Shown here: piece after piece, positions 1 through 64,000 of the stretch
Layout of the letters: each line of letters begins with the position of its first letter
How positions within the stretch are numbered: position 1 is the stretch's first letter
Source: Candidatus Phyllobacterium onerii
Lineage (GTDB): Bacteria; Pseudomonadota; Alphaproteobacteria; Rhizobiales; Rhizobiaceae
Assembly: GCF_028331445.1 (NCBI RefSeq)
Contig: NZ_JAQMHX010000006.1
Location: 124,001 to 188,000 of the forward strand
Direction: 5' to 3'
Length of the DNA stretch: 64,000 nucleotides
Notes under the pieces: generated by a model
What the model saw: the letters and a program-made list of their open reading frames with translations, nothing else
Databases searched by the model: none
What the model was told of the DNA's origin: nothing
Made by a program: the position numbers and the translations under genes

Positions 1-158
1 CGGTCCAGTCTCTGCCGTTCGCTCACGTGCTGCCGCAAAGCACCGCGACAGCGGAGTTCGTCAATACTGCGTGGCAGACGTCGATGCAGCAAGCGCTCAC
101 CGGCCAGATCACCTCGCAACAGATGATGCAACAGCTTGAAAGCCTCTTCGCGCAGTAG
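1..158 (+). CDS. C-terminal end of a sugar ABC substrate-binding protein (5' end outside window)
   Basis: Only the last 51 codons are present, read from base 3 to the TAG at 156-158. The tail is rich in Gln and Met and ends in QLESLFAQ, like the end of family 1 (MalE-like) solute-binding proteins, where a helix closes the C-lobe. The two MalF/MalG-type permeases that follow within 52 bp support the call, because the usual order in such operons is binding protein, permease, permease. The sugar cannot be deduced from this fragment. No ATPase for the system lies in the window; it may be upstream. Confidence 0.75.
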   Translation, partial: VQSLPFAHVLPQSTATAEFVNTAWQTSMQQALTGQITSQQMMQQLESLFAQ

Positions 159-209
159 CGCGAAGGGGTTTCCTATTACTGGTAGACGTCCGCCGAAAGT
201 AGATTGTCC

Positions 210-1133
210 ATGTCAACGCTTGCGCCATCAGCACCTCACGATCTCACGCAGGTCCGTCCGCTTCGCAGCCGGTTGATGCCGTATGCCCTGCTGGCGCCGG
301 CAGTGCTCGTGACATTGTTCATCGTTTTCTTCCCGATGGTTCAGGCGGTCGTCACCAGCTTCTACGACCTGGTCCTGTGGAAGCCCAATGCCAGCCGGTT
401 CGTGGGCTTCGGCAACTACATCAAGCTCTTGCATGACCCGGTATTCTGGACTTCGCTCGGCCATACGGCCATATGGATCGGCTTGACGGTGCCCTTGCAG
501 ATGGGTCTTGGCCTGGTCGCGGCGCTCCTGCTCAATCGCGAGTTCCCATGGCGCGGCCTTGCACGTGCCCTCGTCATTATTCCGTGGGCCTTGCCGAGCG
601 TCGTCATTGCGCTGATGTGGCGCTGGATTTATGATCCAACCACCGGGGTGCTCAATGACATCCTGCTTTACCTGTCGATAATCCATTCAACCGTGCCCTG
701 GCTCGCCGATCCGCATCTCGCGCTCTATGCGGTGATTGCAACCTTGACCTGGCAGGGCTTTCCGTTTTTCGCGGTGATGATCCTTGCCGGTTTGCAAGGG
801 ATACCCCAAAGCCAGTATGAAGCCGCCTCTATCGACGGGGCCAGCACGTGGCGCCAGTTCGTCCATATTACACTTCCGGGCATCGCACCCGTGCTGGCAA
901 CGGCGGGCCTGCTGCGTATTATCTGGGTAGCAAATTCCATGGACGTCATCTTCGTTATGACAGGTGGCGGCCCGGGTTATGCCACACACACACTGCCGCT
1001 CTATGCATTTATCAAGGCCCGGCAAAATCTCGATTTCGGCTATGGCACCGCCATTGCCGTTACGTTCACGATCCTTCTGGGAGCCATCGTGGCGGTCTAT
1101 ATCGTCCGGACCATGCGCGAGGTGGAACGATGA
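210..1133 (+). CDS. Sugar ABC transporter permease, MalF type
   Basis: Inner-membrane permease of a carbohydrate importer, 307 aa from the ATG at 210; an in-frame TTG at 204 would add two residues. About six hydrophobic segments are visible, the first near residues 25-50. The cytoplasmic EAA loop that docks on the ATPase is at about 204-223 (EAASIDGAS...ITLP). It overlaps the next permease by an ATGA, so the two are probably translated together as a heterodimer. The preceding gene is the binding protein. Substrate unknown; the epimerase and oxidoreductase downstream suggest a ketose or polyol. Confidence 0.9.
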   Translation: MSTLAPSAPHDLTQVRPLRSRLMPYALLAPAVLVTLFIVFFPMVQAVVTSFYDLVLWKPNASRFVGFGNYIKLLHDPVFWTSLGHTAIWIGLTVPLQMGLGLVAALLLNREFPWRGLARALVIIPWALPSVVIALMWRWIYDPTTGVLNDILLYLSIIHSTVPWLADPHLALYAVIATLTWQGFPFFAVMILAGLQGIPQSQYEAASIDGASTWRQFVHITLPGIAPVLATAGLLRIIWVANSMDVIFVMTGGGPGYATHTLPLYAFIKARQNLDFGYGTAIAVTFTILLGAIVAVYIVRTMREVER

Positions 1134-1963
1134 ACAAGCCCTCGACGCTCCGCCGGATTCTCACGACGGATATTCCTGTCGTCTTCATCATAATGCTCGC
1201 CATGGGGCCATTCGTCTGGATGATCCTGACGTCCCTGACACCGACCGCGCAATTATCAGCGACTGGCGTATCCCTGTCGCCGGCGGGGTGGAGCATGGAC
1301 AACTATATTCGCCTGCTGGAACAGACCTCGTTTCTCGGCAATATGCTGGACAGTCTGATCATTGCTGCTGGTACTGTCGTCTTGGGCCTCGCAGTTTCAG
1401 TCACTGCCGCCTACGCGCTGTCGCGTTTCCGCTTCCCCGGCCGCCAGCTGGTCATGCTGCAGTTTCTGCTGGTCAACATGTTTCCGATCGTGCTCCTGAT
1501 CCTGCCGCTCTTTATCCTCATGCGGAAGATCGGCCTTCTCGATACGCATCTTGCGATGATCCTCGCCAATTCAACGGTCGCCATTCCGTTCGCGGTCTGG
1601 ATGCTCCGGAGTTACATCGGTGCTATTCCCCGCAGCCTCGACGAAGCGGCGATGATCGATGGCTGTTCCCGGCTGCATGCGTTGCGTCGCGTCGTTCTGC
1701 CGCTGGCCATGCCCGGCATCATTTCGACAGGCATCTATATCTTCATTACCGCGTGGAACGAATATCTCTACGCCCTGACACTTGGCGGCCGGAACGTCCG
1801 CCCCGTTACCGTGGCGATCCAGACGCTGATAGGTGAATACCAGATCGAATGGGGTCTGCTCGCCGCCGGCGGTGTCGTTGGTGCGCTTCCCGCCACTCTG
1901 CTTTTCCTGCTCGTTCAACGCCGGCTTATCGGCGGCCTCACCCAAGGCGCAGTGAAGGGATGA
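1130..1963 (+). CDS. Sugar ABC transporter permease, MalG type
   Basis: Second permease of the importer, 277 aa. The frame stays open upstream inside the previous gene, but the ATG at 1130 in an ATGA overlap is the natural start and gives MNKPSTLRRI with the first membrane segment at about 14-36. The EAA loop DEAAMIDGCS lies at 171-180, followed by VVLPLAMPG, typical of MalG-like subunits. It forms the channel with the upstream permease. The ABC ATPase is not encoded next to it in this window. Confidence 0.9.
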   Translation: MNKPSTLRRILTTDIPVVFIIMLAMGPFVWMILTSLTPTAQLSATGVSLSPAGWSMDNYIRLLEQTSFLGNMLDSLIIAAGTVVLGLAVSVTAAYALSRFRFPGRQLVMLQFLLVNMFPIVLLILPLFILMRKIGLLDTHLAMILANSTVAIPFAVWMLRSYIGAIPRSLDEAAMIDGCSRLHALRRVVLPLAMPGIISTGIYIFITAWNEYLYALTLGGRNVRPVTVAIQTLIGEYQIEWGLLAAGGVVGALPATLLFLLVQRRLIGGLTQGAVKG

Positions 1964-1992
1964 CTCTTATTAATATCAAAGAAGGACCCAAG

Positions 1993-2874
1993 ATGAATCC
2001 CATCGGATTGATCTCCATGCAATATGCAAGGCCATTCACCGCCGAGCATTTCCATCTCTTCAAGAAAATGCGCGAGCTTGGCTTTGACTTCGTCGAACTG
2101 CTGGTACCCGAGCCCGGCGAAATCGATCTTGCCGAAGCCCGGCGCGCTTTGGACGACGCGGGACTTGGCGTCGTCCTCGCCGCGCGGGTCAATATGCAAC
2201 GCAATCTTTCATCGCAGGAGAAAGATGCCCACCGTGCCGGCATCGACTACCTGCGCTATACAGCGGACTGCGCGGCGGAACTCGGTGCGACCGTTGTTGG
2301 CGGCCCTCTCACCGGCAATCCACTGGTGTTTGCCGGGCGTGCACCAGTACCGGTAACCGAAGAGGAACGGCTGGCGCGCAAGGACCGCTGCGTCGCGGGA
2401 CTGAAGGAAGCGGGCGATCACGCTGCGAAGGCCGGTATTCTGCTCGCCGTCGAACCGCTCAATCGCTTCGAAAGCGATGTGTTGTGCACGACACAACAGG
2501 CCGTCGAGCTGCTTGATGCAGTGGACCATCCGGCGGTCAAGTTGATGCTGGACACATTTCACATGCACATGGAGGAAGCGTCGATCCCCGAGGCCATCCG
2601 GCTTGGCGGGGATCACCTCGTGCATTTCCAGGCCAACGAAAATCATCGCGGCTTCCCCGGTACCGGTTCAACCGACTGGGTTGCAGTTTGTCGTGCGCTG
2701 CACGAGGTGAACTACAAAGGGCCGGTATCGCTTGAGCCTTTCCGCCGCAATGATGATCGTTTTGGCGTTCCCTTCGCGCAGTGGCGTCCACCGCACGAGG
2801 ACGAAAGCGAGCGCCTTACCGCGAGCGCGGCCTTTATCAAATCCCATCTCACACTGACGGAATATCGGCGATGA
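1993..2874 (+). CDS. Sugar phosphate isomerase/epimerase, D-tagatose/D-psicose 3-epimerase-like
   Basis: 293-aa TIM-barrel enzyme (AP endonuclease 2 superfamily). The start at 1993 has a GAAGGA ribosome site at 1981; the longer open frame runs into the permease and is not used. Expected metal ligands are visible as E154 (VEPLNRFE), D187 (MLDTFHM), H211 (VHFQ) and E248 (SLEPF), with NENHRG after H211, a pattern of the tagatose/psicose 3-epimerase branch. It probably epimerises the ketose brought in by the ABC system or its oxidised product. The exact sugar is inference. Confidence 0.8.
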   Translation: MNPIGLISMQYARPFTAEHFHLFKKMRELGFDFVELLVPEPGEIDLAEARRALDDAGLGVVLAARVNMQRNLSSQEKDAHRAGIDYLRYTADCAAELGATVVGGPLTGNPLVFAGRAPVPVTEEERLARKDRCVAGLKEAGDHAAKAGILLAVEPLNRFESDVLCTTQQAVELLDAVDHPAVKLMLDTFHMHMEEASIPEAIRLGGDHLVHFQANENHRGFPGTGSTDWVAVCRALHEVNYKGPVSLEPFRRNDDRFGVPFAQWRPPHEDESERLTASAAFIKSHLTLTEYRR

Positions 2875-3866
2875 CATTGAAAATCGGCTGGATCGGTTGC
2901 GGCATTCACGCAACCCAGATGCTACTTCCCCAATTGGTCCGCCATGACGTCGAAATCGTCGGGCTCTGCGATATCGATGGCAAGCGTCTTGGCGATGCCG
3001 GCCGGCAGTTTGGCGTTGCGCGCATGACCAGCGACGCTGAGGAGCTGATCCGTATGCCCGGCATCGACGCCATCGGCATGGCCGTGGGGCCGGATCAGCA
3101 TCTGCATTTCGGCAAACTTGCGCTCGATCGAGGTTTGCCTGTGTTTATGGAAAAACCGCCGTCGGGAACAGCGGCTGGCGCGCGCGAACTTCGCGCGGCG
3201 TCGGAGCGCGCTGGCAAACCGTTGCTCGTCGGTTTCATGAAACGTTATTCGGTCGGTAACAAGATTGCCCACAACATCATCAAGTCCGGGCGGTTCGGGC
3301 CGGTGCTTGGCCTTACCGGATACTATATGACTGCGCCGGGCTACTTTACCGGCAATGTCGATTACACCGGCTTCTTCCTGCATCACTGCGTGCACTATAT
3401 GGACCTGGTGTCATTTTTCGTATCGCCGGTGCGAACCATTTCGGCGCGAAAGGTGGAAAAAACACCGGGCAGGGTTCTTTTCCACGTCGGGTTCGAGTTC
3501 GAGTGCGGCGCCATTGGAAATATCGCGATGGGTACGATCCAGTCGCGGGGCACGCCAGTCGAGCGCATCGAGTTGATGAGTGACCACCAGCGTCTCGAGG
3601 TGGATGACGTGATTGAAGTGCGTTGGAACCGCAATCCGCCTTTCAAAGTAGACGATCCCGAAGCAACACTCGCCGACGATGTCGACACTCTGACATGGAA
3701 GCCGAATTTTACGGCAGCGGCAAATGAAGATCCGAAGGGTTATTATTCACTCTTGGCCGATGTGGTTCCGGCCCTTGGCGGTGCGTCGACTGCTGCCCCG
3801 ACAATTCATGATGGGGTGATAGCCATGGAACGGCTGGAGACTTTGCGACGGGAGCTTGATTTGTAA
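2871..3866 (+). CDS. Gfo/Idh/MocA family NAD(P)-dependent oxidoreductase
   Basis: 331 aa, start ATG at 2871 overlapping the epimerase stop (ATGA). The N-terminal Rossmann fold begins IGWIGCGIHA; the conserved EKPPSG, whose Lys contacts cofactor and substrate in this family, is at 94-99. The C-terminal half is the alpha/beta substrate domain. It probably oxidises a sugar or inositol hydroxyl as a step of the same catabolic operon. The family covers many substrates (glucose, inositols, scyllo-inosose), so no narrower call is made. It is the last gene of the operon. Confidence 0.85.
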   Translation: MTLKIGWIGCGIHATQMLLPQLVRHDVEIVGLCDIDGKRLGDAGRQFGVARMTSDAEELIRMPGIDAIGMAVGPDQHLHFGKLALDRGLPVFMEKPPSGTAAGARELRAASERAGKPLLVGFMKRYSVGNKIAHNIIKSGRFGPVLGLTGYYMTAPGYFTGNVDYTGFFLHHCVHYMDLVSFFVSPVRTISARKVEKTPGRVLFHVGFEFECGAIGNIAMGTIQSRGTPVERIELMSDHQRLEVDDVIEVRWNRNPPFKVDDPEATLADDVDTLTWKPNFTAAANEDPKGYYSLLADVVPALGGASTAAPTIHDGVIAMERLETLRRELDL

Positions 3867-3885
3867 TTTCCGTGGGCTGCCGCGG

Positions 3886-4299
3886 TCACTCGACGTTGGA
3901 GTCCATGCAGCGATACGTAAATTTGTATTCTCCTTCGGGCTTTCCCGGGTTCCTGTCGTCTCTTGGGTTGTGATAACAGGCACCCCACCTGATCCCGGCA
4001 CGCCCAGCAACACTCAAAAGCTGTAGTCCCCCTTTTGCGGCGATCACCGTGGCCGGATATAATTGGTCACCTTGGTGTTGTACTACGCGGGCACAATTCA
4101 ATGGTTCTTCGGATGCCTCCTCAAAGCAGATTTCGATGACCACGTCGCGATCGCAATTGTTGACGAAAAGCCAACCTTTTTCGTTTTCGGTCCCGATGAC
4201 GCAACTCTTGGCATCGTCGCTAAAAGAAGGAGTAACCTGGCCGGAAAACAGGATGAGGCCGATCACGGCAAGCGTCTTGCATTTCTTCAAAAGCCTCAT
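3886..4299 (-). CDS. Small secreted protein with six cysteines, function unknown
   Basis: 137 aa from the ATG at 4299. The frame is open 11 codons further upstream, but this start gives a clean signal peptide: KK at 5-6, a hydrophobic core AVIGLILFSG and a likely cut after about residue 27 (SFS/DD). The mature part of about 110 aa has exactly six cysteines in the contexts SCV, NCD, ICF, NCA, ACY and RCM, suggesting three disulfides in the periplasm. No domain is recognised. It converges on the oxidoreductase gene (19 bp between the stops). Confidence 0.6.
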   Translation of the reverse strand: MRLLKKCKTLAVIGLILFSGQVTPSFSDDAKSCVIGTENEKGWLFVNNCDRDVVIEICFEEASEEPLNCARVVQHQGDQLYPATVIAAKGGLQLLSVAGRAGIRWGACYHNPRDDRNPGKPEGEYKFTYRCMDSNVE

Positions 4300-4476
4300 G
4301 TGATTCAAGCTGATGCGTCCCCGATTCGTCAAACTTGATTTTGAAGCAGCCTACGACGACTATTTCATCTTTGCCACTGTCAGCCCGATACAAACTCTTG
4401 TCTGCGAAGACAGGTGCGGCGCGCTCGATCGGCAACGCCATGAGGTGGGGTTGCCGGCCGACGCAACCAAACGATC

Positions 4477-5487
4477 CTATAGTTTGTTCCGGATTGTTTT
4501 TCTCCAGATCAGCGGTGCGTGCAGGTTGGCAGGCCGCACCCGACCGGCGGTCGCATCGCTTTGGAGCCAGGCGACACTGCTCTTTACGATTTCATCCACT
4601 GGCTGCGAAAACGTCGTCAAGTTATAGGACGTCCACGAGGACTGCTCGATATCGTCGAAGCCGACGATGCAGAGATCTTCCGGAATGTTCAGCCCAAAGT
4701 CGTACCGTGCACCGTCCATCAACCCGAATGCCATCAGATCGTTGACGCAGAAGACTGCGTCCGGCTGCACTGCCTCGGTGAACAATGTCTGCGCAATCTT
4801 GCGGCCGCTCTCATAGACGGTGTTACCATGGCGTACGACCCTGACCTCAAGTCCGAATTCGGCGGCCGCTGCGATGAAGCCGCGTTCGCGCGCCATCAGG
4901 CTTGGTGTTCCAACGTCGGAGTTGGCGAATGCGAGGTGTCGGCAGCCTGCACGCAGGAATGCACTCACGGCCACCCGAGCCGCTTGACCATCGTCGAGAT
5001 TGATACGGAACGGGCCCTCGATATCATCATCGCGATTGATCAGCACGATGCGCTGGCCGCTGTTGAGGCAAAGCCTGGTAATCGCCTTGTCCGGAAGCCC
5101 GGACAACAGGATGGACGCGTCGGCACGATAGTGCAGGGTTTGCCGGAGCGCCGTGTCCACACTGCCATCCGAGCGATCGGTGTTGATGAGCATGGCAATC
5201 TTTCCGGCCGTTTGCAATTCGTGGGTGAGCGCGCGTACCAGACGGGCTCGGTAGGGCGTATCCATCTCGGATACGACCAGGCAGACGATACCGCTTTCAC
5301 TGCGCATCAGGCCGCGTGCAAGCTGATTGACGTGATAGCCAAGCGCTTGCGCAGCCTCCATGACCCGCTGGCGTGTTTCCTCCGAAACACTCGCGCCTGG
5401 CGTAAACGTGCGGGATACAGCCGAGCGCGAAACGCCCGCCCGCTTTGCTACATCATCAGCGCTGACGAATGATTTGTTCAACTGCAT
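4477..5487 (-). CDS. LacI family transcriptional repressor
   Basis: 336 aa. The helix-turn-helix (DDVAKRAGVSRSAVSRTF) is at residues 11-28, the hinge follows near 50-60 (YHVNQLARGL), then a periplasmic-binding-protein-like effector domain. The frame is open to 5571, but the start at 5487 puts the HTH at the usual N-terminal place and leaves a LacI-type site at 5512-5525 outside the gene. It is transcribed away from the Afu-like operon, so it is the likely local and self regulator. The effector is probably a sugar or sugar phosphate. Confidence 0.88.
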   Translation of the reverse strand: MQLNKSFVSADDVAKRAGVSRSAVSRTFTPGASVSEETRQRVMEAAQALGYHVNQLARGLMRSESGIVCLVVSEMDTPYRARLVRALTHELQTAGKIAMLINTDRSDGSVDTALRQTLHYRADASILLSGLPDKAITRLCLNSGQRIVLINRDDDIEGPFRINLDDGQAARVAVSAFLRAGCRHLAFANSDVGTPSLMARERGFIAAAAEFGLEVRVVRHGNTVYESGRKIAQTLFTEAVQPDAVFCVNDLMAFGLMDGARYDFGLNIPEDLCIVGFDDIEQSSWTSYNLTTFSQPVDEIVKSSVAWLQSDATAGRVRPANLHAPLIWRKTIRNKL

Positions 5488-5511
5488 GAATCCATAGTTG
5501 TTCACGGTATC

Positions 5512-5525
5512 TTGCACGCGCTTGC
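5512..5525. promoter_or_regulatory. LacI-type half-conserved operator (copy 1)
   Basis: TTGCACGCGCTTGC, identical over 14 bases to the core of the palindrome at 5607-5626, lies 25 bp upstream of the lacI start. Only the inner half of the symmetry is kept (GCGC follows instead of AAAA). It is probably a weaker auxiliary site for looping or autoregulation. Confidence 0.5.
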
Positions 5526-5606
5526 GCGCCGCTGCAACCACCAGACTGCTAATTTTATTGAAGGAACGCAATAGTCCGCTTGACAGGAAGACATGACGTG
5601 TGAAAC

Positions 5607-5626
5607 TTTTGCACGCGCTTGCAAAA
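5607..5626. promoter_or_regulatory. LacI-family operator upstream of the Afu-like ABC operon
   Basis: Near-perfect 20-bp palindrome with 7-bp arms TTTTGCA and TGCAAAA around CGCGCT; 18 of 20 positions are symmetric, with the central CG typical of LacI/GalR operators. It sits 43 bp before the binding-protein start at 5670, where a bound repressor would block transcription. Confidence 0.75.
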
Positions 5627-5669
5627 AAGCGTGCGGCATGGAGGTGCCGCTTTTTCAGGGAGGAAAATC

Positions 5670-6698
5670 ATGCGTTCTGTATTCGCAATTGTCGCCGCTT
5701 TTGCTGTTGGTCTTCAAATGATGCCAACCGAGGCGCGCGCTGCGGACAATCTCAATCTGATCTGTTCGGCCGATGTCGTCATCTGTGAATTGATGAAGGG
5801 CATGTTCGAGAAGGAGACGGGTATCCAGGTCAATATGGTCCGTCTGTCGTCTGGCGAGACCTATGCCAAGATCCGCGCCGAGGCACGCAATCCGAAAACC
5901 GATATCTGGTGGGCGGGTACTGGTGATCCGCATTTGCAGGCGGCTTCCGAAGGGCTAACCCAGGAATATAAATCGCCCATGCTCGACCAGTTGCAGGATT
6001 GGGCGAAGAAGCAGGCCGAGAGCGCAGATTATAAGACCGTTGGCGTTTATGCGGGTGCGCTTGGCTGGGGTTATAACACCGAGATCGTCAAGAAAAAGGG
6101 CCTCAAGGAGGCCAAGTGCTGGGCTGACCTCATCGATCCATCCTTCAAGGGCGAAATCCAGATCGCCAACCCGAATTCGTCCGGCACTGCCTATACCGCG
6201 CTGGCTTCCCTGGTTCAGATCATGGGTGAGGACAAGGCCTTCGACTACCTGAAACAGCTGAACGCGAATGTATCGCAATATACAAAATCAGGTTCGGCGC
6301 CGGTTAAGGCAGCGGCGCGGGGTGAAACCGCGCTGGGCATCGTCTTCATGCATGATGCTGTCGCCCAGATCGCTGAAGGCTTCCCCGTCAAGGCTGTGGC
6401 TCCTTGCGAAGGTACCGGCTACGAAATCGGCTCGATGTCAATCATCAAGGGTGCGCGCAATCTCGACGCGGCCAAGAAATGGTATGACTGGGCTCTTTCC
6501 GCCGAAGTGCAGTCGCATATGAAGGACGCGAAGTCCTTCCAATTGCCATCGAACAAGTCTGCCACCGTTCCGCCTGAAGCTCCGAAATTCGAGGATATCA
6601 AGCTCATCGATTATGACTTCAAGACCTATGGCGACCCTGCCAAACGCAAGGAACTGCTTGATCGCTGGGACAAGGAGATTGGTGCAAGCGCCAACTGA
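5670..6698 (+). CDS. Periplasmic binding protein of an Afu/Fbp-type ABC transporter
   Basis: 342 aa from the ATG at 5670, behind a GGGAGG site at 5658. The signal peptide MRSVFAIVAAFAVG ends at about ARA/AD (24/25). The mature protein resembles the ferric or sugar-phosphate binding branch (AfuA/FbpA; SBP_bac_6), with DIWWAGTGDPHLQA and NPNSSGTAYTAL. Annotation pipelines usually call this Fe(III)-binding, but the phosphatase gene closing the operon and the LacI control fit a phosphorylated sugar better, as shown for AfuA of Actinobacillus. A hairpin at 6718-6745 follows the gene. Confidence 0.8.
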   Translation: MRSVFAIVAAFAVGLQMMPTEARAADNLNLICSADVVICELMKGMFEKETGIQVNMVRLSSGETYAKIRAEARNPKTDIWWAGTGDPHLQAASEGLTQEYKSPMLDQLQDWAKKQAESADYKTVGVYAGALGWGYNTEIVKKKGLKEAKCWADLIDPSFKGEIQIANPNSSGTAYTALASLVQIMGEDKAFDYLKQLNANVSQYTKSGSAPVKAAARGETALGIVFMHDAVAQIAEGFPVKAVAPCEGTGYEIGSMSIIKGARNLDAAKKWYDWALSAEVQSHMKDAKSFQLPSNKSATVPPEAPKFEDIKLIDYDFKTYGDPAKRKELLDRWDKEIGASAN

Positions 6699-6717
6699 AC
6701 TTGCTTTTGACTGACGC

Positions 6718-6745
6718 GATATGTCCGGATCGTCCCGGACATATC
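6718..6745 (+). repeat. Intercistronic hairpin after the binding-protein gene
   Basis: Perfect 11-bp inverted repeat GATATGTCCGG / CCGGACATATC with a 6-base loop and no T run, 19 bp after the binding-protein stop. It probably stabilises or partly terminates the mRNA, giving excess binding protein over permease. Confidence 0.75.
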
Positions 6746-6790
6746 TCCAGCGCAAGTAACTTTCTATGATCAGCGAAGGCGGGTGGCGTT

Positions 6791-9019
6791 ATGGAACGTA
6801 GCGACCGGAGATTGAATATTGCGCTTGGCATCGGGCTCGCCGGGTTGAGCCTCGTGCCGTGGTACAGGATCGAAAGCGGCTTTTTCGGCCTCGATTGGCT
6901 CGGCAATTTTCCGAACGGTTCCAACGAAGCGCCTGCTCTTTTGCAGATATTCGCACACGGCCGCTGGACACTTGCCGTCATCGCGTTGCTCTTCGCCGTG
7001 GGCCTATGCGCGCGGGCTTTCAAAGTCTCGTCGCTTCGTTCAAATCTGCTGATCGCGGCCGGCGCCGCTGGAGTTGTTTTCCTTGTGCTGCAGGGGCTCG
7101 CTGTCGGGTTTACGGGCTGGACCTGGACGATGACGGAAGCGCTGTTCGGACCGCTTGCCGATGGCCAGCCTTCGATGGGTGCAGGCGCCGGGCTCGTGGC
7201 GCTTTCCTTCGTCCTGATGTTTTCCTTCGGACTTGCAGAGCGCGGTGTAATGCGGGGCGATGCGTTCGTGGTGGCTTCAATCGCGCTACTCGTCTTCCTT
7301 GTCAGCATCTTTGTGTTCTACCCCGTGGGCAGCATGTTCATCGGTGCTTTCCAGAGCTTTGATGGCTCCTTCGATCCCTCCGGGTTTGTCCGCAATATTC
7401 AGGACCCATCGATATGGAGCCTGGATTGTCTTGTTGGGGGCAATCGCTGTGGCGTCGCCTGGCGTACCCTGCTCCTGGCAATCCTTTCTGCTTTTGCCTC
7501 CACACTGCTCGGGCTCTGCTTCGCTCTGGTTGCTACCCGTACTCGTTTTCCATTCAAGAAGGGCTTGCGGCTCCTAACGATCCTGCCGATCATCACGCCT
7601 CCCTTCGTCATCGGCCTTGCGCTTATCCTTCTTTTTGGCCGTGCCGGGGTCGTGACCCATCAGCTTTCCAACCTCTTCGGGATTGAGCCGGGCCGTTGGC
7701 TCTATGGCCTGACCGGCATCTGGATTGCACAGGTTCTGTCTTTCACGCCGATCTCGTTTCTCGTGCTCATCGGCGTTGTCGAGGGTGTCAGCCCGTCGAT
7801 GGAGGAAGCATCGCAAACCCTGCGGGCGGATCGCTGGCGCACGTTCTGGAGAGTTTCGTTGCCTCTGATGAAGCCCGGTCTCGCCAACGCGTTTCTGATC
7901 GGCTTCATCGAGAGCATGGCGGATTTCGGTAACCCTCTGGTGCTGGGCGGTAGCCATGGGGTGCTCTCGACGGAAATCTTCTTTGCCGTTGTCGGTTCGC
8001 AGAACGATCCTTCGCGTGCCGCGGTACTTGCGATCATCCTTTTGTTCTTCACGCTCTCGGCCTTCCTTGCGCAGCGACTATGGCTGGCAGGCAAGAGCTT
8101 CGCGACGGTGACGGGCAAGGGCGATTCGGGTGCGCATATCGCCTTGCCGCGATCGCTGTCCATTGGCGTCCATGCCATCGTGATTCCCTGGATACTGTTC
8201 ACGCTGGTCATCTACGGCATGATCCTGTTCGGCGGCTTTGTCCGCACGTGGGGACTCGACAATACGCTGACCTTCGAGCACTACCAGCGCGCGTTCTCTT
8301 TCAGCTTCGAGAACGGCGCCATTGCATGGACCGGCGTTGCCTGGAACTCATTCTGGACGACGATCAAGATCGCGTTGATTTCGGCACCACTCACCGCTGC
8401 GGTCGGGTTGCTGACGGCTTACCTGATCGTCAGGCAACGATTCGTCGGACGCAACGTATTTGAATTCGCGCTGATGATGAGTTTTGCTATCCCAGGCACT
8501 GTCATCGGCATCAGTTACATCATGGCGTTCAATCTCCCGCCGCTGGAAATGACCGGCACGGCACTGATTCTCGTAGCCTGCTTTGTCTTCCGCAACATGC
8601 CGGTCGGCGTGCGCGGCGGCGTGGCGGCGATGAGCCAGCTCGACAAGAGTCTGGATGAGGCATCGCTGACCTTGCGGGCAACAAGCTTCCGGACAATCCG
8701 CAAGGTCATCCTGCCCTTGCTTCGTCCGGCGATCGTTGCTGCGCTGGTCTACTCGTTCGTCCGCGCCATCACATCGATCAGCGCTGTCATATTCCTTGTC
8801 AGCGCCGAGTATAATATGGCGACTTCCTACATTGTCGGGCTCGTCGAGAACGGCGAATACGGCGTTGCCGTCGCCTACTCGTCAATGCTCATCGTTGTCA
8901 TGATCGTTATCATTACCTGTTTCCAGCTGCTGGTGGGTGAACGGAGATTGCGCCGCGAAAATCGCGTTGCAGCGGCCTTTATCCCGTCTGCTGCACCACA
9001 AGAGAAGGCCGCATCATGA
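6791..9019 (+). CDS. Fused double permease of an Afu/Fbp-type ABC transporter
   Basis: 742 aa inner-membrane protein carrying two permease domains in one chain, as in AfuB/FbpB. EAA loops are at about 337 (EEASQTLRAD...VSLP) and about 620 (DEASLTLRAT...VILP). Some four extra hydrophobic segments precede the first permease domain (residues 10-160). It overlaps the ATPase gene by ATGA at 9016. The single chain can make the whole channel, so no separate second permease is needed. Confidence 0.87.
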   Translation: MERSDRRLNIALGIGLAGLSLVPWYRIESGFFGLDWLGNFPNGSNEAPALLQIFAHGRWTLAVIALLFAVGLCARAFKVSSLRSNLLIAAGAAGVVFLVLQGLAVGFTGWTWTMTEALFGPLADGQPSMGAGAGLVALSFVLMFSFGLAERGVMRGDAFVVASIALLVFLVSIFVFYPVGSMFIGAFQSFDGSFDPSGFVRNIQDPSIWSLDCLVGGNRCGVAWRTLLLAILSAFASTLLGLCFALVATRTRFPFKKGLRLLTILPIITPPFVIGLALILLFGRAGVVTHQLSNLFGIEPGRWLYGLTGIWIAQVLSFTPISFLVLIGVVEGVSPSMEEASQTLRADRWRTFWRVSLPLMKPGLANAFLIGFIESMADFGNPLVLGGSHGVLSTEIFFAVVGSQNDPSRAAVLAIILLFFTLSAFLAQRLWLAGKSFATVTGKGDSGAHIALPRSLSIGVHAIVIPWILFTLVIYGMILFGGFVRTWGLDNTLTFEHYQRAFSFSFENGAIAWTGVAWNSFWTTIKIALISAPLTAAVGLLTAYLIVRQRFVGRNVFEFALMMSFAIPGTVIGISYIMAFNLPPLEMTGTALILVACFVFRNMPVGVRGGVAAMSQLDKSLDEASLTLRATSFRTIRKVILPLLRPAIVAALVYSFVRAITSISAVIFLVSAEYNMATSYIVGLVENGEYGVAVAYSSMLIVVMIVIITCFQLLVGERRLRRENRVAAAFIPSAAPQEKAAS

Positions 9020-10077
9020 CCACACATCACACCGGCTCTGTTGTTTTCACCAATGTCAAAAAGCAGTTCGGCACGTTTACGGCCATCCACGATCTGTCTC
9101 TGGACATCGAACCGGGCACACTTGTAACGCTGCTGGGCCCATCAGGCTGTGGCAAGACGACGACCCTGCGCATGCTCGCCGGGCTCGAGCATCCAACTGC
9201 AGGACGCATTCTCATCGGCGGCAAGGATGTCACCATGCTTCCCGCCAACGAACGCGATGTCTCGATGGTGTTCCAGTCCTACGCACTGTTCCCGCATATG
9301 TCAGTGCTGGAAAACGTCGCATATGGACTTGAATCATCGAAGATGAAAAAGAATGAAGCGCGGGAACGGGCGGAAGAGGGCCTGAAGCAGGTCGGTCTTG
9401 CCGGGTACGGCCAGAGGCTGCCTGCTGAACTCTCCGGCGGGCAGCAGCAGCGAGTTGCGGTCGCCAGAGCTCTGGTGCTCGAACCGCAGGTGCTCTTGCT
9501 GGATGAACCTCTTTCCAATCTCGATGCGCGCCTGCGGCGCCGTGTGCGCACGGAAATCCGTGAACTACAGCAGCGCCTAGGGTTTACTGCAGTCTATGTC
9601 ACCCATGACCAGGAAGAGGCGCTTGCAGTCTCGGACAGGATCATTGTCATGCAGGATGGCCTGATCGCCCAGCAGGGTTCGCCGCGAGATCTTTACGAAG
9701 CTCCGGCCTCGTCGTTCATTGCCGACTTCATCGGCGAAGCGAACGTCCTGCCTTGCGAGGTCCTGCGTAGCGATGGGGGACAGGCGATCATTCGAGTCGG
9801 AAAGCTGGAACATTCTGTACCAGGCCGGAGCGCCCGCCCGGGGCCAGCAACGATCGCCGTCAGACCCAATGCGATCGCGCTCGAGGCGGCAGAGAGGGGG
9901 GCGTTTCCTGGCAGCATACGGCATGCGGCCTATCTCGGGGATCATGTGGAATATGAAGTCGAGACGGAGGCGGGCACACTATTCGTCGTAGATCCGGCCA
10001 TCGACAGAACGCTTCCACCGGCGACCAATGTCAGCATCGGTTTTCACCATCGCGGCATCGCCATCATCAACAATTGA
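9016..10077 (+). CDS. ABC transporter ATP-binding protein, Afu/Fbp/Pot type
   Basis: 353 aa. Walker A GPSGCGKTT is at about 41-49, the Q-loop in VFQSYALFPHMS, signature LSGGQQQR near 138, Walker B VLLLDEPLSNLDA near 158-170 and the switch His in YVTHDQEEAL. The C-terminal 110 residues form the TOBE-like domain of this subfamily. It energises the fused permease with which it overlaps by four bases. Confidence 0.9.
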   Translation: MTTHHTGSVVFTNVKKQFGTFTAIHDLSLDIEPGTLVTLLGPSGCGKTTTLRMLAGLEHPTAGRILIGGKDVTMLPANERDVSMVFQSYALFPHMSVLENVAYGLESSKMKKNEARERAEEGLKQVGLAGYGQRLPAELSGGQQQRVAVARALVLEPQVLLLDEPLSNLDARLRRRVRTEIRELQQRLGFTAVYVTHDQEEALAVSDRIIVMQDGLIAQQGSPRDLYEAPASSFIADFIGEANVLPCEVLRSDGGQAIIRVGKLEHSVPGRSARPGPATIAVRPNAIALEAAERGAFPGSIRHAAYLGDHVEYEVETEAGTLFVVDPAIDRTLPPATNVSIGFHHRGIAIINN

Positions 10078-10105
10078 AATCTGCATTCATATCTAAGGAA
10101 AGAAC

Positions 10106-10906
10106 ATGACATCCGATGCCATCGTTGATCTTCAGGATCGCTTTGCCCTGGCCCAGAAGATGGCGATTGAGGCGGGGGCCGTGGCTCTTGCGCATTTCAA
10201 CGCGCGCGAAAGGCTGGTTATTGAAACCAAGGCCGATCCACACGACGTCGTCTCGATTGCCGACCGCGAAGTTGAGGATCTTATTCGGACCCGGATTGCC
10301 GCAGCTTTTCCGGCCGATGCGATCCTTGGCGAGGAGTACGGTGTCAGCTCCGGCACATCCGATTACACCTGGGTCGTCGATCCGATCGACGGCACCAGCC
10401 CATTCGTCAATGGCATGCCGACGTGGTGCATTTCAATTGCTGCCATGCATGGGGAGGAAATAGCCATCGGTGTTATCTACGTGCCGTGCAATGACGAACT
10501 TTACGCCGCCGCCGATGGCATGGGTGCCACATTGAATGGCAAAACTTTACGGCTCGATGCAAGCCGGACGATTCGCAACGCCGTGACCGGCATCGGTGCG
10601 AACAATCATGTGGCGCCAGCTACTGTCGCGTTGATCGTCGAAAAACTGCTTGATGCAGGAGGCAACTTCATTCGTAACGGCTCTGGAGCGCTAATGCTTG
10701 CCTATGTCGCCGCGGGGCGCCTTGTTGGCTATTACGAGCCTTATATGCATGCCTGGGACTGTATGGCGGGCTATTGTCTCGTCAAGGAAGCCGGCGGTTG
10801 GCATCTTCCCTTTCCGGTCGAAGGCGATGCCCTCACAAAAGGCTCACCTGTGCTTGCAGCCGCCGCAGGTGCCGTTGACGACCTGCGGACAATCGCGGGG
10901 CTTTAG
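10106..10906 (+). CDS. Inositol monophosphatase family phosphatase
   Basis: 266 aa, start at 10106 after an AAGGAAAG site. The family metal-binding motifs are complete: GEEYG at about 75-79, DPIDGT at about 92-97 and WDCMAGYCLVKEAGG near 218-232. Relatives dephosphorylate inositol phosphate, histidinol phosphate, fructose bisphosphate or PAP. It lies 28 bp after the ATPase gene in the same operon, so its substrate is probably the compound imported by the transporter. The precise substrate is not readable from sequence. Confidence 0.85.
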   Translation: MTSDAIVDLQDRFALAQKMAIEAGAVALAHFNARERLVIETKADPHDVVSIADREVEDLIRTRIAAAFPADAILGEEYGVSSGTSDYTWVVDPIDGTSPFVNGMPTWCISIAAMHGEEIAIGVIYVPCNDELYAAADGMGATLNGKTLRLDASRTIRNAVTGIGANNHVAPATVALIVEKLLDAGGNFIRNGSGALMLAYVAAGRLVGYYEPYMHAWDCMAGYCLVKEAGGWHLPFPVEGDALTKGSPVLAAAAGAVDDLRTIAGL

Positions 10907-11093
10907 GTTTCGCATCGCCTGGGTGTGAAATAGCGTTGACGCGGCATGCCAATTGCAGGTGCTCGCCTGATCGGGAGTCTACGGTCAAAACGCAACTTCA
11001 AAATTGGTTCATGGAGTTATGGCATAAGTGCCCGCAGAATTGCATGATACGCGCCGTGGCGGCGCGGCGCGAACGAATATCAGAGGGGCTGAA

Positions 11094-12014
11094 ATGAACG
11101 ATCCAAAGCATGAGGCGGCAAACCAGGATTGGCTTGAAGCCAAACTCGCCGATACGCTCGATGAGGATTATGAGCTCGAACTTTCCGAGCCGGCACTGTC
11201 CGAAGAGATCCGCAAGATCTACCGCAAGACTCATCCGCCAACCATCCCGCGTATGGAGTATTTTCGAGCCTTGCTTTCGCTGCAGGCTGAGTTGATCAAG
11301 CTGCAGGACTGGGTCGCCTATCACAAAGAGAAGGTCGTCGTCGTATTTGAGGGACGCGACTCTGCCGGCAAGGGAGGTGTCATCAAGCGCATTACCCAGC
11401 GGCTCAACCCGCGCACAGCGCGCGTTGTAGCGCTTCCGGCTCCTTCAGACCGGGAAAAATCCCAATGGTACTTCCAGCGTTACGTGCCGCATTTGCCCGC
11501 CGGCGGTGAAATCGTACTGTTCGATCGATCCTGGTACAATCGTTCCGGCGTCGAACGGGTGATGGGATTCGCAAATGAAGACCAGGTTCAGCAATTCTTC
11601 CACGATGTGCCGGAATTCGAACGCATGCTTGTCCGATCCGGCATCAGGGTTATCAAGTACTGGTTCTCCATAACCGACGAGGAGCAACAGTTGCGCTTCC
11701 TCATGCGCATTCATGACCCGCTAAAGCAGTGGAAACTGTCCCCCATGGATCTGCAATCGCGCGTGCGCTGGGAAAGCTACACCAAAGCCAAGGAAGAAAC
11801 CTTCGCCCGTACAAACATACCTGAAGCGCCCTGGTATATTGTCGAAGGGAACGACAAGAAGCGCGCGCGCCTCAACTGTATTGCGCACCTTCTTTCACAC
11901 GTTCCCTATGAGCCTGTGCCGCACGAGGAGATCACGTTGCCTAATCGCGTGTTCAACCCGGACTACGAGCGCAAGGTATTGCCGCCGGAACTTTACGTTC
12001 CGTCAAAATACTAG
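11094..12014 (+). CDS. ppk2: Polyphosphate kinase 2
   Basis: 306 aa from the ATG at 11094 (AGAGGG at 11082); the frame continues upstream to a GTG at 11028 but without a good site. Walker A FEGRDSAGKGG is near residue 84 and the Walker B/lid region FDRSWYNRSGVERVMGF near 143, both diagnostic of the one-domain PPK2 family that moves phosphate between polyphosphate and ADP or GDP. It is a single gene 187 bp after the phosphatase and probably has its own promoter. It links thematically with the Pho genes at 25.8-32 kb. Confidence 0.92.
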   Translation: MNDPKHEAANQDWLEAKLADTLDEDYELELSEPALSEEIRKIYRKTHPPTIPRMEYFRALLSLQAELIKLQDWVAYHKEKVVVVFEGRDSAGKGGVIKRITQRLNPRTARVVALPAPSDREKSQWYFQRYVPHLPAGGEIVLFDRSWYNRSGVERVMGFANEDQVQQFFHDVPEFERMLVRSGIRVIKYWFSITDEEQQLRFLMRIHDPLKQWKLSPMDLQSRVRWESYTKAKEETFARTNIPEAPWYIVEGNDKKRARLNCIAHLLSHVPYEPVPHEEITLPNRVFNPDYERKVLPPELYVPSKY

Positions 12015-12130
12015 TTTGATGTAATCCCGGCTGCGCGTTGGTCTGTGATATCTTCTCCATTGCCTTCCCAGAGCGATCAGTGAGAGGGCGATCGTTTTGA
12101 TCATCTTCAAACGCTGGGGGGATAGCCACA

Positions 12131-13018
12131 ATGGATGAACACGAGATCGATGTGGTCAGGGCCTTGCTGCAGTCCCATCCGCGACCCGCGAGCCTTGCCG
12201 AGCGTCGCCAGCGCCTTGATCTCGTGGCGGCCGACGATCCAATCGCCCCCGATATCCAGTTCAAGCGTCAGATGGTGGGCAGGCTTGAGGCGGAATGGTC
12301 GCTGGCACCAGGAAGCGACACTACAAAGACGCTGCTGTTCTTCCACGGCGGCGGCTATTGCTCCGGATCGATCCAGAGTCATCGCAGGATGGTCGCCGAG
12401 ACGGGTCGCGCCGCCCGCGTCCGCACACTTGCACTCGGTTACCGGCTCGCGCCCGAGAACCCGTTTCCGGCTGCGCTGGACGATGCACTTGCCGCATTCG
12501 AGTTCCTGCTCGCACAAGGCGTTCCCGCGGCGTCGATTGCGATTGGCGGCGACAGCGCTGGCGGCGGGCTGACGCTGGCGACCATGATACGTCTGCGTGA
12601 CGCTGGCAGACCGCTGCCCGGTTGCGCCTGGTTGGTGTCGCCATGGGTCGATCTCGAAATGACCGGTGCGAGCATGGACGAGAAGGCCACGGTCGATCCG
12701 CTGATTCACCGCGACTATCTCGAAGAGCTTGCGCGTGCATATCTTAATGGGGCCGGCGCTCGCGAACCGCTCGTTTCGCCGCTCCATGCCGATCTAGCAG
12801 GGCTCCCGCCGGTTCTCGTCCAGGTTGGCTCGGCCGAGACACTCCTCGACGATGCAGTACGGATCGCCCGCAGGCTTGGGGCTACCGACGTAGCGACGAA
12901 CCTGGAGATCTGGCCGCACATGATTCACGCCTGGCCTCTGTGGGCGGCGCGGCTGACTTCGGGGCGCGAGGCGATCGCCTCGGCGGGCGCGTTCATCAAC
13001 AGACACCTCGCGACTTAA
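12131..13018 (+). CDS. Alpha/beta hydrolase, hormone-sensitive-lipase-type esterase
   Basis: 295 aa. The oxyanion motif HGGGYCSGS is near residue 71 and the nucleophile elbow GDSAGGG near 139; the catalytic His is in HMIHAWPL near 262. These are the hallmarks of the HSL (family IV) esterases, which cleave short-chain esters in the cytoplasm. The start at 12131 follows a GGGGGGA site. It stands alone between ppk2 and a DMT transporter, so the natural substrate is not indicated. Confidence 0.87.
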   Translation: MDEHEIDVVRALLQSHPRPASLAERRQRLDLVAADDPIAPDIQFKRQMVGRLEAEWSLAPGSDTTKTLLFFHGGGYCSGSIQSHRRMVAETGRAARVRTLALGYRLAPENPFPAALDDALAAFEFLLAQGVPAASIAIGGDSAGGGLTLATMIRLRDAGRPLPGCAWLVSPWVDLEMTGASMDEKATVDPLIHRDYLEELARAYLNGAGAREPLVSPLHADLAGLPPVLVQVGSAETLLDDAVRIARRLGATDVATNLEIWPHMIHAWPLWAARLTSGREAIASAGAFINRHLAT

Positions 13019-13088
13019 GCGGCGAAACCGCCAGTCGAGGCGCGCCCGCCACCTGTGCAGGCCTAAGAAATTGTGGCATAGATGAGCG

Positions 13089-14063
13089 ATGGCGATAAGT
13101 CTCTTGGCAGTCCACAATAGCGGCGGCGAGACGGAGCAGGCAGCGGGCAATTCGCTGGCCGTTGGCTACACCGTGGCTGTGCTGTGCTGGCTGCTGTCCG
13201 CCGGCGTCTATATCTCAGCAAAATGGGTCTCTCCCGAAATGCCGCCGTGGGCCTTGTGCTTCTGGCGCGTCCTCATTGCGTGGGCGATCCTGCTGCCGAT
13301 CGTGCGCGGTCATTTCGGCTCAATGGCTGCGCTCGTGCGGGCGCGACCGCTGGAGCTGGTTCTCGTCGGCGGCATCGGGCTCGCGATATGTCAGGGCATG
13401 GTCTTTATGGGGCTCGAGAAAGCCGACGCCACCACGGCCGGCATCATCATGGCGCTCATCCCGATCATTACCATGATCCTGGCCCGTTTGATCCTGGGTG
13501 AGCCGATGGGGAGGTGGCAGGTGATCGGATCGATCATTGCCTTCCTCGGGATCGTGGTCATCATCGTCAAAGGCAGTCCGGCGGTGCTGATGCGTCTCGA
13601 CGTCAATCCCGGCGAACTGTGGCTCGTTGCCGGCGCTTTCTGTTTCGGCCTCTATGCTGTTCTGCTTCGCCGCGCGAAATTCGACTCAGAGCGTCTTCCG
13701 CTTCTGGTCCTTTTGCTCGGGGCTGCAGCACTGACAGCGCTTCCCTTCTATCTTTGGGAGCTTGCTTCCGACGAACGCTCGGCGCTCGACAGCAATGGGC
13801 TTCTGGCCTTGGCCTATGTGGCGGTGCCCGGCGGAGCGGTGATGTACTATCTGTTCAATTGGAGTGTCGAAGCGTTGGGGGCAGGTCGGGCGGGCGTGCT
13901 TCTCTACATCCAAACGATATTCGTCGCCATACTCGCCTATTTTATCCTCGGCGAGCGCCTGCAAACCTATCATCTCGAAGGCGCGGCACTCATAGTCGTC
14001 GGCGTGCTGTTTGTCCTCCTGTTCAAGCCTCGGACCAAGCCGGCGGCGACCAAATCCCTCTAA
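13089..14063 (+). CDS. EamA/DMT family transporter
   Basis: 324 aa with about ten hydrophobic segments in two EamA repeats. The first ends around GEPMGRWQVIGSIIAFLGIVVI and the second around GERLQTYHLEGAALIVVGVLFVLL, the conserved loop-plus-helix that closes each repeat in the drug/metabolite transporter family. The ribosome site before 13089 is weak, so the start is uncertain by a few codons. Probably a metabolite exporter; no substrate can be named. Confidence 0.83.
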   Translation: MAISLLAVHNSGGETEQAAGNSLAVGYTVAVLCWLLSAGVYISAKWVSPEMPPWALCFWRVLIAWAILLPIVRGHFGSMAALVRARPLELVLVGGIGLAICQGMVFMGLEKADATTAGIIMALIPIITMILARLILGEPMGRWQVIGSIIAFLGIVVIIVKGSPAVLMRLDVNPGELWLVAGAFCFGLYAVLLRRAKFDSERLPLLVLLLGAAALTALPFYLWELASDERSALDSNGLLALAYVAVPGGAVMYYLFNWSVEALGAGRAGVLLYIQTIFVAILAYFILGERLQTYHLEGAALIVVGVLFVLLFKPRTKPAATKSL

Positions 14064-14149
14064 GTTGAACTGATTGTGAACTACTCCAATCCATTTGGCG
14101 TTTATGCTGGATTCGCGATTCCAAATGAAATGGGGCGGAGCCCTGTGTG

Positions 14150-14824
14150 ATGAATCTCATTGTTCGGACTGCGAGAAGTGCCATTCTGGGCCTGCTTGCC
14201 CTCGGCGCTATCGTCTTCGGATCGGCCGGGACGCTGGACTACTGGCAGGGCTGGGCCTTCATCGTCGTCTTTACACTCTCGACGAACCTTATTGGCGTCT
14301 ATCTCGCAATCAAGGATCCTGCTCTGCTGGAGCGCCGCCTGAAGGCCGGGCCTGGCGCTGAAACACGTCCGTTGCAAAAGGCGCTGATAACAGTTGCCTT
14401 TGCCGGTGCCATTGCCTTGCCGGCTGTCTCTGCGCTTGACTATCGTTTCGGCTGGTCACACGTGCCGACTTCAGTCTCGGTGCTGGGAAACGCCCTGGTG
14501 GCGCTGGGCCTGATGATCGATCTTCGGGTCTTCGGAGAGAACAGCTATGGCGCTTCAACGATCGAAAAGATGGAGGATCAAAAGGTCATCTCCACCGGAC
14601 CATATGCGTGGGTCAGGCACCCGATGTATGTCGGGGTGTTCGTCCTCGTTGTTGGGACGCCGCTCGCATTGGGTTCGTATTGGGGCCTGTTGTTCCTGCT
14701 CCTCAATGTGCCGATCCTGATATTACGCATCCGCGACGAGGAAAAGATGTTGCAACAGGAGTTGGAAGGCTATCCGGACTATATGAATGTCGTGCGATAC
14801 AGGCTGGTGCCCGGTCTGTGGTGA
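14150..14824 (+). CDS. Isoprenylcysteine carboxyl methyltransferase-like membrane protein
   Basis: 224 aa from the ATG at 14150, preceded by GGGGCGGAG; a GTG three bases upstream is also in frame. About five membrane segments are seen. The signature GPYAWVRHPMYVG, a SAM-binding motif of the ICMT/PEMT fold, is at about 150-163, followed by the RDEEKML and YPDYMNVVRYRLVPGLW end typical of bacterial ICMT-like proteins. It is probably a membrane methyltransferase; what it methylates in bacteria is unknown. Confidence 0.8.
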   Translation: MNLIVRTARSAILGLLALGAIVFGSAGTLDYWQGWAFIVVFTLSTNLIGVYLAIKDPALLERRLKAGPGAETRPLQKALITVAFAGAIALPAVSALDYRFGWSHVPTSVSVLGNALVALGLMIDLRVFGENSYGASTIEKMEDQKVISTGPYAWVRHPMYVGVFVLVVGTPLALGSYWGLLFLLLNVPILILRIRDEEKMLQQELEGYPDYMNVVRYRLVPGLW

Positions 14825-14827
14825 ACG

Positions 14828-14844
14828 GGCCGGCAACGCCGGCC
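14828..14844. terminator. Hairpin between convergent genes
   Basis: GGCCGGC / GCCGGCC, a 7-bp GC-only stem with an AAC loop, placed between the stops of two converging genes. There is no T run on either side, so a bidirectional or Rho-assisted end is a guess. Confidence 0.45.
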
Positions 14845-14852
14845 GCTTGATG

Positions 14853-15623
14853 CTAGATCGACTTGACCTCGCCGCCGTCCATACGGAGTGTCGAACCAGT
14901 CATCCATCGAGCGCCGGGCGAGACAAGAAAAGCCATCAGTTCCGCGATCTCTTCCGGTTCACCATAACGAGCGATGCCTGCATCCTGCGGGAACTTTGTC
15001 GTTGCCGCTTCTACACTCATATTATGGATCGATGCCCAATGTTCGAGATAGGATCGACGACGGCCTGTCATCACCGGGCCGGGAAGAACGCTGTTCACCT
15101 GAACGCCATCCGTAATTCCCCGGTCTGAAAATGCCTTGGCCAGTGCCACGATCGCCGCGTTGATCGTGCCAACTGCGGCATAGGGTGCTTTTGGAAAAAG
15201 CGCGGAGTTGCCCGACATCAGCACGACCGAACCTTTAGCCTCTTTTAGCGCCGGCCAAGCGGCGATCGTTAGTCGGCGCGCCCCATGAAGCTTGAGGGCC
15301 AATCCACCCTCCCATTGCGCGTCGGTCATTTCAAAGAGATCGATCTGCGGCACCGCACCGGCAATATTCAGCAGGGCATCGATACGGCCATAGCTCGAAA
15401 GGGTCTGGTCGACGACTACTCTTGCCGCGTCAGGACTTGCCAAGTCGAGGTCAAGCACCAGAGCTTCGGCGCCCGCTGCCCGCACAATTTCCGCGGTGGC
15501 CTCAAGCTTGGCCCGATTGCGCGACACAAGCACGATCGAGGAGAAATCGCGGGCGAGCCGGATCGCCGTGGAATGACCGATCCCCTGGCTCGCGCCGGTG
15601 ACGATTGCAACAGACTTTTGCAT
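14853..15623 (-). CDS. SDR family oxidoreductase with atypical active site
   Basis: 256 aa Rossmann-fold protein. The cofactor motif TGASQGIG is at 9-16, the NNAG position reads NIAG near 87-90, and the C-terminal MDGG is present. The catalytic motif is unusual: the Tyr is in APYAAVGTINAA, so the usual Lys four residues later is Gly. Activity is therefore uncertain, or the enzyme is specialised. It follows the alpha/beta hydrolase gene by 18 bp in the same direction and is probably co-transcribed from the operator region at 16523-16597. Confidence 0.82.
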   Translation of the reverse strand: MQKSVAIVTGASQGIGHSTAIRLARDFSSIVLVSRNRAKLEATAEIVRAAGAEALVLDLDLASPDAARVVVDQTLSSYGRIDALLNIAGAVPQIDLFEMTDAQWEGGLALKLHGARRLTIAAWPALKEAKGSVVLMSGNSALFPKAPYAAVGTINAAIVALAKAFSDRGITDGVQVNSVLPGPVMTGRRRSYLEHWASIHNMSVEAATTKFPQDAGIARYGEPEEIAELMAFLVSPGARWMTGSTLRMDGGEVKSI

Positions 15624-15641
15624 GCCAAAATCTCCAACGAT

Positions 15642-16499
15642 TCAAGAGCGAGAAAGAAATTCGCGAATGGCTGCGGCGATTTCCCCGGCGTGCGTTTCGA
15701 GCGCGAAATGCCCGGTGTCAAAGAACCGTACATCGGCATCGGGGATATCGCGTTTGAACGCCTCGGCGCCCGGTGGCAGGAAGAACGGATCATTCTTGCC
15801 CCATACCGCAAGAAATGGCGGCTTGTGCGTGCGGAAATAGCTCTGGAAGGCTGGATAAAGGGCAATGTTGTTTTTGTAATCGCCGAAGAGGTCAAGCTGG
15901 ATGTCGGCCGCACCAGGACGCGCGAGATAGAAATTATCGAGCGACTGACCGTCTGGCGAAACCATCGCCACATCGCTGACGCCGTGGGTATATTGCCAGT
16001 GGGTCGTTTCGGGGGTGAGCATAGCGCGCAACGCGTCCCGATTTTCCTTTGAAGAGTCTTGCCAATAGGCGCGGATCGGGTTCCACCCGTCGCTCAAGCC
16101 CTCTTCATAGGCGTTGCCGTTTTGCGAGATGATACCGGTGATACGTTCTGGATGGCGCATGGCAAGTCGAAAGCCGGTTGGTGCACCATAGTCGAATACA
16201 TAGACGGCAAAACGCTCGAGATGAAGGACCTCGGTGAAGCGTTCGATGACGCCGGCAACATTGTCGAAGCTGTACGTGAATTTATCGCGAGAAGGCATGT
16301 CCGATTGACCAAAGCCCGGAAGATCCGGAGCGATGACCCGAAACCGGTCGCTGAGGAGCGGGATCAAATCGCGAAACATATGACCTGCGCTCGGGAAGCC
16401 GTGTAGCAACAGCAGGATCGGAGCGTCTGCAGGACCAGCCTCTCGATAGAAGACATTGAAGCCGTCGACATTGGCGGTGAGATATTTGGTGGTGGTCAT
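15642..16499 (-). CDS. Alpha/beta hydrolase, haloalkane dehalogenase/epoxide hydrolase type
   Basis: 285 aa. The oxyanion region LLLHGFPSAGHMF is near 30-42. The nucleophile elbow is VFDYGAPTGF, an Asp nucleophile as in haloalkane dehalogenases and epoxide hydrolases rather than Ser. WGKNDPFF supplies the likely acid and DTGHFALE the catalytic His. It probably hydrolyses a C-halogen or epoxide bond, or is a close relative such as fluoroacetate dehalogenase. It is first in a two-gene unit with the SDR and has a promoter with two regulator sites. Confidence 0.83.
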   Translation of the reverse strand: MTTTKYLTANVDGFNVFYREAGPADAPILLLLHGFPSAGHMFRDLIPLLSDRFRVIAPDLPGFGQSDMPSRDKFTYSFDNVAGVIERFTEVLHLERFAVYVFDYGAPTGFRLAMRHPERITGIISQNGNAYEEGLSDGWNPIRAYWQDSSKENRDALRAMLTPETTHWQYTHGVSDVAMVSPDGQSLDNFYLARPGAADIQLDLFGDYKNNIALYPAFQSYFRTHKPPFLAVWGKNDPFFLPPGAEAFKRDIPDADVRFFDTGHFALETHAGEIAAAIREFLSRS

Positions 16500-16522
16500 T
16501 GGAGTTCTCCTGTCTCTGTGCC

Positions 16523-16597
16523 GTAACCGTTATGCCACTTGCACGACCGTTATGGCTTATCGAATAGTAACCTGTCAAGATGCTATGAGTAGGTTAC
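16523..16597. promoter_or_regulatory. Tandem operators GTAACC-N19-GGTTAC, promoter of the hydrolase-SDR unit
   Basis: Two sites with identical geometry. Site 1 runs 16523-16553 (GTAACC, then CGTTAT 25 bp on). Site 2 runs 16567-16597 (GTAACC and GGTTAC, perfect). Site 2 contains TGTCAA at 16573-16578, which on the minus strand is a consensus -35 TTGACA for the leftward gene at 16499. The same layout occurs at 17991-18063 beside the CGNR regulator. Confidence 0.75.
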
Positions 16598-16666
16598 TTC
16601 GTATTTGCGACCATCCCTCTTTCGGCTAAACGACAGGGATGTCGCGAAATCAGGACTTCAGGCAAT

Positions 16667-17245
16667 CTACCCGCTGATCGCCTCAGGTCTTACGTAGAGA
16701 ACCAGGGCGGCGCAGATCAGCCCAAAACCCAGTAGAGGAACGAACGGCGATATCAGGGTTGCCAGCGCAAAGATTCCAAGCGCAGCAAACGTTCGGCGGC
16801 GAGCGAGCCGGCGCGCCTTGTCAGGCATCAGGGTGGAATCCGCCTGGGCCAATACTTCCCGTTCGAAGGCCAGATAAGCCAGTTCGACCAGGACGAAAAT
16901 AGCTGCATAGATGGTCATTGGCGCCGCCGCCAGATGCGAACGCGCCATCCATGCAGTCGCAAACGGGAGCAGCGATACGACAAAAAGATGCGCGAAATTG
17001 AGCCAGATCAATCGGGGTGTTGCATGCCGCACAAAGCGCAGGAGGTGATGGTGGTTTACCCAGATGATCGCGATGAAAAGGTAACTTACGGCATACCCTA
17101 CAACTGTGGGCCAAAGCGGCAGCAATGCTTCAAAGCTTGAATCTTCTGGAGCTTCCAACTCCAGAACCATGATCGTTATGATAACCGCGATCACCGCATC
17201 CGAGAAAGCTGCTAACCGATCCGCTGTTGTCCGTTGCTCTTCCAT
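16667..17245 (-). CDS. TMEM175-like (DUF1211) potassium channel family protein
   Basis: 192 aa from the ATG at 17245 (GGGGGAG just upstream). The frame is open to 17335, but that would overlap the neighbouring gene. The family signature RLAAFSDAVIAVIITIMVLEL is at about 10-30 and contains the FSD motif of TMEM175/DUF1211 proteins, followed by about six membrane helices. Bacterial members form tetrameric K+-permeable channels. It lies 28 bp downstream of the alpha/beta hydrolase at 17274-17963 and is probably in that transcript. Confidence 0.82.
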   Translation of the reverse strand: MEEQRTTADRLAAFSDAVIAVIITIMVLELEAPEDSSFEALLPLWPTVVGYAVSYLFIAIIWVNHHHLLRFVRHATPRLIWLNFAHLFVVSLLPFATAWMARSHLAAAPMTIYAAIFVLVELAYLAFEREVLAQADSTLMPDKARRLARRRTFAALGIFALATLISPFVPLLGFGLICAALVLYVRPEAISG

Positions 17246-17273
17246 CTTCGATCTCCCCCGATAAAAACCAACA

Positions 17274-17963
17274 TCAGGTTGCGGCGCGGATTGCTTCTTC
17301 AATGATGTCCACGACAACAGAAGGCGCTGTGACACTTGGCGTATGATCCACGGAATGCATCCTCACATGGGCCTTCATGCGTTCTGCCATGAAGCGCTGT
17401 GTGCCAGCGATGATCATACGATCGTCCTCAGCCAGAAGATACCAGCTTGGCAGGCTGCGCCACGCAGGAACGCCGACGGGGACAGTGATGCAGGCAATCG
17501 CAATCGGACGCTGAACAGCCGCCAGCATGCCCTGCGTTTCGGGATCGGCGTTCGGTGCGAAAGCCTTTGCGAAGGCGTCGTCCGGAAGCCAGATCAAGGA
17601 GTTTTCGTCCGGTGCAAGCTTTGGCGCTTGCGGATGCGGCTCGGCGCGATAAAAGACGTCGGCCACCGTTTCTCCTGCATCGGGAGCAAGTGCAGCCACA
17701 TAGACCAGTGACTTGACTTTGTCGGAGTGTGTCTCGCCAACCACCGCACCGGCATAGGCATGACCGACGAGCACCACCGGACCGTCAATCCGCGCAAGCG
17801 TTCGGCCAACTGCCGCTACGTCGTCTGCCAGAGAGGTCAAGGGCAATGGTGCAGCCACCACCTTGACACCATGCGACTTGAGAGAAGCAATCACGCTTGC
17901 CCAGCTCAATCCGTCAGCCCATGCGCCGTGTACAAGCACGACCGTCGTGTCTTTGAAATCCAT
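17274..17963 (-). CDS. Alpha/beta hydrolase-fold protein lacking the nucleophile serine
   Basis: 229 aa. LVHGAWADGLSW at 10-21 is the usual oxyanion loop of the plant-esterase-like (EstC, methylesterase) group. At the nucleophile elbow the sequence is VGHAYAG, so Ala stands where the GHSxG serine is expected; the codon is GCC. A late His is in VDHTPSV. It may be an enzyme using another residue, or a non-catalytic sensor or binding protein. It is divergent from the CGNR regulator gene with two GTAACC-type sites in between. Confidence 0.8.
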   Translation of the reverse strand: MDFKDTTVVLVHGAWADGLSWASVIASLKSHGVKVVAAPLPLTSLADDVAAVGRTLARIDGPVVLVGHAYAGAVVGETHSDKVKSLVYVAALAPDAGETVADVFYRAEPHPQAPKLAPDENSLIWLPDDAFAKAFAPNADPETQGMLAAVQRPIAIACITVPVGVPAWRSLPSWYLLAEDDRMIIAGTQRFMAERMKAHVRMHSVDHTPSVTAPSVVVDIIEEAIRAAT

Positions 17964-17990
17964 CGTCCAACTCTTTGATGTCGGCGTTAA

Positions 17991-18063
17991 GTAACCGTGT
18001 TGTCGTTCGTTTGGAGGTTACCCAAGAAAAACATAACTTGTCAACAGGCCTCAGAGTGGTTAC
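17991..18063. promoter_or_regulatory. Tandem operators GTAACC-N19-GGTTAC between the hydrolase and CGNR regulator genes
   Basis: Site 1 is 17991-18021 (GTAACC and GGTTAC, perfect). Site 2 is 18033-18063 (ATAACT and GGTTAC). Both have arm starts 25 bp apart. Site 2 carries TGTCAA at 18039-18044 (minus-strand -35 TTGACA) at the same internal offset as the matching site at 16567. The intergenic position fits control of both divergent genes. Confidence 0.75.
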
Positions 18064-18108
18064 ATCACTCACAACCAAATCGCGGATCGCGAAGAGAAGG
18101 AACAGCAC

Positions 18109-18732
18109 ATGGGGCACGCATACCCGCCTGCAATTTTCGTTGCCGATAGTCCCGGACTTGATTTTTTGAACTCGGTTGCAACGCCCGTGGATTCGGTCGT
18201 GGACTGGATTGATGGCGGTGACGGCCTTGTTGATTGGCTTTCACAAGCCAACCTTGTGCCCGAGGCGGTGCTTGCCGAAATCAAGGCCTGCGCGATGCCA
18301 GGTGAATTGGACAAGGTCGCCGATCAGGCACGAAGCCTCCGCGAGTGGTTTCGGGGCTTTGTCCATGAGCACAAAGGAAACACTTTGTCGGCTAACCACC
18401 TGAAGGAGCTGCAGCCGCTCAACAAACTTCTCCAGAGAGACGAGGCTTTTACCGAGATTGTGGCAGCGGAGGAAGGAGGCATCAAGACAACGATGTCGCG
18501 CCGTTGGCGTTCACCTGAGTCACTGCTTTTGCCAATCGGGGAGTCGTTGGCGAAATTCGTCTGCGAGGAAGACTTCTCAGAAGTGAAAGCATGCGAGGGC
18601 CAGGCGTGTACTCTCATGTTCGTTGATCACACCCGGCGGAAGTCGCGACGGTGGTGCAGCATGGCGCTCTGCGGAAACAGGGCAAAACAGGCGGCGCATC
18701 GAACACGTTCAAAACACATCGCGTTACGGTGA
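18109..18732 (+). CDS. CGNR zinc finger transcriptional regulator (ABATE domain)
   Basis: 207 aa. The N-terminal 150 residues fit the ABATE ligand or stress-sensing domain. The C-terminal CGNR zinc finger has cysteines in KACEGQAC and CSMALCGNRAKQAAHRTR, with basic residues after CGNR for DNA contact. It is divergent from the Ser-less hydrolase with tandem operators in between, so it is the best candidate to bind the GTAACC-N19-GGTTAC sites and control both hydrolase units and itself. Confidence 0.87.
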   Translation: MGHAYPPAIFVADSPGLDFLNSVATPVDSVVDWIDGGDGLVDWLSQANLVPEAVLAEIKACAMPGELDKVADQARSLREWFRGFVHEHKGNTLSANHLKELQPLNKLLQRDEAFTEIVAAEEGGIKTTMSRRWRSPESLLLPIGESLAKFVCEEDFSEVKACEGQACTLMFVDHTRRKSRRWCSMALCGNRAKQAAHRTRSKHIALR

Positions 18733-18756
18733 AAGTCCAATAGGACGGGTCATCGT

Positions 18757-19677
18757 CTAGAGGTGCGCTTCCGGTTCCTGTGCTGCTATCTGCAGCCAAT
18801 TGACGAAGAGGCTGGCAGCTTCATTGTTATGTTGCCTCGTCGGGACCACGACGAAATAAGCCCCTCTGGGTTTGATCGCGGCATCAGTCAGACGAACCAG
18901 TCGTCCCTGCTGCAACAGGTCTTCCACGAGATGTGTCCAGCCCAGCGCGATCCCCTGACCGTTGAGTGCGGCATAGATCGCTTCGGTGTAAAAGCTGCAA
19001 CGCAATCCCAGAGTTTTCTTCGGAACCACGACGGAAAATGACGAAAGCCACTCATTCCAGCCTGTCCATGTTGGATCGTCGGTTTCATTGGAAATGAGGG
19101 AATATGAGGTCAAGTCCGCCGGAGTTTTGATGCGCCCGTCTGCCCCGGTATATCCCGGGCTGCAGACCGGGAAGACTTCGTCCTCGAACAGCAATTCAGC
19201 ATGACCATCCGGCCACATGCCATTGCCGAATCTGATTGCAACGTCCACCTCGTCCAGTCGGAGATTTGGCATGTTGTCTTGAGAGAGGATGCGGAGGTTG
19301 GTGTAAGGATATTGGCGCGAGAACTCTGAAATCCTGGGCATCAACCAGAAATGCGAGAATGCGACCGTCGCAGAGATCGTCAGCTCATCGCTGGAAGCGT
19401 CCTTGCGAAGGTCGGTAACAGCTTCCGCGATGAGATTGAAGGCGTCGCTGGTGGCCGCCGAAAGCGCTTTGCCCTTGTCAGTCAAAACCACCTTGCGGTG
19501 CAGCCGCGTAAAAAGGGGAAAGCCAAAGTCCTTCTCTAGAAGATGTATCTGGCGGCTGACCGCAGCCTGGGTGACGCCGAGTTCTTCTGCGGCCCTCGTA
19601 AAGCTCGACAGCCGTGACGCCGCTTCGAATACGGTCAATGCCGTCAATGGCGGCAGCTGTTTCCTCAAGCTTCTCAC
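18757..19677 (-). CDS. LysR family transcriptional regulator, GcvA-like
   Basis: 306 aa. The winged HTH is at about 9-65 (LTALTVFEAASRLSSFTRAAEELGVTQ then AAVSRQI), in the form typical of the GcvA/AmpR branch, followed by the two-lobed effector domain. It is divergently transcribed from gbcA with 135 bp between the starts, the usual arrangement for a LysR activator and its target. The likely effector is a methylated amine such as glycine betaine or a demethylation product; this is inference from context. Confidence 0.88.
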   Translation of the reverse strand: MRSLRKQLPPLTALTVFEAASRLSSFTRAAEELGVTQAAVSRQIHLLEKDFGFPLFTRLHRKVVLTDKGKALSAATSDAFNLIAEAVTDLRKDASSDELTISATVAFSHFWLMPRISEFSRQYPYTNLRILSQDNMPNLRLDEVDVAIRFGNGMWPDGHAELLFEDEVFPVCSPGYTGADGRIKTPADLTSYSLISNETDDPTWTGWNEWLSSFSVVVPKKTLGLRCSFYTEAIYAALNGQGIALGWTHLVEDLLQQGRLVRLTDAAIKPRGAYFVVVPTRQHNNEAASLFVNWLQIAAQEPEAHL

Positions 19678-19812
19678 AGTTCACCCCCGAATTCGCTGAG
19701 CGGCGGTCAGAGTTTCCCATTACTTCAGGTAATGTCAATGGCGCACATTTGTGCAGTTGAAATGTCGCGATTTGCTGCGATTCTGGAGACAATTGATCCA
19801 TAAGGAAACATC

Positions 19813-21066
19813 ATGCTCAATACGTTCCCATCGCCGATCTCCTCTTTGCTCGACGCGCGTATCGACGGGCACTCTCTTCCTGCTGGACTTTACACCCGTG
19901 AGGACGTCTTCCAGGCGGACCTGGACGTGTTCTTTTCCAGGCACTGGATTCACGTTGGTCTCGAGTGCGATGTTCCGGAAGCTGGCGACGCCGTGGTCAT
20001 CGACATCGGATCGACGAGCCTGATCCTGCTGAGGGATGACGACAACGACATCCGGGTGGTCCGCAACGTTTGCCGCCATCGCGGCGCGCGACTGCTGGAC
20101 GCTGGGTCAACAGTCATTTCCAAGTTGGTGTGCCCCTACCACCAATGGACTTACGAGCTTTCGGGTGAGCTCAGCTATGCCCCGCATATGGGGAAGAATT
20201 TCGACAAGAGTTGCAAGAGCCTCAAGGCGGTCAACTTCAAATCGATAGGCGGCCTGATCTATGTTTGTCTTTCCGACAATCCTCCGGAAGACATCAAGCG
20301 GCTGGAGGAAGTCATGGATGGGCGGCTAGCGCCCTATGATATCCGGAACGCCAAGGTGGCACACCAGCTGGATGTCATCGAGAAGGGCAACTGGAAACTC
20401 ACCATGGAGAATAACCGGGAGTGCTATCACTGCTCGGCCAACCATCCCGAACTGTGTGTCTCGTTTGTCGATCTTGACTTCGGATATGATCCCGACAGCC
20501 TGAGCTCGGAGGACCGGGAGGAGGCGGAGGCGCATTTCGCCATGTATAGCGAGCGCACGACAGGCTGGGAGGCAGACGGATTTCCATCATCAACGGTCGA
20601 ACAGGTGAGAAACTGTGAAACCAATTTTCGCACCCAGCGCCTGATCATCGCCGGGGCCGGCGAATCGCAGACGGAAGATTCGACCGCCGCCTCGTCGAAA
20701 CTTCTTGGGACAATGACCCGCAAGGATCTCGGCGACACGCATCTGTGGGGACACAGCAGCTGGTGTCATTTCATGGGCGACCATGCCGTGATCTCCATCG
20801 CAATCCCGCTCTCTGCCGACTCGACCCTCATCCGAACGAAATGGCTTGTTCACAAGGACGCGATCGAGGGCGTCGACTATGATCTCGCTAAACTTACCCA
20901 CGTATGGACCGAGACAACCAATCAGGACGCCGAGCTCGTCGCCCGCGCCCAGGCGGGCGTTCAGGACCCGGGCTATGAGCCTGGCCCTTATTCCAGGTTC
21001 ACCGAAGTCGCTCTCGATGACTTCGCGACCTGGTACATTGAACGAATGCGCGCTCATGGCTACTGA
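19813..21066 (+). CDS. gbcA: Rieske oxygenase subunit, glycine betaine monooxygenase GbcA-like
   Basis: 417 aa. The Rieske 2Fe-2S motif CRHRGARL ... CPYHQWTY lies near 86-113. The mononuclear iron site is in MENNRECYHCSANHPEL near 198-214, a stretch characteristic of the GbcA/stachydrine-demethylase branch rather than of aromatic dioxygenases. It would remove one methyl of glycine betaine, or a related betaine, as formaldehyde using electrons from GbcB. The reductase gene overlaps by 11 bp. AAGGAAA at 19801 supports the start. Confidence 0.85.
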   Translation: MLNTFPSPISSLLDARIDGHSLPAGLYTREDVFQADLDVFFSRHWIHVGLECDVPEAGDAVVIDIGSTSLILLRDDDNDIRVVRNVCRHRGARLLDAGSTVISKLVCPYHQWTYELSGELSYAPHMGKNFDKSCKSLKAVNFKSIGGLIYVCLSDNPPEDIKRLEEVMDGRLAPYDIRNAKVAHQLDVIEKGNWKLTMENNRECYHCSANHPELCVSFVDLDFGYDPDSLSSEDREEAEAHFAMYSERTTGWEADGFPSSTVEQVRNCETNFRTQRLIIAGAGESQTEDSTAASSKLLGTMTRKDLGDTHLWGHSSWCHFMGDHAVISIAIPLSADSTLIRTKWLVHKDAIEGVDYDLAKLTHVWTETTNQDAELVARAQAGVQDPGYEPGPYSRFTEVALDDFATWYIERMRAHGY

Positions 21067-22138
21067 TCTCCTCCTCAAGGCCGTGGGTCCGGCAAGCGGC
21101 GGATATTGGGACCCGGAGATCGACGACGAACTCGTTTGCATCGACGTTCATGACGAAACGCATGATGTAAAAAGTTTTACGTTCGTGTCGCCCGAGCGGA
21201 AACAATTCGAGTTCAGCGCCGGGCAATATTTCAAGTTCGAGCTCGGCCTCGACAACGAGGACGACGGGCGCTGCTACAGTGTCTCGTCTTCTCCACTCCG
21301 CAAGAACGCCATTACTGTCACGGTGAAGCGTGTGCCGCGTGGAAAGGTATCGAACTGGCTGCACGACAATCTGATCCCGAACACGACAGTCCGCGTGTCG
21401 GGGCCACTCGGCCGTTTCATCCGGCCCTCAGCCAAGAAGTACCTTTTCCTGTCGGGTGGGTCCGGGATCACGCCACTCATGTCGATGGCAAGGGAGCTTG
21501 CTGACACGGCGGAGACGACCGATGTCATCTTTTTGCACGCGGGCAGAAGTCCAAGAGATCTTATCTTCCGCGAAGAGATTGCAAACATCGCCCGACGTGT
21601 CAAAGGGTTCAGAATTCTGCTGCTTCCCGAAGACGTCGGAACCGAACGAGGTTGGCCGGGCATTTCCGGCCGGATTTCCAGGGAATTCCTTTCTCTCGCA
21701 GCACCTGATATCGCCGACCGCGTCGTCATGTGCTGCGGACCCGCACCATTCATGGCAGCTGCGAGAAAGATCAGCGCCGAACTGGGTGTTCCCGAATCCA
21801 GCTACCTTGAAGAAAGCTTTGACGCCGTTGTCATCGAGGAAGCGCCTGCGCCGGCTGGCGCGGCCGTCGAAACGAAATCGTTCAGCGTACAGTTTTCGAA
21901 GCAAGGCAAGTCTATCGAAGTCCATGCTGATCAGACGGTTCTCTCCTGCGCCAAAAAATCCGGTGTCAGGATTCCATCCTCATGTGCCAGCGGTATTTGC
22001 GGGACCTGCAAATCCAAGCTCGTGAGCGGAACCGTCGACATGAAACACGACGGAGGGATCAGGCAAAGGGAGATCGACGCCGGTTTCTTCCTGCCGTGCT
22101 GTTCCAGACCGCTAAGCGACCTCGTCATCGAACGCTAG
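21056..22138 (+). CDS. gbcB: Ferredoxin-NAD(P)H reductase, glycine betaine monooxygenase GbcB-like
   Basis: 360 aa from the ATG at 21056 inside the end of gbcA; the upstream part of the open frame is only an overlap. The order is an FAD domain (GRCYSVSS), an NAD(P) domain (LSGGSGITPLMSMAREL), then a C-terminal plant-type 2Fe-2S domain with CASGICGTC near 309-317 and a last Cys in FLPCC. It supplies electrons to the Rieske oxygenase. The domain order and pairing match GbcB. Confidence 0.88.
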   Translation: MATDLLLKAVGPASGGYWDPEIDDELVCIDVHDETHDVKSFTFVSPERKQFEFSAGQYFKFELGLDNEDDGRCYSVSSSPLRKNAITVTVKRVPRGKVSNWLHDNLIPNTTVRVSGPLGRFIRPSAKKYLFLSGGSGITPLMSMARELADTAETTDVIFLHAGRSPRDLIFREEIANIARRVKGFRILLLPEDVGTERGWPGISGRISREFLSLAAPDIADRVVMCCGPAPFMAAARKISAELGVPESSYLEESFDAVVIEEAPAPAGAAVETKSFSVQFSKQGKSIEVHADQTVLSCAKKSGVRIPSSCASGICGTCKSKLVSGTVDMKHDGGIRQREIDAGFFLPCCSRPLSDLVIER

Positions 22139-22192
22139 TCGCTCCAAAACAGGACGAGTCTCGGCGAATTTTCAGCGGGCGAAAATCTTCAT

Positions 22193-22217
22193 GGAACAAC
22201 TGTCATATTGAAACGTT
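22193..22217 (+). promoter_or_regulatory. EcfG-type promoter of the first DUF982 gene
   Basis: GGAAC at 22193, 16 bases, then CGTT at 22214: an exact match to the alphaproteobacterial general stress sigma factor consensus. The ATG at 22228 is only 10 bp after the -10 element, so the mRNA would be nearly leaderless. Confidence 0.75.
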
Positions 22218-22227
22218 AGGTTGCGCT

Positions 22228-22485
22228 ATGACCACACCGTTTCCCTCTGTGACCATCGAAATCCAGCCGGCCGGGAAGTCCCGGAACATCGCATCTGTCC
22301 CAGAAGCGGCCGAAGTCCTGTTGATGAACTGGCCAATCCACGACGGCGTCAAACTGAAGGCGGCAAGGCAGAAATGTCTTGATGCGCTCGATGGTAAGGT
22401 AACGATTACGGAGTGCCGCTCGGCGTTCATCGAAGCAGCCAAAGAGGCTCGCATATTTGTAGATTATCCGGTGAAGAGACTTTAG
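22228..22485 (+). CDS. DUF982 domain protein (first copy)
   Basis: 85 aa, start ATG at 22228. The sequence NIASVPEAAEVLLMNWP ... KLKAARQKCLDAL ... FIEAAKEARIF follows the DUF982 pattern, a small rhizobial family of unknown role, often in many copies per genome. It has its own exact EcfG-type promoter at 22193-22217. The longer frame from 21982 only reflects gbcB in another frame. It converges on the GST gene with one base between the stops. A second DUF982 gene of the same length lies at 25221. Confidence 0.82.
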   Translation: MTTPFPSVTIEIQPAGKSRNIASVPEAAEVLLMNWPIHDGVKLKAARQKCLDALDGKVTITECRSAFIEAAKEARIFVDYPVKRL

Positions 22486-22486
22486 G

Positions 22487-23116
22487 TCACTTATCAAAGT
22501 TGCGCTTGAGAACGCCGGAGAACAGCGGGTTACCTGCTATATTGTCGGCTATTTCGGTCAGCTTCGGAAAAGATTTCGTGAATTCTTTCCTTCCCGGCCG
22601 CCAGTTGCGCATGACTGTAATATAGAGGTCGATCGCACTGAAATCGTTGCCGAGGAAACACGGCGTATCGGCGACATCCTCCACGTGGCCCCACAATGTC
22701 TTGCGATATTGATCGACGGTCCGTTTGTATTCTTCCTGCCTATCTTTCGGCAATTGCCAGCGAGCCGGATCATCACTGAAGGTCGACGTCGGGTAGATTT
22801 CGCTGACGATGTAAATGAGCCATCGCAGGAAGGCCGGCCGTTGCCGGTCGCTGGTTGAAGGCGCGAGTTGTGCATCAGGAAATGTGTCGGCCAGATGAAG
22901 AATAATTGCCGCGCTTTCTGTCATGATATCACCGTCCGGCATGATCAGCGTCGGAACCTGCCCGAGTGGATTCAATTCCAGCAAACGGTTACGGTCGGGG
23001 CCCGGTTCGAGATAGGGGATCTCCTCGAGTTCGAATTCAGCGCCGGCTTTGAGCAATGCCATTTCGACGATGACCGACCCGCAACCTTCCGATCCGATGA
23101 GAACGTATTTGCTCAT
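22487..23116 (-). CDS. Glutathione S-transferase family protein
   Basis: 209 aa. The thioredoxin-fold N-domain carries LNPLGQVPTLIMPDG and the glutathione-binding MTESAAIILHLAD (Glu-Ser) at about 66-78; the all-helical C-domain follows. A Ser or Cys near residues 9-14 (GSEGCGS) would be the thiol-activating residue, closer to Ser/Cys-type than Tyr-type GSTs. It lies 18 bp downstream of the DUF2188 gene and is probably co-transcribed with it, possibly under stress control. Confidence 0.86.
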   Translation of the reverse strand: MSKYVLIGSEGCGSVIVEMALLKAGAEFELEEIPYLEPGPDRNRLLELNPLGQVPTLIMPDGDIMTESAAIILHLADTFPDAQLAPSTSDRQRPAFLRWLIYIVSEIYPTSTFSDDPARWQLPKDRQEEYKRTVDQYRKTLWGHVEDVADTPCFLGNDFSAIDLYITVMRNWRPGRKEFTKSFPKLTEIADNIAGNPLFSGVLKRNFDK

Positions 23117-23134
23117 TGCCGCTTCTTCACTCCA

Positions 23135-23383
23135 TCAAGTCTTGGCGTCATCCTCGACATCGACTTCAGGCCGGTCACTTCCCCTGACCGATTCCTGATG
23201 CCATGTGCCATCGGACGTTTCATAGCTGATCTGCGCATCCTCGCCGCCAATCTGCTGGCGTTTGGCTGCCTCCCTGGCAGCTCTCAATGCGGCGTCGTGG
23301 GAGGGAAATTTCTCAGACCAGACGTCTCCGAGCTTGTAGGCCCAACCGCCGTCATGGGCATGGACATGATAGGTGAGATGCAT
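23135..23383 (-). CDS. DUF2188 family protein
   Basis: 82 aa from the ATG at 23383 with GGAGA just upstream; the frame to 23488 lacks a site. The sequence YHVHAHDGGWAYKLGD ... FPSHDAALRAAREAA is typical of DUF2188, a small family resembling a phage- and stress-associated fold. The C-terminus is acidic (EVDVEDDAKT). Function unknown. A GGAAC-N16-CATT element lies 62 bp upstream, so it may belong to the general stress regulon together with the GST behind it. Confidence 0.78.
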   Translation of the reverse strand: MHLTYHVHAHDGGWAYKLGDVWSEKFPSHDAALRAAREAAKRQQIGGEDAQISYETSDGTWHQESVRGSDRPEVDVEDDAKT

Positions 23384-23445
23384 GAAAGTTCTCCGTTTGG
23401 ACCGACTGATCTGATTGCATGGTGCAGCATACCAAGCGAAAAGAA

Positions 23446-23470
23446 AATGAACCGCCGAAGATTTTGTTCC
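23446..23470 (-). promoter_or_regulatory. Possible EcfG-type promoter for DUF2188-GST
   Basis: On the minus strand GGAAC (23470-23466), 16 bases, CATT (23449-23446). It matches the looser GGAAC-N18-TT form but not CGTT. Weaker than the sites at 22193, 32116 and 35834. Confidence 0.4.
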
Positions 23471-23584
23471 AGTCAAAATCCCGATCAATGGCCAAAGTAA
23501 ATCTTCAGTGATTTGTCGAACGAATGGCCGCGGAGTTTAATGTAGCCTATCTCACGATCAATCAACCAAGCGAAAGGATGGGAC

Positions 23585-24460
23585 ATGTCCAAATCCAATG
23601 CAGCGCTTTCGGGCACATTCAGAATTGGCGGAGACATCGAGATCAATCGCCTAGGCTTCGGCGCCATGCGAATTACGGGTCCAGGGATATGGGGCGAACC
23701 GGCCGATCGTGCGGAAGCGATCCGGACATTGAAGCGCCTTCCCGAACTCGGCGTCAATTTCATCGACACTGCCGATTCCTACGGTCCCAATGTCTCCGAG
23801 GAGTTGATCAGGGAAGCGTTGCATCCTTATCGCGGTATGTTGATCGCAACGAAAGCCGGGCTTGCGCGTACCGGCCCGAACCTGTGGACCCCGCTCGGGA
23901 GACCGGAATATTTGATCCAGCAGGCTTATACGAGTTGCCGCAGGCTTGGTGTGGAACAGATCGGGCTGTGGCAATTGCACCGGATCGATCCGAAGGTGCC
24001 GGGAGACGAGCAGTTTTCGGCGGTAAGAAAGCTCCTTGATGATGGCGTCATCCGTCATGCCGGCCTTAGCGAGGTGTCGGTGGCTGATATCAAGGCTGCA
24101 TCGAAGCATTTTAAAGTGGCGACGGTCCAGAACCGCTATAATCTTGTCGATCGAACCAGCGAGGACGTGCTCGACTACTGCAGCGAAAACAATATCGGTT
24201 TCATTCCGTGGTTCCCGCTTGCAGCGGGCGATCTGGCCAAGCCTGGATCTCTCCTCGACAAGATGGCTTCGGCGCACGGGGCCGGTCCGAGCCAGATCGC
24301 GCTGGCCTGGGTCCTGAAGCGCAGTCCCGTGATGCTGCCGATCCCGGGTACATCCAGGGCAGCGCATCTGGAGGAAAACATCGCAGCCGCGGCAATCGAA
24401 CTTTCCAACGAGGAATTCGCCGCGCTCGATGCGGAAGGGAAGGCTTGGAAATCCAGCTAA
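23585..24460 (+). CDS. Aldo/keto reductase
   Basis: 291 aa TIM-barrel NADPH oxidoreductase. The catalytic tetrad is visible: Asp in [10 protein letters not shown] (near 58-67, including the Tyr), Lys in IATKAGL and His in QLHRID. The C-terminal cofactor pocket [15 protein letters not shown] is intact. The substrate class (aldehyde, ketone or sugar) is not deducible. The stop overlaps the stop of the converging NUDIX gene by two bases inside a four-base CTAA. Confidence 0.87.
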
Positions 24461-24927
24461 TCAATTCGGGGCGCAAGCATTTCCCGAAGGCGGTCAAGGA
24501 GCGGGCGCTGGCCCGTTATGATTTTGCGGTGCGCATCATCGAATGAAAACCACTCCGCGCGGTCGACTTCCGGGAAGATTTCCTTGCGGCCGGTTCGAGG
24601 CGGCCATTCGATTTCAAAGGTATTGCTGACGAGCCCGGCCACGTCGAAATCGCCTTCGAGCGCAAATCCGGTCACAACCTTGCCGCCCGCTTGGCGGATG
24701 GAGCCCAGAGACTGGAGTTCTCCATCAAGAATCATGCCTGTCTCCTCGGCAAATTCGCGTCGCGCGGTCAGTTCCGGATCATCGCCTTCGCTATACTCGC
24801 CTTTCGGAATAGACCAGGCTGAGAGATCCTTGTTGCGCCAGAAGGGGCCGCCGGGATGCACCAGCAATACCTCATGATCGTTGCCGTTCGCGCGATACAT
24901 GAGAATGCCGGCGCTCTGCTTTGTCAT
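24457..24927 (-). CDS. NUDIX hydrolase
   Basis: 156 aa. The Nudix box [23 protein letters not shown] spans about residues 43-65 and contains the full GX5EX7REUXEEXGU pattern, so metal binding should be intact. [23 protein letters not shown] before it resembles the diadenosine-polyphosphate and dinucleotide hydrolase type. It probably cleans up damaged or signalling nucleotides. The gene converges on the aldo/keto reductase; a perfect palindrome lies 12 bp before the start. Confidence 0.87.
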
Positions 24928-24938
24928 GTGTCTCTCCT

Positions 24939-24959
24939 CGGGTCACTTGATCTGACCCG
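24939..24959. promoter_or_regulatory. Palindrome upstream of the NUDIX gene
   Basis: CGGGTCA / TGACCCG with a 7-base centre, followed by TTTT on the plus strand. There is no plus-strand gene upstream to terminate, so it is more likely an operator or a 5' leader hairpin of the NUDIX mRNA. Confidence 0.45.
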
Positions 24960-25113
24960 TTTTGGCAAGCCGGAACAAGAACAAGGCGAGAATCGGTAAT
25001 CCGGCGGGACTATGGAACGATTGAAATAGGTGTATCGTCCGAATTGGGGTATTGCAGGGTAAATGCAAATCTGAGATCATCGCTCATCCTAGAAGTCCAA
25101 ATAAAAAGACCGG

Positions 25114-25138
25114 GGAACAGGAGGAAACATAGTTCGTA
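25114..25138 (+). promoter_or_regulatory. Possible EcfG-type promoter of the second DUF982 gene
   Basis: GGAAC at 25114, 16 bases, CGTA at 25135; one base off the CGTT consensus. It lies 83 bp before the start at 25221. The first DUF982 copy has an exact site, which makes this weaker match more credible. Confidence 0.42.
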
Positions 25139-25220
25139 ATTCTCGATGGAGTACAACTATGATTTCGAATTCAAGCTACGCGAATATCGCTGTTTCGTAC
25201 AAAACGGGAGGCAGCGGGTC

Positions 25221-25478
25221 ATGAACGACAAGTCTTTCTCATCTCCAGTACTCATCAGCCTCGGTGCCATGGGGCTTCGCCTCGTCTCTTCGGCGTGGGA
25301 GGCATTGGAGTGTTTGAAGAACCAATGGCCACAGCAGGATGGGGTCGAATACCGGCGTGCAACGCGAATGTGCCGGGATGCCCTCGAAGGCTGGATGCCA
25401 CCAGCAAAGGCGAGGCAAGCATTCGTCATTGCCGCGCAGCGCGCGGGTGTGTTGATAGGCAAGCCCACGTTGAAATGA
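25221..25478 (+). CDS. DUF982 domain protein (second copy)
   Basis: 85 aa from the ATG at 25221 with GGGAGG at 25206; an earlier in-frame ATG at 25146 lies too near the putative promoter. VSSAWEALECLKNQWP ... RATRMCRDALEGW ... FVIAAQRAGV aligns by eye with the copy at 22228, and both have 85 residues. Function unknown. The gene stands alone, followed by a GC hairpin and the Pho region. Confidence 0.78.
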   Translation: MNDKSFSSPVLISLGAMGLRLVSSAWEALECLKNQWPQQDGVEYRRATRMCRDALEGWMPPAKARQAFVIAAQRAGVLIGKPTLK

Positions 25479-25865
25479 GCTGAAGTGGCGTGAGGTTGCT
25501 GCAGCGGATACGCCTGTCTCGCGCCGTCCGCATGGGCGCGAGAATTAGAGTCCTGACCGCCTTTTGCACTAGCGCAGAGATGACGCAGCTGTGCAAAGCG
25601 GCTTTCGTCGCTTGCGGTCGTAAAAGCTGTCGCAATTCTCCCGAAGGATGTTATTGAAATCGTTGAATCTTTGACGGTCATCGCCCTCGGGTGCGATGGG
25701 CACAGCCGGCTTACAATTCATTTAATTGAACAATTTCAATTCGTTAAGGCGCGTATTTCCGCGACCCTCCCCTTGTGACCAAACTGTAATATATCTGTCA
25801 CATGACTGTTATAAACCTTCTGTAGACAGCGCTTACTTCAACAGATTTCTAACGGGAGTAAAACG
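25479..25865. other. Intergenic region before pstS
   Basis: 387 bp without a credible gene. An inverted repeat TCTCGCGCC / GGCGCGAGA at 25517-25543, without a T run, may end the DUF982 transcript. The Pho box at 25784-25812 is near the right end. The part between about 25545 and 25780 shows nothing I recognise. Confidence 0.7.
25784..25812 (+). promoter_or_regulatory. Pho box, three direct repeats
   Basis: CTGTAAT (25784), CTGTCAC (25795) and CTGTTAT (25806), spaced exactly 11 bp, match the PhoB-binding repeat CTGTCAT with AT-rich 4-base spacers. They lie 54 bp before pstS, so PhoB encoded at the end of the operon probably activates its own operon under phosphate limitation. Confidence 0.88.
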
Positions 25866-26906
25866 ATGAACAAGCTTCTAACTACAGCCGCAGTGCTTGC
25901 GATCGCCGTAGGCGCGTCCACGGTTGCAGCGTCTGCACGCGACCAGGTCCAGGTGTCGGGCTCTTCGACGGTCCTGCCATACGCCAAGATCGTTGCCGAG
26001 ACCTTTGGTGAAACATATCCTAATTTCAAGACGCCAGTCGTTGAATCCGGTGGCTCCGGCGCAGGCATCAAGGAATTCTGCAAGGGCGTTGGCGAAGACA
26101 CGGTCGACATTGCCAATTCATCCCGCCCAATCAAGGAAAGTGAATTGAAGTCTTGCGCCGATGCAGGCGTCAAGGACGTCGAGGAAATCCGCATCGGCTA
26201 CGATGGCATCGTTTTCGCCACCGACATCAAGGGTCCAGATTGGGCTTTGGTACCGAAGGACATTTACACTGCGCTTGCCGCCCAGATCGTTGTTGACGGC
26301 AAGCTCGTCGACAATCCAAACACCAAGTGGAACCAGGTGAACCCAGCCCTCCCGGACTGGGATATCGCCGCTTACATTCCTGGCGAAAAGCACGGCACGC
26401 GCGAAGTTTTCGAAGAGAAGCTGATGACCGGTGGCTGCAAGGCTACAGGGGCTGCCGATGCGATCAAGAAACTCGGCCTTGACGAAAAGGCCGCTGCCGC
26501 TGCCTGCGTCAAGATCCGCAAGGATGGCAAGGCAATCGATATCGATGGCGATTATCCGGAAACGCTGGCTCGTATCGATGCCAACAAGACCGGCGTTGGC
26601 GTATTCGGCCTCGCATTCTACGAAAACAATGCCGACAAGCTGAAGGTTGCTACGGTTGAAGGTGTTGTTCCGAGCACGGAAACCATTTCTTCCGGCAAAT
26701 ATCCGGTTTCGCGCCCGCTGTTCTTCTACGTCAAGAAGGCCCATCTCGGTGTCATTCCTGGTCTGAAGGAATATGTCGACTTCTTCCTTAACGATCAGAT
26801 GATCGGCCCGGACAGCCCGCTCGTCGAGTACGGCCTAGTTGCTGCCCCGGATGCAGAACGCAAAGCCCAGCGCGATGCATTTGCTGCCGGCACAACAATG
26901 AAGTAA
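25866..26906 (+). CDS. pstS: Phosphate ABC transporter substrate-binding protein PstS
   Basis: 346 aa periplasmic protein. The signal peptide MNKLLTTAAVLAIAVGAST ends near ASA/RD (24/25). The phosphate-binding loop VSGSSTVLPYAK follows directly, and VESGGSGAGIKEFC and IANSSRPIKESE are the other phosphate-contact regions. It delivers phosphate to PstCA. GGGAG at 25855 supports the start. The Pho box upstream and a UUCG hairpin downstream suggest strong, separately tuned expression. Confidence 0.95.
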   Translation: MNKLLTTAAVLAIAVGASTVAASARDQVQVSGSSTVLPYAKIVAETFGETYPNFKTPVVESGGSGAGIKEFCKGVGEDTVDIANSSRPIKESELKSCADAGVKDVEEIRIGYDGIVFATDIKGPDWALVPKDIYTALAAQIVVDGKLVDNPNTKWNQVNPALPDWDIAAYIPGEKHGTREVFEEKLMTGGCKATGAADAIKKLGLDEKAAAAACVKIRKDGKAIDIDGDYPETLARIDANKTGVGVFGLAFYENNADKLKVATVEGVVPSTETISSGKYPVSRPLFFYVKKAHLGVIPGLKEYVDFFLNDQMIGPDSPLVEYGLVAAPDAERKAQRDAFAAGTTMK

Positions 26907-26954
26907 GCTTCGGCTTACGTAAACGGGCGGCTTCGGCTGCCCGTTTATCTTTTT
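26903..26954 (+). terminator. Two UUCG hairpins after pstS, the second terminator-like
   Basis: Hairpin 1 at 26903-26918 (GTAAGC-TTCG-GCTTAC) includes the pstS stop. Hairpin 2 at 26921-26946 has an 11-bp stem (one G-T pair) around TTCG, then TTTTT at 26950-26954. It resembles an intrinsic terminator but sits inside the operon, so it probably attenuates rather than ends transcription. Confidence 0.8.
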
Positions 26955-26991
26955 AATTGACGTGAATTTTGCGGGACGGGGAAGATCCTAG

Positions 26992-28458
26992 ATGTCCACT
27001 TTAATGGTGCTTGTGATTGTCATAGCGATTGCCGCGGCAGGATACTTCATCGGTCGCCAGCGCGCTGTCAGCAAAGAGGGCGGAAACGTCAAGCCGCATT
27101 CCCTGCCGCATTATCATGGATGGTGGGTTTTCCTGGCTTCTGCGCTCCCGGCTATCCTTTTTGTCGCGGTTTGGGCCGCCGGGACAGGGGTTTACCTGGA
27201 GCGGTCAGCCATTGCCGAGCTGCCAACGCGCACAGCCGACACTGTCATTGCCAGCCAAAGCCTTGAGCTAGGCATGGTCAGCGGGATTGCTCGCGGCCTG
27301 GACAGGCTTAGCGATGCAGAACGGGCCAATCTTCCGCAAACCTTTGCAGAGTTGCAGCCGCTTCTCGCCAGCAAGGGTGTGGCGCTTGCGACCGAGGGTC
27401 AGGACTATATGATTCCCATCGCCACCGAGTGGAACAGGAACACCGCCTGGGCAAGCCGGATTGGAGGAATTGTCGCGATAGTGCTGGCACTTGCCGGCGC
27501 GGTCTTCGGCCTCTCCGGCGTCCATGTCCGGGCGCGGGCCCGCAACAATGTGGAACGTGTTATACTTGGAGCGCTCATCGCGGCGTCGGGTATCGCCATT
27601 CTCACCACCATCGGCATCATCCTCTCGATGCTGTTCCAGACGATTACCTTCTTCCAATCGGTATCGCCTTCGACGTTCTTCTTCGGCACGGTCTGGGATC
27701 CGCGCTTTGCAGCGGCGGGTTCCGGTGGTTCGCAAGGGCAATTCGGCCTGATCCCTCTGCTCGCCGGCACGCTTTATATAGCGTTCGTGGCTATGCTGTT
27801 CGCTGTGCCGGTCGGCCTTTTTGCCGCTATCTACATGGCGGAATATGCCAGCCGCAGCGTGCGTTCCGTCGTCAAGCCGCTCCTTGAGGTTCTCGCCGGT
27901 ATACCGACGATCGTCTATGGCTTCTTCGCGCTCGTTACAGTCGGTCCGTTCCTGCGCGATCTCAGCGCGGCGCTTTCCGGTGGGTATGCCTTTATCCAGG
28001 CGCAGAGCGTTTTGACTGCAGGCATCGTCATGGGCGTCATGCTGATCCCCTTCGTCTCGTCGCTTTCCGATGACATCATCACCGCGGTTCCTGGTTCGCT
28101 GCGCGATGGATCGCTGGGTCTCGGTTCGACGAAGTCGGAAACAATCCGCCGCGTGGTTCTTCCGGCCGCATTGCCGGGCATCGTTGGCGCGCTGCTTTTG
28201 ACCGCGTCGCGCGCCATCGGCGAAACCATGATCGTTGTGCTGGCTGCCGGCGTTGCCGCCAACCTCAACATCAACCCTTTCGAAGCGATGACCACGATCA
28301 CCGTCAAGATTGTCAATCAGCTGACGGGCGATCTGGAATTCAACTCACCGCAAACGCTGGTGGCGTTCGCCTTGGGCCTCACCCTCTTTTTCATCACTCT
28401 GGCGATGAACATCTTTGCGCTCTACATCGTGCGTAAGTATCGGGAGCAGTACGAATGA
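26992..28458 (+). CDS. pstC: Phosphate ABC transporter permease PstC
   Basis: 488 aa, longer than the roughly 320 aa of E. coli PstC because of an N-terminal extension of about 170 residues with extra membrane segments, as is usual in alphaproteobacteria. The core has YMAEYASRSVRSVVKPLLEVLAGIP and the EAA-like loop SLGLGSTKSETIRRVVLPAALPG near 370-392. GGGGAAG precedes the start. It overlaps pstA by ATGA and pairs with PstA as the phosphate channel. Confidence 0.93.
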   Translation: MSTLMVLVIVIAIAAAGYFIGRQRAVSKEGGNVKPHSLPHYHGWWVFLASALPAILFVAVWAAGTGVYLERSAIAELPTRTADTVIASQSLELGMVSGIARGLDRLSDAERANLPQTFAELQPLLASKGVALATEGQDYMIPIATEWNRNTAWASRIGGIVAIVLALAGAVFGLSGVHVRARARNNVERVILGALIAASGIAILTTIGIILSMLFQTITFFQSVSPSTFFFGTVWDPRFAAAGSGGSQGQFGLIPLLAGTLYIAFVAMLFAVPVGLFAAIYMAEYASRSVRSVVKPLLEVLAGIPTIVYGFFALVTVGPFLRDLSAALSGGYAFIQAQSVLTAGIVMGVMLIPFVSSLSDDIITAVPGSLRDGSLGLGSTKSETIRRVVLPAALPGIVGALLLTASRAIGETMIVVLAAGVAANLNINPFEAMTTITVKIVNQLTGDLEFNSPQTLVAFALGLTLFFITLAMNIFALYIVRKYREQYE

Positions 28459-29774
28459 CCGACATAGCCCTCAATCCCGCTGCACCAGCATCTGCACGTC
28501 CGGCGCGCCGTGACATTGGGCTGAAGCGCCGTTATGCCGCCGAACGCCGTTTCAAGCTCTACGGTATCGCCGCGATTGCCATCGGTCTCTTCTTCCTGGT
28601 CGCCTTGATGTATTCGGTGTTTTCCAACGGTTACACGGCCTTCTGGCAGACCGAGGTCAATCTTGCGATCAATCTCGACCCGAAGATCATCGATCCCGAC
28701 AACAAGCGTGCGACTGATCCGAACGTTTTGCTGACAGCCAATTATCCGATCCTGGCGCGCAATGCACTGGCGGAAAAACTGGGCGTGCCAGCGACGAACA
28801 AGCCTGCGATGCGTGAACTCGGCAAGCTGTTTTCAGAAGGCGTGCGCGGACAATTGCGCGACCTCGTCGTCGCCAATCCTTCGCTTATTGGCACCACGCA
28901 AAATGTCTGGGTGCTGACCGGTGCGGATATCGATTCTGCCTTCAAGGGCCAGATCGATCTCACTGTCGATCAGACCCGCCGCAAGGTTTCAGACCAGCAG
29001 GTCGGGTGGATGAACAAGCTGAAGGGTGAGGGCGCGATGTCCCAGCGCTTCAATACCGGCCTTTTCACCTATGGCGCGTCGAGCCGCCCAGAGACATCCG
29101 GTCTCGGCGTTGCTCTCATCGGCTCGCTTTACATGATGCTGATCGTCCTGTGTCTCTCGTTGCCAATTGGTGTCGCAGCGTCCATCTATCTTGAGGAATA
29201 CGCCAAGAAGAGCCGGCTGACGGACATCATCGAGGTTAACATCAATAATCTCGCGGCTGTTCCGTCGATCGTGTTCGGCCTACTCGGATTGGCCGTCTTC
29301 ATCAACTTCTTCCACATGCCGCGCTCGGCTTCGCTGGTCGGCGGCATGGTGCTGACGCTGATGACCTTGCCGACGATTATCATCGCGACACGCGCAGCGC
29401 TGCGGGCAGTTCCACCGTCGATCCGCGCGGCGGCTCTGGGCGTCGGAGCGTCGAAGACCCAGATGGTTTTCCACCACGTCCTGCCACTGGCCGCCCCCGG
29501 CATCCTGACCGGCACGATCATCGGTCTTGCGCATGCGCTCGGTGAAACGGCGCCACTGCTTCTGATCGGCATGGTCGCTTTCGTCGCCAACAGTCCGGTA
29601 ACGCCGCTCGATCCCTCCACGGCGCTGCCAGTGCAGATCTACATGTGGGCCAACGAGGCGGAGCGCGCCTTTGTCGAGCGTACATCTGGCGCTATCATCG
29701 TGTTGTTGATTTTCCTCGCGGTCATGAACATCACAGCTATCATTCTGCGTCGCCGCTTCGAGCGGCGGTGGTAA
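28455..29774 (+). CDS. pstA: Phosphate ABC transporter permease PstA
   Basis: 439 aa, extended at the N-terminus by a DUF3333-type domain (about residues 20-200: one membrane helix then a periplasmic part) as in other alphaproteobacteria. The permease core has [28 protein letters not shown] and the EAA-like loop [23 protein letters not shown]. It overlaps pstC by four bases and is the second half of the channel. Confidence 0.93.
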
Positions 29775-29796
29775 CGGGTCGGGAAAGGCTCTAATT

Positions 29797-30618
29797 ATGA
29801 ACCTGATGACGGAACGAAATCTCGAAAAAGCGGTAAACGACAAAATGAGCGCCCAGGGAAATGCGATCAAGATGCAGGGCAAGGACGTCACCGTCCACTA
29901 TGGTGACAAGCAAGCCCTGTTCGGTGTCAGCCTCGATGTGCCGGAGAAGATGGTAACGGCACTGATCGGCCCCTCTGGCTGCGGCAAGTCCACTTTCCTG
30001 CGCAGCCTGAACCGCATGAACGACACGATCGAAGGCTGTAAGGTTGGCGGCCTTCTTACGCTCGATGATGAGGACATCTACAATCCGAAGATCGACGTTG
30101 TGGAACTCAGAGCCCGGGTCGGCATGGTATTCCAGAAGCCCAACCCCTTCCCGAAGTCGATCTTCGAGAACGTGGCTTATGGCCCGCGTATTCATGGTCT
30201 TGCCAAGAACCGCCAGCAACTCGATGAAATCGTCGAGAAGAGCCTGCGCCGAGCCAGCCTGTTCGAAGAGGTGAAGGATCGCCTGCACGAAGCGGGCACA
30301 GGTCTTTCCGGCGGCCAGCAGCAGCGCCTGTGCATTGCGCGCGCCATCGCTGTCAGCCCGGAAGTCATCCTGATGGATGAGCCTTGCTCGGCGCTCGATC
30401 CCATCGCCACCGCCAAGGTGGAGGAACTGATCGACGAATTGCGCGAGAATTATACGATCGTCATCGTGACGCACTCGATGCAGCAAGCGGCACGCGTATC
30501 GCAGCGTACGGCGATGTTCCATCTGGGCAATCTTGTCGAGGTAGGTGATACGGAAATGATGTTCACCAGCCCGACGGAAAAGCGCACGCAAGACTACATC
30601 ACCGGACGCTTCGGCTGA
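29797..30618 (+). CDS. pstB: Phosphate ABC transporter ATP-binding protein PstB
   Basis: 273 aa. Walker [10 protein letters not shown] is near 58-66, the PstB-specific [10 protein letters not shown] follows, signature [14 protein letters not shown] and Walker [16 protein letters not shown] are intact, and the switch His is in [12 protein letters not shown]. The C-terminus [10 protein letters not shown] is the classic PstB end. GGGAAAGG at 29781 supports the start. It drives phosphate import through PstCA. Confidence 0.95.
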
Positions 30619-30640
30619 TCATGGGAAAGAGGTTGATATC

Positions 30641-31372
30641 ATGACCGAACAGACAGCACAGCACACCGTCCGTTCCTACGACGAAGAACTGAAATTCCTG
30701 ACGCACAAGATCGCCGAGATGGGCGGGCATGCGGAGCGCATGGTTGAACAGGCCGTCGCTGCCATGGTCAATTCGGACAATGCGTTGGCACAGCGGGTGA
30801 TCTCGGATGATTTGATCCTCGATGCCGGGCAGCGCGAGATCGACGAAAAGGCGATTACCATCATCGGCAAGCGCCAGCCCATGGCGATCGACCTGCGTGA
30901 AGTCATCGGCACGATCCGCATTTCATCGGATCTGGAACGCATCGGCGATCTCGGCAAGAACATTGCCAAGCGGGTGGTTGCGGTTACCGATACAAGGCAG
31001 ACACTTTCGGTCTATCGCGGGTTGCAGACGATCGCCGAACTGGCCTTGACACAGCTCAAGGACGTTCTCGACGCCTACGCCACACGTTCGGTCGCGCAGG
31101 TCAATATCGTGCGCGAGCGCGACGACGAGATCGATGCGCTCTATACCTCATTGTTCCGCGAACTTCTGACCTACATGATGGAAGATCCGCGCAATATCTC
31201 TGCCTGCACGCATCTACTTTTCTGTGCAAAGAATATCGAACGCATCGGCGATCATGCGACGAATATAGCAGAGACAGTTTATTATATTGTGACGGGAACG
31301 CAGCTTCCGGCAGAGCGCCCGAAGGAAGACCAATCCCACACCATCGTGGTGGACGAACCTCTCGCATCCTAG
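30641..31372 (+). CDS. phoU: Phosphate transport regulator PhoU
   Basis: 243 aa all-helical protein with the two PhoU repeats: metal-binding E/D clusters in RISSDLERIGDLGKNIAKR (first) and LFCAKNIERIGDHATNIAET (second). PhoU links PstB activity to the PhoR/PhoB system and restrains uptake when phosphate is plentiful. It lies between pstB and phoB, 22 and 16 bp apart. The partner kinase gene phoR is not in the window. Confidence 0.95.
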   Translation: MTEQTAQHTVRSYDEELKFLTHKIAEMGGHAERMVEQAVAAMVNSDNALAQRVISDDLILDAGQREIDEKAITIIGKRQPMAIDLREVIGTIRISSDLERIGDLGKNIAKRVVAVTDTRQTLSVYRGLQTIAELALTQLKDVLDAYATRSVAQVNIVRERDDEIDALYTSLFRELLTYMMEDPRNISACTHLLFCAKNIERIGDHATNIAETVYYIVTGTQLPAERPKEDQSHTIVVDEPLAS

Positions 31373-31388
31373 TTTTCAAAGGTAGAAA

Positions 31389-32075
31389 ATGGCTATAGCT
31401 CCCAAAATCACCGTTGTGGAAGACGAGGAAGCCTTGAGCGTCCTCCTCAGGTACAATCTTGAAGCTGAAGGCTATGCAGTCGAGACGATCGCGCGCGGCG
31501 ACGAAGCGGAAATAGCTTTGCGGGAGAAAGTGCCGGATCTGTTGATCCTGGACTGGATGCTGCCGGGCCTTTCCGGTATCGAACTCTGCCGGCGGCTGAG
31601 AGCCAGGCGCGAAACGGAAATCCTGCCGATCATCATGCTGACAGCACGCGGCGAGGAAAGCGAGCGGGTGCGCGGCCTTGCAACCGGCGCGGACGACTAC
31701 ATGGTCAAGCCGTTCTCGACGCCGGAGCTGCTTGCACGCATCAAATCCATGCTGCGGCGGGTCAATCCGAGCCTTCTGTCGCATGTGTTGAGCTTTGGCG
31801 ACCTCAAGCTCGACCGCGAGCAACATCGCGTCTACCGCAAGGAACGCGAACTCAAACTCGGTCCGACGGAATTCCGTCTCCTGGAATTCCTGATGCAATC
31901 TCCCGGCCGTGTCTTCTCGCGCGGTCAGCTGCTCGACAATGTCTGGGGCGCCGACATCTATGTGGATGACCGCACCGTCGACGTGCATGTCGGGCGCTTG
32001 CGCAAGGCCATCAATATTGGCCGCTCCATCGATCCCATTCGCACGGTGCGCGGCGCAGGATATTCATTCGGCTAA
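31389..32075 (+). CDS. phoB: Phosphate regulon response regulator PhoB
   Basis: 228 aa OmpR-type regulator. The receiver domain has EDEE near the N-terminus and the phosphorylated Asp in LLILDWMLPG (about residue 55), with K in MVKPFS. The C-terminal winged helix ends RTVRGAGYSFG. It would bind the Pho box at 25784-25812, so the operon is self-activated. Its cognate kinase PhoR must be encoded elsewhere. Confidence 0.94.
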   Translation: MAIAPKITVVEDEEALSVLLRYNLEAEGYAVETIARGDEAEIALREKVPDLLILDWMLPGLSGIELCRRLRARRETEILPIIMLTARGEESERVRGLATGADDYMVKPFSTPELLARIKSMLRRVNPSLLSHVLSFGDLKLDREQHRVYRKERELKLGPTEFRLLEFLMQSPGRVFSRGQLLDNVWGADIYVDDRTVDVHVGRLRKAINIGRSIDPIRTVRGAGYSFG

Positions 32076-32115
32076 TTTATTTCAGGCAACAGGGTTATCT
32101 TTCCAGTCAGACCAA

Positions 32116-32140
32116 GGAACCATTGTCCAGCACCTTCGTT
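32116..32140 (+). promoter_or_regulatory. EcfG-type promoter of the YciF-like gene
   Basis: GGAAC at 32116, 16 bases, CGTT at 32137: exact consensus for the general stress sigma factor, 76 bp before the ATG at 32216 and downstream of phoB, so the gene need not depend on the pst promoter. Confidence 0.8.
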
Positions 32141-32215
32141 ACTCCCGCGGTCGATTACTTGCGCAACGTCAGATTGCGTTAATCGCGAAACCGCCAAACG
32201 AATGGGAGTCGTACA

Positions 32216-32707
32216 ATGGCCGAGAAGACACTGGACAAACTCTTTCATGAAACCCTGAAGGATATCTACTACGCCGAGCGCAAGATTTTAAAAGCCCTGC
32301 CGAAAATGGCCAAGGGCGCGGCATCTCCGCAATTGAAGGCTGCGTTCGAGAAGCATCGGGACGAGACGGAGGTTCATGTCGAGCGTCTGCAACAGGTTTT
32401 CGAAATTTTCGGCAAGCGTGCACAGGGCAAGACCTGCGAGGCCATAGAGGGTATTATCGCCGAAGGCGAGGAAATCCTGGACGAATTCAAGGATCAACCC
32501 GCTCTGGATGCGGGACTGGCATCCGCAGCTCAAGCCGTTGAACATTATGAGATCGCGCGATACGGAACCTTGGCGCGCTGGGCCGGGGATTTGAATATGC
32601 CCGACGCGAAGAAACTGCTGGGAGCAACCTTGCAGGAGGAAATCGCCACCGACGCCGCGCTGTCGAAACTGGCCGAAGGTTCACTCAACCGGGCAGCGGC
32701 TGCCTGA
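32216..32707 (+). CDS. Ferritin-like DUF892 (YciE/YciF) stress protein
   Basis: 163 aa four-helix protein. TLDKLFHETLKDIYYAERKILKALPKM at the N-terminus is the DUF892 hallmark with carboxylate and His metal-ligand candidates; further acidic/His positions lie in HRDETEVHVERL, EHYEIARYG and LQEEIATDAAL. Family members bind two metals and are induced by osmotic or general stress. GGGAG precedes the start and an exact EcfG-type promoter lies upstream. Confidence 0.9.
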   Translation: MAEKTLDKLFHETLKDIYYAERKILKALPKMAKGAASPQLKAAFEKHRDETEVHVERLQQVFEIFGKRAQGKTCEAIEGIIAEGEEILDEFKDQPALDAGLASAAQAVEHYEIARYGTLARWAGDLNMPDAKKLLGATLQEEIATDAALSKLAEGSLNRAAAA

Positions 32708-32748
32708 CTATCTGCAAAACGCTCCGTCCCAAAAGAAAAATGATCCAG

Positions 32749-32776
32749 AAAGCCCGTCATCCAGTGGCGGGCTTTT
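32749..32776. terminator. Bidirectional terminator between the YciF-like and GGCT genes
   Basis: AAAGCCCG (32749-32756) and CGGGCTTT (32768-32775) form an 8-bp stem with an 11-base loop, with T-rich flank on the plus side and A-rich flank before it, so it can end both converging transcripts. Confidence 0.75.
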
Positions 32777-32778
32777 CT

Positions 32779-33189
32779 CTATTTCTGTCGTTCCCATGGA
32801 GGGATGAACCTTCCATCCAGATATTCATCCAGGTAGCCGGAATGAACCGGGATGGCGAGATCCGGCGATTTGAGGAATGCAAACGCCCAGCCTGCGAGAT
32901 TGCCGTCTTCATCGCAGATTTTGATCGACTTGCGAAAATTGCCTGGCAAGCCAATGGATTCGAGTGCGTCGAGCAGAGGTAATTGGCTTTCGGCAATGTC
33001 GTAAAGTTCGCCTTTAACGCGAAAACCGGTGCCTGGCAAATCCAGCATCATCGGAGTGAACCAGGATCCGGCAATGAGCATGGGAAACCGCTCGACCGTG
33101 CGGCAATTTCCAAGAAACACGGCATCATTCAGGCCGTGGGCATGCAGCGGGAAACCTTTCTTTAAAGTGCCGAAGGCGAAAATTCTCAT
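32779..33189 (-). CDS. Gamma-glutamylcyclotransferase (AIG2-like) family protein
   Basis: 136 aa. The N-terminal FAFGTLKKGFPLHAHGL matches the YGSLxxG substrate loop of the family, and a Glu in LDALESIGLPGNF is a candidate for the catalytic acid. Members cleave gamma-glutamyl bonds, releasing 5-oxoproline. The start overlaps the stop of the ABM-domain gene by ATGA, so the two are co-translated and would share the EcfG-type promoter at 33571-33596. Confidence 0.82.
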   Translation of the reverse strand: MRIFAFGTLKKGFPLHAHGLNDAVFLGNCRTVERFPMLIAGSWFTPMMLDLPGTGFRVKGELYDIAESQLPLLDALESIGLPGNFRKSIKICDEDGNLAGWAFAFLKSPDLAIPVHSGYLDEYLDGRFIPPWERQK

Positions 33190-33539
33190 CGGAAGTCTGC
33201 AACGAACTTGCCAAATCCAGTCAGGCCGTGAGCCGAACGGATTTCGAGAACCTGTACGTGGGTAGGCAGCTCGATCAGGAATTCACTATCCCGGGCGAGA
33301 TGATGGATGCTGTTGGGGTCGCCTCCGGTGAAGTGTGCCATCGACTCCACGTCCTCCCAATAAGAGATCGTCATGAATTCGGTCTCGTCCTCCCGGTCCT
33401 CCCGTAAGGTCTGCACCCCGAGCGCCTTTTCGATAAGCGGCTTGATGCCGGCTTCGTAATTATACGCCTCGTATTCATCAGCGTGTTCCGGCCGGGTTCG
33501 GCCACGCCAAATGCGGGCAATCGTCGGTTGTTTGGCCAT
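33186..33539 (-). CDS. Antibiotic biosynthesis monooxygenase (ABM)-like domain protein
   Basis: 117 aa from the ATG at 33539 (GAGGG upstream); the frame stays open to 33935 but runs across the promoter region. ARIWRGRTRPEHADEYEAYN ... TEFMTISYWEDVESMAHFTG has the dimeric ferredoxin-like ABM layout. These small proteins may act as monooxygenases or as stress-related heme/quinone binders; the substrate is unknown. First gene of a two-gene stress unit with GGCT. Confidence 0.75.
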   Translation of the reverse strand: MAKQPTIARIWRGRTRPEHADEYEAYNYEAGIKPLIEKALGVQTLREDREDETEFMTISYWEDVESMAHFTGGDPNSIHHLARDSEFLIELPTHVQVLEIRSAHGLTGFGKFVADFR

Positions 33540-33570
33540 CTGTCGTCCCTCGGTTGTGCTGTTGGTCGAA

Positions 33571-33596
33571 AACGCCAGATCAAAGCAGATAGTTCC
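33571..33596 (-). promoter_or_regulatory. EcfG-type promoter for the ABM-GGCT unit
   Basis: Minus strand: GGAAC (33596-33592), 17 bases, CGTT (33574-33571), 32 bp before the ATG at 33539. It is back to back with the rightward element at 33609, with 12 bp between the two -35 blocks. Confidence 0.7.
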
Positions 33597-33608
33597 TCCA
33601 TTGCGGCA

Positions 33609-33633
33609 GGAACAATTCGGGTGCTTGAGGGTT
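33609..33633 (+). promoter_or_regulatory. EcfG-type promoter for the SDR stress gene
   Basis: GGAAC at 33609, 16 bases, GGTT at 33630: fits the GGAAC-N18-TT form, 29 bp before the ATG at 33662. Confidence 0.6.
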
Positions 33634-33661
33634 AGCATCAGATGCGACGAGGGAGACTCAG

Positions 33662-34651
33662 ATGACACAGGCAAATCTTTCACGGCATGAACTGGCAGGA
33701 GACAAGACTGCGAAACGGCACCGTGAAATTCAAGCCAAGATTGATAAGATCGATAAACGTGAGGGCAGCTCTGCAAGTAAGAAAGCGCCGCAAACAGGTG
33801 CCCGCGCCTATCCGGTTCCGCCATTTCCGAAGCAGCATTTAAGGAAACCCGGCATCGAGGCCAAGCTTGTGCCGGCACCGATGTACGATGCGCCCTATTA
33901 CGAGGGTTCGAAGAAACTTGATGGCAAAGTCGCATTGATCACGGGTGGCGATTCCGGCATAGGACGAGCGGTGGCGGTTCTCTATGCGCGTGAAGGTGCC
34001 AATGTGGTGATCGTGCATCTCGACGAAGAGCGTGATGCGGACAAAACAAAGAAACTGGTCGAGAAGGAAGGAAGACGTTGTCTCGTCATCGCGGGGGACG
34101 TCCGCAAGCAAGAGTTTTGCCAGGACGCGGTCGAACAGACGATCAAAGCCTTCGGTAAAATCGACGTCCTCGTTAACAATGCAGCATTCCAGCTGCACAC
34201 AGACGATTTCGAGGATTTGACCGAGGAGCACTTTGACGAAACGATCAAGACCAATCTTTACGGTTATTTCTTTCTTGCTCAGGCGGCGGCCCGCAAGATG
34301 AAACCCGGATCGGCGATCGTTAACACCGGCTCCGTTACCGGATTGAGGGGCAGCAAGAATCTCATCGATTATTCCATGACCAAGGGTGGCATCCATGCCT
34401 TTACCCGGGCGCTATCTGGAAACCTGCTCCCTCGTGGTATCCGCGTCAACGCTGTTGCACCCGGTCCCGTCTGGACGCCGCTCAATCCAGCCGACAAAGA
34501 GGCCGAAAACGTCTCGAAATTTGGTTCGGATACCCCGATGAAGCGACCCGCCCAGCCTGAGGAGCTGGCTCCCGCCTATGTATTCCTGGCGTCGTCCCAC
34601 TGTTCAAGCTACATCACTGGGGAGATTCTGCCCGTGGTTGGCGGCTATTGA
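33662..34651 (+). CDS. SDR family oxidoreductase with N-terminal extension (YghA/Gsp39-like)
   Basis: 329 aa. A charged leader of about 85 residues ending PAPMYDAPYYEGSKKLDGK precedes the Rossmann fold, as in YghA and Bacillus general stress protein 39. TGGDSGIGRA is the cofactor loop and NNAA the following motif; the catalytic Ser is in TGSVTGLRG and Tyr/Lys in DYSMTKGG. GAGGGAG precedes the start. Probably an NADP-dependent aldehyde or sugar reductase in stress; it has its own EcfG-like promoter. Confidence 0.88.
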   Translation: MTQANLSRHELAGDKTAKRHREIQAKIDKIDKREGSSASKKAPQTGARAYPVPPFPKQHLRKPGIEAKLVPAPMYDAPYYEGSKKLDGKVALITGGDSGIGRAVAVLYAREGANVVIVHLDEERDADKTKKLVEKEGRRCLVIAGDVRKQEFCQDAVEQTIKAFGKIDVLVNNAAFQLHTDDFEDLTEEHFDETIKTNLYGYFFLAQAAARKMKPGSAIVNTGSVTGLRGSKNLIDYSMTKGGIHAFTRALSGNLLPRGIRVNAVAPGPVWTPLNPADKEAENVSKFGSDTPMKRPAQPEELAPAYVFLASSHCSSYITGEILPVVGGY

Positions 34652-34678
34652 GGAGGGCGGCACGAAACTCAAGGCGCT

Positions 34679-34966
34679 CTAGCCTACCTCATCGGGTTTC
34701 AGGGGCTTGGGTGCGTTTTCGTTGGCTGCACCGTGAAGAACTTGTGCAGGTTCGTCGAGCCGGGTAATCATCCCTTTTTCCATGCGGAAAACACCGTGTT
34801 GCCCACCTTGGCGGGCAAAATCGGTCTCTAGATCGCCCCATGAGCCAAGAAAATTGCCGCAGGAACTACAGTGTATCGGCGAGTTTGAATCTACGTCTGC
34901 CGGTATGTCCAGATAGATTGTACCACAGTTTGCGCATTCCAATTTGTGGTCCAGTCGTTGGCCCAT
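34679..34966 (-). CDS. Small zinc-ribbon protein, function unknown
   Basis: 95 aa. Two CxxC pairs (ECANCGTIYLD near 10-20 and HCSSCGNFLGSW near 32-43) make a zinc ribbon in the first half. The second half, with FRMEKGMITRLDEP, is unlike a known domain. It converges on the SDR gene (27 bp between the stops). No EcfG-type element is seen upstream. It may be a redox or nucleic-acid-binding accessory, but this is only from the ribbon. Confidence 0.68.
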   Translation of the reverse strand: MGQRLDHKLECANCGTIYLDIPADVDSNSPIHCSSCGNFLGSWGDLETDFARQGGQHGVFRMEKGMITRLDEPAQVLHGAANENAPKPLKPDEVG

Positions 34967-35010
34967 CCGAGTACCCTTCTGCTATAGTCAAACAAAACAG
35001 TACGCCGTTT

Positions 35011-35036
35011 GCGGACAAGTGCAATTGTATGTCCGC
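35011..35036. repeat. Inverted repeat downstream of DUF3175
   Basis: GCGGACA / TGTCCGC with a 12-base loop, between the DUF3175 stop at 35075 and the zinc-ribbon gene start at 34966. It may end the DUF427-DUF3175 transcript or act as an operator for the zinc-ribbon gene. Confidence 0.45.
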
Positions 35037-35074
35037 CAGTAGACATAGAAGCAATAAAGTCTCTGGACGGCCCT

Positions 35075-35359
35075 TCAGGTGCGGCCGAATTCCTTCCTCA
35101 GTTCGTCCTTGGCGCGCTCCAATACATTCTTTTGTTTGTCGGGCAAATTGTGGCCTGCACGGTTGATATAGAACGTCAGCATCGACATCGCGGACCGGTA
35201 AGGGCTTGATTTGCGTCGTTCCGACTGCTCTGCCGACCGCTTCAGCGAGATAGCGATCTTGTGCGGGTCGTGCTGTTCGAAAACATGGGCTTCAAGGTCG
35301 AGCGCGTCACTATTCTCGGTGACATCCTTTGACCATTTCTCTTTTGGCTTGCCGGCCAT
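35075..35359 (-). CDS. DUF3175 family protein
   Basis: 94 aa basic protein with the family signature KWSKDVTENSDALDLEAHVF near the N-terminus and SSPYRSAMSMLTFYINRAG in the middle, ending KDELRKEFGRT. GGAGG precedes the start. The role is unknown; the high charge and the neighbouring stress genes suggest a nucleoid or stress role, which is a guess. It lies 21 bp behind DUF427 and is probably co-transcribed. Confidence 0.82.
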   Translation of the reverse strand: MAGKPKEKWSKDVTENSDALDLEAHVFEQHDPHKIAISLKRSAEQSERRKSSPYRSAMSMLTFYINRAGHNLPDKQKNVLERAKDELRKEFGRT

Positions 35360-35380
35360 TTTGAAACCTCCAATGATCGT

Positions 35381-35716
35381 TCACTCGAATGTTACTTTCT
35401 TTGGATCGAATGCTGCATGATCCCGGATTGCAGCGACGTCCGGTATGGGGTCTTCATAAGCCCACATGGCATCGCTGGCCGACTCGCCCTGACCTGTGAC
35501 CCGCCAGTAGGAGGCGTTGCCCTTCCAAGGGCATTTCGTGCTGGTTTCGGTCTTTTCGAGATGGGCGAAATAGATATCGTCGAAGGGGATATAGAGAACT
35601 GGATTGTGTCCGGGTTCCAGTAATTCCAATGCCCGTTCCGTCGAAGCTATTACGACATTGTGAAATCGTACGGTCACGGGGTGAGAATATGGTTTGATCG
35701 TGATGCCGCTATCCAT
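35381..35716 (-). CDS. DUF427 domain protein
   Basis: 111 aa, compact all-beta fold. VTVRFHNVVIASTERALELLEPGHNP ... YIPFDDI ... TKCPWKGNASYWRV is the diagnostic DUF427 core, with the CPWKG(N/D)A turn. The biochemical role is not known. AGAGGAA precedes the start. A GGAAC-N16-GCTT element lies 48 bp upstream and DUF3175 follows by 21 bp, suggesting a two-gene stress unit. Confidence 0.85.
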   Translation of the reverse strand: MDSGITIKPYSHPVTVRFHNVVIASTERALELLEPGHNPVLYIPFDDIYFAHLEKTETSTKCPWKGNASYWRVTGQGESASDAMWAYEDPIPDVAAIRDHAAFDPKKVTFE

Positions 35717-35763
35717 GGTCTATTCCTCTTTGCAATTGACTGACCGGAGCTTCGTTGAGTTTT

Positions 35764-35788
35764 AAGCCGCAAGGAAGCAAAATGTTCC
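35764..35788 (-). promoter_or_regulatory. Possible EcfG-type promoter for DUF427-DUF3175
   Basis: Minus strand GGAAC (35788-35784), 16 bases, GCTT (35767-35764). It fits GGAAC-N18-TT but not CGTT; 48 bp before the ATG at 35716. Confidence 0.4.
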
Positions 35789-35833
35789 CGGCGAATGAAA
35801 AAGTGAACGAACCATACCGAGTCTATTCTTCAC

Positions 35834-35858
35834 GGAACCCCGGTACTTTTGACGCGTT
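35834..35858 (+). promoter_or_regulatory. EcfG-type promoter of the 104-aa protein/UdgX operon
   Basis: GGAAC at 35834, 16 bases, CGTT at 35855: exact consensus, 26 bp before the ATG at 35884. It also shows that the longer open frame from 35755 is not the gene start. Confidence 0.8.
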
Positions 35859-35883
35859 AAAAAAGCATAGGAGAAATACCCCC

Positions 35884-36198
35884 ATGACAGAGACCAGATT
35901 GCTCACGGATCATCAGGAGATACGAGACTGGGCTGCGGCGCGATCTGGCATACCTGCCATTCGCGACGCGGAAGAGCTGATTGGCAGCAATGAGCCTGTA
36001 ATCTCCATCCAGTTCGGTCAACATGCCTATGAGGATGATGATCACGAGGGCGCGGACCGTCCTGATGATTTCGGCAGACCGCGTCTCGTAGAATGGGATG
36101 AATGGTTCGCCCTGTTCGATCAGGAAGGCCTCGGCCTCGTGGTTGCGGAGGATGTGCCAGGCCAACGCGACGAGTTTCATGAAATCATTCGCAGATAG
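35884..36198 (+). CDS. Conserved small acidic protein, function unknown
   Basis: 104 aa from the ATG at 35884 (AGGAGA at 35870). It starts ETRLLTDHQEIRDWAAARSGIPA, a pattern I associate with a family of short stress-linked bacterial proteins, and is very acidic in the middle (HAYEDDDHEGADRPDD). A WDEWFALFDQ motif precedes the C-terminus. No enzyme motif. It is 15 bp before udgX and shares its exact EcfG-type promoter, so it may act with UdgX in stress or DNA protection. Confidence 0.72.
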   Translation: MTETRLLTDHQEIRDWAAARSGIPAIRDAEELIGSNEPVISIQFGQHAYEDDDHEGADRPDDFGRPRLVEWDEWFALFDQEGLGLVVAEDVPGQRDEFHEIIRR

Positions 36199-36213
36199 GC
36201 CGGATGGATCGTT

Positions 36214-36840
36214 ATGGACAAGATTTTGGAGGGCGAACGCTTCACCGCAAATTCCTTGAGCGAACTCAGATCCGAGGCAGAGCACTGCAAGCGGTGCGAT
36301 CTTTATAAAAACGCCACCCAGACGGTGTTCGGCGAGGGTTCGAGAGATGCGGAAACCGTCCTCGTCGGCGAACAGCCGGGTGACAAGGAGGATCTTGCCG
36401 GCCATCCATTTGTGGGTCCGGCCGGTATTGTGCTCGATAAAGCCCTGGTCGAAGCGGGTATCGAGCGCGACAGCTGTTATGTCACCAATACCGTCAAGCA
36501 TTTCAAATTCGAGCCGCGCGGCAAACGCCGGCTGCACTCCAAGCCGAATGCCGGCGAAATCCGGATTTGCTCGTGGTGGCTGAGAGGCGAGCTAGAGCTA
36601 ATCAAGCCGAAAATAGTCGTTGCGTTGGGAGCTACGGCTGCCAACTGTCTGGTCGGCAACGCGGTTCGCATAACGAAGGACCGACGAAGAATATTTCATC
36701 CCGACGGACTGCCGCCGGTGCTGGTCACCATACATCCCTCATACATTCTGAGAATACGCGACAGGGATAAAGCAGATATCGAAACGCGCGAATTCGTCCG
36801 CGATCTGGCGGAAATAAGGAGGTTTCTCTCGATCCACTAA
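36214..36840 (+). CDS. udgX: UdgX-type uracil-DNA glycosylase/binding protein
   Basis: 208 aa of the uracil-DNA glycosylase superfamily. CKRC at 25-28 with later Cys residues fits the 4Fe-4S cluster of family 4-like enzymes. Motif A is GEQPGDKED at 52-60, the UdgX-specific loop KRRLHSKPN at 104-112 and the late motif HPSYILR at 174-180. In mycobacterial UdgX the His of this loop (H109) bonds covalently to the uracil site after excision; the matching H108 is present. It is co-transcribed with the 104-aa gene under a stress promoter. Confidence 0.88.
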   Translation: MDKILEGERFTANSLSELRSEAEHCKRCDLYKNATQTVFGEGSRDAETVLVGEQPGDKEDLAGHPFVGPAGIVLDKALVEAGIERDSCYVTNTVKHFKFEPRGKRRLHSKPNAGEIRICSWWLRGELELIKPKIVVALGATAANCLVGNAVRITKDRRRIFHPDGLPPVLVTIHPSYILRIRDRDKADIETREFVRDLAEIRRFLSIH

Positions 36841-36846
36841 CTGGTA

Positions 36847-36996
36847 CTACTCTTCGCGATAGATGCGGTCTGTGGCCTGATCGCGAGCTTCCCGTTCATA
36901 ACGGCTCAAACGGCGCTGTCTCATTCCGAGTGCCAGCAACAGGCCCAATATGAAGGGTCCACCAATCAGTATCAGAAGCCATGAATACTCAGCCAT
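36847..36996 (-). CDS. 49-aa single-span membrane protein
   Basis: MAEYSWLLILIGGPFILGLL is a membrane segment at the very N-terminus, followed by a strongly charged tail (RQRRLSRYEREARDQATDR). GGGAG lies upstream of the ATG at 36996 and a GGAAC-N16-GGTT element 24 bp before it. It converges on udgX with 6 bp between the stops. Too short for standard gene finders. It is probably a stress-induced small membrane protein; no function is known. Confidence 0.65.
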   Translation of the reverse strand: MAEYSWLLILIGGPFILGLLLALGMRQRRLSRYEREARDQATDRIYREE

Positions 36997-37019
36997 GATT
37001 GCACTCCCGTTTCGGCTCT

Positions 37020-37044
37020 AACCGACGAGCGTACAATAGGTTCC
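37020..37044 (-). promoter_or_regulatory. EcfG-type promoter of the 49-aa membrane protein
   Basis: Minus strand GGAAC (37044-37040), 16 bases, GGTT (37023-37020), in the 52-bp gap between the sugar dehydrogenase stop and the small gene. Confidence 0.6.
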
Positions 37045-37048
37045 GGAT

Positions 37049-38383
37049 TCACGGTGCGGAGGGTGTGACGCGCCATATGGTGTTGCCAACATCGTCCGCC
37101 ACCAGAAGAGCGCCGGCCTTGTCGACCGCAACGCCCACGGGACGGCCGAGGGCCTTATCGCCATCGACGAAACCCGTCAGTACATCTTGTGGGGGTCCAT
37201 TCGGCTTGCCGTTACTGAAAGGAACGAAGATGACCTTGTATCCGCTGCGGGGCTGGCGGTTCCACGAGCCATGCTGGCCGACAAACGCGCCGTTTTTGTA
37301 TTCAGGGCCAAACAGGGAACCGGTATAGAAGGTCAAACCCAGCGAAGCGGTATGTGGACCGAGTGCATAGTCTGGCTTGATGGCCGAGGCGACAAGCTCC
37401 GGGTTTTGCGGGCTGACCCGCACATCGACGTTCTGGCCGTAGTAGCTGTATGGCCAGCCATAAAACCCGCCATCCTTGACCGATGTCATATAGTCCGGGA
37501 CAAGATCGCTGCCGATCTCGTCGCGCTCATTGACCGCGACCCAGAGTGCGCCACTGTTGGGATTCCAGGATAGTCCGTTCGGGTTTCGCAGACCCCAGGC
37601 AAATAGCCTAGTTTTTTTCGTGTTCAGATCTATCTCGAGGACGGCGGCCCGGTTGGCTTCCGCGTCGATGCCGTTCTCGCCCACATTGCTGTTCGATCCG
37701 ACCGTTGCATAGAGCTTTGTCCCGTCGGCGCTGGCGATCACATCTTTCGTCCAGTGGTGATTGATCGGGCCGCCTGGGAGGTTCGCGATCTTTTCGGGCG
37801 CCGCGGTTATTTTCGTCTCGCCATCGCCATAGGGATAAGCGACGATCGCATCGGTATTGGCGACGTAGAGCTTGCCGCCAGAAAGGGCCATCCCAAAGGG
37901 CGAATTCAGGTTCTCAAGAAACGTCTCCTTTATCTCGGCCACGCCGTCATTGTCGGCGTCGCGCAGCAGCGTGATGCGGTTCGGGCTTGTCACCCCCGCA
38001 CCGGCCCTGCCCATAACGAGGCCTTCGACCCAACTACGGATGCTGAAGGACTGGTTCTGCCGCGCGGGCGCATTGGTTTCGGCTACCAGCACATCGCCAT
38101 TGGGCAGGACATGCAGCCAGCGCGGATGGTCAAGGTCCTTGGCGAAGACGTTGACTTTCATCCCCAGAGCAACTGTCGGCGTTTTGCCTTCCGGCCAAGA
38201 GGAAGCCTCGGCGATGTTGACCGTGGTGATGGGTTTGGGATTGGGCGGAGGCAAGGTCGGGTCGGGGCCGTATCCCTGTTCAACGGGAATTGTCGCGGAC
38301 TCCCGCGAATAGAAGTAGACGCCGGCCGCCGCGAGCAGTGCGAGCACCAGCAACGCACCGATGATGAGAAATGCAGTTTTCAT
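37049..38383 (-). CDS. PQQ-dependent sugar dehydrogenase (sorbosone/aldose dehydrogenase-like)
   Basis: 444 aa from the ATG at 38383. An N-terminal membrane anchor ([20 protein letters not shown], about 4-23) leads to a Pro-rich linker and a six-bladed propeller. Landmarks are [18 protein letters not shown], the Ca/PQQ region [24 protein letters not shown] and GQHGSWNR. These are shared with the soluble aldose dehydrogenase and sorbosone dehydrogenase families, which oxidise sugars in the periplasm. Substrate and actual PQQ use are inferred. Confidence 0.83.
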
Positions 38384-38607
38384 GGCTGACCCTTGAATGG
38401 AGACCCTGGAGTTGTGCAACGCACGAAAATAAACAAAGTTGCCGCGAGCGCTGCGGCAAACTGGCGTGTTCGTTTCGTCGTTTGCTCACTACGCCGTTTT
38501 TATATCTTTGCCCTTGCAGTCCAATCGAAAAAATATTCATCCCCTTCTATCCTCGCGCTGTGGATTTGTCCGACCGTCAAACCACGGCAATCAGAAGGAT
38601 GAATACG

Positions 38608-38811
38608 ATGCTTCCGCGTTCAGGAATCTATTATGCAGCCCAGCATATGCACCATGCACAGCGGGTCACCTTGCCCCCGCATAAAATCCAAGACTCTGAA
38701 ATCACCTCCGCAGGCTACCGGGAGGAACTCGGTGTTTTCCTGCGCCTTTGGTTGGTCATCCTTGCGGGCGTGGCCGTCATCCTGCTGAGCAGCTGGCTGG
38801 CGGCAAGCTGA
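38608..38811 (+). CDS. 67-aa single-span membrane protein
   Basis: Start at 38608 chosen because AGAAGGA at 38593-38599 is 8 bases upstream; an ATG at 38599 overlaps that site. The N-terminal half is polar and His-rich (YYAAQHMHHAQRV), the C-terminal half a membrane helix (FLRLWLVILAGVAVILLSSWL). It is followed by a second small membrane gene with a 1-base overlap (TGATG). Function unknown. Confidence 0.6.
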   Translation: MLPRSGIYYAAQHMHHAQRVTLPPHKIQDSEITSAGYREELGVFLRLWLVILAGVAVILLSSWLAAS

Positions 38812-38978
38812 TGCGCGAAATGTCACGAAATGCGGCTTCAGAACGGTCTGAAGCCGAGGTTAAAGAACAAGGCGGTCCGGCGGAAGATATAAGATCCATC
38901 AGATCGCTCATTCCGCTTGCGCTCGGGATGCTTGTCTTTATGGCAGCTCTTGCCTCTCTGATGAAACTCTTGCCCTGA
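38811..38978 (+). CDS. 55-aa single-span membrane protein
   Basis: Its ATG at 38811 shares a base with the previous stop (TGATG) and lacks its own ribosome site, indicating translational coupling. The first 30 residues are charged (SERSEAEVKEQGG), then one helix IPLALGMLVFMAALASLMKLLP. The coupled pair looks like a two-subunit small membrane complex of unknown role, between the sugar dehydrogenase and the kdp operon. Confidence 0.55.
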   Translation: MREMSRNAASERSEAEVKEQGGPAEDIRSIRSLIPLALGMLVFMAALASLMKLLP

Positions 38979-39021
38979 CCAGCACGGAACCATCGATTCA
39001 GGCCTTAGTAGATTTCAAATC

Positions 39022-39038
39022 CTTATAGTTTTTTTATT
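39022..39038 (+). promoter_or_regulatory. Candidate KdpE-binding box
   Basis: CTTATA-GTTTT-TTTATT resembles the E. coli kdp operator, two 6-mers TTTATA and TTTACA separated by five bases (CTTTT). Here 5/6 and 4/6 bases of the 6-mers and 4/5 of the spacer match. It lies 133 bp before the first small kdp gene. Confidence 0.5.
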
Positions 39039-39170
39039 TCTTCTCGCTGTGTCCCGTCTCGAACTTTTATGGTGTTTCGAGCCATATTCTGCCGCGATCA
39101 GCGAGCTTGGCAGTGTTGCCCACGCCCCATCTGATTGGACCATTTATGCAATCAATAAGGAGTTCTATCG

Positions 39171-39251
39171 ATGGACATTGTTGTTCTCGCGATAGGTATT
39201 TTGTTCTTAGTCCTCTCGCTGGCTTACACCAAAGCCTGCGATAATCTGTGA
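39171..39251 (+). CDS. 26-aa KdpF-like membrane peptide
   Basis: MDIVVLAIGILFLVLSLAYT then KACDNL: one membrane helix and a short polar end. AATAAGGAG at 39155 is a good ribosome site. It is 16 bp before kdpF, which has the same build. It may be a second KdpF-like stabiliser of the Kdp complex or a leader peptide. Too short for common gene callers. Confidence 0.65.
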   Translation: MDIVVLAIGILFLVLSLAYTKACDNL

Positions 39252-39267
39252 CTGGAGGGAACGGCAA

Positions 39268-39357
39268 ATGACTATCGACTATATTCTCGGCGGCGCTGTG
39301 ACCTTGTTTCTCCTCGCCTACCTCACCTACGCCCTCGTTCGTCCGGAGCGCTTCTGA
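39268..39357 (+). CDS. kdpF: Potassium-transporting ATPase subunit F
   Basis: 29 aa: MTIDYILGGAVTLFLLAYLT then YALVRPERF. The one-helix form ending in LVRPERF is the KdpF signature. It stabilises the KdpABC pump at the lipid interface of KdpA. GGAGGGA at 39254 is its ribosome site. It lies 178 bp before kdpA, farther than usual, with a repeat-like stretch between. Confidence 0.82.
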   Translation: MTIDYILGGAVTLFLLAYLTYALVRPERF

Positions 39358-39403
39358 GAGGCCGTTGATTATTCCAGCTTGACGGGCATCCGACGCGATT
39401 TTC

Positions 39404-39452
39404 TGCGCTTCCGGTGCTCATGGACGAAAATGTCCACTGCGCTCCGGTTCTC
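39404..39452. repeat. Imperfect direct repeats around a small hairpin in the kdpF-kdpA gap
   Basis: TGCGCTTCCGGTGCTC at 39404 and TGCGCTCCGGTTCTC at 39438 flank TGGAC-GAAAAT-GTCCA (39421-39436). The layout resembles small interspersed intergenic elements of rhizobia; no second copy occurs in this window. Confidence 0.35.
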
Positions 39453-39535
39453 GAAAACCGCACCGGCTCTCTCGACAAGCTGAATTCTCAAACGGTCTCC
39501 AGCGCATTACCGGCCAAGGCCCGGAAAGCTACACC

Positions 39536-41239
39536 ATGACTCTCAACGGTTGGATACAGATCCTCGTCTTCTGCGGGATCATCATTTTGCTCGTGAAACC
39601 GCTCGGCGGCTACATGACGCGCGTCTTCAACGGCGATCGCACATTCCTTTCGCCCATCTTCGTTCCCGTGGAGCGAGGTCTCTACCGCATAGCCGGAACC
39701 AGCGAACAGGAAGAACAGCATTGGACGACGTATACAGCGGCGCTGCTGTTCTTCAGCTTGGCCGGCTTTATCGTTCTCTATTTCCTGCAGCGGTTCCAGG
39801 GAGCACTTCCTTATAACCCTGCCGCGATGGGCGCAACGGAGCCCGGGCTCGCGTTCAATACGGCTGTCAGCTTCGTAACCAATACGAACTGGCAGAATTA
39901 CGGCGGCGAAAGCACCATGTCGTATCTCGTGCAGATGGCGGGCTTTACAGTTCAGAACTTCGTCTCGGCGGCTACGGGTATTGCCATCGCGGTTGCGTTG
40001 ATCCGGGGTTTCACCAGAGCTTCCGGCCGGTCGATCGGCAATTTCTGGGTCGATCTGACCAGATGCACGCTCTATATTCTCCTGCCGATCTGCATCGTGC
40101 TGACGTTGGTCTACGTCTATCTTGGCGTTCCGCAGACGCTCGGAACCTATGTTGATGCGACGACGCTGGAAGGCGCCAAGCAAACGATCGCCGTCGGGCC
40201 GGTTGCTTCGCAGCTTGCGATCAAGATGCTCGGCACCAATGGCGGCGGCTTCTTCAACGTGAATTCGGCGCATCCTTTCGAAAATCCCGATGCCATCTCG
40301 AACCTCATCCAGATGGTCACGATCTTTGCGATCGGCGCGGCATTGACCAACGTGTTCGGCCGCATGGCTGGTAACCAGCGCCAGGGCTGGGCGATCTTTG
40401 CTGCCATGGGCGTCATGTTCCTGGCGGGTGTAATCGTCTGCTACTGGGGTGAGGCTGCCGGTAATCCGCTCGTCCATGCGCTCGGGATCGACGGCGGCAA
40501 CATGGAAGGCAAGGAGACACGCTTCGGCATAGCCTTGTCCGCATTGTTTGCGGTTGTCACAACGGCCGCCTCCTGCGGTGCGGTCAATGCGATGCATGAC
40601 AGCTTCATGGCCATCAGTGGCATGATACCCCTCATCAACATGATGCTGGGAGAGGTGATTGTCGGCGGCGTCGGTGCCGGTCTTTATGGCATCCTGCTTT
40701 ACGTCATCATTGCAGTCTTCGTGGCTGGCCTGATGGTTGGCCGTACGCCGGAATATCTTGGCAAGAAGATCGAGGCCAAGGAAGTCAAGATGGCCATGCT
40801 GGCCGTTCTGGTACTGCCGTTAGCAATGCTCGGCTTTACGGCAATAGCCTCGGTACTGCCGTCGGCAGTCGCTTCCATTGCGAACGCCGGTCCGCATGGC
40901 TTCTCGGAGATACTGTACGCCTATACCTCCGCAGCGGCGAACAACGGTTCGGCCTTTGGCGGTCTGACGGGCAATACGGCCTGGTACAACATTACGCTCG
41001 GTATCGGGATGTGGATGGGGCGGTTCTTCGTCATCATCCCTGCACTAGCGATCGCCGGTTCGCTGGTTGCCAAGAAAACCGTTCCGGAATCCGCAGGCAC
41101 CTTTCCGACCCACGGCGGCCTGTTCGTTGGTCTGCTCGTCGGTGTCATCCTGATTGTCGGCGGTCTCACCTTCTTCCCGGCGCTGGCCGTTGGACCGATC
41201 GTCGAGCACCTCGCCATCGGCCTCGGGCAGACATTCTGA
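39536..41239 (+). CDS. kdpA: Potassium-transporting ATPase subunit A
   Basis: 567 aa, the K+-binding channel-like subunit with about ten helices. The four selectivity-filter-like regions are recognisable, for example [35 protein letters not shown] and [23 protein letters not shown] precedes the start. K+ selected here is moved using ATP hydrolysis in KdpB. The stop shares a base with a 61-codon gene that precedes kdpB. Confidence 0.96.
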
Positions 41240-41424
41240 TGGGTCCCGTCATGCGTCACAGTTACCTGCAATTCAACCTCAAGCCTCGCGCCGGAAATTT
41301 GGCGCGGGGAGCAAAAAAGCGTGCGCGCGCTTCCGACATCATTCTCGGCATGACGCTGATGATGTTGTTCGTCTGGCTCGCCGCATACGGGTTTATTCAC
41401 CTTCACAACTGGAGTCTCAAATGA
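41239..41424 (+). CDS. 61-aa single-span membrane protein wedged between kdpA and kdpB
   Basis: The ATG at 41239 overlaps the kdpA stop by one base (TGATG), and the stop at 41422-41424 overlaps the kdpB ATG at 41421 (ATGA). The protein has a basic N-terminal half ([18 protein letters not shown]) and one membrane helix ([19 protein letters not shown]) ending HLHNWSLK; an internal ATG at 41251 is an alternative start. The tight coupling to both neighbours suggests translation with the pump. It could be an accessory Kdp subunit or assembly factor. I recognise no family. Confidence 0.7.
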
Positions 41425-43514
41425 GCCAGTCCAAATCAGCGAGTCTTATGGACTCATCCATTTTGATACCTGCCATCGGGGGTGCTTTCAAAAAGCTCAA
41501 CCCGCGCAGCCTCATCCGGAACCCCGTTATGTTCGTCGTCGCCGTGGTTTCAGCCCTGACGACCGTGCTGTTCGTCAAGGACATTGCAACAGGCGGACAG
41601 AGCCTCGGTTTCTCCTTCCAGATCATCATCTGGCTGTGGTTTACCGTGCTCTTTGCCAACTTCGCCGAAGCGGTGGCCGAGGGACGCGGCAAGGCCCAGG
41701 CAGATTCGTTGCGCAAGGCCCGGACCGAAACCCAGGCGAAACTCCTTTCGGGCGATGACCGCAGCAATTTCAAGCTGGTGCCTGGTGCAAGCCTGAAGGT
41801 TGGCGATATCGTCCTTGTCGATGCCGGTGACATCATCCCGTCTGACGGCGAGGTTGTCGAAGGTATCGCTTCGGTCAATGAATCGGCAATCACTGGCGAG
41901 TCCGCCCCGGTCATTCGCGAGTCCGGTGGTGACCGTTCTGCTGTGACCGGCGGAACGCAGGTTCTGTCCGACTGGCTCCGCGTCCGCATCACAGCGGCGG
42001 CCGGTTCGACCTTCATCGACCGGATGATCGCACTCGTCGAAGGTGCCGAGCGCCAGAAGACACCAAATGAAATCGCGCTCAACATCCTCCTCGCAGGCAT
42101 GACGCTGATCTTCGTTCTTGCCACGGCGACAATTCCGAGCTTTGCCTCCTATGCGGGCGGCGCCATTCCGGTCGTCGTCCTGGTTGCCCTGTTCGTGACG
42201 CTGATCCCGACAACGATCGGCGCATTGCTTTCGGCGATCGGTATTGCCGGCATGGACCGTCTTATTCAGTTCAACGTGCTGGCAATGTCCGGGCGTGCCG
42301 TCGAAGCTGCGGGTGACGTCGATACGCTGCTCCTCGACAAGACCGGCACGATCACCTTCGGTAATCGTCAGGCGACCGAGTTCTTGCCCGTCAAGGGCGT
42401 ATCGGAACAGGAACTTGCGGATGCCGCACAGCTTGCTTCGCTGGCGGATGAGACTCCCGAGGGCCGCTCGATCGTGGTTCTGGCCAAGGAAAAATACGGC
42501 ATACGGGCCCGGGATATGCAGACGCTGCATGCGACCTTCGTGCCCTTCACCGCACAGAGCCGCATGAGCGGTGTCGATATCGATGGATCATCGATCCGCA
42601 AGGGCGCTGTCGACGCTGTTCTGACCTATGCCAATCAGATGTCACTTGCGACGCCCGGAGCTGGTGGAACGACTGTTGCGACACGGGCCACGGCCGAGAC
42701 GATTCGTGATCTGCAAGCTATCGCCGACCAGATCGCCAAGGGCGGTGGCACACCGCTTGCAGTTGTCCGCGATGGCAAGCTGCTCGGCATCATATACTTG
42801 AAGGATATCGTCAAGGGCGGCATTCGCGAACGTTTCGCTGAACTACGCCGCATGGGCATCCGCACAGTGATGATCACCGGCGACAACCCGCTTACCGCTG
42901 CCGCCATTGCGGCGGAAGCCGGCGTCGACGACTTCCTCGCCCAGGCAACCCCCGAGAACAAGCTCACGCTGATCAGAGACGAGCAGTCGAAGGGCAAGCT
43001 TGTCGCCATGTGCGGTGACGGTACCAATGATGCTCCGGCACTCGCCCAAGCAGATGTGGGCGTCGCCATGAACACCGGTACTGTTGCAGCCCGCGAGGCC
43101 GGCAACATGGTCGATCTGGACAGCGATCCTACCAAGCTGATCGAGATCGTCGGTATCGGCAAGCAGTTGCTGATGACGCGCGGTGCGTTGACGACCTTCT
43201 CGATTGCCAATGATATCGCCAAGTACTTCGCCATTATCCCGGCGATGTTCCTGGCGTTCTATCCGCAGCTCGGCGCACTCAATATCATGGGGCTGCAGAC
43301 ACCCCAGAGCGCCATCCTGTCAGCGATCATCTTCAACGCGCTCATCATCGTCGCGCTGATCCCGTTGTCGCTGAAGGGCGTCAAATACCGGGCTGTCGGT
43401 GCAGGCGCGCTGTTGAGGCGCAACCTTCTCATCTATGGCCTCGGCGGCGTCATTGTCCCCTTCGTCGGCATCAAAGCTATCGATATGGTCATCACAAGCC
43501 TCGGCTTGGCGTAA
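41421..43514 (+). CDS. kdpB: Potassium-transporting ATPase subunit B
   Basis: 697 aa P-type ATPase; the start at 41421 has GGAG at 41411 and overlaps the 61-aa gene. The phosphorylated Asp is in [15 protein letters not shown], the actuator motif in [12 protein letters not shown] and the hinge in [24 protein letters not shown]. It hydrolyses ATP to drive K+ through KdpA. Length and motifs are standard. The much longer upstream frame from 41154 is a shadow of kdpA. Confidence 0.96.
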
Positions 43515-43526
43515 AGGATTATTCCA

Positions 43527-44096
43527 ATGTTAAAACAACTCAAACCCGCGATTATCATGATAATTGCATTTACGGTCATAACCGGCCTTATCTATCCTTT
43601 GGGCATGACCGGCATTGCTCAGGTTCTGTTCCCGCGGCAGGCCAATGGCAGCCTCATCGAGAAGAACGGTACTGTCATAGGTTCCGAGCTGATCGGCCAG
43701 GCCTTTGCCGCCGACAAGTACTTCCATGGCAGGCCGTCTGCTGCGGGTGACGGGTACAATGCTGCTGCGTCCAGTGGATCCAATCTTGGACCGACAAATC
43801 CGAAATTGATCGATCGTATCAAGACGGATCTGGCCGCCTTACAGGCAACCAATCCGAATACTCCGGTGCCGATGGACCTCGTTACCACCTCGGGCAGCGG
43901 CCTGGATCCTCACGTCTCGCCGGAAGGCGCTTACTTCCAGGTGCCGCGCGTCGCCAAGGCGCGTGGTATCGATGAAACCCGCATCCGTCAGTTGGTCGAT
44001 CAGAACGTCCAGGGCCGCGAGCTCGGTTTCATGGGAGAGCCGGTGGTGAATGTGCTGGCGCTGAACCAGGCACTTGATGGCCTGACGGCACAGTAG
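43527..44096 (+). CDS. kdpC: Potassium-transporting ATPase subunit C
   Basis: 189 aa with one N-terminal helix ([20 protein letters not shown]) and a periplasmic domain with [27 protein letters not shown] and [14 protein letters not shown], all KdpC hallmarks. It supports ATP binding and assembly of KdpAB. AAAGGA at 43513 is the ribosome site; 12 bp after kdpB. Confidence 0.95.
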
Positions 44097-44155
44097 TTGA
44101 ATGGGAGCCGGGGATCTGCAACCGCAAACCCCGGCTCTGGCATGAGAGGCCCACA

Positions 44156-46861
44156 ATGCCCACTGACAGCCGCGACACCGACAGGAGACCATCACCCGAT
44201 GCACTCCTTGAAAATGCGGAGCGCGAGACGCGGGGACGGCTGAAGATTTTTCTCGGGGCGGCACCCGGTGTGGGCAAAACCTATGAAATGCTGATGGCTG
44301 GCCGAGCGGCACTTGCAGATGGCAAGGATGTGGTGATCGGCGTCGTCGAGACGCATGGCCGCAAGGAAACGCAGGCTCTGGTCAACGGTTTCGAAGTGAT
44401 CGCGCGCACACATGTCAACTACAAGGATCATCATCTCCAGGAGATGGACCTCGATGCGATCCTCGCACGCCGGCCAGGCCTCGTTCTGGTCGATGAACTC
44501 GCACATACGAACGCTCCAGGCACGCGACATCCGAAGCGGTACATGGATGTGCAGGAGATCCTGGCACACGACATCGATGTCTATTCGACGATGAACATCC
44601 AGCATGTCGAAAGCCTGAATGATGTCGTGGCGCAGATCACCAAGGTGCGGGTGCGCGAAACAGTGCCGGATTCGGTCATCGACCAGGCCGATGAGGTCGA
44701 GATCATCGATCTGACGCCCGCTGATCTGATCAAGCGTCTGCTGGAGGGCAAGGTCTACGTTCCCGCCAACGCCAAGCGCGCCATGGAAAACTATTTTTCG
44801 CCAGGCAATTTGACTGCCCTGCGCGAGCTTGCACTCCGGCGTACCGCGCAACGTGTCGATGATCAGCTGCTTACCCATATGCAGGCGAATGCGATATCCG
44901 GGCCTTGGGCGGCTGGCGACCGGGTTCTCGTCTGTATCGACGAACATCCGGGCGGTGCTTCACTTGTCAGATATGCCCGCCGTCTTGCGGATCGGCTTCG
45001 GGCGCCGTGGACAGCTGTTAACGTGGAGACACATCGGTCGACGCGTTTTTCAGAAGCGGACCGGAATCGGATCGCATCTACGCTGCGCCTTGCGGGCCAG
45101 CTAGGTGGTGATGCGATCACGCTCCCGGGCCGGGATGCAGCCGAGGAAATTGCACGTCACGCACGGGAAAACAATGTTACACACATTGTCATCGGCAAGC
45201 CGCACAAGGCGCAATGGCGCGAACTCTTTGAAGGGTCGGTATCCCATGATCTGATCCGCCGGGCCGGCAATATCAGCGTGCATGTCATCTCGGGAAGCGA
45301 AGAGCATGCGGGTGCTACGGTGCGGACCGCCGAGCAGGCGCCAATGGCGAGCGTCCGGATCAGAGCCTATCTCTTGAGCACCGCCTATGTGATCGGTGCA
45401 CTCGCATTCGGCCTTTTACTCTCTAGCGTGGTTGACGTGCGCAACATCGCGCTTGTCTTCCTCATGGCGGTGCTTGCTTCCGCCGTTTCGGTTGGGCTCT
45501 GGCCGGCTTTGTTCGCATCCGTCCTTAGCGCCCTGATGCTCAATTTCTTCTTTCTCCAGCCGCTCTACACGCTCGATATTAGCGATCCTGAAAGCGTCAT
45601 CGCGCTAGCCTTCTTCTTCGGTGTCGCAGTCATTGCCAGCAATCTGACCGCACGGGTCCAGCGTCAGGCCTCGGCAGCACGTCAGCGCGCCCGAACGACC
45701 GAAGATCTCTATCTCTTCAGCAAGAAGCTCGCTGGGACCGGCACGCTTGATGATGTGTTGTGGGCAACGGCGTTCCAGATCGCATCCATGTTGAAGGTGC
45801 GTGTGGTTCTGCTTCTGCCAGATCATGGGACCATCGAGGTGAAGGCCGGCTATCCACCTGACGATACGCTGGATGATGCGGACATCGCGGCGGCCCGCTG
45901 GGCTTGGGAAAACAACCGTGCAGCAGGTCGAGGAGCTGACACGCTGCCGGGTGCGAAGCGGCTTTATCTGCCATTGCGGACGGGCCGCATGGCGGTCGGT
46001 GTCATAGGGCTGGATAGTGACAAGCAGGGGCCGCTGCTCACGCCGGAGCAACAACGTCTGCTCGATGCACTGGCTGATCAGGCGGCTGTCGCCATAGAGC
46101 GCACGCAGCTTGTGGCCGACGTCGACCGTGCCAGGCTCGCAGCGGAGGCCGACCGCCTTCGTTCGGCGCTGCTGACGTCGATCTCGCACGATCTGAAGAC
46201 CCCGCTTGCCGCCATCATGGGTGCTGCAGGTACCTTGAAGGAGTTTGCGCAGGCCTTGCCGATCGAGGCGCGGGTGGAACTGCTTGGGACTGTCATCGAC
46301 GAGTCCGAGCGACTCAACCGGTTCATCGCCAATCTGCTCGACATGACCAGGATCGAATCCGGCGCAATGGAGCCGAATTTCGCGTTCCACTACGTCGGCG
46401 ACATTGTCGGCACCGCGCTGAGCCGGGCCAGAAAGATCATTGGGCAGCACAAGACGGAGGTCAATATACCGCCCGACCTGCCGATGCTGAGGGTGGATCC
46501 GGTGCTGTTTGAGCAAGTACTGTTCAACCTTCTCGACAATGCCTCCAAATATGCACCGGAAGGTTCCTCGCTGCGAATTCAGGCCTGGACCGATGAGGGC
46601 TGGGTAATCCTGCAGGTCATCGATGAAGGGCCAGGCATCCCCGCCGATGATCTGGAGCGAGTTTTCGATACATTCTATCGCGTACGCAAGGGCGATCAGG
46701 TCACAGCCGGTACTGGGCTTGGCCTGTCGATATCACGCGGCTTCATAGAAGCCATGGGCGGCACCATTAAAGCGGAAAGGCGTATCGACGGGTCGGGCAC
46801 GATCTTCACGATCAGGATGCCCGTTCCGAAGGAGACGCCAAACCTGGAAGAACTCATATGA
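44156..46861 (+). CDS. kdpD: Sensor histidine kinase KdpD
   Basis: 901 aa. The order is KdpD N-domain with Walker A GAAPGVGKTYEML (about 33-45) and DELAHTNAPG, a universal-stress-protein domain (about 250-380), four membrane helices (about 400-500), a GAF region, HisKA with His in SISHDLKTPLAAIMGAAG (about 677) and the ATPase domain ending in GTGLGLSISRG. It senses low K+ or turgor and phosphorylates KdpE. It overlaps kdpE by ATGA. The downstream ptsN paralogue may bind it. Confidence 0.95.
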   Translation: MPTDSRDTDRRPSPDALLENAERETRGRLKIFLGAAPGVGKTYEMLMAGRAALADGKDVVIGVVETHGRKETQALVNGFEVIARTHVNYKDHHLQEMDLDAILARRPGLVLVDELAHTNAPGTRHPKRYMDVQEILAHDIDVYSTMNIQHVESLNDVVAQITKVRVRETVPDSVIDQADEVEIIDLTPADLIKRLLEGKVYVPANAKRAMENYFSPGNLTALRELALRRTAQRVDDQLLTHMQANAISGPWAAGDRVLVCIDEHPGGASLVRYARRLADRLRAPWTAVNVETHRSTRFSEADRNRIASTLRLAGQLGGDAITLPGRDAAEEIARHARENNVTHIVIGKPHKAQWRELFEGSVSHDLIRRAGNISVHVISGSEEHAGATVRTAEQAPMASVRIRAYLLSTAYVIGALAFGLLLSSVVDVRNIALVFLMAVLASAVSVGLWPALFASVLSALMLNFFFLQPLYTLDISDPESVIALAFFFGVAVIASNLTARVQRQASAARQRARTTEDLYLFSKKLAGTGTLDDVLWATAFQIASMLKVRVVLLLPDHGTIEVKAGYPPDDTLDDADIAAARWAWENNRAAGRGADTLPGAKRLYLPLRTGRMAVGVIGLDSDKQGPLLTPEQQRLLDALADQAAVAIERTQLVADVDRARLAAEADRLRSALLTSISHDLKTPLAAIMGAAGTLKEFAQALPIEARVELLGTVIDESERLNRFIANLLDMTRIESGAMEPNFAFHYVGDIVGTALSRARKIIGQHKTEVNIPPDLPMLRVDPVLFEQVLFNLLDNASKYAPEGSSLRIQAWTDEGWVILQVIDEGPGIPADDLERVFDTFYRVRKGDQVTAGTGLGLSISRGFIEAMGGTIKAERRIDGSGTIFTIRMPVPKETPNLEELI

Positions 46862-47550
46862 CAAATTCAAGCGTAAAGATCCTGGTTGTGGATGACGAGC
46901 CACCCATCCGCAAGTTGCTCCGGCTTGGCCTAAGCACGCAGGGCTACAGTGTTGTCGAGGCTATGAACGCCACCGCCGCGATCGAGCAAATAGCTCTGTC
47001 TCAGCCGGATCTCGTCGTGCTTGATCTCGGACTGCCGGACCTTTCCGGTTACGAACTGCTGCGTCGCTGGCGCGATGAGGGTTCGGATCTGCCGGTGGTC
47101 ATTCTTTCAAGCCGGACGGACGAAGGCGGTATCGTGCAGGCGCTGGAGCTCGGCGCAGACGATTATATCACCAAGCCGTTCGGCATGAATGAACTCGTCG
47201 CTCGTATACGTGTCGCGTTGCGGCACAGGTTGCAGCAGCAGGGAGAGAGGCCGATTTTCGAGACGGGCGGGCTTTCGGTCGATCTGGTCAAGCGCATCGT
47301 CAAGGTCGATGGCAAAGAGGTCAAGCTGTCGCCAAAGGAGTATGAGATCCTGCGTGTCCTCGTACAGCATGCGGGCAAGGCTCTGACGCACCGGTTCCTG
47401 CTGGCGCAGGTGTGGGGAGGTTCGACGGATGTGCAATATCTGCGCGTTCACGTGCGGCAACTCCGGCAGAAGATCGAGCGGCTGCCCGACCAACCGCAAT
47501 ATATCACGACCGAGACCGGCGTCGGCTATCGCCTCAGAGAAGTAGAGTGA
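46858..47550 (+). CDS. kdpE: Response regulator KdpE
   Basis: 230 aa OmpR-type regulator. VVDDEPPIRK opens the receiver, the phospho-acceptor is in LVVLDLGLPDLSG and the Lys in ITKPFG; the winged-helix domain ends YITTETGVGYRL. It would activate the kdp genes, probably at the KdpE-like box 39022-39038. It overlaps kdpD by four bases. Confidence 0.95.
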   Translation: MTNSSVKILVVDDEPPIRKLLRLGLSTQGYSVVEAMNATAAIEQIALSQPDLVVLDLGLPDLSGYELLRRWRDEGSDLPVVILSSRTDEGGIVQALELGADDYITKPFGMNELVARIRVALRHRLQQQGERPIFETGGLSVDLVKRIVKVDGKEVKLSPKEYEILRVLVQHAGKALTHRFLLAQVWGGSTDVQYLRVHVRQLRQKIERLPDQPQYITTETGVGYRLREVE

Positions 47551-47571
47551 ACACTCGCGACTGAAAATAGA

Positions 47572-48033
47572 ATGAGAATCGTCATGAAATTAGCCGACTA
47601 TATAAAGCCGGAGAATGTAATCTGGAATCTTGATGTGTCATCCAAGACGCAGGCACTGCAGGCGATGTCTGCCAGTGCAAGTAAACTTGCGGCAATTCCA
47701 GCCGACGCGATTCTGGGTTCTCTGCTAAAACGGGAAAAGCTGGGGTCGACCGGCGTCGGACAGGGTGTTGCCCTTCCGCATACGCGCATCGCTGGCATTG
47801 GCCGGCCTGTCGCGATGGTTGCTCGATTGAAGCAACCCATCGACTTCGAATCGATCGATGGCCAGCCGGTGGATATTGTCTTCCTGTTACTGACGCCGGA
47901 CGAGGAGCCCGACAAGCATCTCAATGTGTTGGCTTGTTTTTCCAGAAAGCTGCGCTCACCCGGTGTTCTTGATCAAATGAGAGCGGCGAAAGACGCGGCG
48001 TCGCTCTATTCGTGTTTCGTAGAGGAACTTTAG
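47572..48033 (+). CDS. ptsN: PTS EIIA-like nitrogen regulatory protein (PtsN paralogue)
   Basis: 153 aa; two in-frame ATGs at 47572 and 47584, neither with a strong ribosome site. The phosphorylated His is in GVGQGVALPHTRI (about residue 71), the EIIA-Ntr signature. EIIA-Ntr in E. coli binds KdpD and TrkA and controls K+ homeostasis, and a similar link to Kdp has been described in rhizobia. Lying 21 bp after kdpE, this copy is likely dedicated to the kdp system rather than to rpoN, where the housekeeping ptsN usually sits. Confidence 0.87.
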   Translation: MRIVMKLADYIKPENVIWNLDVSSKTQALQAMSASASKLAAIPADAILGSLLKREKLGSTGVGQGVALPHTRIAGIGRPVAMVARLKQPIDFESIDGQPVDIVFLLLTPDEEPDKHLNVLACFSRKLRSPGVLDQMRAAKDAASLYSCFVEEL

Positions 48034-48036
48034 CGC

Positions 48037-48309
48037 TCAGGCGCGTCTATGATAAGACCGGTCGGACCGATCGGACAGGTCCTGCCAGGGATCGGCGAGC
48101 AGGCAATCGTCGTCCTCGGCGCACCAGACCGCACCCGGCTGGTGCTCGCTTTGCGCAGCGGCAAAATGTACGGCCGATTGCTTGTCCGCAAAAAGACCGC
48201 CGACCAGACGCTGCCTGTCACAAACGATCCAGCAACCGTCAATGCTGCGACCGACAAGAAAGCGACAGCAATCGTTCGAGTTATCGTGATTTTTTACAGC
48301 ATGTGCCAT
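48037..48309 (-). CDS. Conserved small rhizobial-type protein, function unknown
   Basis: 90 aa. The stretch RFLVGRSIDGCWIVCDRQRLVGGLFADKQSAVHFAAAQSEHQPGAV resembles short proteins I have seen in rhizobial genomes, with an antiparallel sheet then helix pattern, but no named domain. It ends three bases from the ptsN stop, convergently. Competing frames on both strands exist here (48030-48257 minus and 48049-48345 plus); this one reads most like a protein. Ribosome site only moderate. Confidence 0.5.
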   Translation of the reverse strand: MAHAVKNHDNSNDCCRFLVGRSIDGCWIVCDRQRLVGGLFADKQSAVHFAAAQSEHQPGAVWCAEDDDCLLADPWQDLSDRSDRSYHRRA

Positions 48310-48324
48310 GATTTCTCACTTTCA

Positions 48325-48348
48325 GCTTCAGGCTTGCCGGCCTGAAGC
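48325..48348. terminator. Hairpin downstream of the DapA-family gene
   Basis: GCTTCAGGC / GCCTGAAGC, 9-bp perfect stem with a 6-base loop, 29 bp past the dapA-like stop at 48378. No T run. It probably marks the end of the leftward TRAP-aldolase transcript. Confidence 0.55.
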
Positions 48349-48377
48349 GATAGATGTTGTTGAATTGCGTTTTGGTA

Positions 48378-49358
48378 CTAGACGCGCCAAGCGAGTGGCG
48401 CGGTCTGAGCGTCGGAAGTTGTCTCGACTTGCTTGAAGATCGCGTTGGCGCCGTCATCTGTCCCACCCAGATGATCCAGAGCCGATCCAATCTCGCCAGC
48501 TGTCTCCACAGAGACGCGTACAAGCGGCAGGCGAACTTCGTCACTCATGCCACGGCGATGCTTGAGTGCATACTTTATCGGGCATGGATTTGTATCGAGG
48601 TCAAAAGCCTTGAAAACTGGCTGCATTCTTTGCTGAATGTATCTGGCGGTCGCCCAGTCACCGGCTTTGCACGCATCGCGCAAGGCGACGAAAACGTGCG
48701 GCAGCACGTTGGCGACGACCGAGATCATCCCGTCACCACCGAGCAGATTAAATGCATATGCCGTCTCGTCGTGACCGGACAGCAGAATGAAGCGGTCATG
48801 GAAGATCGTGCGAATATATTCGACGCGCTTGACCTCTCCAGTCGCGTCCTTGATGCCCACGATCGCAGGAATTTGGGCAAGCCGGTCGAGGGTGTGCATG
48901 GTAAGATCAACACCTGTTCGCGACGGCACGTTGTAGATGATGATCGGCAGGTTGGTGCTTTGCGCGATCGCCTCGAAGTGACGCACAATGCCCTCCTGGC
49001 TCGGCCTGTTGTAGTAGGGAGTGACAATGAGGGCAGCGTCGGCGCCGCAGGACTGGGCCGCGGACGTATGGGCAATCGTCAGTTCAGTGCTGTTGGTTCC
49101 TGTACCGGCAATGACCGGCACGCGTCCGCGTGAAGTTCGTACGCAGATTCTGATGATTTTCAGCCGCTCATCCCACGCAAGGGTAGGAGTTTCGCCAGTG
49201 GTGCCGCAAGGGACAAGGGCATCGATGCCGCATTGTATGTGCCACTCCGATAAAGTGGCGAGAGCGTCACAATCGATGACACCGTTCTGGAAGGGCGTGA
49301 CAAGCGCGGTCATCACGCCCTTCAATCGTGAAGGGTCGTCTTTGCTAGTCGTAGTCAT
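48378..49358 (-). CDS. DapA family class I aldolase (dihydrodipicolinate synthase-like)
   Basis: 326 aa from the ATG at 49358 (AGAGGAAA upstream); the frame continues to 49445 across a hairpin. The pyruvate site GTTGET, the catalytic Tyr in TPYYNRPSQEG and the Schiff-base Lys in VGIKDATGE are all present, with YNVPSRTG typical of true DapA. The C-terminal extra about 30 residues are unusual. Behind a TRAP transporter it is more likely a catabolic aldolase for an imported keto-acid than the lysine enzyme, but the motifs alone do not separate them. Confidence 0.78.
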   Translation of the reverse strand: MTTTSKDDPSRLKGVMTALVTPFQNGVIDCDALATLSEWHIQCGIDALVPCGTTGETPTLAWDERLKIIRICVRTSRGRVPVIAGTGTNSTELTIAHTSAAQSCGADAALIVTPYYNRPSQEGIVRHFEAIAQSTNLPIIIYNVPSRTGVDLTMHTLDRLAQIPAIVGIKDATGEVKRVEYIRTIFHDRFILLSGHDETAYAFNLLGGDGMISVVANVLPHVFVALRDACKAGDWATARYIQQRMQPVFKAFDLDTNPCPIKYALKHRRGMSDEVRLPLVRVSVETAGEIGSALDHLGGTDDGANAIFKQVETTSDAQTAPLAWRV

Positions 49359-49387
49359 GGATTTCCTCTTATTACGATCTATCTGCA

Positions 49388-49422
49388 GACCCCGAACGCC
49401 GGAGAACTGCCGGCGAGGGGTC
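49388..49422. repeat. Intercistronic hairpin before the DapA-family gene
   Basis: GACCCC / GGGGTC outer and GCCGG / CCGGC inner stems between the 52-aa gene and the aldolase gene. No T run; probably an RNA processing or stability element. Confidence 0.55.
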
Positions 49423-49431
49423 CCGTCGTAC

Positions 49432-49590
49432 TCAGAGAGAGACACTGAGTGCGACGGCGAGTCTCAAACCGGCGGCCCCGGCCAATAGAGCAGTGAGCAC
49501 CAGCAGCATTATTAACCTCTGGCTGTGCTTCGCGGTAAGGTTCGTTTGTTCAGTCTGATTTAATTCTACAGTATTCATCGATATGGTCAT
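49432..49590 (-). CDS. 52-aa single-span membrane protein in the TRAP-aldolase cluster
   Basis: Start at 49590 with GGAG 9 bases upstream; later in-frame ATGs exist. Polar N-terminus (MNTVELNQTEQTNLTAKHSQ), then one helix (LIMLLVLTALLAGAAGLRLAVAL). It lies between dctM and the aldolase gene in the same direction, with hairpins on both sides. It may be an extra transporter subunit. Family not recognised. Confidence 0.5.
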   Translation of the reverse strand: MTISMNTVELNQTEQTNLTAKHSQRLIMLLVLTALLAGAAGLRLAVALSVSL

Positions 49591-49714
49591 TTCCGTGCAC
49601 TCCAATGGTTTGGGTACACGCAAGAAATACCATGCCCGCCGATATAAATTCCATTGCGGGTTCAGAGTAAAGATATCAAGAATTCATAAAGCGCCATGGC
49701 TCAGCCGGCTGATG

Positions 49715-49737
49715 CCGGCCGCGGTCTTCGCGGCCGG
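49715..49737. terminator. Strong hairpin directly after the dctM stop
   Basis: CCGGCCGCG / CGCGGCCGG, 9-bp stem, 5-base loop, abutting the stop codon at 49738-49740 on the minus strand. A 12-bp palindrome TCAGCCGGCTGA at 49701-49712 follows. Without a T run it may end or slow transcription before the small membrane gene. Confidence 0.6.
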
Positions 49738-51180
49738 TCACTTGAACGACGGCGGCTGCCCAAGATCGAACGATGGCGGATTGCCAAGGTCGTTGCCCGG
49801 AGCGGATGGCAAATTCAGCTGGATATTCTGCAGGTCGACCGCGGGCGTCGAATCAAGGAAGTAGGTAACCATCCCCGGAAAGGCGATGAGCAGACCTACA
49901 AGGATCAGCTGCAGAACCAGCCATGGGATTGCACCCATGTAGATATCGCTGGTCTTGATCGATTTTGGTGCGATGCCCCTGAGATAAAACAGTGCAAAGC
50001 CGAAGGGCGGGTGCATGAAACTCGTCTGCATATTGGCGCAGATCATGACGCCGAACCAGATGAGATCGATTCCGAGTGCGCTTGCGGCGGGCGCAAGCAG
50101 TGGAATGACGATGAAGGCGATTTCGAAGAAATCGAGGAAGAAGGCGAGGATAAATATGAAGATATTGACGAAGATCAGAAATCCGACGACGCCGCCCGGC
50201 AGCGCGGTCAGCATGGTTTCGATCCAGTGACCGCCACCGACGCCTTGAAACACCAGACTGAACACGCGTGCGCCGAGCAGAATGAATACGACCATGGCGG
50301 TGAGGCGCATCGTCATATCCATCGCCTGATAGACGAGCTTCCAGGTCAGGCGCCGGTTCAGCCAGGCAATGAACATGGCACCGACAACCCCCATCGCTCC
50401 GGCTTCCGTGGGTGTGGCAAGGCCCATGAAGATCGTGCCGAGCACGATGAAGATGAGCGCAAGCGACGGGATCATGCCGCGTGCGCAGCGTGCCAGCAGC
50501 GGCCAGCCTCGGAGGGTACGCGCTTCAGGCGGAAGCGCAGGAACGTGATCCGGCCTGATGATGCTGAGAACGAACACCCAGCCCGCGAACAGCAGGACCT
50601 GAACAATGCTCGCTCCGGTCGCGCCGATATACATATCACCCGGCGACTTGCCGAGCTGATCGGCAAGGACGATGAGCACAAGCGACGGCGGAATAAGTTG
50701 GGTGATCGTGCCGGAAGCCGCGATGACGCCGGTGGCGTGCCGGATGTTGTAGCCGTATTTCGCCATCACGGGCAGCGAGATCAGGCCCATCGCGATCACG
50801 GATGCGGCAACTGTACCAGTTATCGCGCCGAGAATGGCGCCGACAAGGATGACAGCATAGGAAAGGCCGCCGCGAACGCCACCGAACAGCTGGCCGAACC
50901 CTTCAAGCAGGTCCTCGGCGAGGCCGCATCGTTCAAGGATGACGCCCATGAACGTAAAAAACGGGATCGCCAACAGCAGTTCGTTGGAAAGCACCGAAAA
51001 CATCTGGTAGGTGAGATTACCCAGGAAGTCCGGGCCGATTTCACCCATTTCGATGCCGATGAAGCCGAAGAAGAGGCCGACCGCAGCGAGGGAAAACGCC
51101 GCCGGATAGCCGATCACCATAAAGATGATCAGCCCGAAGAACATCAACGGGGCAAGATTGTCAGCAAAAAATGTCATCAT
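49738..51180 (-). CDS. TRAP transporter large permease, DctM type
   Basis: 480 aa with about 12 membrane helices. FFADNLAPLMFFGLIIFMVIGYPAAFSLA and the GAxxGTVAASVIAMG region (ILGAITGTVAASV) are typical of DctM. Na+-coupled import of an organic acid is expected. The C-terminus ends in a Pro/Ser tail with a repeated PPSF unit that is not usual. It overlaps dctQ by ATGA. The binding protein DctP is not encoded nearby. Confidence 0.9.
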   Translation of the reverse strand: MMTFFADNLAPLMFFGLIIFMVIGYPAAFSLAAVGLFFGFIGIEMGEIGPDFLGNLTYQMFSVLSNELLLAIPFFTFMGVILERCGLAEDLLEGFGQLFGGVRGGLSYAVILVGAILGAITGTVAASVIAMGLISLPVMAKYGYNIRHATGVIAASGTITQLIPPSLVLIVLADQLGKSPGDMYIGATGASIVQVLLFAGWVFVLSIIRPDHVPALPPEARTLRGWPLLARCARGMIPSLALIFIVLGTIFMGLATPTEAGAMGVVGAMFIAWLNRRLTWKLVYQAMDMTMRLTAMVVFILLGARVFSLVFQGVGGGHWIETMLTALPGGVVGFLIFVNIFIFILAFFLDFFEIAFIVIPLLAPAASALGIDLIWFGVMICANMQTSFMHPPFGFALFYLRGIAPKSIKTSDIYMGAIPWLVLQLILVGLLIAFPGMVTYFLDSTPAVDLQNIQLNLPSAPGNDLGNPPSFDLGQPPSFK

Positions 51181-51785
51181 TGAACGGGTTTCTCGTAGGC
51201 AAATTCGCGAACATAATCAGTAGTGAGGGCGAGATAGCATTTGATGAGTTCTGAAATGCCCTGCAGACCCACTAGTGCGAAGCCCACGGGAAGGCTTAAC
51301 TTGACGGGCCAGAGCGGAAGGCCACCTGAGTTGGACGATCCTTCATTGGTTACCCATGACAGGACGAACCAGGGCCACGTGAAATAAATCATCAGGCAAC
51401 ATATCGGCAGCAGGAAAAACAGGCCGCCAAGCAAATCGATCCACGTCCTCGTTCTTTCGCTGACGGAGCCGTAAACGAGGTCGACGCGCACATGTTCGTT
51501 CAATTTCAACGTCCAGGCGCCGCCGAGCATGACCATGCCGGCGAAGAGATACCACTGCAGTTCGGAAAGGGAATTGGAATTACGGCCATACACAGCCAGA
51601 ATACTGCGGAACAAGCCACCAAACCCGAGGTTGTGGTCCAGCCAGATCATCGTGCTGATGCTGTAACGCAAAAGGGCGTTAAAGGCGCAAACCAGTGATG
51701 CAAACAGGACAAAATAGATCGCGACAATCGCTATGCGACGATTGAATTCATCGATCCAACCCGTGATGGCCAGCCATCGTGACAT
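51177..51785 (-). CDS. TRAP transporter small permease, DctQ type
   Basis: 202 aa from the ATG at 51785, with GGGAGGGG 7 bases upstream; the frame to 51827 is not needed. Four membrane helices with the DctQ signature spread over FNALLRYSISTMIWLDH, GGAWTLKLNEHVRVDLVYG and LSLPVGFALVGLQGISELIK. The insert between helices is long. It supports DctM and overlaps it by four bases. Confidence 0.87.
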   Translation of the reverse strand: MSRWLAITGWIDEFNRRIAIVAIYFVLFASLVCAFNALLRYSISTMIWLDHNLGFGGLFRSILAVYGRNSNSLSELQWYLFAGMVMLGGAWTLKLNEHVRVDLVYGSVSERTRTWIDLLGGLFFLLPICCLMIYFTWPWFVLSWVTNEGSSNSGGLPLWPVKLSLPVGFALVGLQGISELIKCYLALTTDYVREFAYEKPVQ

Positions 51786-52001
51786 GCAGTGTCCCCTCCC
51801 ATTCACACCTTTCTGGCAAGTCGGCACCTCTTGTTCGAGTGTTTTGCCGGTCTTGCGGGCTGACAGAGTTAACCCAAGGAATCGAACGTTGCAATGGCGC
51901 AGCTTTCATCAATTTCACCGAATGAAAGCAGGTGCAGGCGATCCGGAGCCTTCACTTCCTGATGCAATTGCGCAATCATCGGGAGGCAAGGAGGAACATC
52001 G

Positions 52002-52502
52002 ATGGCGACAGATTCGGATGTCTCGGGCGGCCTGACCGGCGGTTGCGTTTGCGGCCATGTGCGCTACCGCATGGAAACTGCGCCGATCATTGTCCACGGC
52101 TGCCACTGCCGTTACTGCCAGCGGATGTCGGGTTCGGCTTTCGCGGTCAACGCCATGATCGAGTCTGACCGCGTCATCCTCACCGGTGAGGGCAAGCCCG
52201 ATGCGATTCATACGGCGTCAGCATTGCCTGCCGGCCAGATGATCCATCGCTGCCCGCGCTGTTCCGTACCGCTATGGGCCAATCATTCCCAGCTTGGTGA
52301 GACTTTCGCGCTCGTCTACGTTGGCACGCTGGACGATGCTTCAAAGCTATCTCCCGATATTCATTGTTTCACGACGACCAAGCATTCATGGGTCGCGCTG
52401 CCAGCGGGTGTCCCAGCCTTCGAAGGCAACTACGATGCGGAACAGGTCTGGAGCGCTGAGGCCAAAGCGCGTTTCACAACGGCGATGCAAGGTGAAGCAT
52501 GA
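52002..52502 (+). CDS. GFA family zinc protein (glutathione-dependent formaldehyde-activating-like)
   Basis: 166 aa. Cysteine motifs [25 protein letters not shown] and [11 protein letters not shown] form the Gfa/CENP-V zinc site set. Members were named for formaldehyde adduct formation with glutathione, but this role is unsettled; many act on unknown thiol adducts. AGGAGG just before 52002 is a strong ribosome site. It overlaps the aldo/keto reductase gene (ATGATGA), so they are co-translated. Confidence 0.85.
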
Positions 52503-53335
52503 TGAAGCAGACGGCTCTTCCCTCAGGTGAGATGGTTCCGGTGCTCGGTCAGGGAACATGGTTCATGGGCGAGGACAGGCGGCAGTTCTATCAGGAAGCG
52601 GATGCACTCCGGCTTGGCCTCGATCTCGGCATGAGCCTGATCGATACGGCGGAAATGTATGGCAATGGCGGGGCAGAGGAAGTGGTCGCCGAAGCCATCG
52701 AACACAGGCGCGACGAGGTGTTTCTAGTAAGCAAGGTCTTACCATCTAATGCATCACGAAGGGGTACCAGGCTCGCCTGCGAACGCAGCCTCAAGCGGCT
52801 GAAATGCGAAACGATCGACCTTTATCTCCTTCACTGGCGCGGTGGCTACGCACTTGAAGAAACGGTGGCTGGATTCGAAGACCTGATCAAGGCCGGGAAG
52901 ATCCGTCATTGGGGTGTCAGCAATTTCGACACAGACGATATGGAAGAGCTTCAGGCGGTCGACGGCGGCAAGGCTGTCTCGACCAACCAGGTGCTCTATA
53001 ATCTCAGCCGGCGCGGCGTCGAATTTGAGCTATTGCCTTGGTGCCAGGCGCACAAGATGCCAATAATGGCCTATTCGCCGATCGAGCAGGGTCGTATGCT
53101 CAATCATCCGGCACTCGTGCGTATTGCCAAGGAGTGCGGGGCAACTCCCGCCGCGGTGGCATTAGCCTTCGTTCTTAGCCGCGACGGTGTCATCGCCATT
53201 CCAAAGTCGAGTACTTCCAAGCACATACGGGAGAATCGCCGCGCGGTCGATGTAAAATTGACGGCCGACCAGCTCGATGCGCTCGATCAAGCCTTTCGGC
53301 CGCCGACCGGCAAACGACCACTTGAAATGCTCTAG
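52499..53335 (+). CDS. Aldo/keto reductase
   Basis: 278 aa TIM barrel. Tetrad: Asp and Tyr in [14 protein letters not shown], Lys in [11 protein letters not shown], His in LLHWRGG. The cofactor pocket [16 protein letters not shown] is present. This is the AKR5/DkgB-like branch, which reduces aldehydes such as methylglyoxal or 2,5-diketo-gluconate. It is coupled to the GFA gene by an overlapping start (52499 or 52502). The stop overlaps the ClC gene stop within a CTAG. Confidence 0.87.
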
Positions 53336-55125
53336 ATTTCTCCAGAAACATCGCGCCGCTGCCTGTCCAGTTCTTCGCTATAGCGGCGGAGTGTATGGCT
53401 TTCGGTGAGCAGACCGATGACGCGGCGCTCGACCAGATCATTGACGACAGCCAGTTCTTCGCTTTCCGCCTTGTCAAAAATAGCGGCGGCCTGTTTGGCG
53501 TTCATCTGTGGTTGCAGGAAGTCGTTCTTGTACTTGATCAGGCCGACGATCGATTGGCCCTCGTCCGAGCTTTCGGTCACGCCCGAATGCGCTTCGGGTA
53601 CAAGAACCATGCCGGCATATTTGTGGTTCTCGTCGACAATGATCACCCGCTGGGTCGAGCCAAGCGGGAAATCGCGGCGGAACTCATCGATGCTCAGGTT
53701 GGACGGCGCTGTACGGACATCGACACGCATGAGCTTGGCCACGGTCAGATTGCGGATCCAGCCGACGTCATGCGCACTTCTGATACTTTCGCCTCTCAGG
53801 TGGAAACGCCAGGTAGCGAAGGAATAGCCGAACAGATTGCGTACAGTAAGCGAGGCGGTAATCACGGCCGCAAGGACCAGCACCGTGATCGGAAAATCAC
53901 CTGTGATCTCGAGGGCAAGGAACGTCATGGTCATGGGTCCGCCGATGACCGATACGGCCAGCGCACTCATGCCCACAACGGCATATATTACCGGTGTCAA
54001 CGTGGCATGAGCGAAGACGTAGGGTGCCGAATAAGCAAATAGCTTGCCCAGTAAGGCGCCCATGAACAGCGAGCCGAAAAACAGGCCGCCGCGGAAACCC
54101 GAACCGATGGAAATAGCCGAGGCAAATGACTTGAGCAGGAGGACGCCAATCAAAGCCGCAACTGGTGTTGTGTTATCGAGATTGAGGTGCAGCGCGCCAT
54201 GGCCGCCGGAAAGAACCTGAGGTGAGATAAGCGCCAAAAGGCCGATGAGTGCACCGCCAAACAATGGCCGGATCGGTCCGGGAATAAAGCTCTTTCGCGC
54301 AATCTGCTCGATAAACGCTACGCCCTTCATGAGGAGGATCCCGGCCAGCGCGCAGAAGACACCGAGAAGCAGAGCCGGGATATAATCTGCCGGGACCACC
54401 GTTCCGAAACTGCCGATATCGATGATGAAATTATTGCCGGCGAGCATCCGCGCGATAATTGTTGCAGCGAGTGCTGAAACGACGACGGGCGCCAGACTAA
54501 GGATCGTATAAGAGCCGATGATCAATTCGAACGCGTAGAATGAACCCGTCAGCGGGGCATTGAATGCAGCCGCAATTGCGCCGGCTGCGCCACAACCGAC
54601 GAGGATGCGCAGGTCCGACCGACGCAATTGCAGGGAGAGGCCAATCTTCGAAGCTAGGCCCGATGCGAGCTGGGTGTAGCCGGCTTCGAGACCAACCGAT
54701 GCCCCGAACCCGTTGGAGATAAGGTTTTGAGCAGCAATGATGAGACTGTCATTGAGTGAAAGACGTCCGCCATGCAGCGCGTTTGCCTCGATGGGGTCGA
54801 CCATGGGTCTTTTCCGATAACGGTTGAGAATGAGCAGCACCAATCCCAAAATGGCGCCGCCCGTCACAGGTGCGACGAGCAAGAGGACGTGGTCATTCGC
54901 CATGATCGACGAGAGCCGTTCGCCTTCGTTCAACCCGAAAATCAACTCGTGCATCTGCTGCGCGATGAAGCTCATGGCGGTGACGATGAAGCCCGACACG
55001 ATGCCGACAGCAGCTGCCGCAAGAACGAGACCGAGTTCGGTGCTGCGGGCAAATGCCCGTAGACGACTTGGTGCAAGAAATATGGAGAATACGCCTAATC
55101 GGCGCAGTGCCAGTTTGCGAGACAT
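53332..55125 (-). CDS. ClC-type chloride channel/transporter with C-terminal CBS domains
   Basis: 597 aa. ClC core with the gating Glu at 147 in [12 protein letters not shown] and the filter stretch [18 protein letters not shown]; about 18 hydrophobic segments. The C-terminal 150 residues hold CBS modules ([18 protein letters not shown] and [18 protein letters not shown]). The gating Glu kept here is the residue that couples H+ in exchangers. Its role may be acid resistance or anion balance. Confidence 0.88.
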
Positions 55126-55228
55126 TGTCGGCCCGGAGGGGTTTGATGATCAGAATGGACAGGTCGACAGCCGAATATACGTCTATTGTGTCAATGCGTT
55201 GGCACGATTCGTAGCTTTTTTCAGATTG

Positions 55229-55255
55229 TGGCGCGCGCAAGTCCCGCGCGCGCCA
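55229..55255. terminator. GC-rich hairpin after the SDR gene
   Basis: TGGCGCGCGC / GCGCGCGCCA, 10-bp perfect stem with a 7-base loop, 8 bp past the SDR stop at 55264 on the minus strand and before the ClC gene start. No T run on that strand. Confidence 0.6.
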
Positions 55256-55263
55256 TAAGTTCC

Positions 55264-56064
55264 TTAGTGGCTTAGCAGACGGGCAGCGGGCCTGCTGTGT
55301 GACAGGTTCGGCCCGAGTGCCTGACGCGCTGCCTCAAAGGTATTCCAGTCGGCCGCATCCGGAAGAGCAGGGATGGTGACAAGCTCCCCCTGGTCGAGGC
55401 CAGCAAGAGAGGCGTCGACCATGTCTTCCGCCGACATGACGATGCTCGCGGGAAGATTGCTGATGGGTACACCTGCGACATCCCAGAACTCCGTGCTGGT
55501 AGCGCCCGGAAGAACGGCCTGAACGCGAATGCCTTTGTCAGCAAGTTCATGATGTAGCGATTGACTGAACGCCAGCACGAAAGCTTTGGTACCACCGTAC
55601 ACCCCGTTCAGGAGTTCAGGGGAAATGGCCACGATCGAGGAGATATTGATGATTGTGCCGCCACCGCGCTCGACAAGCTGCTGTGCGACAGCCTTGGTAA
55701 GTCGGCTCAGCGACACGACGTTCAGCATGATCATGGCATCCATCTTGGCAGTGTCGGACTCAAGTAGGGGCGCGGCTGCGCCTACGCCGGCATTGTTGAC
55801 AAGCGTGGTTATGCTTGCGTCGGTAAGCAGAATGTTTTCGATGCGCGCAATGCCTTCTTCGCTGCCCAGATCGGCAGCAACAACTTCAACTGTCCGGCCG
55901 GTTTTCGTGGTCAGGCGGGATGCCAGAGCGTCAAGTCTTTCACGGTTGCGCGCAACCAGAATGAGGTCATAGCCGCGCTTGGCAAGCCGGTCCGCATAGA
56001 CAGCGCCGATGCCAGAGGATGCGCCGGTGATAAGGGCAGTGCCCTTGGATAATGTGCTAGTCAT
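55264..56064 (-). CDS. SDR family oxidoreductase
   Basis: 266 aa. TGASSGIGAVYA is the cofactor loop, NNAG follows near 91-94, the catalytic Ser is in NISSIVAISPE and Tyr/Lys in GVYGGTKAFV, all intact. An N-terminal MTSTLSKGTALI form is common in short-chain reductases of unknown substrate. It is divergent from a GlxA-type regulator 104 bp away, which probably controls it. Confidence 0.87.
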   Translation of the reverse strand: MTSTLSKGTALITGASSGIGAVYADRLAKRGYDLILVARNRERLDALASRLTTKTGRTVEVVAADLGSEEGIARIENILLTDASITTLVNNAGVGAAAPLLESDTAKMDAMIMLNVVSLSRLTKAVAQQLVERGGGTIINISSIVAISPELLNGVYGGTKAFVLAFSQSLHHELADKGIRVQAVLPGATSTEFWDVAGVPISNLPASIVMSAEDMVDASLAGLDQGELVTIPALPDAADWNTFEAARQALGPNLSHSRPAARLLSH

Positions 56065-56167
56065 GTATCTGCTCCATGTTCGGGGATAATTCCCGTCGAT
56101 GGATAGACTTTACATTTCGGGCGTTATGTCTTAAATGTCGTATATACCACCTTTTAGGACATTCGTG

Positions 56168-57112
56168 ATGCATCACGTTGGAATCATCCTGTTCCCTGGG
56201 TTTCAGGTTCTCAATCTCGCCGCTACAACAGTGTTCGAGTTTGCCAATCTGGCTCTCGATGAGCCTTACTATGAAATAAGCCTGTTGTCGGAAAGCGGTG
56301 GGCTCATCGCTTCGTCTGCAGGATTTTCTATCGGTACTGTGCCTTTCAGCGACACTTCATTCGATACGCTGCTGGTGGTGGGTAACAATGACATCGAGCC
56401 GGTGTCATCAGGCCTGATCGATTTCTTGCGCGAAGTCGCGCCGCGATCACGCCGCATCGGCTCGACCTGTACCGGCGCGTTCATCCTTGCCGAGGCTGGG
56501 CTTCTGGACCGGCGGCGCGCGACAACGCACTGGTTCCATGCACGTGAATTTCAGCGGACTTTTCCTAACGTCAAGATGGAGGAAGATCGTATCTTCATCA
56601 TAGACGGGCCGATCTGGACGTCTGCCGGCATGACCTCCTGTATCGATCTGGCTTTGGCCCTGGTGGAAAAGGATCTGGGGACCGATATAGCCAAGTCAGT
56701 TGCCCGAAAGCTCGTCGTCTATCATCGCCGTGCGGGTGGGCAATCGCAGTACTCGGCGCTGCTCGAACTCGATCCGAAGTCTGACCGGATTCAAAAAAGT
56801 CTCATCTATGCCAGGGAAAATCTGCACAAGGAGCTATCCGTAGAGCAACTCGCAGAAGTCGTGCATCTGAGCCCGCGCCAGTTCAGCAGGGCGTTTCAAG
56901 CGGAAACCGGTCAATCACCCGCCAAGGCCATCGAGAACCTACGCGTGGAGGCGGCGCGGTTGATGATTGAAAACGGGCGCATCCCGATCGAAACAATCGC
57001 CCGCGATGTTGGCTTCGGCGATCGGGAACGCATGCGCCGCGCATTTCTGCGAGCTTTCGGGCAGCCGCCGCGATACATGCAGCGGAACGCTCGGACAGAG
57101 GCTATTTCATAG
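56168..57112 (+). CDS. GlxA family transcriptional regulator (DJ-1/PfpI domain plus AraC HTH)
   Basis: 314 aa from the ATG at 56168 with AGGA 8 bases upstream; an ATG at 56135 is less likely. The DJ-1/PfpI domain (about 1-190) has the nucleophile-type elbow GSTCTGAFILAEAGLL. The AraC double HTH lies at about 225-305 (LSVEQLAEVVHLSPRQFSRAF and ETIARDVGFGDRERMRRAF). It is divergent from an SDR, the expected target. AATGTC / GACATT flank the start region at 56134-56163. Confidence 0.88.
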   Translation: MHHVGIILFPGFQVLNLAATTVFEFANLALDEPYYEISLLSESGGLIASSAGFSIGTVPFSDTSFDTLLVVGNNDIEPVSSGLIDFLREVAPRSRRIGSTCTGAFILAEAGLLDRRRATTHWFHAREFQRTFPNVKMEEDRIFIIDGPIWTSAGMTSCIDLALALVEKDLGTDIAKSVARKLVVYHRRAGGQSQYSALLELDPKSDRIQKSLIYARENLHKELSVEQLAEVVHLSPRQFSRAFQAETGQSPAKAIENLRVEAARLMIENGRIPIETIARDVGFGDRERMRRAFLRAFGQPPRYMQRNARTEAIS

Positions 57113-58370
57113 CCATCTGAAGCGCGGCCAGAGTCGATTCCAGCAAAACCTGTGCGCCCAATATGGAGTGCTCGGGCTCGACGAATTCCGCTTCATTGTG
57201 GCTGAGACCATCGCGGCAAGGCACGAAGATCATGGCGGCATCGGTGACCCGTGCGAGAAAAAGCGCATCGTGGAACGCGCCCGATAGCATTGGCTTCGAG
57301 GCGACACCGAGACGCGTTGCCGCCCGATCGACAGCTTGTAACAGCAGCGGAGAAAATTGCGCCGGCGGCATGTCGAATGTTCGGCGGATGGTTACTGCAC
57401 AGCCGAACGCCGCCGCCTTTTCTTCGCAGGTGACGCGAACATGGTCCTCCAGCCGCGCCAGTTCGGCAGCGTCCGGATGGCGCAGGTCGACGCTGAAGGA
57501 CACCTTGCCGGGAATGGCGTTGATGGACGCCGGCTCTAACGATATGCGGCCGATGGTCAACCGGGCTCGCTCGTCATTGGGCATGACGGAATTGTAAAGC
57601 TCCTGTAGCGCTTCGGTGACTGCTACCAGCGGATCGCGGCGGAACGAGAGTTGTGTCGTTCCGGCATGGGCGGTCTGGCCCGTAACCACGACCTCAAGCC
57701 AGCGTGTACCTTGAATCGCATGGACAATACCGATCGGGATGTTCTCGCGCTCAAGCGACGGTCCCTGTTCGATATGCAATTCAAGGTAGCCCGAAAGCGG
57801 GTTTCCCAGCGGGCGCATGATTGCTTGCGGAAGAGCGTCGAGGGTCGCCGCAAGTTCCTGACCCAATACCTTGCCGTCAGGAGAATGGGCGGAATACCAT
57901 TCGGTCGGAATTGCACCCGAGGCAAACGCCATCGAACCCATACAGCCCGGCGCGTATTGGCTGCCTTCCTCGTTGGTCCAGGCGACCACCTCCACGGCTC
58001 TAGGTGTCTGGATACTGGCATCCTCCAGGGATTCGAGTACTTCGAAGGCTGACAACGTACCGAGCGCGCCGTCAAATCGTCCGCCCATAGGCTGGCTGTC
58101 GAGATGACTGCCGATCAGGAAGGGCGGAAGGTCGTTGGAAAGCCCAGGCCGGTGGATGAACAAATTGGCCATCGGATCCTGGAAAACGCTAAAACCGCGC
58201 TCCAAAGCCAGATTTGCAAGTTTAGCCCGAGCGCTGCGATCTTCGGGAGACAGCGCCTGGCGATTGACGCCGCCAGCCGGGGTTGCGCCAATAGCGGCGA
58301 AGTCATCCAGTCTCTGAAGGAGACGCTCTCCGTTGATCTTGCCCCCCGTGTTCATTGCGGTTTGGGTCAA
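57102..58370 (-). CDS. M20 family Zn hydrolase (N-carbamoyl-amino-acid/allantoate amidohydrolase-like)
   Basis: 422 aa. The first metal-ligand block is GSHLDSQPMGGRFDGALG, then NEEGSQYAPGCMGS and ELHIEQGPSLE, the last being typical of the hydantoinase/carbamoylase and allantoate amidohydrolase branch. GRISLEPASINAIPGKVSFSVDLRH belongs to the dimerisation lid. It would cleave a C-N bond of a carbamoyl or ureido compound. The ATGA overlap with the GATase-like gene ties it to the leftward catabolic unit. Its end overlaps the GlxA-type gene by 11 bp. Confidence 0.86.
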   Translation of the reverse strand: MTQTAMNTGGKINGERLLQRLDDFAAIGATPAGGVNRQALSPEDRSARAKLANLALERGFSVFQDPMANLFIHRPGLSNDLPPFLIGSHLDSQPMGGRFDGALGTLSAFEVLESLEDASIQTPRAVEVVAWTNEEGSQYAPGCMGSMAFASGAIPTEWYSAHSPDGKVLGQELAATLDALPQAIMRPLGNPLSGYLELHIEQGPSLERENIPIGIVHAIQGTRWLEVVVTGQTAHAGTTQLSFRRDPLVAVTEALQELYNSVMPNDERARLTIGRISLEPASINAIPGKVSFSVDLRHPDAAELARLEDHVRVTCEEKAAAFGCAVTIRRTFDMPPAQFSPLLLQAVDRAATRLGVASKPMLSGAFHDALFLARVTDAAMIFVPCRDGLSHNEAEFVEPEHSILGAQVLLESTLAALQMAMK

Positions 58371-59137
58371 TCTTTTGCAATCGCCCAGGCGAGCATCTGC
58401 TCGAACAAGGTCTTATATCCTTTCCAGGCGATGAAATCCGACGGCAGCCAGTGCGGCCCGACATCGGAGGTCCAGGCGAGCGTGCGGCCTTTGCCGTAGG
58501 TGCCGATGACCAGAAGGGGCTGTGATCCATACCCGGTCGATACCGTTGCAAGAACTTCTGCTCCGTCCTTGACCGTGACCTCGTTATAGCCGAGCAGGAT
58601 CGGCCAGTCCTTGCCCAGTCCCTGCAAAATGGGATGGTCGCCGGAACCGGTGACGACAGGGGTGAACCCTTCGGGCACCTCAACGCGATCATCGACAGAA
58701 AGGCAAGTGACCGGCAGGACCTCTTCAACTGCCGTTTTGTGATAGCGCGCACCGCCATTGATGCCCTGGAAACTGTAGTAACCTCCAAACATCAGCAGCG
58801 CACCACCATTGCGAACATAGTCGCGCAACAGGCGAAGGCGATTCGGCGTAGTCTTCGAATGAATCCATGTATCGGGATGCAGGAGCAACGTATTGGCGCC
58901 GATATCGGAGAGAATGATCGCCTCATATTCGGACAGCGCTTCAATCGTCTGAGGGAAATCGCGCTGCGCTTCGTGCGCCGGCATGAATTTCACATCGAAG
59001 TCGCTGGTCTTCAGCGCCTTCAGCAATTCATCGGCGCCGGTGTGGTAAGTAACAGTCGGGAACTGGTCGAAACCCTTGATATGGGTTGCGGTGGAAACCC
59101 ACGATTCGCCCGCGAGAAGAACTTTGTGTTTGGACAT
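58367..59137 (-). CDS. Glutamine amidotransferase-like protein (DUF1355/GATase1 fold)
   Basis: 256 aa. SKHKVLLAGESWVSTATHIKGFDQF and LLRDYVRNGGALLMFGGYYSFQG follow the GATase1-like, ThuA-related proteins; VVTGSGDHPILQGL and GPHWLP are also shared. No GATase Cys-His-Glu triad is evident (GGYYS where GxCxG would be expected), so a glutaminase role is unlikely. Relatives are listed as cytoplasmic proteins of unknown function. It lies between the PTE-like and M20 genes in one transcript. Confidence 0.78.
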   Translation of the reverse strand: MSKHKVLLAGESWVSTATHIKGFDQFPTVTYHTGADELLKALKTSDFDVKFMPAHEAQRDFPQTIEALSEYEAIILSDIGANTLLLHPDTWIHSKTTPNRLRLLRDYVRNGGALLMFGGYYSFQGINGGARYHKTAVEEVLPVTCLSVDDRVEVPEGFTPVVTGSGDHPILQGLGKDWPILLGYNEVTVKDGAEVLATVSTGYGSQPLLVIGTYGKGRTLAWTSDVGPHWLPSDFIAWKGYKTLFEQMLAWAIAKD

Positions 59138-59167
59138 GAAAACTCCTTGAATACCAAAACGCAGCGA

Positions 59168-60259
59168 TCATGCCGCCGCAGAAAATACGGATTTGGGGTT
59201 GTCTGTGAGCATGCGCTCGATGGTTCCGGCGTCGATGCCGTGGCGCTTGAGGCGTGGCACAAAGTGCTTGAGAATATAGCCGTATCCGAAGCCGCCAAAA
59301 CGGGTCAGCATCATCTTCAGGAATACGTCCTGAGAAAGCAGAACGCGGTCGCCAAAACCCATATCGACGAGTGAGCGAATGGCACGGGCGTTCTGTTCGT
59401 CGGATGGTGATTGAGCATCTTGATCGGCGTAGTAATAATCCATGCCGATCATATCGTATTCGAGGAACGCCCCGCGCTTGGCGAGCCCGACCTGGTAGGG
59501 CAGATCCTCGTGACTGGGGTTCATATGGCAGAGTATCGTGTGGCAAAGGTCGGCGCCTTCTCCTTCGACGATGTCCAGCACTTCATTGGCGAGACGCTCC
59601 CAACCCGGCAGATGGATCGATAGAGGTACGCCGGTGAGACGGGACGCACGCGCTGAGGCGCGCAACGACTTGCGCTCTTCGGATGTGAAGTCCTTGCTGA
59701 CACCAACTTCACCGATGATACCCGCCATGATCTCGGGTTGCGTATCGCCGCCACCCACATCGTTGACGAGAAATTCGGTGACCGCATCGACATCCATGTC
59801 CTTCAACCATTCAGGATGAGTGTGTTGCAGATAAAAGCCGGAGCCCATGACAATCTTCAGACTGGCCATGCGGGAGATGCGCCGCAACTTCACCGGATCG
59901 CGGCCGATGCCGATGTTGGTGGGATCGACGACGGTGTGGCCACCGAGCGCCTGAAAGCGCTTGAGTTCGGAAAGGGCGAGATCCGTATCGTCCAAAGAAA
60001 CGTTGTCGCGATTCATGTATGGATTCATGCGCAATTCGCCGATGATCTCGATCGATACCGGTTGATCTGCGATTGCCAATTCGTCGGGATGGCACGGGCA
60101 TTTCCACGTTGTCGCTCCATCCAGCAGAATATGCTCATGCATCAGGGTAACGCCCATTTCACCAACAGCCAGAGGCCCCTGAACGGTCATCACCGTTCCA
60201 GACTTGATCCCGATCGGTGCCCGTTCACGTTCATTACTCTGAAAGTCGAGACCAGTCAT
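59168..60259 (-). CDS. Phosphotriesterase-like family metal hydrolase
   Basis: 363 aa amidohydrolase-superfamily barrel. HEH at about 41-43 opens the metal site; GIIGEVGVSKDF contributes the bridging ligand region, LSIHLPGWERL and CHMNPSHEDLPYQ supply His residues, and GMDYYYADQDAQS the late Asp. Members include phosphotriesterases, lactonases and unknowns. The cluster context (sugar ABC importer, carbamoylase-like enzyme) suggests a lactonase or phosphosugar-lactone hydrolase. Its ATG directly abuts the permease stop. Confidence 0.85.
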   Translation of the reverse strand: MTGLDFQSNERERAPIGIKSGTVMTVQGPLAVGEMGVTLMHEHILLDGATTWKCPCHPDELAIADQPVSIEIIGELRMNPYMNRDNVSLDDTDLALSELKRFQALGGHTVVDPTNIGIGRDPVKLRRISRMASLKIVMGSGFYLQHTHPEWLKDMDVDAVTEFLVNDVGGGDTQPEIMAGIIGEVGVSKDFTSEERKSLRASARASRLTGVPLSIHLPGWERLANEVLDIVEGEGADLCHTILCHMNPSHEDLPYQVGLAKRGAFLEYDMIGMDYYYADQDAQSPSDEQNARAIRSLVDMGFGDRVLLSQDVFLKMMLTRFGGFGYGYILKHFVPRLKRHGIDAGTIERMLTDNPKSVFSAAA

Positions 60260-61288
60260 TCATCTGCTCCGGATCGCGCCGCGAAACAGCCGGAAGTTAA
60301 GCCAGATCGCAACCAAAATGATCGTGCCGGTAACGATGGGCGTGAGAAATGGTGACATATGCGCAAGGATAAGGCCGTTGCCGATGACAGCGACGGTCAA
60401 GGCTCCAAGCACGGTGCCAATCAGCGTGCCCCGGCCACCGAAGAGACTGGTGCCGCCAAGCACGACGGCGGCAATCACTTCCAGCTCAAAGCCTTGTCCG
60501 GCATTGGACGAACCAGAACCGAGGCGGGCGGCGAGGATGATACCAGCCGCTGCCGCTGCCGTGCTCGAGAGCAAATAAACCATCAATGTTGTCAGCCGCG
60601 TATCGACACCGGCGCGGCGTACTGCTTCGGCGTTGGCACCGATGCCGGTAACGTAGCGGCCGAAGCGGGTTTCATTGAAGACGAGGTACGCGACGACAAG
60701 CACGACGAGGGCAATCAGCGCGGGGACCGGCACACCGAGAAACCAGGCGCGGCCGATGACCGTGAACGGGCTTGTTGCTTCGACCGGGATGGAATAACCG
60801 CCAGTGATAAGCAGGGCTATGCCGCGGATGACGGACAGCCCGGCCAGCGTAACGATGAAGGCGGGTATACGCTCATAGGCGATGAAAAACCCCTGAATTG
60901 CACCAATGGCAGCACCGAGCAGCAGCATGGCGATGACAACCAGTGGCCAAGGAAGGCCGGCCTGCAATGTTACCGCCGACAGGGTGGCGACGAGTGCGAG
61001 TACGGAACCGACCGAAAGGTCGATACCCCCTGTGGTGATCACGAATGTCATGGCGGCAGCCACGATTAGTAGCGGCGCCGACTGCCTGACGATGTTGAGT
61101 AGGTTGGGCGCAGTCAGAAAGGCTTCGGTGATGCCGGAGAACAAAAGACACACGACCAAGAAGAAAATGGCGATGGAAACGACGCTGCCGTTGGCCATGA
61201 AACGATCGTACAGCGTGCTTTTCCGGACGCGCGTTTGAGCGGCGGCCGGATGCAGGGCATCGTTGCTTGAAGTCGATGGATTGCTCAC
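60260..61288 (-). CDS. Ribose-type ABC transporter permease (RbsC/FrcC-like)
   Basis: 342 aa with about nine membrane segments. VITTGGIDLSVGSVLALVATLSA near 85-107 is the conserved region of the ribose/xylose/fructose permease family, with VVLGGTSLFGGRGTLIGTVLGAL as the second hallmark. It probably homodimerises. ATGA overlap with the ATPase (61285-61288) and abutting junction to the PTE-like gene show tight co-translation. N-terminal 30 residues are polar. Confidence 0.9.
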   Translation of the reverse strand: MSNPSTSSNDALHPAAAQTRVRKSTLYDRFMANGSVVSIAIFFLVVCLLFSGITEAFLTAPNLLNIVRQSAPLLIVAAAMTFVITTGGIDLSVGSVLALVATLSAVTLQAGLPWPLVVIAMLLLGAAIGAIQGFFIAYERIPAFIVTLAGLSVIRGIALLITGGYSIPVEATSPFTVIGRAWFLGVPVPALIALVVLVVAYLVFNETRFGRYVTGIGANAEAVRRAGVDTRLTTLMVYLLSSTAAAAAGIILAARLGSGSSNAGQGFELEVIAAVVLGGTSLFGGRGTLIGTVLGALTVAVIGNGLILAHMSPFLTPIVTGTIILVAIWLNFRLFRGAIRSR

Positions 61289-62088
61289 GGCCGTGCTCCA
61301 TTTTCTTCGCTGCGGCGTGCCGAACGTGCCTGGAATTTGCGGCCAACGATGAGGTTCACGACGTCTTCGATGCTTGTGTCTTCAATGCGCCTTTCGGCGA
61401 CATTACGGCCCTCATACATGACCTGGATGCGGTCGCAGACCAGGAACAGATCCTGCAGCCGGTGGGTGATCAGGATCACGCTGACGCCGCGGGCGCTGAC
61501 TGCACGAATAAGATCAAGAACTGCCTCAACCTCCGCCACAGCGAGGGCTGCGGTTGGTTCGTCCATGATGAGAACGGAAGGTTCGAAGGAAGCCGCGCGG
61601 CCAATGGCGATGGATTGACGCTGGCCACCGGAGAGATTTTCAACCTTCAAACCCGTATCCGCAATGACGATGCCAAGCCGGTCGAGCATGGTGCGGGCCT
61701 CATCGTGCATCCGCCTTTTATCGAGAAAAGGCACACCCAAGATCCGGCGTCTCGGTTCCCTTCCAAGGAATATGTTGCCCGCCACGTCAACGGTATCGCA
61801 CAGGGAAAGGTCCTGATAAACCATCTCCACATGTTCCGATCTTGCGTCGGCGGGCGAGGAAAAAGATACGGTCTTGCCGTCGATCTCGATAGTTCCTGCG
61901 TCCGGTATGACTGCTCCGGACAAGACCTTGCTCAGGGTCGATTTGCCTGCACCATTGTCACCGACGAGACCGAGCACTTCACCGGGCTTTAGGCTCAACG
62001 ATACATTGTCGAGTGTCTGGATCGTATTGTACCGCTTGGATATGCCGGTCATGCGGACCCGGTAGGTTTCATTGCCAATATCGTTCAT
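61285..62088 (-). CDS. Single-domain sugar ABC ATPase (FrcA-like)
   Basis: 267 aa with one ABC domain, whereas RbsA/XylG have two (about 500 aa). Walker A GDNGAGKSTL is near 43-52, signature LSGGQRQS, Walker B VLIMDEPTAALA, switch His in LITHRLQDL. The half-size form is known from FrcA of Sinorhizobium meliloti. It overlaps the permease gene by four bases and follows the binding-protein gene behind a hairpin. Confidence 0.9.
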   Translation of the reverse strand: MNDIGNETYRVRMTGISKRYNTIQTLDNVSLSLKPGEVLGLVGDNGAGKSTLSKVLSGAVIPDAGTIEIDGKTVSFSSPADARSEHVEMVYQDLSLCDTVDVAGNIFLGREPRRRILGVPFLDKRRMHDEARTMLDRLGIVIADTGLKVENLSGGQRQSIAIGRAASFEPSVLIMDEPTAALAVAEVEAVLDLIRAVSARGVSVILITHRLQDLFLVCDRIQVMYEGRNVAERRIEDTSIEDVVNLIVGRKFQARSARRSEENGARP

Positions 62089-62122
62089 CGCAATACCATT
62101 GGGTTAAAATGACGATAGGATT

Positions 62123-62147
62123 GGGCGCGGCATGTGCGGCCGCGCCC
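62123..62147. repeat. Intercistronic hairpin after the binding-protein gene
   Basis: GGGCGCGGC / GCCGCGCCC, 9-bp GC-only stem and 7-base loop, 14 bp past the binding-protein stop (minus strand) and before the ATPase gene. Same placement as the hairpins after the binding-protein genes at 6718 and 26921. Confidence 0.7.
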
Positions 62148-62161
62148 TTGCAGCACTTGTT

Positions 62162-63100
62162 CTACTTGAACATGCCACGGAACTGATCGACGTTATCCTT
62201 CGTAACAATTGTTACCGGCACATTGATGATGGGCTCGATTTTTTCGCCCTTCTTCAGCTTGGTCAATGCCTCGATGGCAGCCTTGCCCTCACCGGCAGGA
62301 TCCTGCTGAACAACAGCTGTAACCCAGCCGGCGTCGATGCCTTCAACGGCCTGCTTGGTCAGGTCCCAACCGAATACCTTGACGTCTCCCGTGCGGCCCT
62401 GGCTCGTGACGGCCGAAACGGCACCGACCAGCGCAGGCTCACCCGTCGCATAAAGCGTCGTCATGTCAGGATTGGCGGTCATCAGGTTTTCGGCGGCGGT
62501 CAGAGCCACGTCCTGTACGTTCTGGCCATCGACGGTATCGAGGAAAGTGATCTTCTGGCCACTGTCCGCAACAGCCTTCTTGAAACCGTCCAGACGCTGG
62601 TTCTGAATGAACGAATTGAGCGCGCCAATCACGCCGATCTTGGCAGTTCCCGACAAGTTGGACTTGACGTAGTCAGCATAGAACTTGCCGATGTCTTCGC
62701 CCGCCTTGGTGTTGTCGACACCGACAAAGGCGATGTTGTCACCGTCGGGAATCTGCGCATCGATGGCAATGACCGGGATGCCGGCAGCTTTGGCAGCAGT
62801 GATTGCGGGTTTGACGCCGTTCACATCGATCGCAACCAGGATGATGCCGTCGACCTTCTGGGTGATGTAATTCTCCATGGCGTCATTCTGGGCGCTTGGA
62901 ACATTGTTGGCGTTGAAGATAACCAGTTTGGCGCCGGCCGCGTCGGCGGCTTTCTGTGCACCTTCGTTGATCTGGTTGAAGAAAAGCGCCTGCTGGTTGA
63001 TCGTGACCAGCGCAAAGGTATCGGCCCAGGCGGACGAGCCAACAACAAGAGACATGGCAATGGCCGCAGCGCAGCCCGAAAGTATTTTGGTAAGACGCAT
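62162..63100 (-). CDS. Ribose-type ABC transporter substrate-binding protein
   Basis: 312 aa from the ATG at 63100 (AAGGGGAA upstream). The signal peptide RLTKILSGCAAAIAMSLVVG ends at about SAWA/DT (26/27). The mature type I periplasmic-binding fold has QKVDGIILVAIDVNGVKPAI, IAFVGVDNTKAGEDIG and DVKVFGWDLTKQAVEGID. RbsB-like proteins bind pentoses, hexoses or nucleosides. It is the first transporter gene of the leftward unit and has its own operator region at 63170-63186. Confidence 0.92.
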   Translation of the reverse strand: MRLTKILSGCAAAIAMSLVVGSSAWADTFALVTINQQALFFNQINEGAQKAADAAGAKLVIFNANNVPSAQNDAMENYITQKVDGIILVAIDVNGVKPAITAAKAAGIPVIAIDAQIPDGDNIAFVGVDNTKAGEDIGKFYADYVKSNLSGTAKIGVIGALNSFIQNQRLDGFKKAVADSGQKITFLDTVDGQNVQDVALTAAENLMTANPDMTTLYATGEPALVGAVSAVTSQGRTGDVKVFGWDLTKQAVEGIDAGWVTAVVQQDPAGEGKAAIEALTKLKKGEKIEPIINVPVTIVTKDNVDQFRGMFK

Positions 63101-63169
63101 CCCGATTCCCCTTTTATTTGATGGAACGCCCATGTGAGGGCTTGCTTAAAAACTGAACGCGAGGGCATA

Positions 63170-63186
63170 ATTCAAGAGACTTGAAT
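63170..63186. promoter_or_regulatory. Operator palindrome upstream of the ribose-type ABC unit
   Basis: ATTCAAG-AGA-CTTGAAT, a perfect 17-bp palindrome, followed by further TTGAA/TTCAA half sites at about 63199-63227 (TTTGAAC ... GTTCAAA). It lies 69 bp before the binding-protein start and 69 bp past the stop of the XRE-cupin regulator gene, its likely reader. Confidence 0.7.
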
Positions 63187-63255
63187 GCATGTCAAGTAGT
63201 TTGAACCGACATTGGAACAAGTTCAAATCTAATGCCAAACGGACGGCCGCCGCGC

Positions 63256-63864
63256 TTAGAACGTCGGTGGTGTATTGACCCAGAAGATACTTGCACGCTT
63301 GTTGCCCGTGTTCCGGTAGGAATGGGGCAGATCGGAGTTGAAGACGAATGCGTCGCCTTCCGTCAGCTGAAAGTGTTTTTCGCCGACGGTGAGTTCGACT
63401 TCGCCCGCCAGGATATAGCCCACTTCTTCGCCTGCGTGCTGGATCGGCCCGGCGCTGGCTCCGTCCTTTTCGATATGATGGATGTTGCACTGGAGAAGGT
63501 GTCCAGGTGAATAGGGTATGATGCGCTCCAGCGAGATGCCTTCACCGCGCCGCAAAGGATCGAGTGCAATCAGGGGCCTGGCGCCGGCGCGAAAGACGAT
63601 GCCTTCCTCGCCGTCCGACTCTTCGAACATCCAGCCAATATTGGTTTCGAGGACCTGGACCAATCGGTGTAGCATAGGCAGGGAAGGCGATGCCTTGCCG
63701 TTCTCGATCTTGGACAGGAGGCTTTCTGAACAGTTGGCGGCTTCGGAGAGGGCCTTCAGTGTGAGGCCGCGTGTCTGCCGTGCCAGTTTCAGCCGGATGC
63801 CAAGCCGGGCCGGATTGGTCTCAGTGATACCGTTGGGCTGTTTTTCGAGTTCAATCTTGTTCAT
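63256..63864 (-). CDS. XRE family regulator with C-terminal cupin domain
   Basis: 202 aa. The HTH lies at about 21-75 (RLKLARQTRGLTLKALSEAANC ... LLSKIENGKASPS). The cupin domain is at about 125-195, with HIEKDGASAGPIQHAGEEVGYILAGEVEL carrying the metal-type His/Glu positions and GDAFVFNSDLPHSYRN. This PuuR-like class senses a small ligand in the cupin. It is directly upstream of the ABC unit and reads the same way, so it probably controls the operator at 63170-63186. Confidence 0.9.
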   Translation of the reverse strand: MNKIELEKQPNGITETNPARLGIRLKLARQTRGLTLKALSEAANCSESLLSKIENGKASPSLPMLHRLVQVLETNIGWMFEESDGEEGIVFRAGARPLIALDPLRRGEGISLERIIPYSPGHLLQCNIHHIEKDGASAGPIQHAGEEVGYILAGEVELTVGEKHFQLTEGDAFVFNSDLPHSYRNTGNKRASIFWVNTPPTF

Positions 63865-63907
63865 GCCTTGCCTGACCTGTCATGCTGGTCATTGGGTTGT
63901 GAATTCG

Positions 63908-63928
63908 TAAATCTGGTCAGCAGATTTA
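63908..63928. promoter_or_regulatory. Palindrome upstream of the XRE-cupin regulator
   Basis: TAAATCTG-GTCAG-CAGATTTA, perfect 8-bp arms, 44 bp before the regulator start. It differs in sequence from the site at 63170, so another regulator or a divergent gene beyond the window edge may use it. Confidence 0.55.
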
Positions 63929-64000
63929 GAGTAGACGACCTCGCATACCTTGGCGCTCATGACCTGACAATGCAAGGTCAATCCCATTTCGTGTCGCCGA

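Follow-up and report, generated by a model that had tools for sequence, protein, structure and literature searches.

A small membrane-protein ORF located between kdpA and kdpB of the window (i.e., the whole 64,000-nt stretch analysed), here called x, is a real protein-coding gene under purifying selection. It is probably a dispensable accessory inner-membrane protein that serves the Kdp pump specifically, in the vicinity of KdpB, and it is found mainly in one KdpB branch of the Hyphomicrobiales. KdpFABC is described as a four-subunit complex in the relevant passages of PMC6255902 and PMC10654040; comparison of the operons suggests that, in many root-nodule bacteria and related organisms, the four-part pump of the textbooks has a further partner that was overlooked. 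Among the matches listed for open-licence PMC papers (titles and abstract openings), none dealt with a further gene lying between kdpA and kdpB, and the main text of PMC10117765, a small-protein survey of S. meliloti, does not contain the term "kdp".

In the window, kdpF, kdpA, x, kdpB, kdpC, kdpD and the gene of a KdpE-type regulator all have the same direction, and the neighbours of x were identified by Pfam/NCBIfam (Table 1). The initial annotation described x as a 61-codon gene. This frame is present, with its ATG overlapping the kdpA stop (TGATG) and its TGA overlapping the kdpB ATG (ATGA). The frame stands; the 61-codon start is not the conserved one, relatives pointing to the next ATG and thus to 57 codons. 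The second ATG is kept in 14/14 genus copies and the first one is absent in 4/14 (L018, L025, L026 and L033), while the residues between both ATGs are variable across relatives. Two public Phyllobacterium records annotate x from the second ATG, as "hypothetical protein".

Table 1. Features of the kdp region, in positions of the window.
Feature	Position	Strand	Basis or remark
p26, 26-aa single-span peptide, upstream of kdpF	39171..39251	+	similar peptide (by eye) in 17/17 kdp loci
kdpF	39268..39357	+	PF09604, NF011342
kdpA	39536..41239	+	PF03814, TIGR00680
Alternative upstream start of x, overlaps kdpA stop, adds four variable codons	41239..41250	+	ATG in 10/14 genus copies
Small membrane-protein gene x, 57 aa	41251..41424 (stop TGA 41422-41424)	+	frame and start conserved in genus, dN/dS, same start annotated in relatives
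R-A-S-D motif of x, onset of membrane helix, Ser best conserved	41326..41337	+	alignments
Transmembrane helix of x (predicted)	41335..41403	+	hydropathy, AlphaFold2 helix, kept tail-less in 25-28 aa mini forms
Possible hairpin over kdpB ribosome-binding site and start codon	41408..41430	+	pairs near-invariant, no covariation support
kdpB	41421..43514	+	TIGR01497
kdpC	43527..44096	+	PF02669
kdpD sensor kinase	44156..46861	+	PF02702 (KdpD)
kdpE-type response regulator	46858..47550	+	PF00072 + PF00486; KdpE name from position

The very basic N-terminus and the single membrane helix of the initial description were both found again. The 57-aa form has 8 Lys/Arg and no Asp/Glu in residues 1-28, and a pI of 11.5; it contains one hydrophobic stretch and one AlphaFold2 helix, i.e., a single predicted membrane helix. 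With the 14-row genus alignment, AlphaFold2 models x as one helix (residues 10-56), the mean pLDDT being 96 in residues 31-40 and 93 in residues 41-50. The core of x is a membrane helix opening with R-(A/V)-S-(D/T/N/S)-hydrophobic. Divergence is high: Ser is the sole column conserved above 90% in an alignment of 30 diverse members. The pattern of this motif, which had been picked after the sequences were seen, is found in 32 of 60 non-redundant candidates, vs. 1.8 on average when the residues are shuffled. In four loci of genus g17 only a mini form of 25-28 aa is left, i.e., the helix without the tail, in which (K/N)-P-S-(S/N) replaces R-A-S-D; a fifth g17 genome (G035) has a full x in another gene order (L087). 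As the helix survives alone in these four loci, we take this to mean that the helix would be the essential part of x and the tail a variable addition.

The initial remark that x corresponds to no described part of the complex holds, since Pfam/NCBIfam searches give no match to any named Kdp subunit. Neither the window ORF nor the 30 members have a Pfam or NCBIfam match above chance (best E 0.032). There is no PDB family match, and the best PDB sequence match (E 0.083), to the membrane helix of a receptor, was taken as chance. KdpF is like x a tiny single-span peptide of the kdp operon, and both window helices begin with D-x-I-L-G; they differ in that kdpF exists as its own gene alongside x in the operon, and that the basic tail before the helix belongs to x. 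The KdpF profiles PF09604 and TIGR02115 match the real kdpF but not window x at E up to 1, and 0/30 diverse members match KdpF models at E up to 0.5. Alignment of x by hhalign with a profile of KdpF from related operons gave a probability of 6.3% and E 0.0059 over 20 hydrophobic columns; x as a second KdpF was not retained, this similarity being too weak to carry it. The cyanobacterial kdpG is another extra small kdp gene and is thus, like x, an additional gene in the operon; it differs from x in its place between kdpB and kdpC and in its lineage.

Within the genus, kdpB occurs in 18/20 genomes (19 copies) and protein matches to x in 13/20 genomes at 14 places, all 14 adjoining kdpB. Thirteen of the 19 kdpB copies have an intact x. 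The other copies comprise: (i) a frame-broken x (L026); (ii) a deletion that left only a 3' remnant, with a gap of 55 nt (L030); (iii) a 100-nt gap without recognisable x (L027); (iv) three divergent operons without x, whose gap measures 11-15 nt, according to which kdpB start is chosen. One genome (G019) has two kdp operons (L021 and L033), each with its own x. A weak match in G042 (L034) was dropped, as it lies inside a 795-aa open frame on a contig other than that of its kdpB. The named relatives are Phyllobacterium in 3/6 plasmid records, and in 8/10 loci of a separate search.

The comparison of synonymous and non-synonymous changes, proposed with the initial annotation as a check, supports it: in the 13 intact genus copies the median pairwise dN/dS is 0.27 (77 pairs), well under 1. 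Over 52 codons, pS is 0.39 and pN 0.14, i.e., a pN/pS of 0.35, vs. a mean of 0.82 and a minimum of 0.55 in 100 column-shuffled alignments. At the first, second and third codon position, respectively, 26, 17 and 40 of the 52 columns vary. The two shifted frames contain 30 and only 2 stops in the 13 copies; as one of them is nearly open too, the openness of the x frame is by itself poor evidence. Both neighbours are more constrained than x, with a ratio of 0.16 over the initial 33 codons of kdpB and 0.06 over the last 60 codons of kdpA. In nine other groups the pN/pS of x ranges from 0.19 to 0.74, always below 1, the highest values being those of a near-identical set (0.74), f42 (0.68) and g94 (0.59). 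The mini forms of g17 have a pN/pS of 0.34.

kdpB was detected in 195/394 genomes of the family, 111/297 of the order and 38/240 of the class. The DNA upstream of kdpB was read in 193 loci of 190 order genomes, a subset of these matches (128 loci in the window's family and 65 outside it). An x candidate, i.e., a single-span ORF just upstream of kdpB, is present in 86/193 of these Hyphomicrobiales loci, so that the conserved reading frame expected by the initial annotation at this position does exist; 69 candidates belong to the window's family and 17 to seven other families. Their length varies from 39 to 118 aa (median 57), their median charge is +5 before the helix and 0 after it, and 71/86 have the Ser/Thr motif at the helix start. 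The motif pattern is missed by 15/86. The f34 candidates (L049, L062, L067 and L196) plus L053 and L188 may be unrelated to x, and others, such as L064, L104, L141 and L155, look related though missing the pattern. The remaining 107 loci have no full-size candidate, four of them having the mini form.

Sorted by the length of the kdpA-kdpB gap, membrane ORFs of 35 aa or more are found in 68/72 gaps of 150-350 nt, 0/12 gaps of 70-149 nt and 0/82 gaps under 70 nt. With stricter requirements (ATG, at least 45 aa, hydrophobic helix and net positive tail), a qualifying ORF is found in 75/92 gaps of 150-350 nt, vs. 0.02 expected from dinucleotide shuffles and 0/92 in the reversed gaps. One locus (L041), excluded from the 86 candidates by its gap length of 709 nt, has a kdpC-like ORF between kdpA and kdpB. 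Not one of the 29 loci read in other Alphaproteobacteria has x; they come from 29 of the 37 class genomes with kdpB besides genome G000, and the gap is under 70 nt in 28/29 of them. A 24-residue match to x was seen in a Vicinamibacterales MAG (L265).

x is present in Rhizobium leguminosarum GLR17, Sinorhizobium fredii CCBAU 25509, R. lusitanum 629, R. tumorigenes 932 and Shinella zoogloeoides Teo12. S. meliloti RCAM1115, the KdpB of which is 68% identical to that of the window, has no x and a gap of 11 nt. Phyllobacterium, R. leguminosarum, S. fredii CCBAU 25509 and other relatives carry an extra gene between kdpA and kdpB that is omitted or named "hypothetical". The qualification of x as unrecognised is accordingly right in one part, records that omit x, and not in another, records that already list a "hypothetical protein". 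The x peptide of R. leguminosarum matches 74 plasmid records; among the 25 of them listed, some have no feature, some a "hypothetical protein", and two a "phosphoenolpyruvate carboxylase". The latter name covers the x site in the Rhizobium beringeri plasmids CP140798.1 and CP140839.1, and is probably an annotation error. In S. fredii the kdpA-kdpB junction is co-transcribed and treated as intergenic in the part of PMC9239096 concerned; the same part reports that in another strain than the x-bearing CCBAU 25509, namely CCBAU45436, a kdpBC deletion mutant fails to grow at 1 uM K+ and has a reduced nodulation. Rhizobia of this kind would thus allow a modifier of the pump to be assayed.

The association of x with kdpB was examined in operons of different gene order. 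In 21 loci kdpF instead of kdpA lies upstream of kdpB, and 15/21 have x. The full gene arrangement was established in eight of them (L044, L045, L074, L079, L084, L086, L087 and L089, with L094-L101): kdpA lies directly behind kdpB in 8/8 and kdpC behind kdpA, i.e., the order is kdpF - x - kdpB - 26-aa peptide - kdpA - kdpC. Compared with the window, KdpB (measured on its C-terminal two thirds) is 83-86% identical, vs. 44-46% for KdpA and 39-45% for KdpC. From these identities, kdpA and kdpC were apparently exchanged for distant ones within the operon while kdpF - x - kdpB stayed together. x lies directly before kdpB in 6/8 of these operons, and a remnant is found in one more: L044, without x, aligns with the x region of L087 (score 93 vs. 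a shuffled maximum of 28). L045, also without x, gives a weak alignment with the x region of L084 (40 vs. 27) and none with that of L087. As x or a remnant is thus kept, x goes with kdpB (and kdpF) and not with kdpA or kdpC. The natural losses, the tail-less forms and the operons with exchanged kdpA and kdpC constitute a ready comparative set for the evolution of a helper helix on a P-type ATPase.

A profile search of 247 family genomes gave 30 matches to x, of which 26 adjoin kdpB by coordinates; many of these 26 are members of the profile, so the informative part is the lack of strong matches elsewhere. The four other matches (E 3.7e-6 to 8.1e-4) lie inside open frames of 367-613 aa, on contigs other than that of kdpB or in a genome without kdpB. 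In a FastTree tree of KdpB (102 rows), 35/38 x rows and the broken copy are in one clade of 61, and the x label needs 11-12 changes vs. about 31 when shuffled. The three x rows outside this clade (f34) have no motif. So x arose in or near that clade, with several later losses and perhaps regains. Three loci from three families of the order (L039, L040 and L042, from f5, f11 and f34) have near-identical x and their KdpB rows are grouped on the tree; their operon was thus likely transferred horizontally.

For a dispensable accessory protein of the pump, the following arrangement can be proposed. The basic tail of x would be cytosolic and its C-terminus outside, according to the positive-inside rule. 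x would be made next to KdpB, and its single helix would most likely pack onto KdpB in its membrane part, or onto the KdpB/KdpF interface; the Arg-x-Ser-Asp collar would be located at the membrane surface, and the variable basic tail would lie along the inner leaflet. In this place x would stabilise or tune the pump without being needed in catalysis; it could be a stabiliser, an assembly factor or a brake. KdpB (or KdpF) is the likely partner because x remains beside kdpB in the operons with exchanged kdpA and kdpC, and the repeated loss of x suggests that it tunes rather than drives the pump. The pump does not need x, as seen from the 107/193 loci without full-size x, the broken copy and the remnant described above. 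Small proteins acting on bacterial P-type ATPases are a precedent for such a role: in the part of PMC10710835 concerned, MgtR promotes the degradation of these ATPases, and MgtU and MgtS protect them. Like x, these proteins are small, of the membrane type and linked to a P-type ATPase (PMC10710835); they differ from it in that they have 28-31 aa and target Mg2+ pumps, and 0/30 x members match a named family above chance.

Another possibility is a small regulator that, once K+ is back, would inhibit the pump or make it unstable, in the manner of phospholamban with SERCA or of MgtR with MgtA/MgtB, the juxtamembrane Ser being a possible gate. The Arg-x-Ser sequence also precedes the phospholamban helix. 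x would resemble the small regulators of P-type ATPases, being predicted to be a single-span small membrane protein encoded with its pump, and its size, predicted topology, Arg-x-Ser motif at the membrane surface and dispensability, together with the opposite effects of MgtR and MgtU/MgtS just cited, all fit. Phospholamban and sarcolipin, named as small single-helix subunits in the passage concerned of PMC10654040, lie like x as a single helix beside a P-type ATPase; they are animal proteins and the likeness is an analogy only. They are absent from the 8 chains matched by x in the PDB sequence search, and no sequence match of x to phospholamban- or MgtR-type proteins was found. Moreover, the mini forms have (K/N)-P-S-(S/N) and not R-A-S-D. 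Such an inhibiting or destabilising role of x is unlikely.

In the initial annotation the ribosome was supposed to pass from kdpA through x to kdpB. Such a hand-over is not general: only 10/14 genus copies overlap the kdpA stop by TGATG, and of the 13 intact ones 8 overlap the kdpB start by ATGA, the remaining 5 ending 33-44 nt earlier. The related idea that x is a cis-acting ORF, the translation of which opens the ribosome-binding site of kdpB or keeps ribosomes moving while the peptide matters little, can invoke the ATGA overlap of the window and the possible hairpin over the kdpB start. The pattern CTGG...ATGAGxCAG is found in 41/86 loci with x, vs. 4/18 loci without x in which KdpB is 78% identical or more and the gap shorter than 150 nt, and 7/85 other loci without x. 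There is also the example of mgtQ, an 8-codon ORF before the P-type ATPase gene mgtB of Salmonella, which acts in cis via RNA structure according to the part of PMC8092293 concerned. Like x, mgtQ is a small ORF in the gap ahead of a P-type ATPase gene; unlike x, which is conserved as a protein, it has 8 codons and acts in cis by way of RNA structure (PMC8092293). An mgtQ-like ORF works through RNA and leaves its peptide largely free; the amino acids of x are under purifying selection and its motif is common to several families, which is not this situation, though x may have a cis role in addition. Most of the 86 candidates, i.e., 62, end upstream of kdpB (46 of them by 30-60 nt), 19 overlap its start and 5 run past it, and the hairpin pattern is about equally frequent where x ends upstream (30/62) and where it overlaps (10/19). 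The RNA folding z-score is only −1.62, and 2/58 predicted pairs change on both sides. A coupling function without importance of the peptide is accordingly quite unlikely. It must be noted that an RNA element was rejected, given this z-score, the little covariation and the lack of any Rfam match at gathering thresholds in 38900-44200. The promoter/terminator scan was near the shuffle level (3 vs. 2.2 and 8 vs. 5.1).

x could also be the fifth subunit in a variant form of the Kdp pump, i.e., a bacterial phospholamban-like gate which, by mimicking or partly copying the N-terminus of KdpB, would set the conformational balance or the shut-off of the pump. x is in the operon and inherited with kdpB, as a gene for a KdpFABC subunit would be. 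About a quarter of the non-redundant candidates have in their tail an element [+]-x-hydrophobic-(N/D/H)-P-R that resembles the segment K-K-L-N-P-R before helix 1 of KdpB; the tail would then copy or compete with this membrane-surface segment. The element is found in 15/60 candidates vs. a mean of 1.1 and a maximum of 5 in residue shuffles, the pattern being chosen post hoc and thus only a lead. As a copy of the KdpB N-terminus x was rejected: all hhalign windows along KdpB are non-significant, with a best probability of 0.8% (1.5% with a longer first window), although the best, non-significant window contained the KKLNPR segment. This role appears improbable. Finally, that x is a gene remnant or a spurious ORF without function, as its high divergence and its breakage or deletion in some genomes might suggest, is hardly credible in view of the selection, the shuffles, the reversed-gap control and the wide distribution.

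No Pfam or NCBIfam family matches the peptide p26 above chance. Besides x, p26 may be another Kdp peptide that was overlooked: peptides of 26-27 aa similar to it, as judged by eye, are found in 17/17 kdp loci examined, and by the same judgement one of them directly precedes kdpA in the eight operons where kdpB comes first.
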